Assembly: GCA_937138395.1 (NCBI GenBank) | Contig: CAKZPB010000119.1 | Span: forward strand, 1-48,685 | Direction: 5' to 3' | DNA from: an uncultured Pseudomonadota bacterium | Lineage (GTDB): Bacteria; Pseudomonadota; Gammaproteobacteria; Xanthomonadales; Wenzhouxiangellaceae | DNA length: 48,685 nucleotides | In this document: in pieces, positions 1 through 48,685 of the stretch | Position numbering within the stretch: the stretch's first letter is position 1 | Layout: every line of letters starts with the position of its first letter | Translations under genes and position numbers: made by a program | The notes under the pieces: generated by a model | What the model was told of the DNA's origin: nothing | Databases searched by the model: none | Seen by the model: the letters and a program-made list of their open reading frames with translations, nothing else

Positions 1-479
1 TACAGCTCGCTCTTCCCGTCCACGCTCCACATGCGCGCCATCATCAGGTAGGTGAACGAGGCCGACCAGGTGATCAACATGAAGCCGACCAGGGCCTGGG
101 TGCCGGCCAGGAAGCGGACCGGGCCGGTGGAATTCAGGTCACCCCAGCCGACGGTGGTGTAGGTCGTTGCCGAGAAATAGACGTAGTCGAAGAATACGTA
201 GTCGTCATAGCCCTGGACCAGACCGAACTGGCCGATTTCGATCAGTAGCCAGTACATGACGGCAAACAGCCAGATTTCGACAACGTGTGCGACGATCAGC
301 CCGAACATGACCGCCAGCAGGGTGGTGCGGTGTGGGTGCCCGATCAGGGCCTTGCGGTTGCGGAATTCGACCCAGCGATTCAGGGCTGCTATGACTTCAT
401 AGTGAAAGATCACGGCAAGCGATACCACCAGGCCGGTACCCCCAACAACGATCCATTCGGCAAGCGTAATCTGGCCCAT
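1..479 (-). CDS. Two-TM potassium channel family protein (C-terminus cut by window edge)
   Basis: I translated the open frame reading leftward from ATG at 479 to the window edge: about 159 residues, no stop, so the C-terminus lies outside. A first hydrophobic helix sits near residues 8-28. A second (about 52-80) is followed by a pore helix and the filter TTYTTVGWGDL (about 104-114), then a last helix ending in an MMARMW stretch. This is the Ion_trans_2 pore layout, so it is probably a potassium-selective or related cation channel of the inner membrane. The filter has Trp where the canonical TVGYGD has Tyr. The gene begins 29 bases after kbl on the same strand and may be its operon tail, though I see no clear ribosome site. 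The pore family is secure; ion selectivity and gating are not. Confidence 0.8.
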   Translation of the reverse strand, partial: MGQITLAEWIVVGGTGLVVSLAVIFHYEVIAALNRWVEFRNRKALIGHPHRTTLLAVMFGLIVAHVVEIWLFAVMYWLLIEIGQFGLVQGYDDYVFFDYVYFSATTYTTVGWGDLNSTGPVRFLAGTQALVGFMLITWSASFTYLMMARMWSVDGKSEL

Positions 480-508
480 GAGTTCGGGTCTGCTGCTTCA
501 GTACCGGA

Positions 509-1702
509 TCAGGATACTACGCCGAGGCGACGGCCAACGCGGACAAAGGCATCGACAGCCTGCTGCAGGTGGCTGGGCTCATGTGCTGCGGATATCTGCA
601 AACGGATGCGGGCCTCGCCTTTCGGAACCACCGGATAGAAGAAACCGATCACATACACGCCTTCTTTCAGCAGTTCATCGGCCATTTTCTGGGCCAACGG
701 GGCGTCGTACAGCATGACCGGCACGATCGGGTGATCACCGGGCTTGATGTCAAAGCCCGCATCGAGCATGGCGTTGCGGAAAAAAGCGGTGTTTTCGACC
801 AGTTTTTCGCGCAGTCGGGCCGATTCGTTCAGTAGCTCGAACACGCGCAGGCTGGCGGCCACCAGCGGTGGTGCCAGCGAATTGGAAAACAGGTAAGGTC
901 GTGAACGCTGACGCAGAATATCGATGACCGGCTGGCTGGCCACCGTGAAGCCGCCCATGCCGCCGCCCAGCGCTTTGCCCAGCGTCGAGGTGATGATGTC
1001 GACCTTGTCCAGTACGCCATGATGCTCGGGCGAACCGCGCCCGGTCGGGCCGAAGAAACCGGTCGCGTGGCAGTCATCGACCATGACCAGCGCGTCGTAC
1101 TGCTCGGCCAGCGCCGTGATTTCGTCCAGCTTGGCCACGGTGCCGTCCATCGAGAATACGCCGTCGGTCGCTATCAGGCGTGTACGCTTGTGCTGGGTTT
1201 TCTTCAGTGCGTCTTCCAGCGCGGTCATGTCCGAATTCGGGTAGCGATGGCGTTCGGCCTTGCACAGCCGGACGCCGTCGATAATCGAGGCGTGATTGAG
1301 TGCATCGGAGATGATCGCGTCTTCGGCGTTCAGCAGCGGTTCGAACAGGCCGCCATTGGCATCGAAGCAGGCAGCATACAAAATCGTATCGTCCTTGCCA
1401 TGGAAGTCGGCAATAACGCGCTCGAGTTTCTTGTGCAGATCCTGCGTGCCGCAGATAAAGCGCACCGAGGCCATACCGAAGCCATGCTCGTCCAGCGCGG
1501 TCTTGGCGGCTTCGATGATGCTGGAATCATCGGCCAGGCCAAGATAGTTATTGGCGCAGAAATTCAACACATCGCCGGCTTCATCCGTCTCGATCTCGAC
1601 GCGCTGCGGGGTCGTGATGCTGCGCTCGCGCTTGTACAACCCGGCCTCGTCAATCTCGGCCAGCTCGGCGTTCAGGCGGTCGTGGAAATGAGACTTGGAC
1701 AT
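509..1702 (-). CDS. kbl: Glycine C-acetyltransferase (2-amino-3-ketobutyrate CoA ligase)
   Basis: 397 residues, the normal length for this PLP enzyme of the alpha-oxoamine synthase family. It cleaves 2-amino-3-ketobutyrate with CoA into glycine and acetyl-CoA, the second step of threonine catabolism in the cytosol. Visible motifs: [10 protein letters not shown] near residue 47, the [13 protein letters not shown] stretch near 82, the cofactor Asp/His region [13 protein letters not shown] (about 207-217), and the PLP-binding lysine in [11 protein letters not shown] (Lys243). Its partner tdh lies immediately upstream on the same strand, as in E. coli, although 166 bases containing a repeat element separate the two. 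Identification is firm; the ATG at 1702 matches the usual N-terminus. Confidence 0.96.
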
Positions 1703-1728
1703 AGCGTTTCCTTATAAAAAGCTTGATT

Positions 1729-1820
1729 AACCGCAGATTACGCCGATTGACGCAGATTGGAATCTAGTGTTATCAATAATTTGCAAAAGTTTTATAAACC
1801 AATCTGTGTAATCTGCGGTT
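1729..1820. repeat. Imperfect inverted repeat built from short AT-rich units
   Basis: Left arm 1729-1760 begins AACCGCAGATTA; right arm 1799-1820 ends TAATCTGCGGTT. The outer 12 bases pair perfectly, and the next ten (CGCAGATTGG against CCAATCTGTG) pair with one mismatch. The left arm carries ten extra bases (CGCCGATTGA) that look like a further copy of the same CGCAGATTR-type unit. The 38-base centre is AT-rich. It sits between tdh and kbl. I read it as a small dispersed palindromic element of REP/MITE type; I recall similar units in many proteobacterial genomes, but I cannot check copy number here. Confidence 0.6.
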
Positions 1821-1868
1821 TCACTGATTTTAGCCGTTACTGGCACATCCTGATGATTCGCAGCAGAA

Positions 1869-2924
1869 TCAAGCGGCGGTTTTGATATCACCGGTCCAGT
1901 CGCAGACAACCTTGCCGCACTTGCCGTGAGCCATCAGGTCAAAGCCGGTTTCGTAGTCGTCGATCGCGATCTGGTGGGTCAACACTTTTTCCAGCGGGAA
2001 GCCGGTCAGCAGCATCTGGGTCATCTTGTACCAGGTTTCGTACATGATACGCCCGTAGATGCCGTGCATTTTCAGACCCTTGAAGATGACGTCGTCCCAG
2101 TTGATGCCGGCGCCGTTCGGCAGGATGCCGAGCATGGCTACGCGGCCACCGTGATACATGGCTTTGAGCATGTCGTTGAAGGCCTGAGCATTGCCGGACA
2201 TTTCCATGCCGATGTCGAAACCGTCGATATCCAGTTCGTCAATCACGTCCAGCAACCGCTCGTTCTTGACGTTGATGGTGCGGGTTGCCCCCATGTCCGC
2301 GGCCAGCTGCAGTCGGTAATCGTTGATGTCGCTGATGACAATATGGCGCGCACCGACGTGCTTGGCGATGCCGGCGGCAATAATACCGATCGGTCCGGCA
2401 CCTGTGATCAGCACGTCTTCACCGACCAGGTCGAACTGGAGCGCGCAGTGCGCCGCGTTGCCGAAGGGGTCGAAAAACGCGGCAAGCTCGCTGGGAATTT
2501 CATCTGGAATCGGCCATAGATTGGTCGCTGGGACGACAACGTATTCGGCGAAGCCGCCGTCGCGATGCACGCCGATACCGATGGTGTGCGGACACAGATG
2601 CGGCTTGCCGGCACGGCAGTTACGACAAACGCCGCACACGATATGGCCTTCGGCCGACACGCGCTGGCCTTCCTGGTAGCCTTTGACGCCGGCGCCGATT
2701 TCGACGATGTGACCGACGAACTCATGGCCGATGACCAGCGGTGGTTTGATCGTACGCTGGGCCCAGTCATCCCACTGGTAAATATGCAAATCGGTACCGC
2801 AGATCGCTGTTTTTTCGAGCTTGACCAGAACCTCGCCAGGCCCTGCAGTGGGGCGCGGCACTTCCCGCATGGTGATGCCTGCGGCCGATTCGGCCTTGAC
2901 CAAGGCGCGCATGGATTGAGCCAT
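1869..2924 (-). CDS. tdh: L-threonine 3-dehydrogenase
   Basis: 351 residues, a zinc-dependent medium-chain dehydrogenase that oxidises L-threonine to 2-amino-3-ketobutyrate with NAD. The catalytic zinc ligands are visible as Cys42 (AICGTDLHIYQWD) and His67-Glu68 (GHEFVG). The structural zinc cysteines are Cys97, 100, 103 and 111 (CGVCRNCRAGKPHLC). A Rossmann GAGPIG motif follows in the middle. The IYQWD context and the downstream kbl support threonine over other alcohols. Met5 is a possible alternative start, closer to the E. coli N-terminus. Together with kbl it turns threonine into glycine plus acetyl-CoA. Confidence 0.95.
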   Translation of the reverse strand: MAQSMRALVKAESAAGITMREVPRPTAGPGEVLVKLEKTAICGTDLHIYQWDDWAQRTIKPPLVIGHEFVGHIVEIGAGVKGYQEGQRVSAEGHIVCGVCRNCRAGKPHLCPHTIGIGVHRDGGFAEYVVVPATNLWPIPDEIPSELAAFFDPFGNAAHCALQFDLVGEDVLITGAGPIGIIAAGIAKHVGARHIVISDINDYRLQLAADMGATRTINVKNERLLDVIDELDIDGFDIGMEMSGNAQAFNDMLKAMYHGGRVAMLGILPNGAGINWDDVIFKGLKMHGIYGRIMYETWYKMTQMLLTGFPLEKVLTHQIAIDDYETGFDLMAHGKCGKVVCDWTGDIKTAA

Positions 2925-2975
2925 CTGAGTACTCCAGGCTGGATGCGAATAGCCATCTAGTATAAAACGCGCCGA

Positions 2976-3812
2976 TCAACAGCGCGCTGTAACGCGACGA
3001 CCACTCTGCAGAAGGGACCAGCGCTGAATGATGTTGACCAGCTGCTGCAGGCCATCGCCCAGGGCAGCAGGGCCGGGCTGCAGGATGTCACAGGACTTGA
3101 TTTCGTGAAGTTGGTCCTGCTGGACTGCCGATATCCGATGCCAACCCGGCCGGTCACGCACCTGTGCTGGCCGGAACTTCTTGCCGCACCAGGAGCCGAT
3201 GATGATATCGGGATTCTGTTCGATGACTTGATCCGGATCTGTAACAATGCGTCCGCTGGCGGCCGCCTGCTGCGCCAGCGCAGCGAAGCAGTCCCGCCCA
3301 CCGGCCAGTTCGACCAGTTCGGACACCCACTGGATGCCGGTAATCAGCGGCTCGTTCCATTCTTCGAAGTAGACGCGCGGCCGGAATGCCAGCTGTTCTG
3401 CCTGGCGCTGTGCCTGCTCAAGATTCTGCTGTAATGTGCCAATCAATTCCTGTGCAGCAGTGGCGACATTGACCAGTGCTCCGAGCGTTTGAATCATGTC
3501 GAAAATACCGTCAACACTGCGCTGATTGAAGACGTGAACGGCAAGCCCGCGCCGGATCAGGTCGGCTGCAATATCGGCCTGCAGATCGGAAAAGCCCAGC
3601 ACCAGATCCGGTTTCAATTCAACAATGCGGTCGATCCTGGCGCTGGTAAACGCGGCCACCCGCGGCTTGTCTTTTCGTGCCTGTGGCGGTCGAACGGTAA
3701 AGCCGGAGATGCCGACAATGCGATGCTGCTGGCCCAGTAGATACAGCGTTTCAGTGGTTTCCTCCGTCAGGCAGACGATGCGTTTCGGGCCCTGCGGTAC
3801 ATATCGACTCAA
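2976..3812 (-). CDS. BtuF/TroA-like cobalamin-binding protein without signal peptide
   Basis: Start chosen at TTG 3812: it overlaps the sirtuin stop in a TTGA junction and follows an AAGGAAAA ribosome site. This gives 278 residues. The protein has the helical-backbone binding-protein fold of BtuF/FhuD: PKRIVCLTEETTETLYLLG at the N-terminus, RVAAFTSARIDRIVELKPDLVLGFS in the first lobe, then NPDIIIGSWCGKK and a final Trp/Arg-rich segment. Family members are normally periplasmic vitamin B12 or metal-chelate binders, but no signal peptide or lipobox is seen, so it should be cytosolic. No ABC permease or ATPase is nearby. The ligand is inferred by family only. An upstream in-frame extension inside the sirtuin gene is possible but lacks support. 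Confidence 0.75.
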   Translation of the reverse strand: MSRYVPQGPKRIVCLTEETTETLYLLGQQHRIVGISGFTVRPPQARKDKPRVAAFTSARIDRIVELKPDLVLGFSDLQADIAADLIRRGLAVHVFNQRSVDGIFDMIQTLGALVNVATAAQELIGTLQQNLEQAQRQAEQLAFRPRVYFEEWNEPLITGIQWVSELVELAGGRDCFAALAQQAAASGRIVTDPDQVIEQNPDIIIGSWCGKKFRPAQVRDRPGWHRISAVQQDQLHEIKSCDILQPGPAALGDGLQQLVNIIQRWSLLQSGRRVTARC

Positions 3813-4582
3813 CGGTTTTCCTTTTCCAGGGTGGCTGCAAGAACCGGAAGCCAGCGTGCGCTGGTGCCCTGAAGATACCAATTGGCCATGCGGCTGATTT
3901 CGTTGTGCTCCGGGTTGATGTCTACTACACGGGCTCCGGCCTGCTGCGCCATGACCGGCAGGCTGGCGGCAGGATGCACGACGCCAGCGGTGCCGGCGAC
4001 GATCATCAGCTCACAGTCCTGCGCTGCATCAAAGGACTGTTGCAGCGTGCACTCATCCAGTGCCTCGCCGAACCAGACCACGTCCGGGCGCGCCAGTCCA
4101 TCGGCATGATGCGGGGAGGGTGGTGGCTCGGCAGCGGCGTGCGCACTGAGCCAGGATGCTTCAATGGCGCTGCCGGTGCGAGAACAGACGGTCCTGTGAA
4201 TATTGCCGTGCAGCTCCAGCACGTCGCTTGAACCGGCTTGCTGGTGCAGGCCATCGACGTTTTGCGTAATCAGTGTGAATTCTGGAAGGTGTTGCTGGAT
4301 ACTGGCCAGCGCTTTGTGGCCTGCATTCGGCGCAGCTTTTGCAACCAGTTCTCGTCGCCATTGATACCAACGCCAGACCAGATCAGGCTGTTGTGCAAAG
4401 CCTTCGGGCGAGGCCAGCGTCATCGGGTCGTATTGGCTCCAAAGCCCGGTCTGGGCTTCACGAAACGTCGGGATGCCGGATTCTGCGGATACGCCGGCAC
4501 CGGTCAGCACCGCGATCCGGGTGGTCTCCAGCAGATACCGGTGCAAGTCCATGGGGAGTCGGTCCGGTTTGGATTGGGTCAT
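3809..4582 (-). CDS. Sir2-family NAD-dependent deacylase with degenerate zinc site
   Basis: 257 residues. NAD-binding and catalytic sirtuin motifs are intact: [15 protein letters not shown] (27-41), [12 protein letters not shown] (106-117), catalytic His125 in LHGN, and RPDVVWFGE (165-173). Tyr73-x-x-Arg76 matches the pair that gives SIRT5 and CobB their desuccinylase activity. Unusually, of the four zinc cysteines of the small domain only Cys133 remains (CSRT instead of CxxC). The second pair, expected just before RPDVVWFGE, is replaced by a Ser/Pro/His-rich stretch. It overlaps the 5-oxoprolinase gene upstream (ATGA) and the BtuF-like gene downstream, implying one mRNA. It is either a sirtuin that folds without zinc or one with altered activity. 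Confidence 0.88.
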
Positions 4583-7500
4583 TTCTCAGGATCGTCACAA
4601 GGTTTGGGGGCCTGCGTGCGCTGTTTCGCTTCGATCTTGCCAAAGCCACCGCCGCCGGGCGTCAGCAGTAAAAGCCGATCGCCTGCATGGACCTCGACCT
4701 GGTCAGTACCGGCCAGCGGTTCCAGGTGGCCATCGGCGCGTTCAATCCAGGCCTTGCCGACCGCCCCATCACCGCCGCCGTTCAGCCCGGATGGTGCTAC
4801 ATGCCGCGCGTTGGCCAGCAGCGCTACGGTCATGTCTTCTCGAAACACCAGCCGACGCTCGGTGCCGTTGCCGCCGTGCCATTGACCATCGCCGCTGGAG
4901 TCCGGTCGAATGCCGAAGGATTCAAGCAGAATCGGGAAGCGGGTCTCCAGGATTTCCGGATCGGTCAGCCGTGAGTTGGTCATATGCACATGCACGGCAT
5001 CGGCACCGTCAATTCCATCGCCGGCACCGGCACCGCCGCAGATGGTTTCGTAGTGCTGATAGCGGTCATTGCCGAAGGTCAGGTTATTCATCGTGCTCTG
5101 GCCATTGGCGAGAATACCCATCGCGGCCAGCAGCGCATCGGTCACGACCTGGCTGGTTTCGACATTGCCGGCCACGACAGCTGCAGGGTGGGCCGGAGCA
5201 AGCAGACTGCCTTCGGGAATAATCAGCTCGATCGGGGCCAGGCAGCCATCGTTGAGTGGGATCTGGTCAGCGACCAGGCAGCGCAGCACGTACAGTACGC
5301 AGGCGCGGGTAACGGCGCTGGGCGCATTGAAATTATCGTCCGACTGCGGGCTGGTGCCGGTGAAGTCGATCGTTGCGCGCCGTGCGTCTTGATCCACAGT
5401 GACCTTGACTTCAACCCGGCAACCGTTGTCCATCCTCTTGACCCAATGACCGTTTTCCAGCTTGGTCACTGCGCGTGCAACCTGCTCGGCCGCGTTGTCC
5501 TGGACGTGCTGCATGTAGGCCCGCACCATCGGCAGTCCGTATTGTTCGACCATTGCGGTCAGTTCCTGAATGCCGCGATGATTGGCGGCGATCTGGGCGT
5601 TGAGGTCGCTGAAATTCTGTTTCAGGTTGCGAACCGGGTAGGGCCCGACCGTAAACCTCTCCTTCAGTGGTTCGCGGCACCACTCGCCGTCCCGGACCGC
5701 AAGCATGGGTCGAATCAGCACACCTTCCTGTTCGATATGCTGGCTGTCCGGCGGCATCGAACCCGGTGTGATACCGCCGACATCGGCGTGATGCGCGCGG
5801 CTGGCGGTAAAAAACAGCAGCTCATCGGCGTCGCCGAAGCAGGGGCTGACGACGGTCAGATCAGGCAGATGAGTGCCACCATGGTAGGGGTCGTTGAGCA
5901 GAAAGGCATCGCCGGGCTGCATGTCGTCGCCAAATGTGTCGATGACCGCGCGGACGCTTTCGCCCATGGAGCCCAGATGCACGGGTACGTGCGGTGCGTT
6001 GGCCACCAGACGCCCGCGGTCATCGAACAAGGCGCAGGAAAAATCCAGACGTTCCTTGATATTGGCCGACCAGGCGGTTTGTTGCAGCGTGGCGCCCATG
6101 TGCTCTGCAATCGCCATGAACAAATGATTGAAGACTTCCAGCAGCACGGGATCGGCTTCGGTTGATTTTTTGGGCTTTTGTTTCGATGTACTTCGATTCA
6201 TGCGCAGGTTGCCGTGCTGATCCAGCCTGCACGTCCAGCCAGGCTCAACAACCACCGTTGAATTTGGCTCGACGAGCAGGGCGGGCCCATCAACGCGCTG
6301 TCCCGATGCCAGCGCTTGTCTGAGAAAAACCGGAGTTGCTGGATGATGCACAGCGGCCATGAAGGTCTCGACCCTCTGCACCGGCTGAGCGGCAGAACGC
6401 GCAGGATCAATAGCGGAAGTGGTTGCAGACTGAGTGCCAATTGCAATGGCCTCAACCAGCCCGGCATCGATCACAAGGTCACGATCCGGCATGGCGAAAC
6501 CGAACCGGCTGCGATGGGCTTCGATGAATGCGGCCTGCATGGACTCGTTCGATTCAAACGGGATCTCAAGGTGAGTATCGGTACCGGCATAGCGGACGCG
6601 ACAGGTCCGTGCCAGGACAATCTCATTACTGTTTTGCTGATGCGTATGCAGTTCCTCGATGGCCTGTTCTTCGGCGGCAGTGAATTTCATTTTGAGTGAT
6701 TCGATCAGCTGCGAATTCAAGTGTTGGCCGACAGCAAATTCGCGGTGCGCGGTCACGTCAGCTAAACCCATGCCAAGTGCCGACAAGACGCCGGCCTGGG
6801 GGTGAATCAACACGGTTTCGATACCGAGTGCGTCGGCCACCAGGCAGGCATGCTGGCCACCGGCACCGCCAAAGCAATTCAGCGCATAGCGGCTGACATC
6901 GCGACCGCGCTGGACCGAAATTTTCTTGATCGCGTTGGCCATCGTTGTAATGGCAACGTGCAGAAACCCCTCGGCCACCTCGTGCAGGCTCCGATCGTCG
7001 CCTGTGGCCTTGAAGATGGTCTGCTGGAGTTCGGCAAACTGATCGTATACGGCCTTGATGTCCATTGCCTGATTCGCGTCCGGGCCAAAGGTGTCCGGGA
7101 AAAACGCCGGCTGCAGCTTGCCCAGCATGACATTGCAGTCGGTGACGGTCAGCGGTCCACCCTTGCGATAGGCGGCCGGCCCCGGATCGGCGCCGGCCGA
7201 ATCCGGGCCAACGCGATACCGGCTGCCGTCGAAGTGCAGCCTCGAGCCGCCGCCGGCGGCGACGGTATGGATGTCCAGCATCGGCACCCGAACGTGGATG
7301 CTGTCTACGACCGACTCGAAGCTGCGCTCCAGCTCACCGCCATAGTGGCAGACGTCGGTTGACGTGCCGCCCATATCGAAGCCAATGACCTCGCCCAGGC
7401 CGGCTTGCTTGGCCGTCTGGATGCAGCCGATGACGCCACCGGCCGGCCCGGACAGAATGGCATCCTTGCCGCTGAAGTGGCTGGCCTCGGTCAAGCCGCC

Positions 7501-8271
7501 GTCGGATTTCATGAACTGAAGCGGAACCTGACCCAGTGATGAGGCCACCCGGTTGGCATAGCGACGCAGCACCGGCGACAGATAGGCATCGACAATCGTG
7601 GTGTCGGCCCGGCCGATCAGTCGAATCAAAGGGCTGGCCTGATGCGACAGGCTGATTTGCCCAAAGCCCAGTTCTTCTGCGATTCGGCCGATGGCCAGTT
7701 CGTGATCCTGAAATCGATAACCGTGCACCAACACCACGGCCAGCGCCTTGATGCCGCTGCCGCGTAGACCAGTCAACTGCGCTCTGACCTGATCAGGATC
7801 CAATGCCTTGAGTACTTGACCCTGTGCGTCAACGCGTTCGTCGATTTCAACGACAGCATCATGCAGAGGCTGTGGTTTCTGTATATCGAGCGCGAATACA
7901 TCTGGGCGGCTTTGATGGCGGATGCTGAGTAGATCGCGATGGCCGCGGGTGATCACTAATGCAGTCGGTTCGCCGTTTCGCTGCAGCAGTGCATTCGTTG
8001 CGACCGTCGTGCCCATCCGGACATGTTCGATCCGATCAGCAGGAATCGGCTGGTCCGTCTTCAGTTCCAATAGCTGCCGAATGCCCTCGATCGCGGCATC
8101 AGCGTATTGATCAGGGTTCTCGGATAGCAGCTTGCACTGTTGCAGCTGGCCATTGGGAGAGCAGGCAATAATATCGGTGAAGGTGCCGCCTCGATCAATC
8201 CAGAAGCGCCAGCCCTGAGTTGATGGAGCGTCACTCGATTGATGGCGGTCGGATTGGGCAGGCGTCGTCAT
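4579..8271 (-). CDS. 5-oxoprolinase / hydantoinase, fused A and B subunits
   Basis: 1230 residues: an HyuA-like half (about 1-690) followed by an HyuB-like half (about 715-1230), the fused arrangement seen in eukaryotic OPLAH and many bacterial 5-oxoprolinases. Visible signatures are [12 protein letters not shown] near residue 23 and [10 protein letters not shown] (ASKHA-type phosphate loops) in the A half, with GPAGGVIGC between them. The B half has the conserved [21 protein letters not shown] block and ends in a glycine-rich [10 protein letters not shown] segment. Such enzymes open 5-oxoproline or hydantoins with ATP. Of the two, 5-oxoprolinase fits better because of the fusion and length. 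It leads a minus-strand overlapping cluster with the sirtuin and BtuF-like genes. Confidence 0.92.
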
Positions 8272-8392
8272 GGTTTAATTCTAGCAAGCACTTCAGAATC
8301 GTTTTCCGCCAAACAAACCGGCTCATACACTCGTACGAAATCCGTCATGATTGGGCGATAGGATGAAGTTTCGATACACGCTGAAGGCTTTC

Positions 8393-8406
8393 ATTTCATT
8401 TGAAAT
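8393..8406. promoter_or_regulatory. 14-base palindrome upstream of the glutathione transferase gene
   Basis: ATTTCATTTGAAAT, two perfect 6-base arms with a TT centre, 38 bases before the TTG start at 8445 in the divergent 5-oxoprolinase/GST spacer. The size suits a dimeric repressor site, but a chance AT-rich palindrome is possible. I find no convincing sigma-70 boxes that would place it relative to a promoter. Confidence 0.25.
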
Positions 8407-8444
8407 AACGCGTAATCCTTGAGCACTGAATTTAGGAGAATCCC

Positions 8445-9065
8445 TTGACCGATACGCTTACGTTCTATACCAACCCGATGTCACGCGGTCGCATTGTGCG
8501 GTGGATGCTTGAGGAGGTCGGCACCAACTATGAAACCGAGATTATCGAATACGGCGCCGCGATGAAAAGCGAGCCCTACAGCTCGATCAACCCGATGGGC
8601 AAGGTGCCGGCCATCCGTCACGGCGATACCGTCGTGACCGAATGCGCAGCGATCTGCGCGTATCTGGCCGATGCGTTCCCGGATGCCGGCCTGGCACCAC
8701 CGTTGAATCAACGCGCTGCCTATTACCGCTGGCTGTTCTTTGCTGCCGGGCCGGTTGAATCGGCTGTGACCATGAAAGGCATGGGCCTGGACGTGCCCGA
8801 GGACAAACGCAGAATGTCGGGCTTCGGCAGCATGCAGGCGGTGGTCGATACGCTCGAACAAGCGATCGAACACTCCGAGTACATTGCCGGTCATCAGTTC
8901 AGCGCAGCCGATGTGTATCTGGGTGCCCAGATCGGCTGGGGGCTGCAGTTCGAGACGATTGAACCCCGCCCGGTATTTGTCGAGTACAGCAAGAAGGTGA
9001 TGGCACGTCCGGCCTATAAAAAAGCGCAGGAACTCGACGACGCAGCGATGCCAGCGCAGGATTGA
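8445..9065 (+). CDS. Glutathione S-transferase family protein
   Basis: 206 residues with a TTG start at 8445, set by an AGGAG ribosome site seven bases before it. The N-terminal thioredoxin-like half opens with LTFYTNPMSRGRIVRWMLEEVG and contains NPMGKVPAI (cis-proline contact to glutathione) and the VVTECAAICAYLAD helix (Glu-Ser/Cys contact to the glutamyl group). A helical C-terminal half carries FSAADVYLG, the usual GST capping Asp. Cytosolic glutathione-conjugating or glutathione-dependent isomerase/peroxidase function is family-level only. It is followed after seven bases by a DUF2784 gene and probably cotranscribed with it. Confidence 0.92.
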   Translation: MTDTLTFYTNPMSRGRIVRWMLEEVGTNYETEIIEYGAAMKSEPYSSINPMGKVPAIRHGDTVVTECAAICAYLADAFPDAGLAPPLNQRAAYYRWLFFAAGPVESAVTMKGMGLDVPEDKRRMSGFGSMQAVVDTLEQAIEHSEYIAGHQFSAADVYLGAQIGWGLQFETIEPRPVFVEYSKKVMARPAYKKAQELDDAAMPAQD

Positions 9066-9075
9066 GCTTGCCTTG

Positions 9076-9513
9076 ATGGATCTCGCCTGGTACGACCGCG
9101 TGCCATGGCCCGGAGTCTGGGCCGATCTGATGCTGGCATTGCACGTCGTCATCGTGCTGTTTCTGGTACTCGGCCAGCTTTTGGTACTGATCGGTTGGTG
9201 TCAGAACTGGCAATGGACGCGCAACTTGTGGTTCCGGCTGACACACCTGGTCACGATCGGTTTTGTTATCGCCCAGACCTGGCTGGGTCAATTGTGCCCA
9301 CTGACCATCTGGGAGCAGCAGCTGCGCATGGCCGCAGGCCAATCGATCTACCAGGAATCGTTTATTCAGCACTGGCTGGGCAGGCTGATTTTCTTTGATT
9401 TGCCCTGGTGGGTGTTTATTGCGGCTTACTCGATGTTTGGTCTGTTAGTGTTGCTGAGCTGGTGGCGGTATCCGCCGAGATGGCCACAACGATCGAGGCT
9501 GAAATGGCTATGA
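9076..9513 (+). CDS. DUF2784 family membrane protein
   Basis: 145 residues from ATG 9076 (the preceding TTG at 9073 is less likely). Four hydrophobic segments are visible: about 14-40, 52-70, a weaker central one, and 110-132. The QTWLGQLCPLTIWEQQLR motif in the middle, with its conserved Cys-Pro and Trp-Glu, is typical of the DUF2784 family of small inner-membrane proteins of unknown function. Its stop overlaps the start of the following serine hydrolase (ATGA at 9510-9513), so the two are translationally coupled. Confidence 0.85.
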   Translation: MDLAWYDRVPWPGVWADLMLALHVVIVLFLVLGQLLVLIGWCQNWQWTRNLWFRLTHLVTIGFVIAQTWLGQLCPLTIWEQQLRMAAGQSIYQESFIQHWLGRLIFFDLPWWVFIAAYSMFGLLVLLSWWRYPPRWPQRSRLKWL

Positions 9514-11012
9514 TGCTGCCCATGAAATCAATTGCTATCCAATATTGTCTGTTGCCATCACTATTGCTGGCCTGTTTTGGTGCGGCCGTGCAGGCTGACA
9601 CGCTGATCATTCCACAGCCAGATCAGGTGCGCGAGGCCATGCGCGAATATGTCGATGAATCAAAATTAGCACCCGGCGTCGTGGTCGGACTGATCGACAA
9701 TGGGCGACGTGCGGTTTACAGCTATGGCATATCAGGCCGCGACGAGCTTGCGCTGGATCAGGACACGCTGTTTGAAATTGGTTCCATCAGCAAGGTGTTT
9801 ACCGGCTTGCTGTTGGCTGAAATGGCCCTGAACGGCGAAGTGGACTACAGCGATACAGTGGCCGAACTCGCGCCCGATGAGTATTCGTTCAGCGAGCGCG
9901 TAGGCGCGATCACATTGGAGCAGCTGGTAGCCCATACGTCCGGACTGCCGCGCCTGGCCATGGATCCTGGACCGGTCATGCGCGGCTTGTTTACCGATGA
10001 CCCCTATGCAGGGTCTACGCCAGAGGAGATCTTTCAATCGGTTGCTTTTCTAAGCGATGATCGACTGAGTGCCGAAGGGGCGTTTGCCTATTCCAATCTT
10101 GGCTATGGCTTATTGAGCCAGCTGTTGGCCGGGGTGTCAGGACAGGATTTTGATACGCTGCTGACCGAACGGGTGCTGGTGCCGCTGCAGCTTGACGGTA
10201 TGGCCCTGGGGCCTGATCGTGCAGATCCATCCTTGCTCGCGCAGGGCTTTAACCAGGGTCGGGCAGCAGCGCATTGGAATCTGGATGCCTATCTCGGAGC
10301 CGGCGGCTTGATTGCCAGCGTACGCCAGCTCCTGGATTTCATCGAAGTCAGCTTGAGCTCCGACCAAGATTTTGTTGCACAAGCGCAGCGCAGTCCGGGG
10401 CAGTCAACCGGCGAGCGCTCCAGAACGCTGGGGCTGGGTTATTCACACCGGGAAATAGCGGGTGAGCAATGGCTCTGGCATAACGGTGGTACCGGCGGAT
10501 TTCGAACCTATTTCGGCTTTGCGCCGGCCCGTGATTTCGGTATTGTCGTGTTGACCAACGGCACTGGCAATGCGGATCAGCTGGCGGACGTGCTGATTCG
10601 TTCCGAGGCATCCCCGCTCGAGCCTTATGAGTCATCCTGGTTCGGCATTGGCATGGCGTTGATGGGCATTGTGATCGCACCACTGACGCTGCTGACCGGG
10701 GTATTTGCCAAGCCCAAGGCGGCTGCAGACAGCCAGGATAAGTCGACGCGACGGCGGCCGGATCGCCTCGACTTGTTCGTGATTGTGACCGCAGCCGGCA
10801 TGTTGCTGATTGTCAGCCGATTGACTGGAGACTGGATCAGTATTCCGTTTTCGTTCTGGTGGCTGGGCCTGGTCTTGAGTATTGCAGCGGCCGTGGCGCT
10901 GTTCAGGACAAGGTTCGCCGAACGGAAATGGCGAACCGGTGGGGTATTGAGCCTGCTCGGACGATTGTTGATTACCGGGCTGTATCTGGTGATTATCGCC
11001 GCGTTTGCCTGA
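9510..11012 (+). CDS. Exported serine hydrolase (beta-lactamase class C fold) with C-terminal membrane helices
   Basis: 500 residues from ATG 9510, which overlaps the DUF2784 stop; Met at 9522 is an alternative directly before the signal peptide (Lys, hydrophobic core, cleavage after AVQA near residue 29). The catalytic S-x-x-K is Ser92-Ile-Ser-Lys95 in FEIGSISKVFTG. The second motif is YSN in FAYSNLGYGLL, and HNGGTGGF supplies the third. About 130 residues follow with four predicted transmembrane helices, so the catalytic domain is tethered to the inner membrane facing the periplasm. This fold covers esterases, D-aminopeptidases, DD-carboxypeptidases and beta-lactamases; the substrate cannot be told from sequence. 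Confidence 0.88.
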   Translation: MMLPMKSIAIQYCLLPSLLLACFGAAVQADTLIIPQPDQVREAMREYVDESKLAPGVVVGLIDNGRRAVYSYGISGRDELALDQDTLFEIGSISKVFTGLLLAEMALNGEVDYSDTVAELAPDEYSFSERVGAITLEQLVAHTSGLPRLAMDPGPVMRGLFTDDPYAGSTPEEIFQSVAFLSDDRLSAEGAFAYSNLGYGLLSQLLAGVSGQDFDTLLTERVLVPLQLDGMALGPDRADPSLLAQGFNQGRAAAHWNLDAYLGAGGLIASVRQLLDFIEVSLSSDQDFVAQAQRSPGQSTGERSRTLGLGYSHREIAGEQWLWHNGGTGGFRTYFGFAPARDFGIVVLTNGTGNADQLADVLIRSEASPLEPYESSWFGIGMALMGIVIAPLTLLTGVFAKPKAAADSQDKSTRRRPDRLDLFVIVTAAGMLLIVSRLTGDWISIPFSFWWLGLVLSIAAAVALFRTRFAERKWRTGGVLSLLGRLLITGLYLVIIAAFA

Positions 11013-11027
11013 TCGGCAAGATTCGAT

Positions 11028-11825
11028 TCAGCCCGTCGCTTTTTCGGCCTCGATCGGCTCGTCCAGAAAATCGTAGTCCCGCTCCATTCGATCCGTTCCC
11101 ATGACCTTGTCCCAGAAGCGGAAATACAGCGCGTAATTGCAGCGCACGTGTTTGTGGTGCAGATCGTGATGAGCGGCGCTAATCAGGTGCTTGCCGGGCC
11201 AGGCTCTGAGCCACCACTTCGGAAATATTTCATAGCCGGAGTGATTCAGCACGGCGCAGATCGTCATCAGCGTCAGGATGAACAGTACGGCGCCGACGTG
11301 GATCGGAATGAACAAGGCCAGCAACGGCAAAAAAAAGGCACCCAGCACCGACTCCCACGGATGGAACGAAAACGAAGCAAACGGTGTCGGCGGACGTGAT
11401 TCGTGATGCACCCGGTGCATGATCTTGAACAGCTTCTTGTGATGCATCAAGCGATGCGTCCAGTAGAAGTACGTGTCGTGCAGAAACAGGTAGATCAATA
11501 CGCTGGCCGGCACATACCAGAGTGGATAGGCATGGATGTCGGTGTAGACGGCCGTGCCGCCGGCGCGCCAGAGTTCAATGACAACCGCGGCTGGTGCTGC
11601 GTAAATGAAAGAAGACAACAACGACCAGCTGATTTCGCGGCGTACCATACCGGGCTTTGGCTGGCCTTCCATCAGCTTCATGGCGTGGACCTTGTCCTGC
11701 GACCGACCCCATAACAGCCAGTAGAACAGGCCCGAAATCATCATGTAGCGGACCGCAATGATGGCAGTCAGGCCAACAAAGGTCGTCGTCAGCAGTATTG
11801 GGTCGATAGATGAAAGCATGAACAT
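11028..11825 (-). CDS. Sterol desaturase / fatty acid hydroxylase family membrane protein
   Basis: 265 residues with several hydrophobic helices and the three-part histidine signature of membrane di-iron hydroxylases: HDTYFYWTHRLMHH, HRVHHESRPPTPF and HHDLHHKHVRCNYALYF. Such enzymes use O2 to hydroxylate or desaturate lipids (sterols, fatty acids, carotenoids, sphingoid chains) in the membrane. No sterol or carotenoid pathway gene is nearby, so the substrate is unknown. It is transcribed away from purC on the same strand, with a likely purC terminator in the gap. Met at 11819 is an alternative start. Confidence 0.92.
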   Translation of the reverse strand: MFMLSSIDPILLTTTFVGLTAIIAVRYMMISGLFYWLLWGRSQDKVHAMKLMEGQPKPGMVRREISWSLLSSFIYAAPAAVVIELWRAGGTAVYTDIHAYPLWYVPASVLIYLFLHDTYFYWTHRLMHHKKLFKIMHRVHHESRPPTPFASFSFHPWESVLGAFFLPLLALFIPIHVGAVLFILTLMTICAVLNHSGYEIFPKWWLRAWPGKHLISAAHHDLHHKHVRCNYALYFRFWDKVMGTDRMERDYDFLDEPIEAEKATG

Positions 11826-11878
11826 AATATTTTCTTTCGTGCAATCTTAGCTCAAGCTGTCGAATAGGAAGTTCACAG

Positions 11879-11902
11879 AAAAAAAAGCGCGGCCGTGCTG
11901 GA
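11879..11902 (-). terminator. Probable intrinsic terminator after purC
   Basis: On the minus strand, three bases after the purC stop codon region, a GC-rich near-palindrome (AGCACGGCCGCGCT, one internal mismatch) is followed directly by eight T residues (11886-11879). The stem is short, so efficiency is uncertain, but position and T-run fit Rho-independent termination of purC before the downstream hydroxylase gene. Confidence 0.5.
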
Positions 11903-11905
11903 AAC

Positions 11906-12802
11906 TCAGCCGATCAATCGCCGCCTGGCCTCCTGGTAGCGCTCCAGGGTCTGATCGATGATGCGCTGTGGCAAGTGCGGTCCGGGTGCGGTCTTATCCC
12001 AGTCCAGCGTTTCCAGATAGTCGCGCACGAACTGCTTGTCGAAGCTCGGTGGGCTGATGCCGAGCTGCCATTCGCTTTCCGGCCAGAAGCGCGAGGAATC
12101 GGGTGTCAGCACTTCGTCGATCAAATGCAGATGGCCGTCGTCATCGATGCCGAATTCGAACTTGGTGTCGGCGATGATAATGCCGCGATCACGCGCATAG
12201 CCACCAGCGCGCAGATAGATTGCCAGGCTGATATCGCGCACCCGGATGGCCATCTCGGTGCCAATCAGGTCTTTCATGCGCGCAAAATCGATGTTCTGAT
12301 CATGCTCACTGGCCTGTGCCTTGGTCGACGGAGTAAACACCGGCTCCGGCAGGCGGGCTGCCTGTTGCAGCCGTTCGGGTAATGCAATACCGGATATTTC
12401 ACCTGTCTGTTGATAATCTTTCCAACCGGAACCGGCCAGGTAGCCGCGCACGATGGCCTCGACCGGCAGTGGCTTCAGATGCTTGACCAACATGCTGCGC
12501 GGCGCCAGGGCTTCAGCCAGGCCCGGGTCATCGATGACGTGTTCCAGCGGATCATCGAGCAGGTGATTGCGAATCAAGTCATCGAATTGGCCGAACCAGA
12601 AGCGCGAAACAGCGCTCAATAAGGCACCTTTACCCGGAATCGGATCGGGCAAGACCACATCGAACGCGCTGAGCCGATCCGACGCGACCATCAGCAGCCG
12701 GTGTTCGTCGACTCGATAGATGTCACGTACTTTGCCCTGATGCACACGCTCAAGCGGTGGGATGGGATAATCTGAAGGGTAGTGTTCTGTTGTTTGTGTC
12801 AC
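11906..12802 (-). CDS. purC: Phosphoribosylaminoimidazole-succinocarboxamide synthase
   Basis: 298 residues from GTG 12802. The enzyme joins CAIR and aspartate with ATP in purine synthesis. Motifs: [13 protein letters not shown] (nucleotide-binding strand), [21 protein letters not shown], the [14 protein letters not shown] segment, and [15 protein letters not shown]. The length fits the longer PurC form found in xanthomonads and yeast. An in-frame TTG lies at 12868, but a TATAAT box for this strand occurs inside that extension (12847-12842), so the GTG after it is preferred. No strong ribosome site is visible before either. A likely terminator follows the stop. Confidence 0.93.
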
Positions 12803-12820
12803 GGGACGGCCAGTCGTGCG

Positions 12821-12849
12821 TTCAGTGGGAATTGAGCAATGATTATAAA
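12821..12849 (+). promoter_or_regulatory. Candidate sigma-70 promoter for rpe-trp genes
   Basis: TTCAGT (12821-12826), 17-base spacer, TATAAA (12844-12849). This would start RNA about 30 bases before the rpe ATG. The -35 box is weak. The -10 shares its TTATAA core with a TATAAT read on the opposite strand for purC. Confidence 0.4.
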
Positions 12850-12870
12850 GTGCATTGAAACCAGCCAATA
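12842..12870 (-). promoter_or_regulatory. Candidate sigma-70 promoter for purC
   Basis: A perfect TATAAT on the minus strand (12847-12842). The best -35 match is TTGGCT (12868-12863) at a short 15-base spacing. The RNA start would fall near 12835, about 30 bases before the preferred GTG start of purC. No purine-repressor (PurR) box is recognisable here. Confidence 0.45.
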
Positions 12871-12885
12871 CAGGAATGATTTGAC

Positions 12886-13554
12886 ATGACGCAACCTTTG
12901 GTCATTGCGCCCTCCATATTGTCAGCCGACTTTGCCAGACTGGGGGAGGATGTGGAACAGGTGCTCGAAGCCGGCGCCGACTGGGTGCATTTCGACGTAA
13001 TGGACAATCACTACGTGCCGAATCTGACCATTGGCCCGATGGTATGCGAGGCGCTTCGGAACTATGGCATTACCGCACCGATTGATGTTCACCTGATGGT
13101 CAAGCCGGTCGATCGGATCATCCCTGATTTTGCAGCTGCCGGGGCCAGTGTCATCAGTATCCATCCGGAATCCACCGAGCACGTGGACCGAACGCTGGGT
13201 TTGATCCGCGAATCGGGCTGCAAGGCCGGTCTGGTGTTCAATCCGGCGACACCACTGGATGTACTGCACTGGGTCATTGACAAGGTGGATCTGGTACTGA
13301 TCATGTCGGTCAACCCCGGCTTTGGCGGCCAGTCATTCATCCCGTCTTCGCTGGAAAAGCTGCGCCAGGCGCGAACCATGATCGAACAGTCCGGATTCCC
13401 GATTCGCCTGGAGGTGGATGGCGGCGTAAAGACGGATAATGCCGGTGACATCATCCAGGCTGGAGCGGATACATTGGTTGCCGGCTCTGCCATTTTCAAC
13501 GCCGAAAACTATCGTCAGGTGATCGAGCAGATGCGCAGTGCAGGCAGCGTCTGA
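12886..13554 (+). CDS. rpe: Ribulose-phosphate 3-epimerase
   Basis: 222 residues, a TIM-barrel enzyme interconverting ribulose-5-phosphate and xylulose-5-phosphate in the pentose phosphate pathway. Family motifs are clear: [16 protein letters not shown] with the catalytic Asp, [19 protein letters not shown] (metal His and Asp), [26 protein letters not shown] and [10 protein letters not shown] (second catalytic Asp). AGGA sits ten bases before the ATG. It heads the tryptophan block, as in pseudomonads, but the gph phosphatase gene that usually lies between rpe and trpE there is absent. Confidence 0.97.
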
Positions 13555-13580
13555 ACTCGGCCGCTCGTTTGTTCTGCTAA

Positions 13581-15071
13581 TTGATCAAAGACCCCGTGGA
13601 TCGCACTCACTTCAACCAGCATGTTGCTGACGGCTATAACCGGATTCCGGTCTGGCGTTCGGTTGCGGCGGATCTGGATACGCCGCTGTCGGTCTACCTG
13701 AAGCTGGTCGACGGACCCAATGCCTTTCTGCTCGAATCGGTCGAGGGCGGCGAAAACTGGGGTCGGTATTCCATCATCGGGTTGCCGTGCGCACGCGTGT
13801 ACAGCGTACAGGGCCGTCAACTGGATATCCTGGATCACGGGCGGCTCATCGAATCCAGATACGACGTCGATCCGCTGACTGAAATCGAGCAGATACGCCG
13901 GGAGGTGCGCGCCCCGGAGCTGCCGGAACTGCCCAAGTTTCTGGGCGGCCTGGTCGGCTATTTCGGCTATGAGACCGTTGCGTTGATCGAGCCCCGGCTG
14001 GATTTTTCAGACAATGCGGACCTGCTCGGCATCCCCGACATTCTGCTGTTGGAGGTCGATGAATTGGCCGTGTTCGATAACTTGAGCGGGCGTCTGTTCC
14101 TGGTCGTTCACGCCAGTCCGGACCAGGACGATGCATGGGAACAGACCAATCGCCGCCTGGACCAGTTGGTTCATCGTCTACGCTCGGGCTCACCCGGCTA
14201 TCCGGCGCCGATTTCACTGCCCATTCCGCAGGAGGACGATTTCCACTTCGGTTTTGCGCAGCGTGATTTCGAGCGCGCCGTCGGTCGAATCAAGGAGTAC
14301 ATCCTGGCTGGTGACGCCATGCAAGTGGTGCTGAGCCAGCGCATGAGTGTCGATCTGGCCGCTCGACCGATCGATGTCTACCGTGCCCTGCGTGCGCTGA
14401 ATCCTTCGCCGTACATGTATTTCTTCGATTTTCAGCAATTTCAGGTTGTCGGTTCTTCGCCGGAAGTGCTCGTGCGCATCCAGGACGGTCAGGCGCTGGT
14501 ACGACCGATTGCCGGCACGCGCCATCGCGGCGCGGACGAAGCAGAGGATCGAGCGCTCGAGCAGGAACTGCTGGAAGATCCAAAAGAACTGGCTGAGCAC
14601 CTGATGCTGATCGACCTGGGCCGCAACGATATCGGTCGTATCGCCGAGATCGGCACGGTCGAGCTGACCGATCAAATGGTGATCGAGCGCTATTCTCACG
14701 TCATGCATATCGTCAGCCAGGTGCGCGGACGCCTGCAGTCGGGCATGAGTCCGATCGATGTGCTCAGGGCAACGTTCCCTGCAGGAACCCTGTCCGGTGC
14801 GCCCAAGGTCAGAGCCATGGAAATCATCTCCGAGCTGGAACCGGTCCGGCGCGGTATTTATGCCGGTGCCGTGGGTTGGATGAATTGGCATGGCGACGCG
14901 GACTGGGCGATTGCCATCCGCACAGCCCTGGTCGCCGAAGGCCGGATTCACCTTCAGGCCGGCGCTGGCATCGTCGCCGATTCAGATCCGTCCCGCGAGT
15001 GGGAGGAGACCATGAACAAGGGTCGAGCCCTGATCCGTGCCATCGCCGAGGCCAGTAGAGGTATTGAATGA
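13581..15071 (+). CDS. trpE: Anthranilate synthase component I
   Basis: 496 residues from TTG 13581; GTG 13596 is an alternative and neither has a good ribosome site. It converts chorismate to anthranilate using ammonia supplied by TrpG. The feedback motif FLLESVEGG near residue 50 suggests tryptophan inhibition. The chorismate-binding half contains [51 protein letters not shown] and [19 protein letters not shown], all characteristic of TrpE rather than isochorismate synthase. Its stop overlaps the trpG start (ATGA at 15068-15071). Confidence 0.96.
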
Positions 15072-15670
15072 AGCTGTTGATGATTGATAACTACGACTCC
15101 TTCACCTACAACCTGGTGCAGTACCTCGGGGAACTTGGCGCCGAGGTCGTCACGCGGCGCAATGATGCGATCGACCTGGCCGGCATCAATGATCTGGCCC
15201 CCGACGGCATCATCCTGTCGCCGGGGCCGTGTACGCCGAACGAAGCCGGAATCTGTCTGGATGTGGTCACAGAATTAGGCGGCCAGCGCCCGATTCTGGG
15301 TGTTTGCCTGGGTCATCAGGCGATTGGCCAGGCACTGGGCGGCAAGGTCGTGCGCGCCGCCCAGGTAATGCACGGCAAGACCTCGCTGATGCATCACCAC
15401 AGCGAAGGGGTGTTCAGCGGCCTGGATAATCCATTCGAGGCCACGCGCTATCATTCGCTGATCGTCGAACGAGACAGCCTGCCGGACAGCCTGATCGAAA
15501 CGGCCTGGACCGCGACCAACGATGCCGAACCCGATCAGCGTGATGAAATCATGGGGTTTCGACATCGGGACTGGCTGATGGAGGGCGTTCAGTTTCACCC
15601 TGAATCCATTCTGACTCGGCATGGCCACGATTTGCTTGCCAACTTCATGAACCAGATCAAGCAATCTTAA
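15068..15670 (+). CDS. trpG: Anthranilate synthase glutamine amidotransferase component
   Basis: 200 residues, class I glutamine amidotransferase. The nucleophile is Cys80 in [11 protein letters not shown], and the His-x-Glu pair is in [11 protein letters not shown] near the end. [12 protein letters not shown] (51-61) forms the oxyanion region. It hydrolyses glutamine to feed ammonia to TrpE, and is coupled to trpE by a 4-base overlap. PabA has a near-identical fold, so the same protein may also serve p-aminobenzoate synthesis; no second amidotransferase is visible here to settle that. Confidence 0.95.
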
Positions 15671-15689
15671 TTCTATTAAAAACAATACT

Positions 15690-16706
15690 ATGGAAGCTAT
15701 ACATCAGGCGATTTATCACGTTTCTCAGGCCAAAGATCTGAGCCCCGGATTGATGGCTGACACCATGCGCGAGATCATGTCGGGACAGGCCACCAGCGCA
15801 CAGATCGCCGGCCTGCTGGTCGGCCTTTCGGCCAAGGGCGAGACGGTCGATGAAATCGTGGCCGCTGCACAGGTCATGCGTGAACTGGCCAGCCCCCTGA
15901 CCGGTCTCGAGCAACCGCTGACCGATATCGTCGGTACGGGCGGCGACGGCGCCTCGTTATTCAATGTGTCGACCGCAGCTTCATTTGTTGCAGCGGCTGG
16001 CGGCGCCCGCATCGCCAAACACGGCAATCGCTCGGTATCGAGCAAGTCCGGCGCGGCCGATGTGCTCGAGGCGGCCGGAGTGCGCCTGGACCTGCCAGCG
16101 GATAAGCTGCAGGCGGCAGTGAACTCCATCGGCATCGGCTTTCTGTTTGCGCCGATGCATCATTCGGCCATGCGCCACGCGGTGGAGCCGCGTCGTGATC
16201 TGGGTATTCGAACCCTGTTCAACCTGCTTGGGCCAATGACCAACCCGGCCAGTGCCAGCCGGCAGGTGTTGGGCGTGTATGACCGCAAGTGGATTCGACC
16301 GCTGGCCGAAGCGCTGGCTGAACTCGGGAGTGAGCACGTTTTGGTCATCCACTCGCGCGACGGCCTGGATGAATTCTCGATTGCAGCGCCCACGGACGTG
16401 GCTGAACTCCACAACGGGCAGGTCAGCGAATGGGTCCTGGAGCCTGCAGAACTCGATCTTTCCGGTTCACTGGAAGGATTGCAGGTTGCCGATGCCACGC
16501 AAAGCCTGGGTATGATTCGGTCGGCGCTGTCCGGCCAGCCAGGCCCGGCCGCGGACATGATTGCGATGAATGCCGGCGCTGCACTGTACGTGGCTGGAGT
16601 AGCCGATTGCCTGCGTTCAGGCGTGGTCCTCGCACAACAGGTGCTGGCCGAAGGCCGCGCGCTGAAGATGCTGCAGGCCTATGCCGATTGGAGCCAGACG
16701 GAATGA
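15690..16706 (+). CDS. trpD: Anthranilate phosphoribosyltransferase
   Basis: 338 residues. It transfers phosphoribose from PRPP to anthranilate, step two of tryptophan synthesis. The PRPP-binding DIVGTGGDGASLFNVSTAASFVAA motif begins near residue 80, KHGNRSVSSKSGAADVLEA follows (anthranilate site), and LGPMTNPA marks the hinge. It starts 19 bases after trpG, without an obvious ribosome site, and its stop overlaps the trpC start, so translation of the block is probably coupled. Confidence 0.96.
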   Translation: MEAIHQAIYHVSQAKDLSPGLMADTMREIMSGQATSAQIAGLLVGLSAKGETVDEIVAAAQVMRELASPLTGLEQPLTDIVGTGGDGASLFNVSTAASFVAAAGGARIAKHGNRSVSSKSGAADVLEAAGVRLDLPADKLQAAVNSIGIGFLFAPMHHSAMRHAVEPRRDLGIRTLFNLLGPMTNPASASRQVLGVYDRKWIRPLAEALAELGSEHVLVIHSRDGLDEFSIAAPTDVAELHNGQVSEWVLEPAELDLSGSLEGLQVADATQSLGMIRSALSGQPGPAADMIAMNAGAALYVAGVADCLRSGVVLAQQVLAEGRALKMLQAYADWSQTE

Positions 16707-17500
16707 ATACGCCGTCTGTACTGCAGAAGATCATCAAGACCAAGCAGCACGAAGTGGCCCGGCGGCGTCAGTCGCATCCGATCGAGCAGCTGCAGCGTCA
16801 ATGCGAATCCATGTCTGCGGCACGAGACTTTCATGCGGCCCTTGCCGATCGCGTGGCCAGGCAGGAACCGGCCGTCATCGCCGAATTCAAGCGCGCTTCG
16901 CCTTCGGCCGGCTGGATCCATCAGCATGCCGACCCGGCAGAAGTTGCGCAGTACTACGCGCAGGGTGGGGCAGCCTGCCTGTCGGTGCTGACCGACGCCG
17001 AGTACTTTCGCGGCTCCGAGCAGGATTTGTTGGATGCGCGGGCCGCGTGTGAGCTGCCGGTGATTCGAAAGGATTTCATCATCGATCCATACCAAGTCTA
17101 CGAAACGCGGGCGCTGGGCGCCGATGCCATACTGTTGATCGTGGCCGCGTTGGACGATGAGCAATTGAATGCGCTATCGGAATTGGCGCACACGCTGGGG
17201 CTGGCTGTGCTGGTGGAAGTGCACGATGAACCTGAATTACGCCGTGCGCTTCAGGTGCCCGGCCAATTGGTCGGCATCAATAACCGCGATCTGCATCGCT
17301 TCGTGACCGACTTGAATACCACCCTGCAACTGGCACCAATGGTACCGGGCGACCGTCTCGTGGTTTCAGAGAGCGGCATTCATTCACATCAGGACATCGA
17401 GCAACTCCAGGTCGCGGGCATCAATGCGTTTTTGATCGGCGAGTCGCTGATGCGACAATCGGGCCCAGGGACAGCGCTGAAAGCATTGCTTACAGGCTGA
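16703..17500 (+). CDS. trpC: Indole-3-glycerol-phosphate synthase
   Basis: 265 residues from ATG 16703, which overlaps the trpD stop (ATGA); the frame is open further upstream, but that part is a shadow of trpD. The TIM-barrel enzyme closes the indole ring by decarboxylation. Motifs include the VIAEFKRASPSAGWI strand with the catalytic Lys, LSVLTDAEYFRGS, VIRKDFIIDPYQV (second catalytic Lys), LVGINNRDLHRF and VSESGIHS. It is monofunctional; no TrpF domain is fused. trpF, trpB and trpA are not in the window. Confidence 0.96.
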   Translation: MNTPSVLQKIIKTKQHEVARRRQSHPIEQLQRQCESMSAARDFHAALADRVARQEPAVIAEFKRASPSAGWIHQHADPAEVAQYYAQGGAACLSVLTDAEYFRGSEQDLLDARAACELPVIRKDFIIDPYQVYETRALGADAILLIVAALDDEQLNALSELAHTLGLAVLVEVHDEPELRRALQVPGQLVGINNRDLHRFVTDLNTTLQLAPMVPGDRLVVSESGIHSHQDIEQLQVAGINAFLIGESLMRQSGPGTALKALLTG

Positions 17501-17518
17501 TGCGTTGCGAGCTCCAGC

Positions 17519-17547
17519 AAGACCCAGTCGATTCGCTCGTTTATACT
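17519..17547 (+). promoter_or_regulatory. Weak candidate promoter before the YghO-like gene
   Basis: AAGACC (17519-17524), 17-base spacer, TATACT (17542-17547), 33 bases before the ATG at 17581. The -10 is good and the -35 poor. If real, it lets the acyltransferase-like gene be expressed apart from trpC. Confidence 0.3.
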
Positions 17548-17580
17548 TTTGACCGCAACGCTGCATCCACGAGCAAATAG

Positions 17581-18705
17581 ATGACGATTCAGATTCGCAC
17601 CGTAACCACCGACCGAGACCGGATGCAGTGGATCGATTTTCCGTATCGCTTGTACCACAAAGTACCGAACTTCATTCCTCAACTGCGTCGTGAACAGCGC
17701 GTGTTTTTTGATCCTCAGCGCAATCCCGGTTTCGATACTGCCAAAACCCTGTTTTTACTGGCAGAACTGGATGGTAAAGTCGTCGGCCGCATCTGCGCCA
17801 TTATCAATGCGCTGGAATGCGAAAAACTGGGTCATAAACGCGGCCGATTCGGCTGGTTTGAAAGCATCGATGACCAAGCTGTGGCATCGGCACTGCTGGA
17901 TGCGGTTCATGGGTGGTTGCAGCAACAGCAGTGTGTGGAAATGACCGGCCCACATGGCTTTACGGATCTTGATATCGAAGGCATCTTGATCGATGGGTTT
18001 GATGCGCTGCCTACCATCAACGGATCGTATAACTTTCCCTACTATTCAACGCTGCTCGAAGCCTATGGACTGGAAAAGGACGTTGACTACCTGGATTTTC
18101 GCGCGGTCGTACCGGATCGTCTGCCGCTGTTCGAGAAACTCCGCAAGCGCTTTGCCGGCAGCGAATACCAGGTATTGACCTGTTCCAGCCGGAAGGAGCT
18201 GAAACAGCACCTGGATGATATCTGGCGGTTATTGGAAGAAAGTTTTGAACCGCTGTATGGCGTCGTCCCGTTGACCGCCGAGCAGCGCGCGTTCTACACC
18301 GACGCTTACTTCGATTTTCTCGACCCTGATTTTGTCAAGCTGATTGTTCGCCCCGGCACTGGGCTGGTCGCCTTCATGATCGGTATCCCGAGCCTGAGCA
18401 GGGCTTTTCAAAAAGCCAATGGACGGTTGTACCCCTTTGGTTTTCTGCATGTTCTGAAGGCCTTCCGAAAACCGGAAACCGTGGATTTTCTGCTGGCCGG
18501 CGCGCGCCCAGGAGAACCAACCACCACGCTGACGGCGCTGGGCATGATTGCCATGTTCGACACGCTGCGTGATCGGGGGGTCCAATTCATCGAGACCAAT
18601 CACGAGCTCGAAGAAAACAAGACCGTGCACCAGCTATGGTCAAAGCTGGATCGACTTGCAGTGCGACGCTCACGAATTTACCGGATGGATTTAGCACAAC
18701 CATGA
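17581..18705 (+). CDS. YghO-like GNAT-fold protein
   Basis: 374 residues, no signal peptide or membrane segment. The N-terminal region (MTIQIRTVTTDRDRMQWIDFP) and the FLLAELDGKVVGRICAI strand resemble the acetyl-CoA-binding half of GNAT acyltransferases. TGPHGFTDLDIEGILIDGF and the PTINGSYNFPYY stretch are typical of the larger YghO-type family, for which I know no established substrate. It follows trpC by 80 bases and is probably not part of tryptophan synthesis. The family call is moderate; the reaction is unknown. Confidence 0.72.
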   Translation: MTIQIRTVTTDRDRMQWIDFPYRLYHKVPNFIPQLRREQRVFFDPQRNPGFDTAKTLFLLAELDGKVVGRICAIINALECEKLGHKRGRFGWFESIDDQAVASALLDAVHGWLQQQQCVEMTGPHGFTDLDIEGILIDGFDALPTINGSYNFPYYSTLLEAYGLEKDVDYLDFRAVVPDRLPLFEKLRKRFAGSEYQVLTCSSRKELKQHLDDIWRLLEESFEPLYGVVPLTAEQRAFYTDAYFDFLDPDFVKLIVRPGTGLVAFMIGIPSLSRAFQKANGRLYPFGFLHVLKAFRKPETVDFLLAGARPGEPTTTLTALGMIAMFDTLRDRGVQFIETNHELEENKTVHQLWSKLDRLAVRRSRIYRMDLAQP

Positions 18706-18936
18706 TCCGTGGTTGAAGGTCAACGCGTTGAGTAGCGAAGCATTACCAGCTGACCATCCAATGGTGCTGTGCATGCACGATCGTCTTGGCGATGATCAGC
18801 GCTCCCTTCGGTAATCAGGTCACCCTGGTGGCTGTATCGGGGTTCGGACGACTAGAATCCAATGGCTGCCTGGGGCTGAGGCTGGGTGGCTTTTCCTGGT
18901 AATCGACCACCAAGGCGCTTACACTGGCTGCAACTG

Positions 18937-20073
18937 ATGAATCAACCAAACACCGTTCCGCTTCAACCGTCCGATCTTCGTGGCCTGAGCCGGCTTGCGA
19001 TTGATGGTGTGGTGGGCGTAACCGATCTTGTCGAGCATCTTCATGCCAGTATCAGTGCTCCGTACCGCCGCTCGCCGCAGCGCGCGCACGGCCTGACGGG
19101 CGCTATCTATGGCTCGGTTCGAGGCATCACTCGTCTGGTCGGCGGGAGCATCGATCTGGCGCTTGCTCCGCTGGGTTCGGGCGTTGACGATCCCTCATCG
19201 ACCCGCCGTATCGACGTCCAGTCTGTGCTCAATGGCGTGTTAGGTGACTATCTGGCTGATACCAACAACCCATTGGCGATCGAGCTGGACCTGTTGCACC
19301 AAGGCAAGTCCATCCTGCGCGAGTCGAGAATGCCCGAGGTCGATTCGGCCAGCCGCCAGGTCGTGCTCTTCATTCACGGACTTTGTCTTCATCCAGGGCG
19401 TTGGGGGGCGGAATTGTCTGAATCACTGCCTGCACGGCTGGCGCAAAGGGCGGATTGCACGATCCTGCACCTTCACTACAATACCGGCCGAGCCATCGAC
19501 GCCAACGGTCGGGCGCTGGCCAACGTGCTGGATGAAATGATCAAACGCTGGCCGGTCGACGTCGAGCAGATCACGCTGATCGGCCACAGCATGGGTGGGC
19601 TGGTGGCGCGCAGTGCTGCTCATCACGCGCAGTCCGCCGGCCATCAATGGGCCGGGCGTTTGCAGCGCATCGTCACCCTCGGAACGCCACACCTGGGCGC
19701 ACCGCTTGAGCGGGCAGGCCACCGGGTGGATCAACTGTTCGGAATTTCACGCTATTCACGACCGTTTGCGCGACTGTCTGCGCTGCGCAGTGCCGGCATC
19801 ACTGATCTTCGCTGGGGCATCACCGGCAATCGCCTGATCAATGACCCGCTCCCGGCGGGGGCAACCCTGCACCTGGTCGCAGGAAGTCGATCCGAGGCGG
19901 GTAGCCGAGTGGAATCGGGCGACGGCCTGGTACCGGTGGAAAGCGCACTGGCTGCTGGTCAATGGCGTTGTTCGCAACGGGTTGACCGGATTCGGTTTCA
20001 TGAATGCAGTCATCTGGAGCTGATGCGTCACCCAGCGGTTATTGATTACGTGGATCGAGCACTGGCCGACTGA
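18937..20073 (+). CDS. Alpha/beta hydrolase, lipase/esterase of PGAP1-like type
   Basis: 378 residues from ATG 18937; a GTG start further upstream is possible but unsupported. The catalytic core begins near residue 140 with VVLFIHGLCLHPGRWG. The nucleophile elbow is GHSMGGLVARSAAHHA, followed by IVTLGTPHLGAPLERAGH, a pairing typical of PGAP1-like lipases and bacterial triacylglycerol lipases. GDGLVPVESAL probably holds the acid residue and FHECSHLELMRHP the histidine. The first 130 residues are helical with no clear signal peptide. Substrate unknown; it could be a cytosolic or membrane-associated lipid or polyester hydrolase. Confidence 0.82.
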   Translation: MNQPNTVPLQPSDLRGLSRLAIDGVVGVTDLVEHLHASISAPYRRSPQRAHGLTGAIYGSVRGITRLVGGSIDLALAPLGSGVDDPSSTRRIDVQSVLNGVLGDYLADTNNPLAIELDLLHQGKSILRESRMPEVDSASRQVVLFIHGLCLHPGRWGAELSESLPARLAQRADCTILHLHYNTGRAIDANGRALANVLDEMIKRWPVDVEQITLIGHSMGGLVARSAAHHAQSAGHQWAGRLQRIVTLGTPHLGAPLERAGHRVDQLFGISRYSRPFARLSALRSAGITDLRWGITGNRLINDPLPAGATLHLVAGSRSEAGSRVESGDGLVPVESALAAGQWRCSQRVDRIRFHECSHLELMRHPAVIDYVDRALAD

Positions 20074-20343
20074 ACCCATTGATCCAGTCAAAACCATCGA
20101 ACGTGTGAGCACTGAGTCCAGCGCTCTTTGACCTGATCATGGCATTAATGATCGTACGGTGTCGCAGGCAGTGCGCTGGCCATTGATGCGGCGGGCTGAT
20201 CGATCCGTGGCACAGCCTTCAAGCGCTCGTTGCTCGCCTGAGTATCCTCCGGGCCTGGAACGGTCACTGCCTGCTTCAATCAAGAATCAGTGTGCAGGCG
20301 GGCTTGCAGTGATCCGGAGCGGCTTGACCGGATGGGTAATGCG

Positions 20344-20901
20344 TTAACTTGCCCACTTGATATTGCAGCCTACGCTGGGTTTTTGAAGGGGATTGACTGG
20401 CTGATTCTGCACCAGCGCATCGACCGCAGCGCGCAAGTCGGCGCCGGTTACCGGCTGGCCATTGCCAGGTCGCGCATCGTCGAACTGGCCTCGATACGCC
20501 AGTTTGCGATCGCGATCAAACACGAAGAAGTCCGGAGTACAGGTTGCATCGTAGGCTCGTGCGATGGCCTGACTTTCGTCGTACAGATACGCGAACGGGA
20601 AGTCTTTTGCATCCGCCAGTTCGGCCATCCGCTCCGGGTGATCTTCAGGATAGCCAGACACATCATTGCTGCTGATGGCCACGATGCCGACTTCCGGCCG
20701 CGCGTAATCACGACCGAAGGCGACTAACCCATCAAGCACATGCTTGACGAATGGGCAGTGGTTGCAGATAAACATCACCACGGTGGCTGTATTGCCGGCC
20801 AGCGCGTCCAGGCTCAGTTCCTTGCCGGTCCGTGGTTCCGACAATTGAAAGTCCGGGGCTGTGCTGCCCAGGTCTCGCATGCTGGATTCGGTTTTTGCCA
20901 T
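20344..20901 (-). CDS. Thioredoxin-fold redoxin (AhpC/TSA-like)
   Basis: 185 residues from ATG 20901, which has an AGAGGA ribosome site; the longer in-frame start upstream lacks one. The fold begins LGSTAPDFQLSEPRTGKELSL. The redox site is CNHCPFV (a CxxC in VVMFICNHCPFVKHV), and a conserved cis-Pro segment TCTPDFFVFD follows. This is the thioredoxin-family group with CNHCP, annotated as alkyl hydroperoxide reductase/thiol-specific antioxidant-like. It has no signal peptide, so it is cytosolic. It ends convergently with the lipase gene. A 270-base gap between them (20074-20343) holds no feature I can support. Confidence 0.85.
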   Translation of the reverse strand: MAKTESSMRDLGSTAPDFQLSEPRTGKELSLDALAGNTATVVMFICNHCPFVKHVLDGLVAFGRDYARPEVGIVAISSNDVSGYPEDHPERMAELADAKDFPFAYLYDESQAIARAYDATCTPDFFVFDRDRKLAYRGQFDDARPGNGQPVTGADLRAAVDALVQNQPVNPLQKPSVGCNIKWAS

Positions 20902-21012
20902 GATTGGTCCTCTTGTTGATTCGATTCTTCCATTCAATCCTGTGTTGAATGGTTTTCGGCATTCCTGCCCCAGAAAGCCTCTAGCTGCTGCGGTCGCCCG
21001 CTGAACGGCTTT

Positions 21013-21570
21013 TCAGTGCGATCCTTTCTGCTGTTCAAGCCAGGCTTTGATAGTACGGGAGGGCAGCGGAAAGTAGCCGTTGACGACCTGCGGACTGCCA
21101 GCGCTGGCATCCTCAACCAGATGAATATGCTGGCCATTGATTTCGCTTAGTTCCAGACAATCGTCGACATCGTAAAGGTCGTCTTTATGGATTTCCTGAC
21201 GACCGGGCAATAGTTCGGCCCTGGCACGGGCCTTGGCTTCGGTCTTGTTCTTGGCGACATAGAAGGCGTAGGCATGCTGTTCGGCCAGCTCATCTTCAGC
21301 GTACCCACCAATATTGATGAAAAAGAGTCGTTTAAGGCCGTTGGGTGGCGCGTCGCGCAGTTCGATGCGGTGCCCGTCAGCCTGCTCCAGGCGAGCATAG
21401 GCGTCAATATGCAGGCCCTGAGGCTGACCAAACCACTGGTCGAGCAACTGGACGTGCATTGACGACAGGGTGGTGCCGAGGGCAAAGGCAATATCGTGAA
21501 GTTCGATTCGACAGCCTGGCGCGCGACCGCCCAGCATGACCGCGTACAGTGAGAGCGTGTTCTTGTTCAT
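21013..21570 (-). CDS. DUF1543 family protein
   Basis: 185 residues, cytosolic. The N-terminal LYAVMLGGRAPGCRIELHDIAF and the HAYAFYVAKNKTEAKARARAEL repeat-like segment are diagnostic of DUF1543, a family of unknown function. The motif LFFINIGGYAEDELAEQHAY joins two similar halves, suggesting an internal duplication of a small alpha/beta unit. It is upstream of the redoxin gene on the same strand (111 bases) and may share its transcript. No function can be given. Confidence 0.82.
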   Translation of the reverse strand: MNKNTLSLYAVMLGGRAPGCRIELHDIAFALGTTLSSMHVQLLDQWFGQPQGLHIDAYARLEQADGHRIELRDAPPNGLKRLFFINIGGYAEDELAEQHAYAFYVAKNKTEAKARARAELLPGRQEIHKDDLYDVDDCLELSEINGQHIHLVEDASAGSPQVVNGYFPLPSRTIKAWLEQQKGSH

Positions 21571-21725
21571 GACTTCAGAAGGTCTTTTACAAGGACTGGT
21601 ATTGTGGCACCGGCCCGAGGTACGGACAAAGGTTTATGCGATGGTCCTGCCATGAGAAAGGAAACAATCTGGGGAATTGCCACGCGCATTCATCAGAGTC
21701 CTGTGATTTCAGTCACGCTTGTTGC

Positions 21726-21755
21726 TGGACATCCTTTTTAAGGCTGTGCTACAAC
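21726..21755 (+). promoter_or_regulatory. Candidate sigma-70 promoter for the metalloprotease pair
   Basis: TGGACA (21726-21731), 18-base spacer, TACAAC (21750-21755) preceded by TGC, i.e. an extended -10. It would start RNA near 21762, leaving a leader of about 77 bases before the ATG at 21839. This is the best promoter match I see for this plus-strand block. Confidence 0.45.
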
Positions 21756-21838
21756 AAGCGCATGCAATCCACACAAGGGGTGTCGATTGATCGAGTCAAT
21801 CCGAACGTTCCCCTGTTGACTGATCGAGAGGTCCTACG

Positions 21839-22387
21839 ATGAACAGCGTCCAATCTGTTCTCCGAAATGCTGTGCTGACGGTAGTACTGCTGATTGCCAG
21901 CACGCTGCATGCATCTACGCTGGTGTATGAACGGCAGTATTCGCACTTCGAGCACGGTCAGAACACGCTGCGCGTCATGCTGACGGATCAAGGCTTGTTG
22001 ACGATCGAGCGCCCGCCGTTCATGACCCAGCCTGGCCGCTATGAGTACCAGGTGGACCCGGTCCACTACCTTTCGCTGAGTTCAGGCTTGAACGCTGTGC
22101 CGGCCGGTTCCGTTGAGCTGCAGTCGCGCTACCGTCAGCGTCTTGAGGGGCAGTCCCTTTTTGTCAGCCATCCGGAACTATCCAGGTTCCAGCGCCTTGA
22201 TGCATCGAGGAACGTGATGGATCAGCTTGAAATCGAATCAATCGACGCGCAGCGATTGCAGACCCGCGACGATCCGGCGTTGGAGCAGGCCAAGCGGCTG
22301 GAAGCCCAGTGGTGGCAACTGATGGATGATGCATTGAACAATCAGTCAGATTCGGCAACGGAAGCACAAACGAGATTCAGTCCATGA
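21839..22387 (+). CDS. Small exported protein of unknown function, coupled to metalloprotease
   Basis: 182 residues. A signal peptide is clear: MNSVQSVLRNAVLTVVLLIA then STLHAS, with cleavage near residue 26. The mature part is hydrophilic with a strand-rich first half (LVYERQYSHFEHGQNTLRVML) and a helical, acidic C-terminal quarter. No cysteine, lipobox or known domain is seen. Its stop overlaps the metalloprotease start (ATGA at 22384-22387). Inference: a partner, inhibitor or folding helper of that protease. I do not recognise the family. Confidence 0.75.
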   Translation: MNSVQSVLRNAVLTVVLLIASTLHASTLVYERQYSHFEHGQNTLRVMLTDQGLLTIERPPFMTQPGRYEYQVDPVHYLSLSSGLNAVPAGSVELQSRYRQRLEGQSLFVSHPELSRFQRLDASRNVMDQLEIESIDAQRLQTRDDPALEQAKRLEAQWWQLMDDALNNQSDSATEAQTRFSP

Positions 22388-23388
22388 TCGGAACTCGATT
22401 GGCCTTGCTCGTATTGCTGCCCATCAGCTCAGGTCCGTTATGGGCGAGTGCATTCATCTTTTCCGGTGAGAGCAATCCGGACGTGATCCTGCATCCGTCC
22501 GGTTATACCGGTACAGGCGGCGACCTGCAGGTCGAAGTCTGTATTGCCACGGATAGCGAATCGATTGATGACATGCAAATTTCGCTGGCCAATTCCATTG
22601 CCATCTGGAATCGGCTGGAGCCGGCCAGCCCGAATTCGTTTCGCGGCGGTAATAACAACATCCCCAGTGGGCAGATCGATTTCGAGTCCGTGTTGACCCA
22701 TGAAATCGGTCACTGCATCGGACTTGCGCATGTCAATGCAGCTTCCGAGTCCGGACTCGGCGGAAACAATCGCAACTACACCAAGGCCGGAGACGGGCCG
22801 AATAATGAATTGGATATCAATCCGGGCCCGGATGGCGTTCGCGGTTCGGCCGATGATATTCGCGGTGACGACGTTAACCTTCACTGGTTCGAATTAGGAT
22901 CCAACAACCCCTTCATTCTGGGTGATGTGGTTGATGCATCAACCTACAGCGTCGAGCTGGCAGACCTGCCGCCGGGCGATTCTTTTGCCGCGAATGCAGA
23001 CCTCGCTGTCAGTAGCTTGCTCGGTTTTCCGAATACCGAAGCCATCATGCAACAGGGTGCGCGTACTGATGAAGATCAGCGTCTACTCGCAGTCAGCGAT
23101 GTGGCTGGCATTCGACTCGGCATGGCCGGTCTGGACCGCATGGAAGGCACCGCCGACGACTATCGCCTTCGCCTGGTCTACGGTGGCGTTCGGGATGATT
23201 GCGACATTACCGTGACTGTTGGCGGTAGCAGCTTTGCCTTCTGTTCGCTCGGCGGCTCCAGTATTGGGCCTGACAACCGCCGCGTCACAACGGGCAACGC
23301 CGTGATGGGCTCAGCGGATAACTTCAATTGGTTCTTTAACGACGTCGAGTTTCTGCCTCAAGTATTGTTTTCAGACGGATTTGAATAA
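22384..23388 (+). CDS. Secreted matrixin-like zinc metalloprotease
   Basis: 334 residues with a signal peptide (cleavage after LWASA, about residue 23). The zinc signature HEIGHCIGLAH gives His106, Glu107, His110 and His116, the metzincin pattern HExxHxxGxxH. A Met-turn follows at NTEAIMQQG (Met222), which supports the matrixin clan. An Asp/Gly-rich insert (about 145-164) could bind calcium. No cysteine-switch propeptide is present before the catalytic domain. The C-terminus is LPQVLFSDGFE, a tag shared in part with the beta-helix protein at 39047. It is coupled to the preceding small exported gene, and is predicted to act outside the inner membrane. Confidence 0.85.
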   Translation: MIGTRLALLVLLPISSGPLWASAFIFSGESNPDVILHPSGYTGTGGDLQVEVCIATDSESIDDMQISLANSIAIWNRLEPASPNSFRGGNNNIPSGQIDFESVLTHEIGHCIGLAHVNAASESGLGGNNRNYTKAGDGPNNELDINPGPDGVRGSADDIRGDDVNLHWFELGSNNPFILGDVVDASTYSVELADLPPGDSFAANADLAVSSLLGFPNTEAIMQQGARTDEDQRLLAVSDVAGIRLGMAGLDRMEGTADDYRLRLVYGGVRDDCDITVTVGGSSFAFCSLGGSSIGPDNRRVTTGNAVMGSADNFNWFFNDVEFLPQVLFSDGFE

Positions 23389-23605
23389 TCCGCACAGGGG
23401 CTGAATCCAGAACAGTACAGTGCGCTCAGAACGTTGGCCCGAGTGTTCGATCCATGTCGATTTCCCAAGCGCGTCTGACAACGCTGTACGGTCGCGATGG
23501 CGTCTTTACTCGTTAAGGATGAGCTCCTGTTCAGCACACTTTCTTGGACTGTACTGAGACCTGCGTTTCGTTTATGCTGCACCGTTGCAACGGTCTAGGA
23601 CAAAC

Positions 23606-25687
23606 GTGGTCCGGAAATTTCGCTATAAAGCGTTTATCAGCTATAGCCATGTTGATAAGGCAGTGGCCGAGTGGTTACATAAAGCCCTTGAAACCTACCG
23701 TTTACCGCGCTCGATCCTGAAGCAATCCCGTCTGACCAACACCTCAGCGCCCAAATTGACCCCGATTTTTCGAGATCGGGATGAATTACCGGCCTCAGGC
23801 GAACTGAGCGTGGAGTTGCACAATGCGCTCAAACAATCTGAATTTCTGATCGTTGTCGCATCACCCAGTTCGGCACAGTCCCAGTGGGTGAATAAAGAGG
23901 TTCAGTATTTCAAGCAGCACCATGGCGATTCACGGGTGCTGGTCGTGATTGCCGACGGTGTACCAGGTTCCGGGACCTCGAACGAGTGCTTTGTTCCCGC
24001 TTTGCTCCGTCAAGTCAGCCCATTGGGCGAGCTGACTGAGCAAGCAAGTGAACCATTGGCAGCTGATCTGCGCGAACAGGGCGATGGCAAGCGACTGGTC
24101 AAGCTCAAGCTTGTTGCGGGGTTGACAGGCGTGAGTCTGAATCAGCTCGTTCGTCGCGACGAAGTGCGCCGACAGCGGACCTTGATTGCGTATGCCGCCG
24201 TGGTCAGTGTGATCGCCATTAGCATGAGCGTGATGGCAGCGATGGCAGTGCGAGGACAGATCGAAGCCGATCGGCAGCGCGCAGAATCCGACGGCCTGAT
24301 TGAATTCATGCTGACCGATTTGCGCGATCAGCTCGAACCCGTCGGACGGCTGGAAATTTTTGATTCCGTGGGCCAGCGTGCGTTGGCCTATTTTGCCAAT
24401 CAGGATATCGATACCCTGGATGCCGATTCCCTGGGGCGTCGTGCGCGTGCGCTGCATCTGGTTGGTGAGGTGCGTGATCTACAGGCCGATTCCGAGGGTG
24501 CCCTGGAGGCGTTCATTCAAGCCCAGCAAACCACGGGCGAATTGTTGGCGCGAGATCCAACGAATGTCAACCGGATCTATGATCATTCCCAGAGTACTTT
24601 CTGGGTCGGCTATGTGGACTGGCAGCGCAACGAAATCGATGCGGCAGAACGGCGCTTTCTCGAGTACAACCAGCTGGCCAATCAATTAGTTTCGCAGGAG
24701 CCGGACAACAAAGAGTGGCAGCTTGAGCAGTCCAGTTCGCTGGTAAACCTGGGCGTTATGCTGCACTACGAGGGGCGAGATGCAGAGGCTATTCCTTATT
24801 TCAGACAAGCGCTGGAAATTGATCAACGCCTGGCTCAGGCCGATCCTGATGATCAGGAGTTGAGATGGAGCGTGGCTCAGGGCCATGCCTGGCTTTCGGA
24901 TGCATTGCGTGGGGCTGGCGATTTCGCTGGAGCCAGATCGGAACGGTACAAAGAGCGGGCGCTCTATTCGGCCATGTTGGAGAGAGACCAGCGAGATGCC
25001 AGGGCAGAACAGGGCAATGTTGTTGTGCTGTTGCAAATTGCCAATCTCGATATTCTGACCGGGCAATATCGCTCCGCACTCGATTCAGCGCAAAGGGCGT
25101 TGGACCAGGTTTCAGACATGAACGAGAAAGACCCAAGTAATGCGTTCTGGCAAGACTTGACGGTGTCGGCTCATAATCGAACCGTCGAAGCCATGATGTT
25201 GATCGGGGATTGGCCAGCTGCCGAGCGGTTGAATCAGTCTGCACTGCGCCGGGCGCAGGCCATGGTTGAGGCTGATCCAACGGTTACCAGCCGTATTACC
25301 AATGGATTGATGAATGCCCGATGGATGGAAATCGCGATCATGTTTGCCACCTCTGATCGCTTAGTCGCACAACAGCGACGAATGGATTTTGAGCATGAAT
25401 TTGGTCAGGTAGCAGGAATCGAGCCTCAGGATTCAGTTCTTGCGTGGTCGATGATCCATGCGATGATGGCCATCACCCATCGAGCCAATGCCGAATTTGA
25501 CAAGGCTGAAATGCGCATCGATTCGATCATTGAGTTGAATTCGGATTTACCAAGAGTAACTGCTTTGCTGGATTTTCTTGACGGTATAGCAGACAAACAA
25601 CCCTGGCCTGAGAATCGAGTCGATCAGGTCGAACGTATAGGGTACAACCCGGCTCTGATCTTCCAACAGTACGAGGGTAGACAATAA
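23606..25687 (+). CDS. TIR domain - transmembrane - TPR protein
   Basis: 693 residues from GTG 23606, chosen because AGGA lies five bases before it (an upstream TTG at 23585 has none). Residues 6-120 form a TIR domain opening KAFISYSHVDKAVAEWLHKAL. SPSSAQSQWVNKEV keeps the W-x-x-x-E pattern, so Glu98 is a candidate NADase catalytic residue. A basic linker leads to one membrane helix (about 193-215), then about 470 residues of helical repeats consistent with TPRs (GEVRDLQADSEGALEAF, LGVMLHYEGRDAEAIPYF). Predicted topology: TIR in the cytosol, TPR in the periplasm. It overlaps the next small gene by one base (TAATG). TIR proteins can signal, scaffold or cleave NAD; which applies here is unknown. 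Confidence 0.86.
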   Translation: MVRKFRYKAFISYSHVDKAVAEWLHKALETYRLPRSILKQSRLTNTSAPKLTPIFRDRDELPASGELSVELHNALKQSEFLIVVASPSSAQSQWVNKEVQYFKQHHGDSRVLVVIADGVPGSGTSNECFVPALLRQVSPLGELTEQASEPLAADLREQGDGKRLVKLKLVAGLTGVSLNQLVRRDEVRRQRTLIAYAAVVSVIAISMSVMAAMAVRGQIEADRQRAESDGLIEFMLTDLRDQLEPVGRLEIFDSVGQRALAYFANQDIDTLDADSLGRRARALHLVGEVRDLQADSEGALEAFIQAQQTTGELLARDPTNVNRIYDHSQSTFWVGYVDWQRNEIDAAERRFLEYNQLANQLVSQEPDNKEWQLEQSSSLVNLGVMLHYEGRDAEAIPYFRQALEIDQRLAQADPDDQELRWSVAQGHAWLSDALRGAGDFAGARSERYKERALYSAMLERDQRDARAEQGNVVVLLQIANLDILTGQYRSALDSAQRALDQVSDMNEKDPSNAFWQDLTVSAHNRTVEAMMLIGDWPAAERLNQSALRRAQAMVEADPTVTSRITNGLMNARWMEIAIMFATSDRLVAQQRRMDFEHEFGQVAGIEPQDSVLAWSMIHAMMAITHRANAEFDKAEMRIDSIIELNSDLPRVTALLDFLDGIADKQPWPENRVDQVERIGYNPALIFQQYEGRQ

Positions 25688-26169
25688 TGACAATCAATCG
25701 AACATTAGAAATCACCGTTAGCTTCAGCGTTAGCGACACTTCCGACGGCGGTTTTGGTGGTGGTGCAACCTATACACAGACCGGCTCGACACCCGAGATG
25801 GGCCAAATCGTGGATACAGATGGAACGATACACCTTGATCAGGCCAGCAGCTATGACACCAGTCAATTCAATCAGAGCGTTGACCTGATCTTTACGCTCG
25901 ACACGCCGACGACCGGAGCCCATGCCTTTGATGTCGCCTGGGCAACCAAGTACGGCACAGGCATGACGGTCGAGGTCCCGGAAGGCGGTAGTAACTCTGA
26001 AATGAATGTAGTGATAAATGAGAATTCACCGAATACGATCATCATTGAAGATAAAGATGATGATAGCAACGAGTATAACTACAAGCCGGCTATCGAACTG
26101 CTTCGAGAGGGGTATGACCATTACTACATCAGTCTCGATCCACGTATCGTTAATCGTCCCCGGAACTGA
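25687..26169 (+). CDS. Small unknown protein coupled to the TIR-TPR gene
   Basis: 160 residues. The ATG at 25687 shares its A with the TAA stop of the TIR gene, so re-initiation is likely. No signal peptide or membrane helix. The sequence is strand-rich (TLEITVSFSVSD, SVDLIFTLDTP, MTVEVPEGG, MNVVINENSPNTIIIED), suggesting a compact beta-sandwich. An acidic stretch DKDDDSNEYNY comes near residue 120, and the C-terminus is DHYYISLDPRIVNRPRN. I do not recognise the family with confidence. Its coupling suggests it is a cytosolic partner or effector of the TIR protein. Confidence 0.72.
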   Translation: MTINRTLEITVSFSVSDTSDGGFGGGATYTQTGSTPEMGQIVDTDGTIHLDQASSYDTSQFNQSVDLIFTLDTPTTGAHAFDVAWATKYGTGMTVEVPEGGSNSEMNVVINENSPNTIIIEDKDDDSNEYNYKPAIELLREGYDHYYISLDPRIVNRPRN

Positions 26170-26553
26170 TTCAGCAGCCTTTGATTAACCTTGCTCGCAC
26201 CTGACGGGCATGACTGGGAGCTCGTTAGCCGGCGAAGTTGGCGTGCTTTAAAGTAATGCAATCGGATTTTGCGAGACATCACTTTGACTGCAGCAACCTG
26301 TTTGGTTTTATCTGGCAAATCAAGTCCACGACTTGCGCTGCAGGCATAGGGCAATCGGATGCTTGAATCCATCATCAAACCATGACTATTGGCCGTCGAC
26401 TTCGACGGCCTTTTTGTGCAATGATTTTTGTCTGAATACTCATGTTGAATACGCCGGGTCCGGCGGTACTGTGTTTTTCTATGCGGTATTGATCAGCCTC
26501 GTGTGTTTAATGGACTGCTTTTGCAACGAATAATTGAACAAGGATTCAATCTC
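26170..26553. other. 384-base intergenic region with an isolated terminator
   Basis: No gene of convincing length or codon use. It contains an intrinsic terminator at 26391-26415, 222 bases beyond the preceding stop, then an AT-rich stretch leading to the serine hydrolase start. The segment before the terminator could be a long 3' untranslated region or a small RNA. A weak promoter-like pair (TTAGCC 26225-26230, TAAAGT 26249-26254) is the only support for a separate transcript. Confidence 0.5.
26391..26415 (+). terminator. Strong intrinsic terminator
   Basis: Perfect 8-base stem GGCCGTCG / CGACGGCC with an ACTT loop, followed by TTTTT. Orientation is plus, closing whatever is transcribed from the TIR-TPR block or from a small RNA start upstream. 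Confidence 0.85.
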
Positions 26554-28242
26554 ATGATTCGAAGTGCCATGATCTCATCGGCGATTGCATTATTATGCTT
26601 GGCCGGTGCTGCCGCAGCCGACACCGAGTTTGAATCTCGGGCCACTGACATGCTCCAGACTGTTTTTCCAGATGACGCGCCGGGTGCCGTGGCAGTGGTG
26701 AGCCGAAACGGCGAGGTCATTTTCAATCGGGCGTTCGGCATGGCGAATATAGGCCTTGAGGTTTCGGCAGAAACTGATCATATGTTTCGCTTGGCATCGG
26801 TGACCAAGCAATATGCTGCGGCAGCGTTGCTGGCATTGATCGAGGATGGTGAGGTGGCGCTGGATGATCCTATTTCCAGATTCCTGCCTGATTTTCCCGT
26901 TGGAGAGGTCACGATGCAGCAGTTGTTGAATCACACATCGGGTATCAAGAGCTATACCAACATTCCCGGGTATATGAGTTCAGAAAAGATTCGTGCCGAT
27001 CTTGGTACAGACGCGCTGGTGGCCGTGTTTGCCGATGAAGCAGTGGATTTTGCGCCAGGCGAACAAATGGAATACAACAATTCAGGCTATGTGCTGATCG
27101 GTGCCGTGATTGAGGCGGTGTCGGGCCAGCCCTGGAATGAATTCATTCGAGAACGGCTGCTGTTGCCGCTGGATATCGAACAGACCGATGCATATGACGA
27201 TAATGCGATCGTGCCTGGACGCGTGCAGGGCTATGCCGGTCCGGCTGATGCGCCGCAGCGCGCTCCATTCCTGTCGATGACGCAACCACATGCGGCCGGT
27301 GCCTTGATGGGAACAGCCGCCGCAGTCGATCGCTGGTCGTTCGCGCTGCATACCGGCAAAGTGCTGGGTGATGACCTCTACCAAGCGATGATCACGCCTC
27401 AAGGTGCGGCAGTGAATGCAATGGGTGGTCATGGCTATGGCTATGGTCTTTTCATTGGTGAGTGGTTCGGCCAGCCGGCCTATTATCACGGTGGTGGTAT
27501 CTTCGGCTTTACGACGCACACCTTGTGGTTGCCGGAAGAGCAATTATCGGTCGTGTTGTTGAGCAATCGGGCCGGACCAGGTTGGGGCACGCAGGATATC
27601 TCGCTGCGCCTGGCTGGACTCGCTACCGGACGTGCCTATCCAGTAGACCGGGCAGCAGTCGAGATGAGCGACGCTGATCGGGCCCAATTTCACGGAACCT
27701 ATCGAATTGACGACGACACTGTTCGCACCATCCGTATCGAAGATGGACGGCTGATCAGCCAGCGCCAGGGCAGCCAGGACTTCACCGTGTTTCCGGTTGA
27801 AAATGACCGCCTTGCGTTCGAGAACTCACTCGCATCGTATTCGGTCGAACGCGATGACGCCGGCAATGTGACTGCGGTAGCCCTGCATACCGGCTGGGGT
27901 GGCGAGCCGGAGCGGGCCGTCAGGATCAGTGACGAGATTCAGATACGTGAAACCGTCGAAGTCGCTGAAGAAGATTTGCGGCGCTTGGTCGGCAACTATC
28001 AGTTACAGCCTGGTTTTGTGCTGTCAGTCAGCATCAATGCGGGCCAGCTGCAGGTTCAGGCAACCGGACAGGGGCCAATTCTGATGCAGGCCGAGTCCAG
28101 CGCCCGATTCTTTAACACGCAGGTCGGTGCCGATATTGCGTTCGAGCTGCCTGCATCGGGCTCTGCCACCAGCCTGACGCTGTTCCAGGGCGGCCAGGAA
28201 ATGCCTGCCCCAAGAATTGAAAAGGCCTCCGAGAATGAGTAG
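26554..28242 (+). CDS. Exported serine hydrolase (beta-lactamase class C / DD-peptidase fold)
   Basis: 562 residues from ATG 26554, with AAGGA nine bases upstream. The signal peptide is cleaved near LAGAAAA-DTE (residue 22). Active-site motifs: Ser82-Val-Thr-Lys85 in FRLASVTKQYAA, YNNSGYVLIG as the Tyr-x-Asn element, and YHGGGIFGF as the third. About 200 residues of beta-rich sequence follow the catalytic domain, as in D-aminopeptidase-like relatives. Predicted periplasmic. It is a distant paralogue of the membrane-tethered hydrolase at 9510 and lacks that protein's C-terminal helices. Substrate unknown: peptides, esters or beta-lactams are all possible for the fold. Confidence 0.88.
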   Translation: MIRSAMISSAIALLCLAGAAAADTEFESRATDMLQTVFPDDAPGAVAVVSRNGEVIFNRAFGMANIGLEVSAETDHMFRLASVTKQYAAAALLALIEDGEVALDDPISRFLPDFPVGEVTMQQLLNHTSGIKSYTNIPGYMSSEKIRADLGTDALVAVFADEAVDFAPGEQMEYNNSGYVLIGAVIEAVSGQPWNEFIRERLLLPLDIEQTDAYDDNAIVPGRVQGYAGPADAPQRAPFLSMTQPHAAGALMGTAAAVDRWSFALHTGKVLGDDLYQAMITPQGAAVNAMGGHGYGYGLFIGEWFGQPAYYHGGGIFGFTTHTLWLPEEQLSVVLLSNRAGPGWGTQDISLRLAGLATGRAYPVDRAAVEMSDADRAQFHGTYRIDDDTVRTIRIEDGRLISQRQGSQDFTVFPVENDRLAFENSLASYSVERDDAGNVTAVALHTGWGGEPERAVRISDEIQIRETVEVAEEDLRRLVGNYQLQPGFVLSVSINAGQLQVQATGQGPILMQAESSARFFNTQVGADIAFELPASGSATSLTLFQGGQEMPAPRIEKASENE

Positions 28243-28286
28243 GGTCATCGCGCCATTGGCTTGACCGGGCACATTGGCGGCGTTGG

Positions 28287-29027
28287 CTATTGATTACCGG
28301 AGCCGTCTGATTTGATCATCGGCTCGTCGGTCTCCCTGCGACCGTCATACCAGAGATCCAGCCCTTCGCGTCTGCGACCCGCCGCAAACCCGCCCAAAAT
28401 AAAATGGCCGATGGTTCGCCACTGCTCTTTCCTGCTGTAGAGCCGCCATTTACGTCCCGAAGTCACGACCGGCGTTTTCAGTACCTTGAAGGGGCCCTGG
28501 CGCTTGAGAGCGCGACTCAGGTGGATTTCTTCCGAGGCATAGTAGCGCTCATCGAAGCCGCCAACGGCCTCGAAGGCTGAGCGGCGACTGTAGATAAAAC
28601 AGCCGGCAGCCCATCCTGTCATGCGCCAAATGGCCATAACGACAATCAACAGCACGCGCTCGGGAAAACCGGGAGCATCGTCGATGCGTATGCGGGCGCC
28701 TCCAGCGGTAGCGCCTGCATCCAGCGCATCGAGCATTTCGTGTATCAGCACTGCATTGATCTGCGTATCTGCGTCCACAAATACCAGGATGTCGCCAGCA
28801 GCTTCGGCTGCGCCGGCGTTGCGAGTCGCTGCAATCTGCCGGTGGTCAACGCGGATCACTCGAGCTTCGTAAGCCGCTGCAATGGCTGCGGTTTCGTCAT
28901 TCGACGCGTCATCCACCACGATCACCTCATAAGGCCATTCGATGGCTTCTGCAGCGCGATGGATTGTTTCCAGGCAAGCACTGATTTCTGATGCTTCATT
29001 ATGCGCAGGAATAACAAACGAAATCAT
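28287..29027 (-). CDS. Family 2 glycosyltransferase
   Basis: 246 residues, GT-A fold. ISFVIPAHNEASEISACLETI opens the protein, VIVVDDASNDETAAIA gives the nucleotide-binding Asp pair, and ILVFVDADTQI holds the metal-binding Asp-x-Asp. FDERYYASEEIHLSRALKRQG contains the ED-like acceptor base region. A hydrophobic stretch (VLLIVVMAIWRMTGWAAG) could touch the membrane. Donor and acceptor are unknown. It is divergent from the envelope cassette at 29265 and convergent with the serine hydrolase. Function as a lipid or surface glycan transferase is inference. Confidence 0.88.
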   Translation of the reverse strand: MISFVIPAHNEASEISACLETIHRAAEAIEWPYEVIVVDDASNDETAAIAAAYEARVIRVDHRQIAATRNAGAAEAAGDILVFVDADTQINAVLIHEMLDALDAGATAGGARIRIDDAPGFPERVLLIVVMAIWRMTGWAAGCFIYSRRSAFEAVGGFDERYYASEEIHLSRALKRQGPFKVLKTPVVTSGRKWRLYSRKEQWRTIGHFILGGFAAGRRREGLDLWYDGRRETDEPMIKSDGSGNQ

Positions 29028-29247
29028 TAGGGTTCAATCGGCTTGTTTGATCGGTTCCAAGTGCGACAGCCTAATGGATTCATGCAAAAAACACGACAAC
29101 AACCAGAGACTGCGTGTTGTCGCGTGTATCGCCACTCGTTCAATGACGACCGTTCTGCGATCGCAATCGGCATCAGGTGTTTGAGGTATGCATCCAGTGA
29201 AGGGTGAAGGGGCCGGCCTGCGTATAGCAATGTAACCAAGCAAAAAT

Positions 29248-29260
29248 AAGAACGGTTCTT
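29248..29260. promoter_or_regulatory. Palindrome overlapping the ribosome-binding region of the envelope cassette
   Basis: AAGAACGGTTCTT, two perfect 6-base arms around a central G, ending four bases before the ATG at 29265. It could be an operator for the divergent glycosyltransferase/hydrolase spacer or a hairpin that hides the start. A related GAACG-G-CGTTC occurs at 32640-32650 inside the same cassette. Confidence 0.35.
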
Positions 29261-29264
29261 TGCC

Positions 29265-30260
29265 ATGCACATCGTACGCCAAGATCAAGCCAACCTTCCG
29301 CTGGCAACTGCAGATCTGGAAAATCAATGCGGTGCGTCAACTACACCGACGCTGCCGTCCGGAAAGGTTGCTCGCTTGACGCCGATGCTCAAAGCCTATA
29401 CCGGCGCGATACGCGGCCTCGATCGACTGGCTCCTGGTTTGACCACCCAATTATTGCTGAAATTATTTGTACGGCCGCGACGCCGACGCGGGCGTGATTA
29501 TCGGGACAATCTGCCGGCCGGCGCGCAGCGCCTGGCCATTGACTACCGCAGCCAGTCGCTGACCGGCTGGTGCTGGGGCAGGCGTGGCCCAACGGTACTG
29601 CTCGTGCATGGCTGGGAAGACCACAGCGGCACGATGCTGAAACTAGTCAATCCTCTGCGCGAACGAGGCTACCGTGTTCTGACGTTGGATGCGCCGGGTC
29701 ATGGTCTGTCGCCGGCGATGGATACACACTTGATAGACACAAGCGATGCGCTGGCTGCTGTGCTGGAGCAGTCAGGTGGTTGCTCGGCCATTATTGCTCA
29801 TTCCTATGGTGCCGCTGCTACGGCACTGATGCTTGCTCGCTTGCCACAGTGGATGCCGCAGCATCTGACGCTGGTCTCGCCGATGCTGGATATTCTCCAG
29901 CATCTGGCCATTTTTGCTGGCATTGCAGGCCTGTCTCCGGACGGTTGGCATCGATTGCAGCGCCGTGTTGGCGAGCGTTTGGGCCAACCGCTGGAGAGCA
30001 TCAGCACCCTGGATGCGGCCGTGCAGCTTCAGACGCCGGGGTTGATTGTTCACGATCGAAATGACCCCTTGATCCCATATGCGATCAGTGCTCGTCTGGC
30101 GGAGTGCTGGAGCAGTGGAGAGCTACTCGCCACCCAGGGTCTGGGTCATCGTCGGATCCTGAGCTGCGCGCGCGTTGTGGATGAAATCCTGGATCGAATG
30201 GATGTCAATTTGAGCACTTCGGTTTCAACCACCAATTACGACCTGGAGCGACGTCCATGA
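29265..30260 (+). CDS. Alpha/beta hydrolase, first gene of envelope cassette
   Basis: 331 residues. Hydrolase core from about residue 105: VLLVHGWEDHSG (oxyanion loop), LDAPGHGLSP, nucleophile Ser in IAHSYGAAA, acid in VHDRNDPLIPY and His in GLGHRRIL. A basic segment (RPRRRRGRDYR, about residue 71) precedes the core. No signal peptide is visible, so it is cytosolic or membrane-associated. Its stop overlaps the start of the MMPL permease (ATGA at 30257-30260), implying linked production. Inference: it may make or trim the lipid or ester that the permease moves. The substrate is not deducible. Confidence 0.85.
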   Translation: MHIVRQDQANLPLATADLENQCGASTTPTLPSGKVARLTPMLKAYTGAIRGLDRLAPGLTTQLLLKLFVRPRRRRGRDYRDNLPAGAQRLAIDYRSQSLTGWCWGRRGPTVLLVHGWEDHSGTMLKLVNPLRERGYRVLTLDAPGHGLSPAMDTHLIDTSDALAAVLEQSGGCSAIIAHSYGAAATALMLARLPQWMPQHLTLVSPMLDILQHLAIFAGIAGLSPDGWHRLQRRVGERLGQPLESISTLDAAVQLQTPGLIVHDRNDPLIPYAISARLAECWSSGELLATQGLGHRRILSCARVVDEILDRMDVNLSTSVSTTNYDLERRP

Positions 30261-32623
30261 ATACAGGAATACCGATCCAATCTGCCCGACTGGGAAACAA
30301 ACTCCGCAGCATTCTGAGGCAGTCCATCATGCGTCCGGTAGTTGTCCTGATGACCTGCCTCTTGCTGTTGATTCCGCTTGGCGCGGGTTTGACCAAGATT
30401 CAGAAAGATCCGTCGGTCGATGCGTTTGTCCCCAGTGATCACCCGGCTGCTGCTGCGCGTGATCAGGCGCGTGAGTGGTTTGGTCTGGAAGACCCAATCA
30501 TTGTTGGCTTGATCGGTGATCACGGTCAATCGGTGTTTACGGTCGAGGGATTGACCGCACTGCGTATGTTGCATCAGAAAATCAAGGCCCTGCCAGACGT
30601 GCGCAGCGCTGATGTGATCAGCGTGCACAGCAAACATGCCATCAGCGGCAACAACGGTGATCTACTGGTAGACCCCATTATTGAAGATGGTCCGGTCACG
30701 CTCCAAACCGCGGACCTGGCGCTGGACCGGCTGCGCAGCATGCCAATGTTGCTTGGCTTGCTGGCCAACCACGATGGCACGGTCGCCACCATTATTGCAC
30801 CGGTCAATGACCCGAATCGGGCCAGTGTGGTCTATGAGCAGATTGTTGCCCTGAGCGAGCTCGCTCCTGCCGGGATGTCGCTGCATGTGGCGGGAGTTGC
30901 TGGCATGAACGCGCGCCTGGCCGATATTGTCAATACCGATACGCGCATCTTCATTCCGGCCGCGATGGTGACCGTCTTGCTAATCGTCTGGTTTGCTTTG
31001 CGCAAGCCCATCGCAGTCGTCGGGCCGCTGTTCGTGATTGCCGGTTCAGCGGTCACTGCGCTGGGTCTGTTGGGCTGGAGTGGTGCAGATTACTATCTGA
31101 TTACCTCGGCTTTGCCGGTGGTGATCATGGCGCTGGCAGTGGCCGACAGCATGCACCTGTCGGTCTACTACCTGCGCTATCGCAGTGAAGATACCCGGCT
31201 CAGTAGCTCACAGGCGATTGAGCTGGCGTTACGGCACACCTGGCTGCCGATTTCTTTGACCAGTGTAACCACGATGGCAGCATTTGCTGGCCTTTCGATA
31301 GGCGCTGATATGCAGCCGATTCGTGAGTTTGGCCAGTTTGCTGTCGTGGGTGTGGCGGCTGCCTGGATACTGAGTTTGACCGCATTACCGGCCATTATTG
31401 TGCTGACCAACCTGAAACCGGCGCCTCAAGTCGGTGTGGCAAGCAATCGCAATATTCATGCTGCCGGACTGTTGGATCGGCTACTGCGCTCGATTACCCA
31501 ATTGTCCTTGCAACGGCCAATTGCGACTTCGCTGGGCGTGCTTGCGTTGATCGGTACATTGGTGATGTTCGCGATGGATGCGCGCTTTGATTACGAGCGC
31601 AAACGGTATTTTCAGCCAAACGATCCGGTCAACGTGGCCGATCAGGCGATCAATCAGACGCTGGGTGGCATGAATTTTCTGGATGTCACTGTCACAGCCC
31701 CGGATGCGGGTGGAATCATGACAGTAGATGCGCTCCTGGCGCTGGCCGAACTGCGCGCGGCCATGGACGATCTGCCACAGGTTGTGCACGTCTCCGGTAT
31801 TGACCAGTCGATTGCCAAAATGCACGAAGTGTTGACGGACGCCGCACCCGGCACTTTGCCCGAACGTGCGCTGGCACCTGCTCAATACATGTTCTTGTAT
31901 GAGGCATCCAGTGAGCCCGAAGACTTTCGGCACGAGATCGATTATGACCATAGTCGCGCGTTGATTCGTGCGCAGTTGGCCAGCGATCAGTATTCCGTTA
32001 CTCGGCCCGTAGTGCGCGAGCTTGAAAAGATCGTCACTGCGTGGTCGGCGAAGTCGGGGCTGAACGCTGCCGTCAGTGGTCGCGTAGCCGTCAACGAAGG
32101 ATGGATGAGCCTGCTGGCTGAACGCCACTTTCTGGCACTGGGCCTGGCTGCCCTGTTGGTTTTTCTGACCTCGGTCATGGCGTTTCGCGCTTTGGGGCCC
32201 GCATTGCTGGCGATGGTGCCGGTCGGTATTGGTGTCCTGTTTGTGTACGCCACGATGGGCTTGCTGCACGTCGATATCGCACCGGCCACTTCAATGACTG
32301 CCGCTATTGCGACTGGCCTGGGCGTGGATTTTGGTATTCACCTGATTGCCTATGTGCGCAAACAACTGCAGGCCGGAGCTTCGCTGGAGGAAGCGCTGGC
32401 CGGCCGCTACCTGCTGGTCGCCCGGGCTTGCTTCTTTTCGGCCGTGGCGCTCGGCGTGGCGTTAGCAGTCATGGCCTTGAGTGGTGCGCCGCCGTTGCGC
32501 TGGTTCGGTGTGCTGGTCTCGGCCGGTGCATTCGGAAGCCTGATTGGTGCAGTGGTAATTCTTCCGGCGCTGCTTGTGCTAAGCCGCCCACTGGTGATCT
32601 GGAGACTCCGCCATGCATCGTGA
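30257..32623 (+). CDS. MMPL/RND-family lipid or hydrophobe exporter
   Basis: 788 residues in two similar halves. The first membrane helix (about 27-46) is followed by a periplasmic domain to about 225, then five helices to about 385. A second cycle has one helix near 415-435, a periplasmic domain to about 620, then five helices to the end. MALAVADSMHLSVYYLRY and the matching GLGVDFGIHLIAYVRK carry the membrane Asp residues expected for proton coupling. This is the size and plan of MMPL/HpnN-type RND pumps that move lipids, not the larger AcrB type. It overlaps the upstream hydrolase, and the LolA-like and barrel genes follow on the same strand. Confidence 0.92.
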   Translation: MNTGIPIQSARLGNKLRSILRQSIMRPVVVLMTCLLLLIPLGAGLTKIQKDPSVDAFVPSDHPAAAARDQAREWFGLEDPIIVGLIGDHGQSVFTVEGLTALRMLHQKIKALPDVRSADVISVHSKHAISGNNGDLLVDPIIEDGPVTLQTADLALDRLRSMPMLLGLLANHDGTVATIIAPVNDPNRASVVYEQIVALSELAPAGMSLHVAGVAGMNARLADIVNTDTRIFIPAAMVTVLLIVWFALRKPIAVVGPLFVIAGSAVTALGLLGWSGADYYLITSALPVVIMALAVADSMHLSVYYLRYRSEDTRLSSSQAIELALRHTWLPISLTSVTTMAAFAGLSIGADMQPIREFGQFAVVGVAAAWILSLTALPAIIVLTNLKPAPQVGVASNRNIHAAGLLDRLLRSITQLSLQRPIATSLGVLALIGTLVMFAMDARFDYERKRYFQPNDPVNVADQAINQTLGGMNFLDVTVTAPDAGGIMTVDALLALAELRAAMDDLPQVVHVSGIDQSIAKMHEVLTDAAPGTLPERALAPAQYMFLYEASSEPEDFRHEIDYDHSRALIRAQLASDQYSVTRPVVRELEKIVTAWSAKSGLNAAVSGRVAVNEGWMSLLAERHFLALGLAALLVFLTSVMAFRALGPALLAMVPVGIGVLFVYATMGLLHVDIAPATSMTAAIATGLGVDFGIHLIAYVRKQLQAGASLEEALAGRYLLVARACFFSAVALGVALAVMALSGAPPLRWFGVLVSAGAFGSLIGAVVILPALLVLSRPLVIWRLRHAS

Positions 32624-32633
32624 GACTCTGAAT

Positions 32634-32658
32634 GTTTCTGAACGGCGTTCGTTTCTGA
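32634..32658. promoter_or_regulatory. Direct repeat flanking a palindrome between permease and LolA-like genes
   Basis: GTTTCTGA occurs at 32634-32641 and 32651-32658, 17 bases apart, around GAACGGCGTTC (32640-32650; arms GAACG/CGTTC). It lies in the 105-base gap before the LolA-like gene. A regulator-binding site or an RNA hairpin is possible; no clear promoter is seen with it. Confidence 0.3.
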
Positions 32659-32728
32659 CGGAAAGGCCGAACATGATTTGGCCTACATCAGCGCCGAGCA
32701 ATGATCGTTATAGTCGGGAGTTTAAAAA

Positions 32729-33694
32729 ATGAGAAACAACGTGACCGCTGAATCCCTGTTGCGACGTACCTTTGCGGGCGGCTCGCTGCATTTTAGCTCG
32801 CATGCTCGGAGCGGCCAAGATACGCTCGCCGAAGTCACAGCGAGTCATCCTGCAAGGAGACCGTCACGACCACTCAGACGTATTCAGAGGTTCCCTCGTT
32901 TACTACTGATGCTGCTGCTGTATTCGAGTGTGGTCGCCGCTCAGGACTGGACCGAGAATGCTGAAGGTCGCGTTTTAGGCCAGGCTGTTTATGAACGGCC
33001 GGCCAGTATTGGACGTGCCGGTGACATGCACTTCAAATTGACCAACAAGCGCGGACGCAGTCGCGAGCGCCTGGCCATGATGGTGCGAACCCAGGACGAA
33101 CACACGACCCGGGTGGCGATCTTCTTTAAATCACCTGCGGCAATTCAGAATACTGCATTCCTAAGTCATGAGCACGATCACCAGGAAGACGATAGCTGGT
33201 TGTATCTACCGGCCACCGATCGGGTACGTCGTCTACCTGCAGCAGAACGTGGTGATGCATTTATCGGCTCGGATTTAAGCTACGGAGATATTCGCGACAA
33301 CTTCCGTTTTCCGACTGAGCACTGGCGCTTTCGGTCAACCGGCATGCGAACAAAAAATGGCAAAGATCTAAGGGTTCTGGAAGGTCTGGCGCGAAGTGAG
33401 GAAAGTGCTCGTGAGATGGGCTATGGCCGCTTTGAAGCACTGATTGACGAAGACACGCTGTTTCCGGTTGAAGTGGCCTATTTCGATGTCTACGACCAAC
33501 CGCTTAAGCAGACCGAGGTTATGGAAATTGGTCGGGTCGGGGATGCATGGGTGGCGTTGGCCTTTTCGGTCCGCAATCTGCAAACGGGCCATCGTACTGA
33601 CATCACCTTTGAAGGAATGCGGGCCGTGCCGAACCTGGATGAGCGGGTATTTCAGCCCGCTGCACTGGTCGACGGTGTGCCGAGGATTCGCTAG
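32729..33694 (+). CDS. Outer membrane lipoprotein-sorting (LolA-like) periplasmic protein
   Basis: 321 residues. The ATG at 32729 is set by GGGAG eight bases before it, yet the signal hydrophobic core only appears at residues 57-70 (LLLMLLLYSSVVA), leaving an unusually long basic N-region. The mature part has RAGDMHFKLTNKRGRSRERLAMM, IFFKSPAAIQNTAFLSHEH, DDSWLYLPATDRVRRLPAAERGDAFIGSDLSYGD and a final DERVFQPAAL. This is the LolA-like fold family often placed beside MMPL pumps. It probably carries a hydrophobic cargo across the periplasm from the permease to the outer membrane; that is inference from family and gene order. Confidence 0.88.
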   Translation: MRNNVTAESLLRRTFAGGSLHFSSHARSGQDTLAEVTASHPARRPSRPLRRIQRFPRLLLMLLLYSSVVAAQDWTENAEGRVLGQAVYERPASIGRAGDMHFKLTNKRGRSRERLAMMVRTQDEHTTRVAIFFKSPAAIQNTAFLSHEHDHQEDDSWLYLPATDRVRRLPAAERGDAFIGSDLSYGDIRDNFRFPTEHWRFRSTGMRTKNGKDLRVLEGLARSEESAREMGYGRFEALIDEDTLFPVEVAYFDVYDQPLKQTEVMEIGRVGDAWVALAFSVRNLQTGHRTDITFEGMRAVPNLDERVFQPAALVDGVPRIR

Positions 33695-35032
33695 ATGGTT
33701 TCTTTTCAATTGCGCAAAAACCATCGCCTGCTGATTTTGCTATTGATGGTCGGTCTTCTAGCGCCGGTGACACCGGCTTTGGCAGGACTCGAGCTGGTTT
33801 CGCATCGAACCGAACTGGATTACTGGCTTGGCGTGGACGGCGAGGAGGGGCGGATTGCGCTGTCCCGTCTCAGCATTCGGCCCGAAATCAAGTTGCGATT
33901 TGACCAGGGTTGGCGCCTGGAGGCGGCAGGGCGTTTCGAGGCTGCACGAGATCGAACCGGGTTGGGTACCGTTGAAACCTACTCGTCAGCATCCAGGCCA
34001 TTGATCGACAACGATGACGTCCGACTTGAAATCGACCGGCTGGTCTTGAGCCGCAGGATTGGCGATCATCGCCTGAGTTTCGGCAAGCAGACCATTGCAT
34101 GGGGCGTGCTTGATGGAATTCAGATCACCGATCGATTCGACCCGGTGCGGCGGCGTGATTTCGTGCTGACCGAAGTTCGACCCGAGCGCCTGGCGCGTTG
34201 GGGTCTGCGCTGGCAGCGTGAGGGTGAGGGGCTGAACGTCGATCTGGCCGTTGCCTTTGATCCGACCGTTAACCAACTGGCCAATGCCGGGGATCGATTT
34301 CAGCCGCTGGCATCCAGGCTGCTGGGCGGTCTTGCTATTGATCCAGGGTCTGCCGATATTCCAATTATGCAGAGTGAGCGCGATCGCTATTGGCACGATG
34401 CGACACTCGGACTGCGCCTGAGTCGCCGCATTGGACGTGCCGATGCCAGCCTGTTGTTCCTGTCAGGCCCTGATCCTGAACCGCTGCTACAACTGGTCGA
34501 CCTGGATGGCAGTCAGTCGGTGATCAATCTGGAACATCCACGTCGCATGCTGATTGGCGGCACGCTCGAATTTCCAGCCGGCAGTCATGTCTGGCGATTG
34601 GAATTGGCCCATAGTCCCGATCAAGCCATCAATACTGAAAGTGAAATTCAATTGAGCAGCGACGAACGTGGCCGAACCCTGGCCGGAATAGGTATGGACT
34701 GGAATGCGCCAGGTGGCTGGTTTATCAATGCTCAGCTTGCAGTTGACCATTTGAGTTCAGGTAGTCCAGTGGCTGTGAGGCCACGCACCGATGTGATTTC
34801 AACATTGCGCATCCAGCGCAGTATTGCCCAGGACACGATCAAACTGCGATCCGAACTGCTGACTTCGCTCAGCGATGCCGACGGCGTGCTTCGCGCTTCA
34901 ATGGACTGGCAATATAGCGATCCGCTCCGCCTGAGTATTGGTGCAGACTGGTTGTTTGGCACACGAGACGGCCTATTCGGACAATATCAAGATGCATCAC
35001 GGGCCTGGCTGCGAATGCGCTTCACGTTCTAA
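33695..35032 (+). CDS. Outer-membrane beta-barrel protein of the MMPL cassette
   Basis: 445 residues starting directly after the LolA-like stop codon. Signal peptide MVSFQLRKNHRLLILLLMVG with cleavage after TPALA (about 30). The remainder alternates short amphipathic strands (IKLRFDQGWRLEAAGRFEAARD, HRLSFGKQTIAWGVLDGIQITD) and ends RAWLRMRFTF with a terminal Phe, the usual signal for barrel assembly. It resembles DUF1302-type porin-like barrels that accompany MMPL pumps. Predicted as the outer-membrane end of the cassette, or a porin-like sink for its cargo. Confidence 0.82.
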   Translation: MVSFQLRKNHRLLILLLMVGLLAPVTPALAGLELVSHRTELDYWLGVDGEEGRIALSRLSIRPEIKLRFDQGWRLEAAGRFEAARDRTGLGTVETYSSASRPLIDNDDVRLEIDRLVLSRRIGDHRLSFGKQTIAWGVLDGIQITDRFDPVRRRDFVLTEVRPERLARWGLRWQREGEGLNVDLAVAFDPTVNQLANAGDRFQPLASRLLGGLAIDPGSADIPIMQSERDRYWHDATLGLRLSRRIGRADASLLFLSGPDPEPLLQLVDLDGSQSVINLEHPRRMLIGGTLEFPAGSHVWRLELAHSPDQAINTESEIQLSSDERGRTLAGIGMDWNAPGGWFINAQLAVDHLSSGSPVAVRPRTDVISTLRIQRSIAQDTIKLRSELLTSLSDADGVLRASMDWQYSDPLRLSIGADWLFGTRDGLFGQYQDASRAWLRMRFTF

Positions 35033-35275
35033 AATCGTGGTCATCCAGAGTCAATATATCGCTGGAAAAAATAACTCAGCGCATATATGATTGCACCGTG
35101 CGTAGATCAAGCTGAAGGGGCTCACCGCAGTATTTCATCCGTGTTCTCTCCAAAAGGTGGGCGCAATCGCTTTTGATCAAACCCGAGCTGATGCCTTTCA
35201 ATAAGTCAGCCAGCGTGCAGTCGACTATTATCTGAAACAGGCATCGTAAGCACATGACCCTATCGCAAGCATTCA

Positions 35276-35854
35276 ATGACTGAAACCGCAATTACACAGC
35301 TATTGAGCCAGGCTGCTCAGGGGCAGGCTGGTGCACAGGACCGATTGATCGCCGCCGTGGTGCAGCGGCTCGAGCTTATGGCCGGGCGGGAAATGGCCGC
35401 CGGAAATCGCGGTGGGCTGCATGGCTTGACAATGGAACCGCGCATGCTCGCTCACGATGCATTGTTGAAAATTCTTGAGCGCCCTTTGGATTTTGAAAAC
35501 CGACGGCATTTCTTCTCCTACGCGAGCAAAGTGATGTCGCGCTGCTTGATCGACTATCAGCGCAAACGACTGGCACAGAAGCGAGGCGGCGATCGGTTTC
35601 AGGTGACGCTCAGCGAGTTGTCGACTGACATTAGTTTTGATTTGCTCGATGTACCGAAAGTGCTTAAGGAGCTCGAGGCTCTGGATGAACGAAAGGCCGA
35701 GCTGGTCGGTTTGCGCGTGTTCTGGGGTGCCAGCATGGAAGAGATTGCCGACATTCTCGACATTTCCCTGTCAACCGCAGAGCGTGATTGGCGCTTTACC
35801 CGCCAATGGTTGGCTCGACGCCTAGATGCCGATCACAATCGCATGAGCTCTTAA
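35276..35854 (+). CDS. ECF sigma factor of the PF07638 (ECF43-like) type
   Basis: 192 residues. Region sigma-2 spans about 20-100 and includes MLAHDALLKILER and HFFSYASKVMSRCLIDYQRKRLAQKRGG. Sigma-4 spans about 130-185 with the helix-turn-helix GASMEEIADILDISLSTAERDW. The acidic patch usual in sigma-2.2 is replaced by a less charged AHDALLK stretch, as in the group activated by phosphorylation from a Ser/Thr kinase (EcfP with PknT in Vibrio parahaemolyticus). A Ser/Thr kinase gene lies convergently 101 bases downstream. No anti-sigma gene is present. Target promoters are unknown. Confidence 0.9.
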   Translation: MTETAITQLLSQAAQGQAGAQDRLIAAVVQRLELMAGREMAAGNRGGLHGLTMEPRMLAHDALLKILERPLDFENRRHFFSYASKVMSRCLIDYQRKRLAQKRGGDRFQVTLSELSTDISFDLLDVPKVLKELEALDERKAELVGLRVFWGASMEEIADILDISLSTAERDWRFTRQWLARRLDADHNRMSS

Positions 35855-35907
35855 GCAGTTTTTGTGCGATTCAAACAGGTTCCAGGACTGGGCCTTGAAA
35901 AGAGCTG

Positions 35908-35934
35908 TTCAACCCTGAAAGACAGGGGATTGAA
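35908..35934. other. Hairpin between convergent sigma factor and kinase genes
   Basis: TTCAA-CCCTG, loop AAAGA, CAGGG, two-base bulge, TTGAA: ten paired bases. There is no T-run on either strand, so it is not a classical terminator, but it could slow transcripts from both sides. Confidence 0.4.
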
Positions 35935-35955
35935 TGAATATCAATGCAGACATCG

Positions 35956-38505
35956 CTATTCACCAGACAGCTGCTGTGACAGTCTGTCGAATAAATACAT
36001 CGCCTCCAGCTCGACCGTTGGCCGGGAGCGCACAGGCATTTTAAAATTGCCGATCGCATCGGGGTTTTGTTGAATCTCGACGTATGCATCTGCCAGGGCC
36101 AACGTTTCATTCCAGCCGGATTCCTCGGGCAGCTTTGATACTTGTGCTCGCAGCGCTTGAAGCTGCTTCTGCATTTCGACAGTGCTGCCTGATTCCAATT
36201 CAACAAGGACGCGGAATAATTTGTACTCCGGGGGTAGATTGACGCCTCCAGTCAGGCGAGAAAGAATTTCCGCACTCATTTCGAACGCTTGTGCGGCAGC
36301 GTCAGGCTGTCCCTGATGCAGCAGTGATCGCGCCAGCAAATAGGCACCGCGAGCGGTTACCTGGTTCTCACCAAGTAGCTCTAGATCCTCGGTCACTATC
36401 TTGCGAGCAAGGCGTTCAGCGTCGATTGGCCGGTTTTGATCAAACAACCAGAGTTCCGCCAGCCGTGCATGCACAATATTCCGACCAAAGCTGAAATCCG
36501 GTTGATCAACATAGACCTGGAGCATGTCTTCAAGCACTGTTGCGCTGCCGGCCAGGTCGCCCTGCAGTCGCCGAATGGTCATCATGCCGGCCAGATTTTC
36601 AATTTGTTGAGCGGCATTCGGGCTGGACACGCCAAACTCCTGATCCCGCAGTCGATAGAGTGCTTCGGCTCGTTCAATGTCTTCCGGTTTTCGTGTTTGG
36701 GTTGCAATTCGAATCGAAACATTGAACCGGTCAACGGCCGACCTTTTTATGCCACTTTCCATGTCATCGAGCACTTCGCGCAGGACTGGAAGCGCTTCAG
36801 CGCGTTGACCTGAGTCAAAAAGACTCGAAGCATATAGTTCGCGGCCAGCGGCGCGCATACCTTCAGATCCGTAGCCGGCTTCCAGCCATCCTTTAAAAAT
36901 CTCGTGAGCTGATTCATAGTCGCGCCGGAAATAGAAATTTCGGCCGAGAGCGAGACTGAGCGCGGTCGCTGTATCCCCACTTTCTTCCCAATTGGCATGC
37001 TGTGAACGCCATCGTTCCATTAACGTCTCGGTCAATGCCTGCCCGCCGTCTTCATTGGCGAATTGCTCAAGCAATAGATCTGAATATACCCGCTGCCCGA
37101 GCAGAAAGGCATTGGCTAGTTCGTATTGGCTCTCGGCCTCATGCTGAGCCGCAGTGGCGCGCTCGGCTTCAAGCATGGCTTGCTGTGCCGCCTGCTGAGC
37201 ACGCTGTTCGGCTTCTCTGGCCTGAAGAAATCCTGTTGCTGAAATAATCGTCGCTACAACCAGCGCAAGGCTGACGAACGCACTTGCGCCAACCATCGTT
37301 CGATTACGTCGCACGAACTTGCTCATCCGATAGGCTAGTGATGGCGGTTGGGCCCGCACCGGCTGATTATCGAGATAACGCTTGAGATCATCAGCCAGTT
37401 CTGAGGCGCTACCGTACCGCCGCTCGCGGTCCTTGGCCAGCGCTTTGAGCATCACCGAATCCAGGTCGCCTTTGAGACGACCCTGCCATTGTTGTGTCGT
37501 TGAATCGCTGATCGTGTCTGCTGAAGGTTGTAGTCGACTTGGGCGAGGCGTTTCGCCTTCACGGATTTGCTTGCACATCGCTTCAAAACCGAGCTCACGC
37601 AACTCCTTGCCGGAAACTGGCAGCGTGCCGACCAGGAGTTCATACAGCACCAGACCCAGCGAATACACGTCTGAGCGAGTGTCAATATCGATTTCGCCCA
37701 ATGCTGCTTGCTCCGGGCTCATGTACTCTGGTGTGCCAATCAGTTCACCCAGTTGAGTCAGTTGAGTCCGTTCTTCGGCACCAGCTTCAAACACGCGCGC
37801 AATACCGAAGTCAATCACTTTCGGTGCTGGTCTGCTGCCCTGATCAGGGACCAGGATATTGGAAGGTTTCAGATCGCGATGTATAAGACCCTTGCGGTGG
37901 GCGTGTTGAACAGCTTCGCATACCGGTAAGAGCAGCCGGATTCGCTCCTCCAGGCCCAACGCTCGCTTGGCTGCCCACTCGGTAATGGATACACCTTCGA
38001 TGTATTCCATGGCGAACCACGGACGACCGTCGTCCAGGCTTCCAGCGTCGAACACTCGCGCGATATTCGGGTGTTCCAGCACAGCCAGTGCTTGGCGCTC
38101 GGCCCGGAATCGAGTCAGTGCGTCCTGGCTGTCCAATCCGCGACGGGAAAGCTTCAGCGCCACTCGGCGCTGCACCGGCTCCATCTGCTCGGCCAGATAC
38201 ACCCGACCCATGCCGCCTTCGCCAATTGGACGAACCAATCGGTATGGACCGATGGTTTCAGGATCACTCGGGCTGGAAAAATTCTCGATCGAAGCTGCCA
38301 TCCCGCCACGACCGGCCAACGAATCGAGCGCACTGGCATCCCGTGCGCCATGCTTGTTTGGTTCAAGCATCGCAATCAACTCCGAATGCAGGTCGGGGTC
38401 TTCGGCTGCCAAGGCGATGAGCCGTGCTTTTCGGTCTTCGGCCGATAAGCGATCGAGTTCATGGAACAAGGCTTCCAGACGCTGGAAACGATCAGAATCT
38501 GTCAT
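35956..38505 (-). CDS. Membrane Ser/Thr protein kinase with TPR-type C-terminal region
   Basis: 849 residues. Kinase domain at about 87-375: Gly-loop GEGGMG (95-100), Lys118 in RVALKL, catalytic loop HRDLKPSN from His209 to Asn216, DFG at 232-234, and APE-like TPEYMSPEQ (258-266). All catalytic residues are present. One membrane helix at about 404-426 follows, then a coiled helix (QARE...AQHEAE) and helical repeats to the end. Topology: kinase inside, repeats in the periplasm. Its gene converges on the ECF sigma gene, and pairs of this kind are known to act by sigma phosphorylation. The short N-terminal region (1-80) resembles the usual lead of such proteobacterial kinases. Confidence 0.93.
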   Translation of the reverse strand: MTDSDRFQRLEALFHELDRLSAEDRKARLIALAAEDPDLHSELIAMLEPNKHGARDASALDSLAGRGGMAASIENFSSPSDPETIGPYRLVRPIGEGGMGRVYLAEQMEPVQRRVALKLSRRGLDSQDALTRFRAERQALAVLEHPNIARVFDAGSLDDGRPWFAMEYIEGVSITEWAAKRALGLEERIRLLLPVCEAVQHAHRKGLIHRDLKPSNILVPDQGSRPAPKVIDFGIARVFEAGAEERTQLTQLGELIGTPEYMSPEQAALGEIDIDTRSDVYSLGLVLYELLVGTLPVSGKELRELGFEAMCKQIREGETPRPSRLQPSADTISDSTTQQWQGRLKGDLDSVMLKALAKDRERRYGSASELADDLKRYLDNQPVRAQPPSLAYRMSKFVRRNRTMVGASAFVSLALVVATIISATGFLQAREAEQRAQQAAQQAMLEAERATAAQHEAESQYELANAFLLGQRVYSDLLLEQFANEDGGQALTETLMERWRSQHANWEESGDTATALSLALGRNFYFRRDYESAHEIFKGWLEAGYGSEGMRAAGRELYASSLFDSGQRAEALPVLREVLDDMESGIKRSAVDRFNVSIRIATQTRKPEDIERAEALYRLRDQEFGVSSPNAAQQIENLAGMMTIRRLQGDLAGSATVLEDMLQVYVDQPDFSFGRNIVHARLAELWLFDQNRPIDAERLARKIVTEDLELLGENQVTARGAYLLARSLLHQGQPDAAAQAFEMSAEILSRLTGGVNLPPEYKLFRVLVELESGSTVEMQKQLQALRAQVSKLPEESGWNETLALADAYVEIQQNPDAIGNFKMPVRSRPTVELEAMYLFDRLSQQLSGE

Positions 38506-39046
38506 GGTTTTTATCCGCTATTGTCGAAATCAACCGCAATGTATTTCCCCTATATTGATATACGCAATCCAAAAACAAAAACCTTACGTAGTTAGTTTAA
38601 CCATCATCAAGCTGAAGCCGGACCGGTTATCCAGGTCGCTGATCGGTACTGTGCTGCCAAGCTGTCTCGACAGGGACCCTCTGAATAACACTGCACGGGC
38701 GCAACGGCGTCTTTGCAGGATACTCCGGCTTGGTTTGGGTGAGTACCAATAGTGAAAACATTCGGAAATTCAAAATAAACGAGCCCAAACGAGCCGGAGC
38801 GCCTAACAAAGGTCCGTCCCGAACGGGTTTCGCCGGAAAAGTCGCAGCTCGCACGCTCCGATCTTCGGCCGCAGCTACAGCTACTGTATCTCCGATCACT
38901 CCAGGCGATCTGCGGCTTTTCAGACTGAAACGCGCTCCGTGCAGCGTTGTTCAGGGGTTCCCTGGTGTACCGGCTGATCCGAATGTTGTGAAGGGGCCAG
39001 ACTTCTGATTGCGTATAGCTAAGTAAGTCTCATCAGGAGGATTCTC
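38506..39046. other. 541-base divergent intergenic region
   Basis: Lies between the kinase (leftward) and beta-helix protein (rightward). The first 100 bases are AT-rich. The rest has normal composition, with a tandem ten-base repeat AAACGAGCC(C/G) at 38777-38796 and a small CCCG-AA-CGGG hairpin at 38818-38827. A 92-codon open frame (38730-39008) has no ribosome site and no recognisable protein. The last bases carry the AGGAGG of the beta-helix gene. Confidence 0.6.
38549..38578 (-). promoter_or_regulatory. Candidate promoter for the Ser/Thr kinase gene
   Basis: On the minus strand TTGTTT (38578-38573), 18-base spacer, TATAGG (38554-38549), about 45 bases before the kinase ATG at 38505, in an AT-rich stretch. 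Confidence 0.3.
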
Positions 39047-41293
39047 TTGACTACAGCAACTAGATCTAACCACTGCCACTGTGTGAATGTGTGGCCTCCA
39101 CTTTCTGATTATTCAAACGAATTGCGGCTGGGAACGTCCGAATTTCCTGTTGCGGTAACAGGGTGTATAGGTATGTCTATCAAAACAGTATGGATCTGCA
39201 TGTTATTAATCTGTTGTCAGCAGCTCGCTGCGGCAACCATTACGGTCAATACGGCGGACAACACCATTCTTGCCGATGACGGCTATTGCACATTGACCGA
39301 AGCAGTGCTGGCCGCCAACACCAACACGGCTTCTGGCACGACAGCAGGAGAGTGCGTGGCAGGCGAGGCTTGGCCGGTTCAAGATCAGATCATTTTTCAA
39401 TTGAGCATTTTCCCGGCCCATTTTTTTATTTTCGATACCCTTGAGTTGAACGAACCGGTCAAGATTGAAGGGCCGGGTGCTGCCGTGATGAAACTGACCA
39501 ATTTGGCCGAAACACGTGTTTTCAATATTCAGAACTTCCAAGTGGATGTCGAGTTCGATATCAGCGGGATAACCCTGTTGGATAATATTCTGCGGGCAGC
39601 GACCGGCGACTATGGCGGTGCCATGCTGGTAACGCTCAGTGCAGGCAGCAGCCTTCTGCTTGAAAACATGGTGTTCTTCAATAATGGTTCAGAGCGTGGC
39701 GGCGGTGCCATTGGCTTGTTTGGCGGACAAGACAATTCAATCACGATTCAAAATTCCACGTTCCAGGAGAACTATGCAGGCAATTTTGCTGCCGGGAATG
39801 TGCTGGGTGGCGGTGCAATCTTTGTAGGAACAAGCCAGAACGTCGTGATTGAAAACAGCAGCTTCTTCAATAACAATACCTTTCATGTGCCGTTGGCTCA
39901 GCCCCAGAGCGACGCGGCCGGTGGCGCCATACTGATCCGGTCCGGTCAGGGTTTTACCAGTACAGTAGATATTTTTCAATCGACCTTTTCAAACAACAGC
40001 ACCACCGGCGTCGGCGGTGCCATTGCCCTCGGCGGGCCAGGGTTTCCTGCTGACAATTCTGAATTGAGCATCCGTCATTCGACCGTTGTACTCAATGAAG
40101 CGGATCAGAACGATGATGAAACCGCGGTGCCCGGTGGCGGAGGCGTGTGGTCGTCCTCATCCGAGGCCGTTCAGGTGTATAACTCAATTGTGGCCCAAAA
40201 TGTTGACAATGCAGATTCCCCGGCGCCCGACCTGCATGGCAGCACAGACAGCTTCGGTTTTAACCTGATCGGTAATAACAGTACGGTAAGTGGTGTATTT
40301 CCCGCCGGTCAACCAAATGCCAATGATGACTTGGTGGGCTCCAGCGTGACGCCGCTTGACCCTGCTTTGGCTGCACTGGATAATTACGGCGGGCCGACGC
40401 AGGTTCATGAGCCCTTACTCAACAGCCCGGTGCTCGACCAGGGTAAGTGCGCCTCGCGCATTACGGATCAGCGTCTGTTTCAAAATATCCAGACCGGCCT
40501 GCGGACAATTGATATTATTACTTTTTCCAATGCTTCAGACGGCTGCGATATCGGCGCTGTCGAACGCTTTGGCGCCAGCTCGGACCCCGTTCCCGAGGCC
40601 AATGATGACAGCTATCTGGCGTTTGAGGATCAACCGCTGGTGATACCGGCAGTCGATGGGCTATTGTTCAATGACGTAGATGATGATCCACTGATTGTCA
40701 TCGACTTGAGTCTGGCCGACCAAACCAGGAAGCGGCTGCAGGGACAGGTAACCGCTGGTGCGGATGGCGCATTTGTTTTTGAACCCTCAAGCCCGGATTC
40801 TGTCGGGCCGGCCGAATTTGTCTACACCATCAGTGACACTTTGAATACGGATTCGGCCGAGCTGCTGATTCAAATAGTTCCGGTCAATGACCCACCGGTT
40901 TTTAACGCTGGCAGCAAGGTGATTACAGCCATCGCCGGAGAGCAAACGATAGTCGAAGATTGGGCGATCCAAATCAGTTCGGGTCCTCCCGATGAGCAGA
41001 TACAGTCGGTCGAATTTATTATTACACCAGTCAATGTGCCCGGTGGTTATTTCACCGGCATACCCAGTCTCGATATCAGCGGCTCCAGTGCGGATTTGAG
41101 CTTCGAGCTCGCTTCAGACGCGGTCGGCAATGCCGTGGTGAGCGTCGTGCTCCAGGATAATGGTGGCACATCCAATGGTGGACTCAACCAGTCCGATGAG
41201 GTCATCGTTACAATCCAAAGTGACTCGGACCTGATCTTCAGCGACAGTTTCGAAATTGTTCAGAACCGCAATAATTCAACATCAATCTATTGA
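39047..41293 (+). CDS. Secreted right-handed beta-helix (CSLREA-like) protein with cadherin-like domain
   Basis: 748 residues from TTG 39047, which has a perfect AGGAGG six bases upstream. ATG 39173 would give a conventional signal peptide (MSIKTVWICMLLICCQQLAAA) but has only a weak ribosome site. Near residue 80 a CTLTEAVLAANT segment matches the CSLREA lead. About 90-490 form a beta-helix rich in Asn/Gly turns (GGAIGLFGGQDNSITIQNSTF, NVVIENSSFFNN). A cadherin/VCBS-like domain follows (about 510-610: ANDDSYLAFEDQPLVIPAVDG, VNDPPVF). The tail is SDLIFSDSFE plus twelve residues. A surface or secreted adhesin or structural protein is the likely role; no enzyme motif is seen. Confidence 0.85.
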   Translation: MTTATRSNHCHCVNVWPPLSDYSNELRLGTSEFPVAVTGCIGMSIKTVWICMLLICCQQLAAATITVNTADNTILADDGYCTLTEAVLAANTNTASGTTAGECVAGEAWPVQDQIIFQLSIFPAHFFIFDTLELNEPVKIEGPGAAVMKLTNLAETRVFNIQNFQVDVEFDISGITLLDNILRAATGDYGGAMLVTLSAGSSLLLENMVFFNNGSERGGGAIGLFGGQDNSITIQNSTFQENYAGNFAAGNVLGGGAIFVGTSQNVVIENSSFFNNNTFHVPLAQPQSDAAGGAILIRSGQGFTSTVDIFQSTFSNNSTTGVGGAIALGGPGFPADNSELSIRHSTVVLNEADQNDDETAVPGGGGVWSSSSEAVQVYNSIVAQNVDNADSPAPDLHGSTDSFGFNLIGNNSTVSGVFPAGQPNANDDLVGSSVTPLDPALAALDNYGGPTQVHEPLLNSPVLDQGKCASRITDQRLFQNIQTGLRTIDIITFSNASDGCDIGAVERFGASSDPVPEANDDSYLAFEDQPLVIPAVDGLLFNDVDDDPLIVIDLSLADQTRKRLQGQVTAGADGAFVFEPSSPDSVGPAEFVYTISDTLNTDSAELLIQIVPVNDPPVFNAGSKVITAIAGEQTIVEDWAIQISSGPPDEQIQSVEFIITPVNVPGGYFTGIPSLDISGSSADLSFELASDAVGNAVVSVVLQDNGGTSNGGLNQSDEVIVTIQSDSDLIFSDSFEIVQNRNNSTSIY

Positions 41294-41369
41294 TGACTTG
41301 TGCCTTGCGTCTAACTTTTGTTTGACTGTTGATCACGTTGACGCGAAGGCTGGTGCGTTGCCCTTCGAA

Positions 41370-42341
41370 CTACGGTCGTGGATCGTAGACGTTAGACGAA
41401 AAGTGCTCGCGGGCCCATTCAGCCCGCTCATTGGCGGCCCATTCGTATGCTCCGCTGTCATCAACCTGCTGAAGCCGTTGACGCAGGCCGGCGTGGTTGG
41501 CGATCTGGATGTTCAGTCCGGGGCGGGCATTGAGCTCCAGAATCAACGGGCCGCGGTTTTTGTCGAGCACGATGTCGACGCCCAGGTAGCCCAGCTTGAC
41601 GGCTTCAAAGCAGTGTGCGGCCATCGATACGATCTGCCCCCAGTCGGGCACGTTGAATCCTAGCAATGGCGATCCGGTGTCGACGTGCTCGTCAACGTGA
41701 TGGTTTGAAATCACTGCCGCAATCGTTTGCCCGGTAGCAATACAGATGCCGGCGCCAATCGCGCCCTGATGCAGATTGGCTTTGCCGTCGGATGCGCGCG
41801 TTGGCAATCGCACCATGGACATGACGGGCACGCCACGATAAACAATCAAGCGGATGTCGGGCACGCCCTGAAATGCAATGCCGTCAAACACCGGATCAAA
41901 CTCAACCAGTTCTTCCAGTAAGGCGGTATCCGGTTGGCCGCCCAGGCTGTAGAGGCCGCTGATGACGTTGGTCAGATAGTGGGCAATGTCATCGCGATCC
42001 CAAAGTCGGCCGCCGGAGGATAGATAGCGTTCACCGCGCTGGCCAACGATGACCAGGATGCCGTCGCCGCCGCTGCCGTTGGCCGGTTTGATGACGAACT
42101 GTTCACGACCCTGCAAATGCGAATAGAACCGGTTCGATTGGCCGGAATAGGCAATCTGACCGATCATGCCCGGCACCGGCATGTTTTGAGCTTCCAGCAC
42201 TTTCTTGCAGCGTATTTTGTCATCGACCAGCGGGTAGAGTGATCGATCGTTCAGCCGCATGATGCACTCGGCATTCCTGCGATTCAGACTGAGCACGCCG
42301 GCCTTTCGCAGTGCGTCTGGTCTCGCAAACCATGTCCTCAC
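41370..42341 (-). CDS. Alpha-L-glutamate ligase-like ATP-grasp protein
   Basis: 323 residues, RimK-related ATP-grasp. Features: NRRNAECIMRLNDRSLYPLVDDK at the N-terminus, FVIKPANGSGGDGILVI (ATP-binding lysine and glycine loop), LLEELVEF, DIRLIVYRGVPVMSMVRLPT, and the metal-binding LGVDIVLDKNRGPLILELNARPGL. These are typical of the alpha-L-glutamate ligase homologue subgroup that travels with a 7-TM inactive transglutaminase. Its start overlaps that gene by four bases (42338-42341), making it the last gene of a three-gene unit. The acceptor it may ligate amino acids to is unknown. Confidence 0.92.
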   Translation of the reverse strand: MRTWFARPDALRKAGVLSLNRRNAECIMRLNDRSLYPLVDDKIRCKKVLEAQNMPVPGMIGQIAYSGQSNRFYSHLQGREQFVIKPANGSGGDGILVIVGQRGERYLSSGGRLWDRDDIAHYLTNVISGLYSLGGQPDTALLEELVEFDPVFDGIAFQGVPDIRLIVYRGVPVMSMVRLPTRASDGKANLHQGAIGAGICIATGQTIAAVISNHHVDEHVDTGSPLLGFNVPDWGQIVSMAAHCFEAVKLGYLGVDIVLDKNRGPLILELNARPGLNIQIANHAGLRQRLQQVDDSGAYEWAANERAEWAREHFSSNVYDPRP

Positions 42342-43855
42342 TTCGCCAGCTCCCGGAAGCGGACCAGTTCAGTCAGTCGATAGCCGGTATAGCGACCCAG
42401 CGCAATCGTCAATCCAAGCAAAACCAGCAACAGCTCCGGGAAAATCAGTACCCACCAGCCGAACAGGTCGACCCCCATGACCAGATAGGCGATAGCAGCA
42501 ATCAACAGACTGCCGGCGCCATCAAGCAGGGCATCTGCCGGGCTTTGCTCCTCCCAGACGATCGACATGCGTTCGATGACCATGGCGACGATGACCATCG
42601 GGAACAGTGCGACCGAGAGCCCGGCCTCGATGCCCAGTCGCTGACTCAGCACCGATACGATGGCCATCAGGATGACGACGATGATCAAGACGGCCGACAG
42701 CCGCGGCACCAGCAGCAAGCGCAGTTTTTCCAGGTAGAAACGAAACAGCAAACCGGCGCCGACGATGACCGTGAACAAAACGATGCCGGCAAGTAATTCC
42801 GTTTCTCTGAAGGCCAGCGCAATCAGTACGGGCATGAAGGTGCCGAATGACCGCAGGCCGATCACGTTGCGTAAAAACGCGATGATCAGCGCGCCCAGTG
42901 GAATCAGCAGCAAAATCTCATAGACAGCCTGCAAGTCGAGCGGCAGGGCCAGTAAAGACAATTCGGTGACTTTGGAGCCGGCCTGTTCGGCACGCTCGGT
43001 GGCCAGGTCCAGCGCACTGATCGAACGTTCTCTGACGCTGATCGTGAGTTCATCAATCGACGCCCCCGTTGCAAGTACGAGCGGAGTATCGCCAATATGC
43101 CAGACAAGGAAATTATCCGGCAGGCCGCGGTCACCGCTGGTCGGATCAAATGCAGTCCAGGTAGTGCCGTCATGGACGGCGAGCCAGGTTTCAATGGCTG
43201 CATCCCGGTTCTGCTCGACCAGCCGGACCCCGTTGATCATCACAACCGGGATTCGAGCCGCGCTCAAGATCAATTGGGCAATACGGGCCCGATCCAGGCC
43301 GAGCGGACCCTCCAGAAACAGGGCCATGTTGTCTTCCGGTGCTTCATCGTTGAGTTGAACCAGTACCTGAGCGGCAAAACTCACGACATCGGCGGATTCA
43401 CTGCGGACCTCATCGACAATCTCGGTCAAGGCTGTCTGAAATGGTTCTTCAAGCGCTGGAGGGCTCGGGAATCTAGGCTGGGGGGCCAGCTCGACCGGCC
43501 GGTCATCCTGAAAGAACACCGCTCGATAAAACAGGGTCTGGCGATTACTTGCACGTCGCAGCGTCCAGATCGCCGTTCGCTGCCAGGCGTCATCGTCGAC
43601 CGCGAGACCAAACCCGCGAGAAATAAAATGCTCATCGGTCAGCGAAAAACCCGGCGTCCGTGTCGGCAGCTGCATCTCGATCTTGAGTGCAGCATCGCCC
43701 GGTTCGGCTACAATCTGGGCCTGCACGCTCCACAGGACGCTGGTTTCATCCGGCATGATTGGAAAGCCGAAGGCACGGACTTTCCAGGTAAACATGGCCA
43801 GGCCGATCAGCACCAGCAAAAGCGCTAAGGCCAAACCATGAGTGGTTCGTTTCAA
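42338..43855 (-). CDS. Inactive transglutaminase domain fused to seven transmembrane helices
   Basis: 505 residues. A first membrane anchor (about 8-26) leads to a periplasmic transglutaminase-like domain, about 30-300. It has the fold's AVHDGTTWTAFDPTSGDRG segment but no Cys at the expected catalytic place, consistent with inactivity. From about 310 there are seven hydrophobic helices to residue 500. This exact domain pair is a known gammaproteobacterial family found with an ATP-grasp ligase and a retropepsin-like protein, as here. Overlaps both neighbours by four bases. Role: probably a membrane receptor or scaffold for peptide modification; inferred. Confidence 0.92.
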   Translation of the reverse strand: MKRTTHGLALALLLVLIGLAMFTWKVRAFGFPIMPDETSVLWSVQAQIVAEPGDAALKIEMQLPTRTPGFSLTDEHFISRGFGLAVDDDAWQRTAIWTLRRASNRQTLFYRAVFFQDDRPVELAPQPRFPSPPALEEPFQTALTEIVDEVRSESADVVSFAAQVLVQLNDEAPEDNMALFLEGPLGLDRARIAQLILSAARIPVVMINGVRLVEQNRDAAIETWLAVHDGTTWTAFDPTSGDRGLPDNFLVWHIGDTPLVLATGASIDELTISVRERSISALDLATERAEQAGSKVTELSLLALPLDLQAVYEILLLIPLGALIIAFLRNVIGLRSFGTFMPVLIALAFRETELLAGIVLFTVIVGAGLLFRFYLEKLRLLLVPRLSAVLIIVVILMAIVSVLSQRLGIEAGLSVALFPMVIVAMVIERMSIVWEEQSPADALLDGAGSLLIAAIAYLVMGVDLFGWWVLIFPELLLVLLGLTIALGRYTGYRLTELVRFRELAK

Positions 43856-44574
43856 GAGTTCAGCCGCTCCGGATTGTCGTCTTCAGGTTCAACGTCCTCG
43901 TCGCGATCTTCATCGTGGGTTTCGCTGAGCTGGTTTTCGGAATCGGCTCGGTTTTTTCGTGATACGTTGCGTGACCTGGGCCGGTCTGCGTCAGGATCCG
44001 ACGCGGAAGGGTCCAGCACGATGCCGCTGCGATCAAGCGAATCCGGACAGGGCTCGGAGCCCAGGAAGGTAGCACTCGAATCCACAACGGCAAATTCCTT
44101 CATCGCGCGCCGTCCCAGCAGCAGTGGATAATTGAAGTTGCTGCGGTCAACCAGGCTGACCTCGATATTCCGCTGCAAGCCCGCGATGCAGATTTCGACG
44201 CTGACGGTCGGTCGAACATCGTTCTCACCCTCGTGCCGCACAATGCCGATCGTGCGCTCACGCTCACGGACCATCACGACTTCTTCTCCAGTTTCACGGT
44301 CCATCACGGCAAAGCGCACCCAGCGCCGGCCCCACTGGCGGAAACGCTTGATGATTCTTGCATCCAGCGACGAGGTGTTGGCCCCGGTATCGAGCTTTGC
44401 GCTGAGGTCGAACCCGGGCGCGATCAGATAGGCATTTTCAACCCAACCGAGAATCTGGAGTTGTGTGGCCTGATCTTCATGTTTGTCTTCGGCGGCAGCA
44501 GGCACTGCGTGTGCCGCCGATAGGGCGAAAACGATCAGCAGGAATTGGCGTGGGAACATTCGGCTTGTCGGCAA
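43852..44574 (-). CDS. Retropepsin-like aspartic protease (former Zn_protease/RimB-like family)
   Basis: 240 residues with a signal peptide (MPTSRMFPRQFLLIVFALSA, cleavage near AVPAAA, residue 28). The core LGWVENAYLIAPGFDLSAKLDTGANTSSLDA has the Asp-Thr-Gly-Ala signature of single-domain aspartic proteases of the retropepsin type; YPLLLGRRAMKEFAVVD is the matching second strand. The last 60 residues are acidic and low in complexity (DRDEDVEPEDDNPE). It leads the trio with the 7-TM transglutaminase and ATP-grasp protein. Older annotation calls the family ATP-dependent zinc protease, but the motif argues for aspartic chemistry. Periplasmic by signal peptide. Confidence 0.9.
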   Translation of the reverse strand: MPTSRMFPRQFLLIVFALSAAHAVPAAAEDKHEDQATQLQILGWVENAYLIAPGFDLSAKLDTGANTSSLDARIIKRFRQWGRRWVRFAVMDRETGEEVVMVRERERTIGIVRHEGENDVRPTVSVEICIAGLQRNIEVSLVDRSNFNYPLLLGRRAMKEFAVVDSSATFLGSEPCPDSLDRSGIVLDPSASDPDADRPRSRNVSRKNRADSENQLSETHDEDRDEDVEPEDDNPERLNS

Positions 44575-44671
44575 CTGAACGACCGTGAATACTACCAGAG
44601 ACCCGCATGGAGTTCACTCCGCACGAACAAACGTGAAAGTGGCCACGAAAGCAAGCGCCTCCGCGCTCAGA

Positions 44672-46822
44672 TCAGAACGGCCACAGCGACCAGACCTGAC
44701 CGGCGACACTCAGACTGATTACGGCGAGCGCGCTGACGAGGAGTCCAATTCTTGAGCCGAGCCGGATCCGGTCGCGGCTGCGCCAGGTCTGGATCAGGGC
44801 GGTAATGGCCAGTACCAGGCTGAGCGGCCCCAGCCAGGCAAACCACTGGGCCCATGGCACCATGCCGAAGAGCAGCATGGTTTCGGTGATTTCCGACGTT
44901 GCTCGAGCGGCAAGGCCCAGGCCAACCAGCCATGTCACTGCGATGCCTGCGGACAGGAATACCAGCAGACGGCTGCCGCCACCGGGTTCGAGCTGGTGCT
45001 TGTTGAAGCGTCGCCCGACCCAGGCCAGCGGCAGGAATAGCGCGGCCAACAGCGTCAGGCCGGCCGATGCACCCAGCCAGGCACCGTGCGCCTTGAGCCG
45101 GTCCTCGTCTTCATTCATCAGCGCCAACGCATCGATCATGGTTGTAGATTTGAAGTAGGGCGCTACAAACGCTGCGGCCTGCTCACCCTCTTCGACGCAT
45201 TCGCGGCCGACCGGCTGGCTGGGATCGTCATACCAGTCATTCATCCAGTCGCCGGCGCATTCGATCGAGCGGGTCGGGCCGTGGCCGGCATGCGGAAACA
45301 CCACCAGTTCGCCGTTTTCGAAGCCGGGCATGATGGTTTCGGCCAACTCGACCGGCGTGATCGGGTCCCAGCGACCGTTGGCAACGATAACGGGTAATTC
45401 AGTTTGTACTGGCGAATAGGCGGTCATGTCGCGCGGTACCAGGCCGATCTCGCGGCAGCGCTGTGGTGCCTCGGCGACTGGCGCAGGATGGTTGAAGGCA
45501 TTGAACAGCGTCGGGTAGGTCTGGGCATCCTGTTCGGCAAACGCTGCCGCTGAATCCTGGTAGCCGTCCTGACACCGTAATGAGGTTGCCATGCCCATCG
45601 AAATCCCGAATCCGCCCTCGCCAATGCCCATCGTCATGGCCTGGGCCAGGCCGCGGAAAAAGCGGTCGTCATCCGATTCAACCGCGCGCGTCAAACCGTC
45701 CAGAATGGCGGGTAACGCCGGATGCGTTTCCTGCTCATACATCAGACTGAAGGGCAGTCCGGCAATGAAGTTTGAAAAGAAATGCACCTCGCCCTGCGGA
45801 AATAGTTCGCTGGCTTCCACTTCGACCGTGATGGGCGATGTCTGCACGGTTTCGATCGCATTCATGTAGCGATTGCGCAGGCCGTCATAGACGCGGGCAC
45901 ATTCCGGCTGTTCGGCACAGGCGGCAAACAATCGATCGAGATTGGCGTTGTGCCAGTGCGCGATGCGCATCAATTCGCCCAGATCCAGTGGCACGATGGC
46001 ATCGATGATGGCCGCGCGAATACCGCCCGGATCGACCTTCATGTAGGCCTGGCCAAGCACCGAGCCGTACGAGATGCCCCAGACGTTCCATTGCTCGAGC
46101 CCCAACGCCATGCGCATCGCGCGCACATCGCGTGCGTTTTCAAACGTGTTGTAGCCGGTCACATCCACGCCGCGCTCGATGGCACCCCGGATGCAGTCTT
46201 CGGCCTGGTTGATCAGCGCCCGGTCTGCTGTTTCGCGATCCGGATGGATGTGCTCGGCAACATTGCGGGTGCTGAAAAACGGGCAGAAATCACCGGAACT
46301 GCCGATGCCGCGCTGCTCCAGGATGTACAGATCGCGTTGTGCAATGATGCGGTGGTCTTTCAGCCGGTTGACGTAGCCGTCGACGGTCACACCCGGGCCG
46401 CCGGTCAGGTAGATGACCGGATCATCACGGATTTCGACGTCGTCGTCTTCGTGGTTCTTGCCGGTTGCAACGATGCGGACATAGTGCAGCTCGATCGTGC
46501 GGCTGCCCTCGACTTCGCGGTTTTCAGGCACCTTGATCAAACCGCATTCAATCTCACCGGGCTCGTAGTCGATCTGGCCGCGGAACGGGCAGACAATCGT
46601 ATCCGGCTGGTCCGAGCGCAGCCATTCGAATTCGACGGGCGATGGTGCAACGGCTTCAGGTCCGGACCCTACAGCTGCAGTCGTTGACGGATCAGCTTGC
46701 TCGGTACTGGCGGCCGGTAAATCCTCAGTACTGGTCGCGTCTTCTTGCGCCAAGGCCGTATGGCTCAATAGCAGGGCAGAATACAACGTAATAATCAGAG
46801 TGGGCAGATTCGATCGGAGCAT
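44672..46822 (-). CDS. Tripeptidyl-aminopeptidase-like alpha/beta hydrolase with C-terminal membrane helices
   Basis: 716 residues from Met at 46822, directly before a good signal peptide (LPTLIITLYSALLLSHTALA); an in-frame ATG at 46858 is also possible. A low-complexity Ser/Thr/Glu stretch follows. Hydrolase core: VIYLTGGPGVTVDGYV (oxyanion Gly-Gly-Pro-Gly), LEQRGIGSSG, nucleophile Ser in WGISYGSVLGQAY, Asp in NGRWDPITPVELA and His in FPHAGHGPTR. This is the proline-iminopeptidase/tripeptidyl aminopeptidase (S33) type with a C-terminal Cys-containing cap. The last 150 residues contain four membrane helices, an unusual addition. A periplasmic membrane-bound exopeptidase or esterase is likely. 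Confidence 0.87.
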   Translation of the reverse strand: MLRSNLPTLIITLYSALLLSHTALAQEDATSTEDLPAASTEQADPSTTAAVGSGPEAVAPSPVEFEWLRSDQPDTIVCPFRGQIDYEPGEIECGLIKVPENREVEGSRTIELHYVRIVATGKNHEDDDVEIRDDPVIYLTGGPGVTVDGYVNRLKDHRIIAQRDLYILEQRGIGSSGDFCPFFSTRNVAEHIHPDRETADRALINQAEDCIRGAIERGVDVTGYNTFENARDVRAMRMALGLEQWNVWGISYGSVLGQAYMKVDPGGIRAAIIDAIVPLDLGELMRIAHWHNANLDRLFAACAEQPECARVYDGLRNRYMNAIETVQTSPITVEVEASELFPQGEVHFFSNFIAGLPFSLMYEQETHPALPAILDGLTRAVESDDDRFFRGLAQAMTMGIGEGGFGISMGMATSLRCQDGYQDSAAAFAEQDAQTYPTLFNAFNHPAPVAEAPQRCREIGLVPRDMTAYSPVQTELPVIVANGRWDPITPVELAETIMPGFENGELVVFPHAGHGPTRSIECAGDWMNDWYDDPSQPVGRECVEEGEQAAAFVAPYFKSTTMIDALALMNEDEDRLKAHGAWLGASAGLTLLAALFLPLAWVGRRFNKHQLEPGGGSRLLVFLSAGIAVTWLVGLGLAARATSEITETMLLFGMVPWAQWFAWLGPLSLVLAITALIQTWRSRDRIRLGSRIGLLVSALAVISLSVAGQVWSLWPF

Positions 46823-47056
46823 GAGGCGTTCACTTTTAATATTTAAAAAATTCAGCATACTACTGTGTTTTTAATAGCTGCTCTGCGTCAAGTGCCGAAA
46901 GTCAGTGAAGCCAGGGTGGGTCTCAAAAGTCTGAGAAGTTTTGGCAATACCGAGCAACCAGATGCATAACGATCAGCGAACCATCCAATACTACGAAGCC
47001 GGCAGTACAGCTGAGAAAATCAGACGTTGATTCAGCCAGTTTCCCGACGGCTGCAA

Positions 47057-48640
47057 TCAGTCATGGCCATGCAATTGCCCGCTGATTTCGTTGACCACTT
47101 GTTTCAGCTGGTAGCGCGAAAATGGTTTCTGAAGAAATGCAGTCGGGCCCTTGCCATTCAGGTTGCTGATCGCATCGCCTTCGTTGTAGCCACTGGTGAA
47201 TATGACTGGTACCTCCGGGTTCATGCTGCAAAATTCAGCGTAGGCCTCCAATCCGCTCATTTTCGGCATGGTCATGTCCATCAGCACAAACGACAAGTGC
47301 TGATGAGCGTCCCTGAACTTTTCTACCGCGTCGTGACCGTCTTCTGCCAGGGTGACCTGGAACCCAAGCTTCTTCAACAGCTGGCTGGCCATGGTGCGCA
47401 CCGCCGATTCATCGTCTACCAGCAGCACTTGGCCCGATACCGCAGGCAAATTGGAATCGCGATTATTGGCAGCAATGGCGTGCGTCTGCTCGGTCGACTG
47501 TGGCAACAGGATCGTGACCTTGGTGCCTTTGTTTTCCACGGTCTCAATGCGAATGCCGCCGCCGTGTGATTCAACCACGCCCAGCACGGCCGACATGCCC
47601 AAACCGCGACCGGTGAATTTTGTCGAGAAAAAGGGCTCGAATACGCGTTCCCGGATCTGCTCGGACATGCCGGAGCCGCTATCGGACACCATCAGCGCGA
47701 CATATTCACCAGCCGCCAGGGTCTTGTCTGGAAAATAGCGTGCAATATATTCATCGTCGCAGTGCACCTGCTTGGTTGAAATCGAAATCGTGCCGTTTTG
47801 CTCGCCAATGGCCTCCGATGCATTGGTCATCAGATTCATGATCACCTGACGCAGTTGAGTCGGGTCTGCCGCAACCGCAGGCAAATCCGTCTGCAGCTCA
47901 TAATGAACCACAATCTTCTTTGTGACCGAAATGTTGATCAAATCAGACATGTCCTTGACCAGATTGCTTACATCCAGGGCTGAGATCATGAACTGACTGT
48001 GGCCTGAGTAAGCCAGCATTTGTTTGCACAGTTCTGCCGCACGCTGCGTGGCCAGCATAATGTCGGACAGCGCAGGCTGGGCGGGAGAATCCGGCTCGAT
48101 ATCATCGGCAGCAAGCTCGGCATTACCCAGAATTGCCGTCAGAACATTGTTGAACTCGTGGGCAATGCCACCCGCAAGCACGCCCAGGCTTTCCATTTTC
48201 TGGGCATGCTGCATCTGGTCCTGCAGTCGTCGATGTTCCTCTTCGGACTGTTTTCGGGCGCTGATATCGACTACAGCGGCAAGAATAAAAGTGAGGTCAC
48301 TGCTCTGCAGCGGATTCAGGCCAACTTCAACGGGTACTTCACTGCCGTCTTTGCGCACACCATACAGATCCCGGCCGGCACCCATCACGCGTGCCGACGG
48401 ATTCTCCAGATAGCCTGCGCGCTTGCCCGGATGCGACGATGCATATCGCTCGGGTATAAGCACTTCGATGGCCTGACCGATGAGCTCATCCCGCGAATAG
48501 CCGAAGATACGCTCAATTTCCGCGTTGACCAGAATGATGCGGCCGTCACCATCAGCAACAATCTGACCGCTTGGCGCTGCCTCCAGCGCAAGGCGAAACA
48601 GATCGTCTGACCAGTCAGCAGAAAAGGTTGTCATAGACAT
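47057..48640 (-). CDS. Cytosolic PAS - histidine kinase - receiver hybrid protein
   Basis: 527 residues from ATG 48640, chosen for GAGGG nine bases upstream. PAS domain at about 15-125 (VADGDGRIILVNAEIERIFGYSRDELIG). The DHp helix has the phospho-acceptor His161 in GGIAHEFNNVL, followed by the ATPase: N-box MNLMTNASEAIGE, G1 VSDSGSGM, F-box FEPFFST, G2 GRGLGMS. A receiver domain at about 403-523 has Asp409-Asp410 and phospho-acceptor Asp455 in LMDMTMPKMSG. There is no transmembrane segment, so it senses a cytosolic signal or a redox/ligand cue through PAS. No DNA-binding output is present; a partner regulator must lie elsewhere. A TATACT at 48668-48663 may be its -10. Confidence 0.94.
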   Translation of the reverse strand: MSMTTFSADWSDDLFRLALEAAPSGQIVADGDGRIILVNAEIERIFGYSRDELIGQAIEVLIPERYASSHPGKRAGYLENPSARVMGAGRDLYGVRKDGSEVPVEVGLNPLQSSDLTFILAAVVDISARKQSEEEHRRLQDQMQHAQKMESLGVLAGGIAHEFNNVLTAILGNAELAADDIEPDSPAQPALSDIMLATQRAAELCKQMLAYSGHSQFMISALDVSNLVKDMSDLINISVTKKIVVHYELQTDLPAVAADPTQLRQVIMNLMTNASEAIGEQNGTISISTKQVHCDDEYIARYFPDKTLAAGEYVALMVSDSGSGMSEQIRERVFEPFFSTKFTGRGLGMSAVLGVVESHGGGIRIETVENKGTKVTILLPQSTEQTHAIAANNRDSNLPAVSGQVLLVDDESAVRTMASQLLKKLGFQVTLAEDGHDAVEKFRDAHQHLSFVLMDMTMPKMSGLEAYAEFCSMNPEVPVIFTSGYNEGDAISNLNGKGPTAFLQKPFSRYQLKQVVNEISGQLHGHD

Positions 48641-48685
48641 TCGTTTTATCCCTCTTGACAGAAGTATAAGCGTTGGCAATATTGA

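Follow-up and report, generated by a model that had tools for sequence, protein, structure and literature searches.

A candidate envelope export cassette in a Wenzhouxiangellaceae contig: an RND permease, a LolA-like carrier and an outer-membrane barrel encoded beside a hydrolase

The window analyzed here is one whole contig (G000:C119; 48,685 nucleotides) from a 2.84 Mb assembly of an uncultured gammaproteobacterium of the Wenzhouxiangellaceae. Four open reading frames (ORFs) lie on its forward strand at 29265-35032 and are listed in Table 1 together with the gene that follows them. The hydrolase stop and the permease start overlap by four bases (ATGA), which is the only overlap within the cassette. 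A gap of 105 bases separates the permease gene from the LolA-like gene, which has a GGGAG element ahead of it, and the barrel gene starts at the very next base after the LolA-like stop. The original prediction described four genes on one strand with an overlapping hydrolase/permease pair, a LolA-like protein and a barrel ending in phenylalanine, and this description is confirmed by the ORFs and by Pfam. A scan for sigma-70 promoters found none in the gap at 29027-29265, and across the region it returned six matches as compared with 3.8 (sd 2.1) in shuffled sequences; no promoter is claimed.

Table 1. Genes of the cassette and the gene downstream of it
Feature	Position	Strand	Details
Alpha/beta hydrolase	29265..30260	+	331 aa; Hydrolase_4 (Pfam)
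MMPL/HAE3-type RND permease	30257..32623	+	788 aa; MMPL (Pfam); paired Asp D297, D691
LolA-like periplasmic carrier	32729..33694	+	321 aa; PF17131 (Pfam)
DUF1302-related outer-membrane beta-barrel	33695..35032	+	445 aa; last residue Phe
ECF sigma factor, candidate regulator	35276..35854	+	Sigma70_ECF

The hydrolase is of the Hydrolase_4/Abhydrolase type in Pfam, matching Hydrolase_4 at 60 bits against a cut-off of 27, and has Ser in AHSYGA (from 178), Asp in HDRNDP (263) and His in GLGHRRIL (292). No signal peptide is evident by eye. Residues 1-40 of the ORF have no clear counterpart in homologues, so the true start may be the ATG at 29385. The permease matches Pfam MMPL at 93 bits (gathering score 20.5). 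Its tied best NCBIfam match, TIGR00921 (HAE3), reaches 134.3 bits and lies below the cut-off of 351.9; the protein is therefore termed HAE3-type without being assigned to HAE3. The two membrane aspartates are conserved in the family alignment and are among the 91 of 120 near-invariant columns that the window permease keeps, and its branch on the permease tree is long (1.59). A structural model of a fused homologue (L070, not the window permease itself) matches the fold of MmpL4, MmpL5 and HpnN. The hopanoid transporter HpnN has the RND superfamily and this fold in common with the cassette permease, and an assignment to it was rejected on score (NCBIfam 58.9 against a cut-off of 751.85, and 43.6 against 1100). 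HpnN is described as needing no periplasmic or outer-membrane partners in the part of the report consulted (PMC6394551).

The carrier matches PF17131 (LolA_like) at 140.6 bits against a gathering score of 30, a far better fit than DUF1329 (39 bits against 23.1). A long N-terminal region precedes the hydrophobic core of its presumed signal, signal peptides being judged by eye throughout. The database name of its family, outer membrane lipoprotein-sorting protein, could be read to mean that the cassette is a second lipoprotein-sorting (Lol) pathway. This reading is hardly credible. PF03548, the Pfam family of canonical LolA, is absent among the carrier's matches at E<=0.01, and the one PF03548 protein of the genome is encoded on another contig (C125), away from the cassette. 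The carrier's partner is an RND permease and not LolCDE. The nearest solved relative is 9TP6 (E 2.8e-27), which is LolA3 of Porphyromonas gingivalis; the available portion of that report describes a hydrophobic groove and only weak binding of LolB (PMC13103446), and deletion of lolA3 in Flavobacterium is recorded as giving no phenotype in the portion available of a further report (PMC11885536). Lipoprotein sorting was set aside on account of the canonical LolA encoded elsewhere and the LolA3 data.

The barrel has an N-terminal signal, as judged by eye. Its DUF1302 score of 18.4 bits falls below the cut-off of 23.2, whereas the homologue L097 scores 68.4 bits; the barrel is called DUF1302-related here. 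An AlphaFold2 model built with 60 homologues has a pLDDT of 90.9 and a pTM of 0.87. Foldseek with this model placed the alginate exporter AlgE at the top (E 3.5e-12, TM ~0.53), VIA-align placed Occ/OprD channels at the top (Z up to 22.7) with AlgE tied or nearly so (up to 21.8), and a profile search of solved structures using the barrel alignment returned no matches. The predicted structure is confident and has an Occ/OprD/AlgE-like fold; a fold by itself proves no function.

The permease, the carrier and the barrel recur together in other bacteria. Among 60 related genomes, three (G051, G040 and G044) contain full-length relatives of the permease at 31-36% identity, and in each the permease and the LolA-like protein form one ORF, called at 1056-1092 aa and followed by a barrel. 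A collection of species genomes (84,980 species) was scanned with the permease family, which gave 93 relatives, and the best 80 loci were kept. The permease and the LolA-like domain are fused in 54 of the 76 loci of these best 80 in which the LolA-like part is visible and are split in the other 22; the remaining four (L075, L082, L136 and L137) break off within the permease or shortly behind it. The fused/split label needs 7 changes on a tree built from 79 of the loci and the window, with the four truncated rows scored as split. The window is of the split type, with the MMPL permease, the PF17131 carrier and the DUF1302-type barrel on consecutive genes, so that the LolA-like gene has the permease and the barrel as its neighbors. 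The genome holds one PF17131 protein and one such barrel, both in the cassette. A barrel is present in 70 of the best 80 loci (those of L089 and L132, and the window-type hydrolase of L089, were read directly from the frames). Eight of the ten misses are loci that end no more than 94 bases past the last core gene. The two real exceptions, L107 and L117, have another gene in place of the barrel after the LolA-like part, which in L107 encodes another exported protein.

These loci had been chosen by their permease, and a barrel-first check was used to avoid this dependence. A profile made from the barrels of these loci (E<=1e-20) found matches in 23 of the 115 genomes of the class, and 20 regions were read, which together contain 21 of the 32 matches found beyond the window. 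Of these 20 regions, 14 have MMPL and 14 have LolA-like, with all three genes in 10 and neither partner in two; the permease is thus missing from six. In one of the two regions with neither partner, the barrel itself was left uncalled by the gene caller. At L156 the LolA-like gene lies on the opposite strand, several genes away. Another type of operon was also seen among the barrel-first regions, made up of a TPR protein, a protein of ~300 aa, MMPL, DUF1302 and LolA_like.

Between the permease and the LolA domain, the fused form has a stretch rich in Arg and a hydrophobic helix. In the L070 model this helix lies at residues 781-799 with modest confidence and is followed by a stretch of pLDDT <50. 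The C-terminus of RND permeases is cytoplasmic, and since the helix follows it, the fused LolA domain would be located in the periplasm. The frequency of the fusion among relatives suggests that the permease and the LolA-like protein may work as one machine, and the fusion and the survey (the best 80 of 93 loci and the 20 barrel-first regions) support the permease, carrier and barrel as a conserved unit. The trio is very probably one machine for hydrophobic cargo. The inner-to-outer membrane route for such cargo proposed in the original prediction is consistent with the LolA-like fold of the carrier and the modeled Occ/OprD/AlgE-like fold of the barrel. A search of the literature, outside which lay most subscription journals and bioRxiv, found no treatment of the permease-LolA fusion and barrel as one family.

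Parts of this arrangement can be recognized in systems that have been studied separately. TOL_3187 and TOL_3188 of Thalassolituus oleivorans are reported to be induced by long-chain alkane, with the porin protein proposed by the authors as the cargo exported by the pump (PMC6304351). Going by the domain description in the part of that report consulted rather than by sequence, MMPL and LolA-like domains are followed by a porin-like next gene in the same order as in the window, with the difference that TOL_3187 is fused and the window is split. This likeness suggests that the pair may be a pump-carrier-channel set rather than a porin exporter. When plasmid records were queried by tblastn with the fused L091 protein, three chromosome-sized entries of Acinetobacter baumannii proved to encode a full-length relative (26%). 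Its neighbors are an acyl-CoA dehydrogenase, an NRPS (two ORFs), a barrel of 424 aa, a protein of 621 aa with epimerase-type and alpha/beta hydrolase domains, and a PPTase of 255 aa. Judged by the order of its genes, their domains and the protein lengths (424, 621 and 254/255 aa), and not by sequence, this record corresponds to A1S_0113-0119, of which A1S_0117 is given as a porin-like protein of 424 aa, A1S_0118 as an epimerase and alpha/beta hydrolase of 621 aa and A1S_0119 as a protein of 254 aa (PMC5376624). The operon is transcribed as one polycistronic message, and loss of A1S_0114 abolishes the secreted C15-acyl lipopeptide Ac-505 (PMC5376624). Insertion mutants of A1S_0112 and A1S_0115, which were polar and uncomplemented, lost motility, pellicle and surface hydrophobicity (PMC4457973), and the role of the RND protein stands as a proposal in the available parts of both reports (PMC5376624; PMC4457973). 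As in the cassette, A1S_0116, A1S_0117 and A1S_0118 place MMPL-LolA, a barrel and an alpha/beta-hydrolase domain on consecutive genes. Unlike the window, A1S_0116 is fused and has an extra N-terminal Polyketide_cyc2 (SRPBCC-type) domain, the hydrolase is fused to an epimerase-type domain, and NRPS, acyl-CoA dehydrogenase and PPTase genes lie alongside; no biosynthesis genes were recognized beside the cassette.

The hydrolase is less firmly attached to the trio. The window's own hydrolase subfamily occurs in five of the best 80 of 93 loci, never more than two genes from the trio, with no other copies elsewhere in the flanks of the 80. It immediately precedes the trio in L106 and L091 and immediately follows it in L077 and in L089 (where the hydrolase breaks off after ~115 residues near the contig end); in L111 it is divergent and two genes up. 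These linked proteins score 105-453 bits, whereas the next hydrolases score at most 29, and in four of the five linked genomes, which were searched, the linked hydrolase is the sole match at E<=1e-15. A different alpha/beta hydrolase subfamily adjoins the trio in eight more loci (L071, L076, L078, L080, L082, L085, L088 and L104), of which L076, L078, L080, L085 and L088 form one clade, and 4HBT thioesterases lie directly upstream of it in five of the 80. When an adjacent hydrolase of either subfamily is taken as one label (11 loci and the window, with L089 and the divergent L111 left out), at least 7 changes are needed on the tree. Among same-strand genes, Abhydrolase_1 matches 11 of the 93 that adjoin the trio and 5 of the 145 that are distant (p=0.016, kinship of the loci being ignored); the distant set is a random 145 of the 204 same-strand genes at least three genes off, and genes longer than 1000 aa were excluded from both sets. 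An HMM trained on the adjacent hydrolases gave 11/143 against 5/410 but is biased towards adjacent ones, and the Pfam counts were used instead. An enzyme that cuts acyl bonds is thus a recurrent but optional partner of the trio.

The trio alone could instead be the unit, with the hydrolase an unrelated passenger of the operon. No window-type hydrolase is seen in 75 of the best 80 loci, some of which are cut short, the Pfam enrichment is modest, and the hydrolase was absent from two of seven genomes searched. The nearest relative with the trio (G006) has no match at E<=1e-15, although its contig with the trio breaks inside the permease. In six of the 60 relatives the 1.5 kb read to either side of the hydrolase contains no trio gene; G044, one of these six, has the trio on a different contig, and G073 has the trio and two hydrolase copies that both lie beyond the flanks read. 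Against these stand the four-base overlap with the permease, the five linked loci on several branches with flanks free of unlinked copies, the recurrence of the second subfamily and of the thioesterases, and the hydrolase domain in the Ac-505 operon. On balance a mere passenger appears somewhat unlikely, and whether the enzyme acts on the trio's cargo is close to an even call, leaning slightly against. The original prediction had counted the hydrolase as part of a complete route, to be conserved with the pump in relatives. Its place in the cassette holds to the extent that its subfamily or another alpha/beta hydrolase recurs beside the trio, and its place as an obligate part does not, as it is absent or unlinked in the remaining loci and relatives.

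The cassette is probably a proton-driven machine that exports a hydrophobic or acylated small molecule across the envelope. Its alpha/beta hydrolase, acting in the cytosol, would release or trim an acyl compound. The MMPL/RND permease, judging from its family, would load the cargo on the periplasmic side and use the proton gradient through the paired aspartates. The LolA-like protein would dock at the permease, as the natural fusions indicate, would hold the cargo in the hydrophobic groove expected from homology of its fold, and would hand it to the DUF1302-related barrel of predicted fold, which may pass it into or through the outer membrane. Outward is the likelier direction of transport. 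If transport ran inward, the system would import hydrophobic nutrients, for instance wax esters or long-chain alkanes, with the hydrolase cutting them once inside. Relatives do include Oleiphilus, Alcanivoracaceae and Aestuariicella hydrocarbonica, and substrate-specific channels are among the nearest folds of the barrel. Nevertheless, induction by alkane would also be expected of a surface-lipid exporter or of efflux, and the bacterial MMPL/HAE-2 and HAE-3 permeases covered in the available part of PMC8277102 are exporters. Uptake is decidedly improbable.

The genes around the trio bear on what an exporter would carry. In 46 of the best 80 of 93 loci, MarR-type proteins are encoded no more than four genes upstream. 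The 47 proteins counted, which exclude two longer members of the cluster, all share a Cys near the N-terminus, and their alignment has no other Cys column. They presumably resemble OhrR-type thiol sensors, whose Cys sits near that place. The corresponding Pfam counts for MarR are 27 of the 93 adjacent genes and 5 of the 145 distant genes (p=2e-8), and 13 of the 80 loci have a GST at most two genes from the trio. These neighbors are what would be expected if the trio served detoxification, expelling foreign or self-made lipophilic and perhaps electrophilic compounds which the hydrolase inactivates. No protein of the MarR cluster occurs, however, in the remaining 12 rows of the clade to which the window belongs or in the 10 scanned ORFs of the cassette region, and the Acinetobacter homologue belongs to a biosynthetic operon.

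The terpene pump AmeABCD of Castellaniella defragrans can be cited on either side. The deletion mutant tolerates monoterpenes less well and, when treated with CCCP, accumulates slightly more Nile Red, but its efflux kinetics for Nile Red are almost unchanged (PMC6394551). Taken together, detoxification is an unlikely account of the cassette, and export of a hydrophobic or acylated compound is preferred. AmeABCD resembles the cassette, as far as the description in that part of the report goes, in its HAE3 permease, its periplasmic protein of the LolA superfamily (DUF1329) and its DUF1302 outer-membrane protein, with the window barrel scoring just short of that family's cut-off; it differs in a carrier of 451 aa belonging to DUF1329, in the presence of AmeC (COG4447) and in that no hydrolase is named there. 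None of the 10 ORFs scanned there has a Pfam match of the AmeC-like kind, and the cassette is therefore not classed as AmeABCD.

Two further systems have comparable parts. ApeK-ApeL-ApeM-ApeN of the E. coli aryl polyene pathway comprises a thioesterase, a LolA-like chaperone, an RND transporter and an outer-membrane partner, for which delivery of an acyl product to the outer membrane has been proposed (PMC8253772). By description, a LolB-like DUF3261 protein occupies the place that the barrel has in the window. Iron-responsive operons of Porphyromonas gingivalis and Prevotella intermedia encode MMPL beside an "outer membrane lipoprotein-sorting protein" (PMC10434189). They share with the cassette, by family name, MMPL and a PF17131-named protein; unlike the window they contain TetR and ABC proteins, and no barrel is named in the part of the report consulted.

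In the window's clade an ECF sigma factor lies directly downstream of the trio in 7 of 13 rows, the window counted, and elsewhere in all flanks there is one weak match. Five of the seven have it on the opposite strand, so co-transcription with the trio is not general, and the sigma factor is a candidate regulator of the trio. A literature search for EcfP/PpkT found no papers. The divergent glycosyltransferase next to the cassette had been suggested to add sugar to the same cargo. It has no homologue at E<=1e-3 in the best 80 of 93 loci; it was rejected as a partner, and the suggestion is abandoned.

Tentatively, these systems can be drawn together into a widespread, unnamed family of Gram-negative conduits, in which an RND permease and a LolA-type carrier would form one membrane-tethered machine that feeds a DUF1302-type outer-membrane channel and exports acylated products. 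Such a family would recurrently recruit a cytosolic ester or thioester hydrolase and would unite the alkane-induced transporter, the lipopeptide exporter and the terpene pump. Its control would fall to Cys-sensing MarR proteins, with an ECF sigma factor taking their place in the clade of the window. The single parts are already known and named in databases, and the unified picture and the link to the hydrolase look new. How cargo is handed over across the periplasm from an inner-membrane RND pump is poorly understood for most MMPL-type pumps. The natural pump-carrier fusions offer a ready object for cryo-EM and crosslinking, the gene trio points to the channel that probably belongs to the pump, and the links to the hydrolase, MarR and the lipopeptide operon narrow the search for cargo. 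The unified view and the fusion make the proposal testable.

Within its own family the trio is rare, the barrel being present in 2 of 43 genomes with the window's own counted. The nearest relative with the trio, G006, is 77% identical to the window over the retained part of the permease, and because its contig stops inside the permease, the comparison of the two excludes the hydrolase. The pN/pS values against this one close relative are 0.23, 0.40 and 0.38 for the other three of the four genes, which look to be under purifying selection.

Candidate regulatory genes lie near the trio of MMPL/RND permease, LolA-like protein and DUF1302-related barrel. An ECF sigma factor gene is found immediately downstream of the trio in 7 of the 13 tree rows that make up the window's clade, and a protein of the kinase cluster is encoded at most three genes from the trio in five rows, the window counted. 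MarR-type regulator genes are located upstream of the trio in 46 of the 80 loci examined (the best 80 of 93 permease relatives). Alignment of 47 MarR-type proteins, from which two longer cluster members were excluded, shows one invariant cysteine per protein in 47/47 and no other conserved cysteine. The MarR-type protein is likely a thiol sensor controlling the trio in clades other than that of the window.

Features of the window and of related loci
Feature	Location	Strand	Remarks
Beta-lactamase-fold protein	window 26503-28242		DUF3471 domain at C-terminus; upstream of glycosyltransferase gene
GT2 glycosyltransferase	window 28287-29027	-	best NCBIfam match TIGR04283
N-terminal part of LolA-like ORF	window 32729-32950		~55 residues ahead of presumed signal's hydrophobic core
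ECF sigma factor	window 35276-35854		adjoins trio
Ser/Thr kinase with TPRs	window 35956-38505		convergent with ECF sigma factor gene, near trio
Large protein	window 39047-41293		matches choice-of-anchor Q, cadherin-like or tandem-95 domains
MarR-type regulator (example)	L110:3586-4065		upstream of trio
Exported protein	L107:3100-3633		directly 3' of fused permease-LolA gene, where barrel expected
Different operon type	L158:4-9191		TPR protein, ~300-aa protein, MMPL, DUF1302, LolA_like
Operon matching that of lipopeptide Ac-505	L148, NZ_CP104448.1 1270217-1287372		Acinetobacter baumannii
MMPL and LolA-like pair, split	L149:5944-14490		Pseudoalteromonas plasmid p1
Trio	L150:4699-9359		Haliovirga abyssi plasmid (Fusobacteriota); order DUF1302, MMPL, LolA-like

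Permease, carrier and barrel also occur in other arrangements. By gene order and length, the operon type of the barrel-first region L158, whose ~300-aa protein had no Pfam match, is resembled in L159, L161, L162 and L165; L163, L166 and L167 are similar, without a called LolA-like gene. The exported protein of L107 looks, by eye, like an AMIN-domain protein, its ORF being cut by the contig end.

Among relatives from plasmid records, the RND gene product of L148 is a fusion of SRPBCC-type, MMPL and LolA, with the barrel gene coming after it; this 4.1 Mb record is classed as a plasmid despite its size. A barrel profile search of the L149 region gave no match, and a gamma-mobile-trio (GmtY) recombinase region immediately follows its MMPL/LolA-like pair. 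The L150 trio neighbours a ketoacyl-ACP-synthase-like gene and a radical SAM gene.

In the window, the glycosyltransferase scores 123 bits against TIGR04283, below the cut-off of 182. For the LolA-like gene, a GGGAG element favours the ATG at 32729 as the start; given this start and the length of the stretch preceding the hydrophobic core, the N-terminus may be an extended signal peptide.
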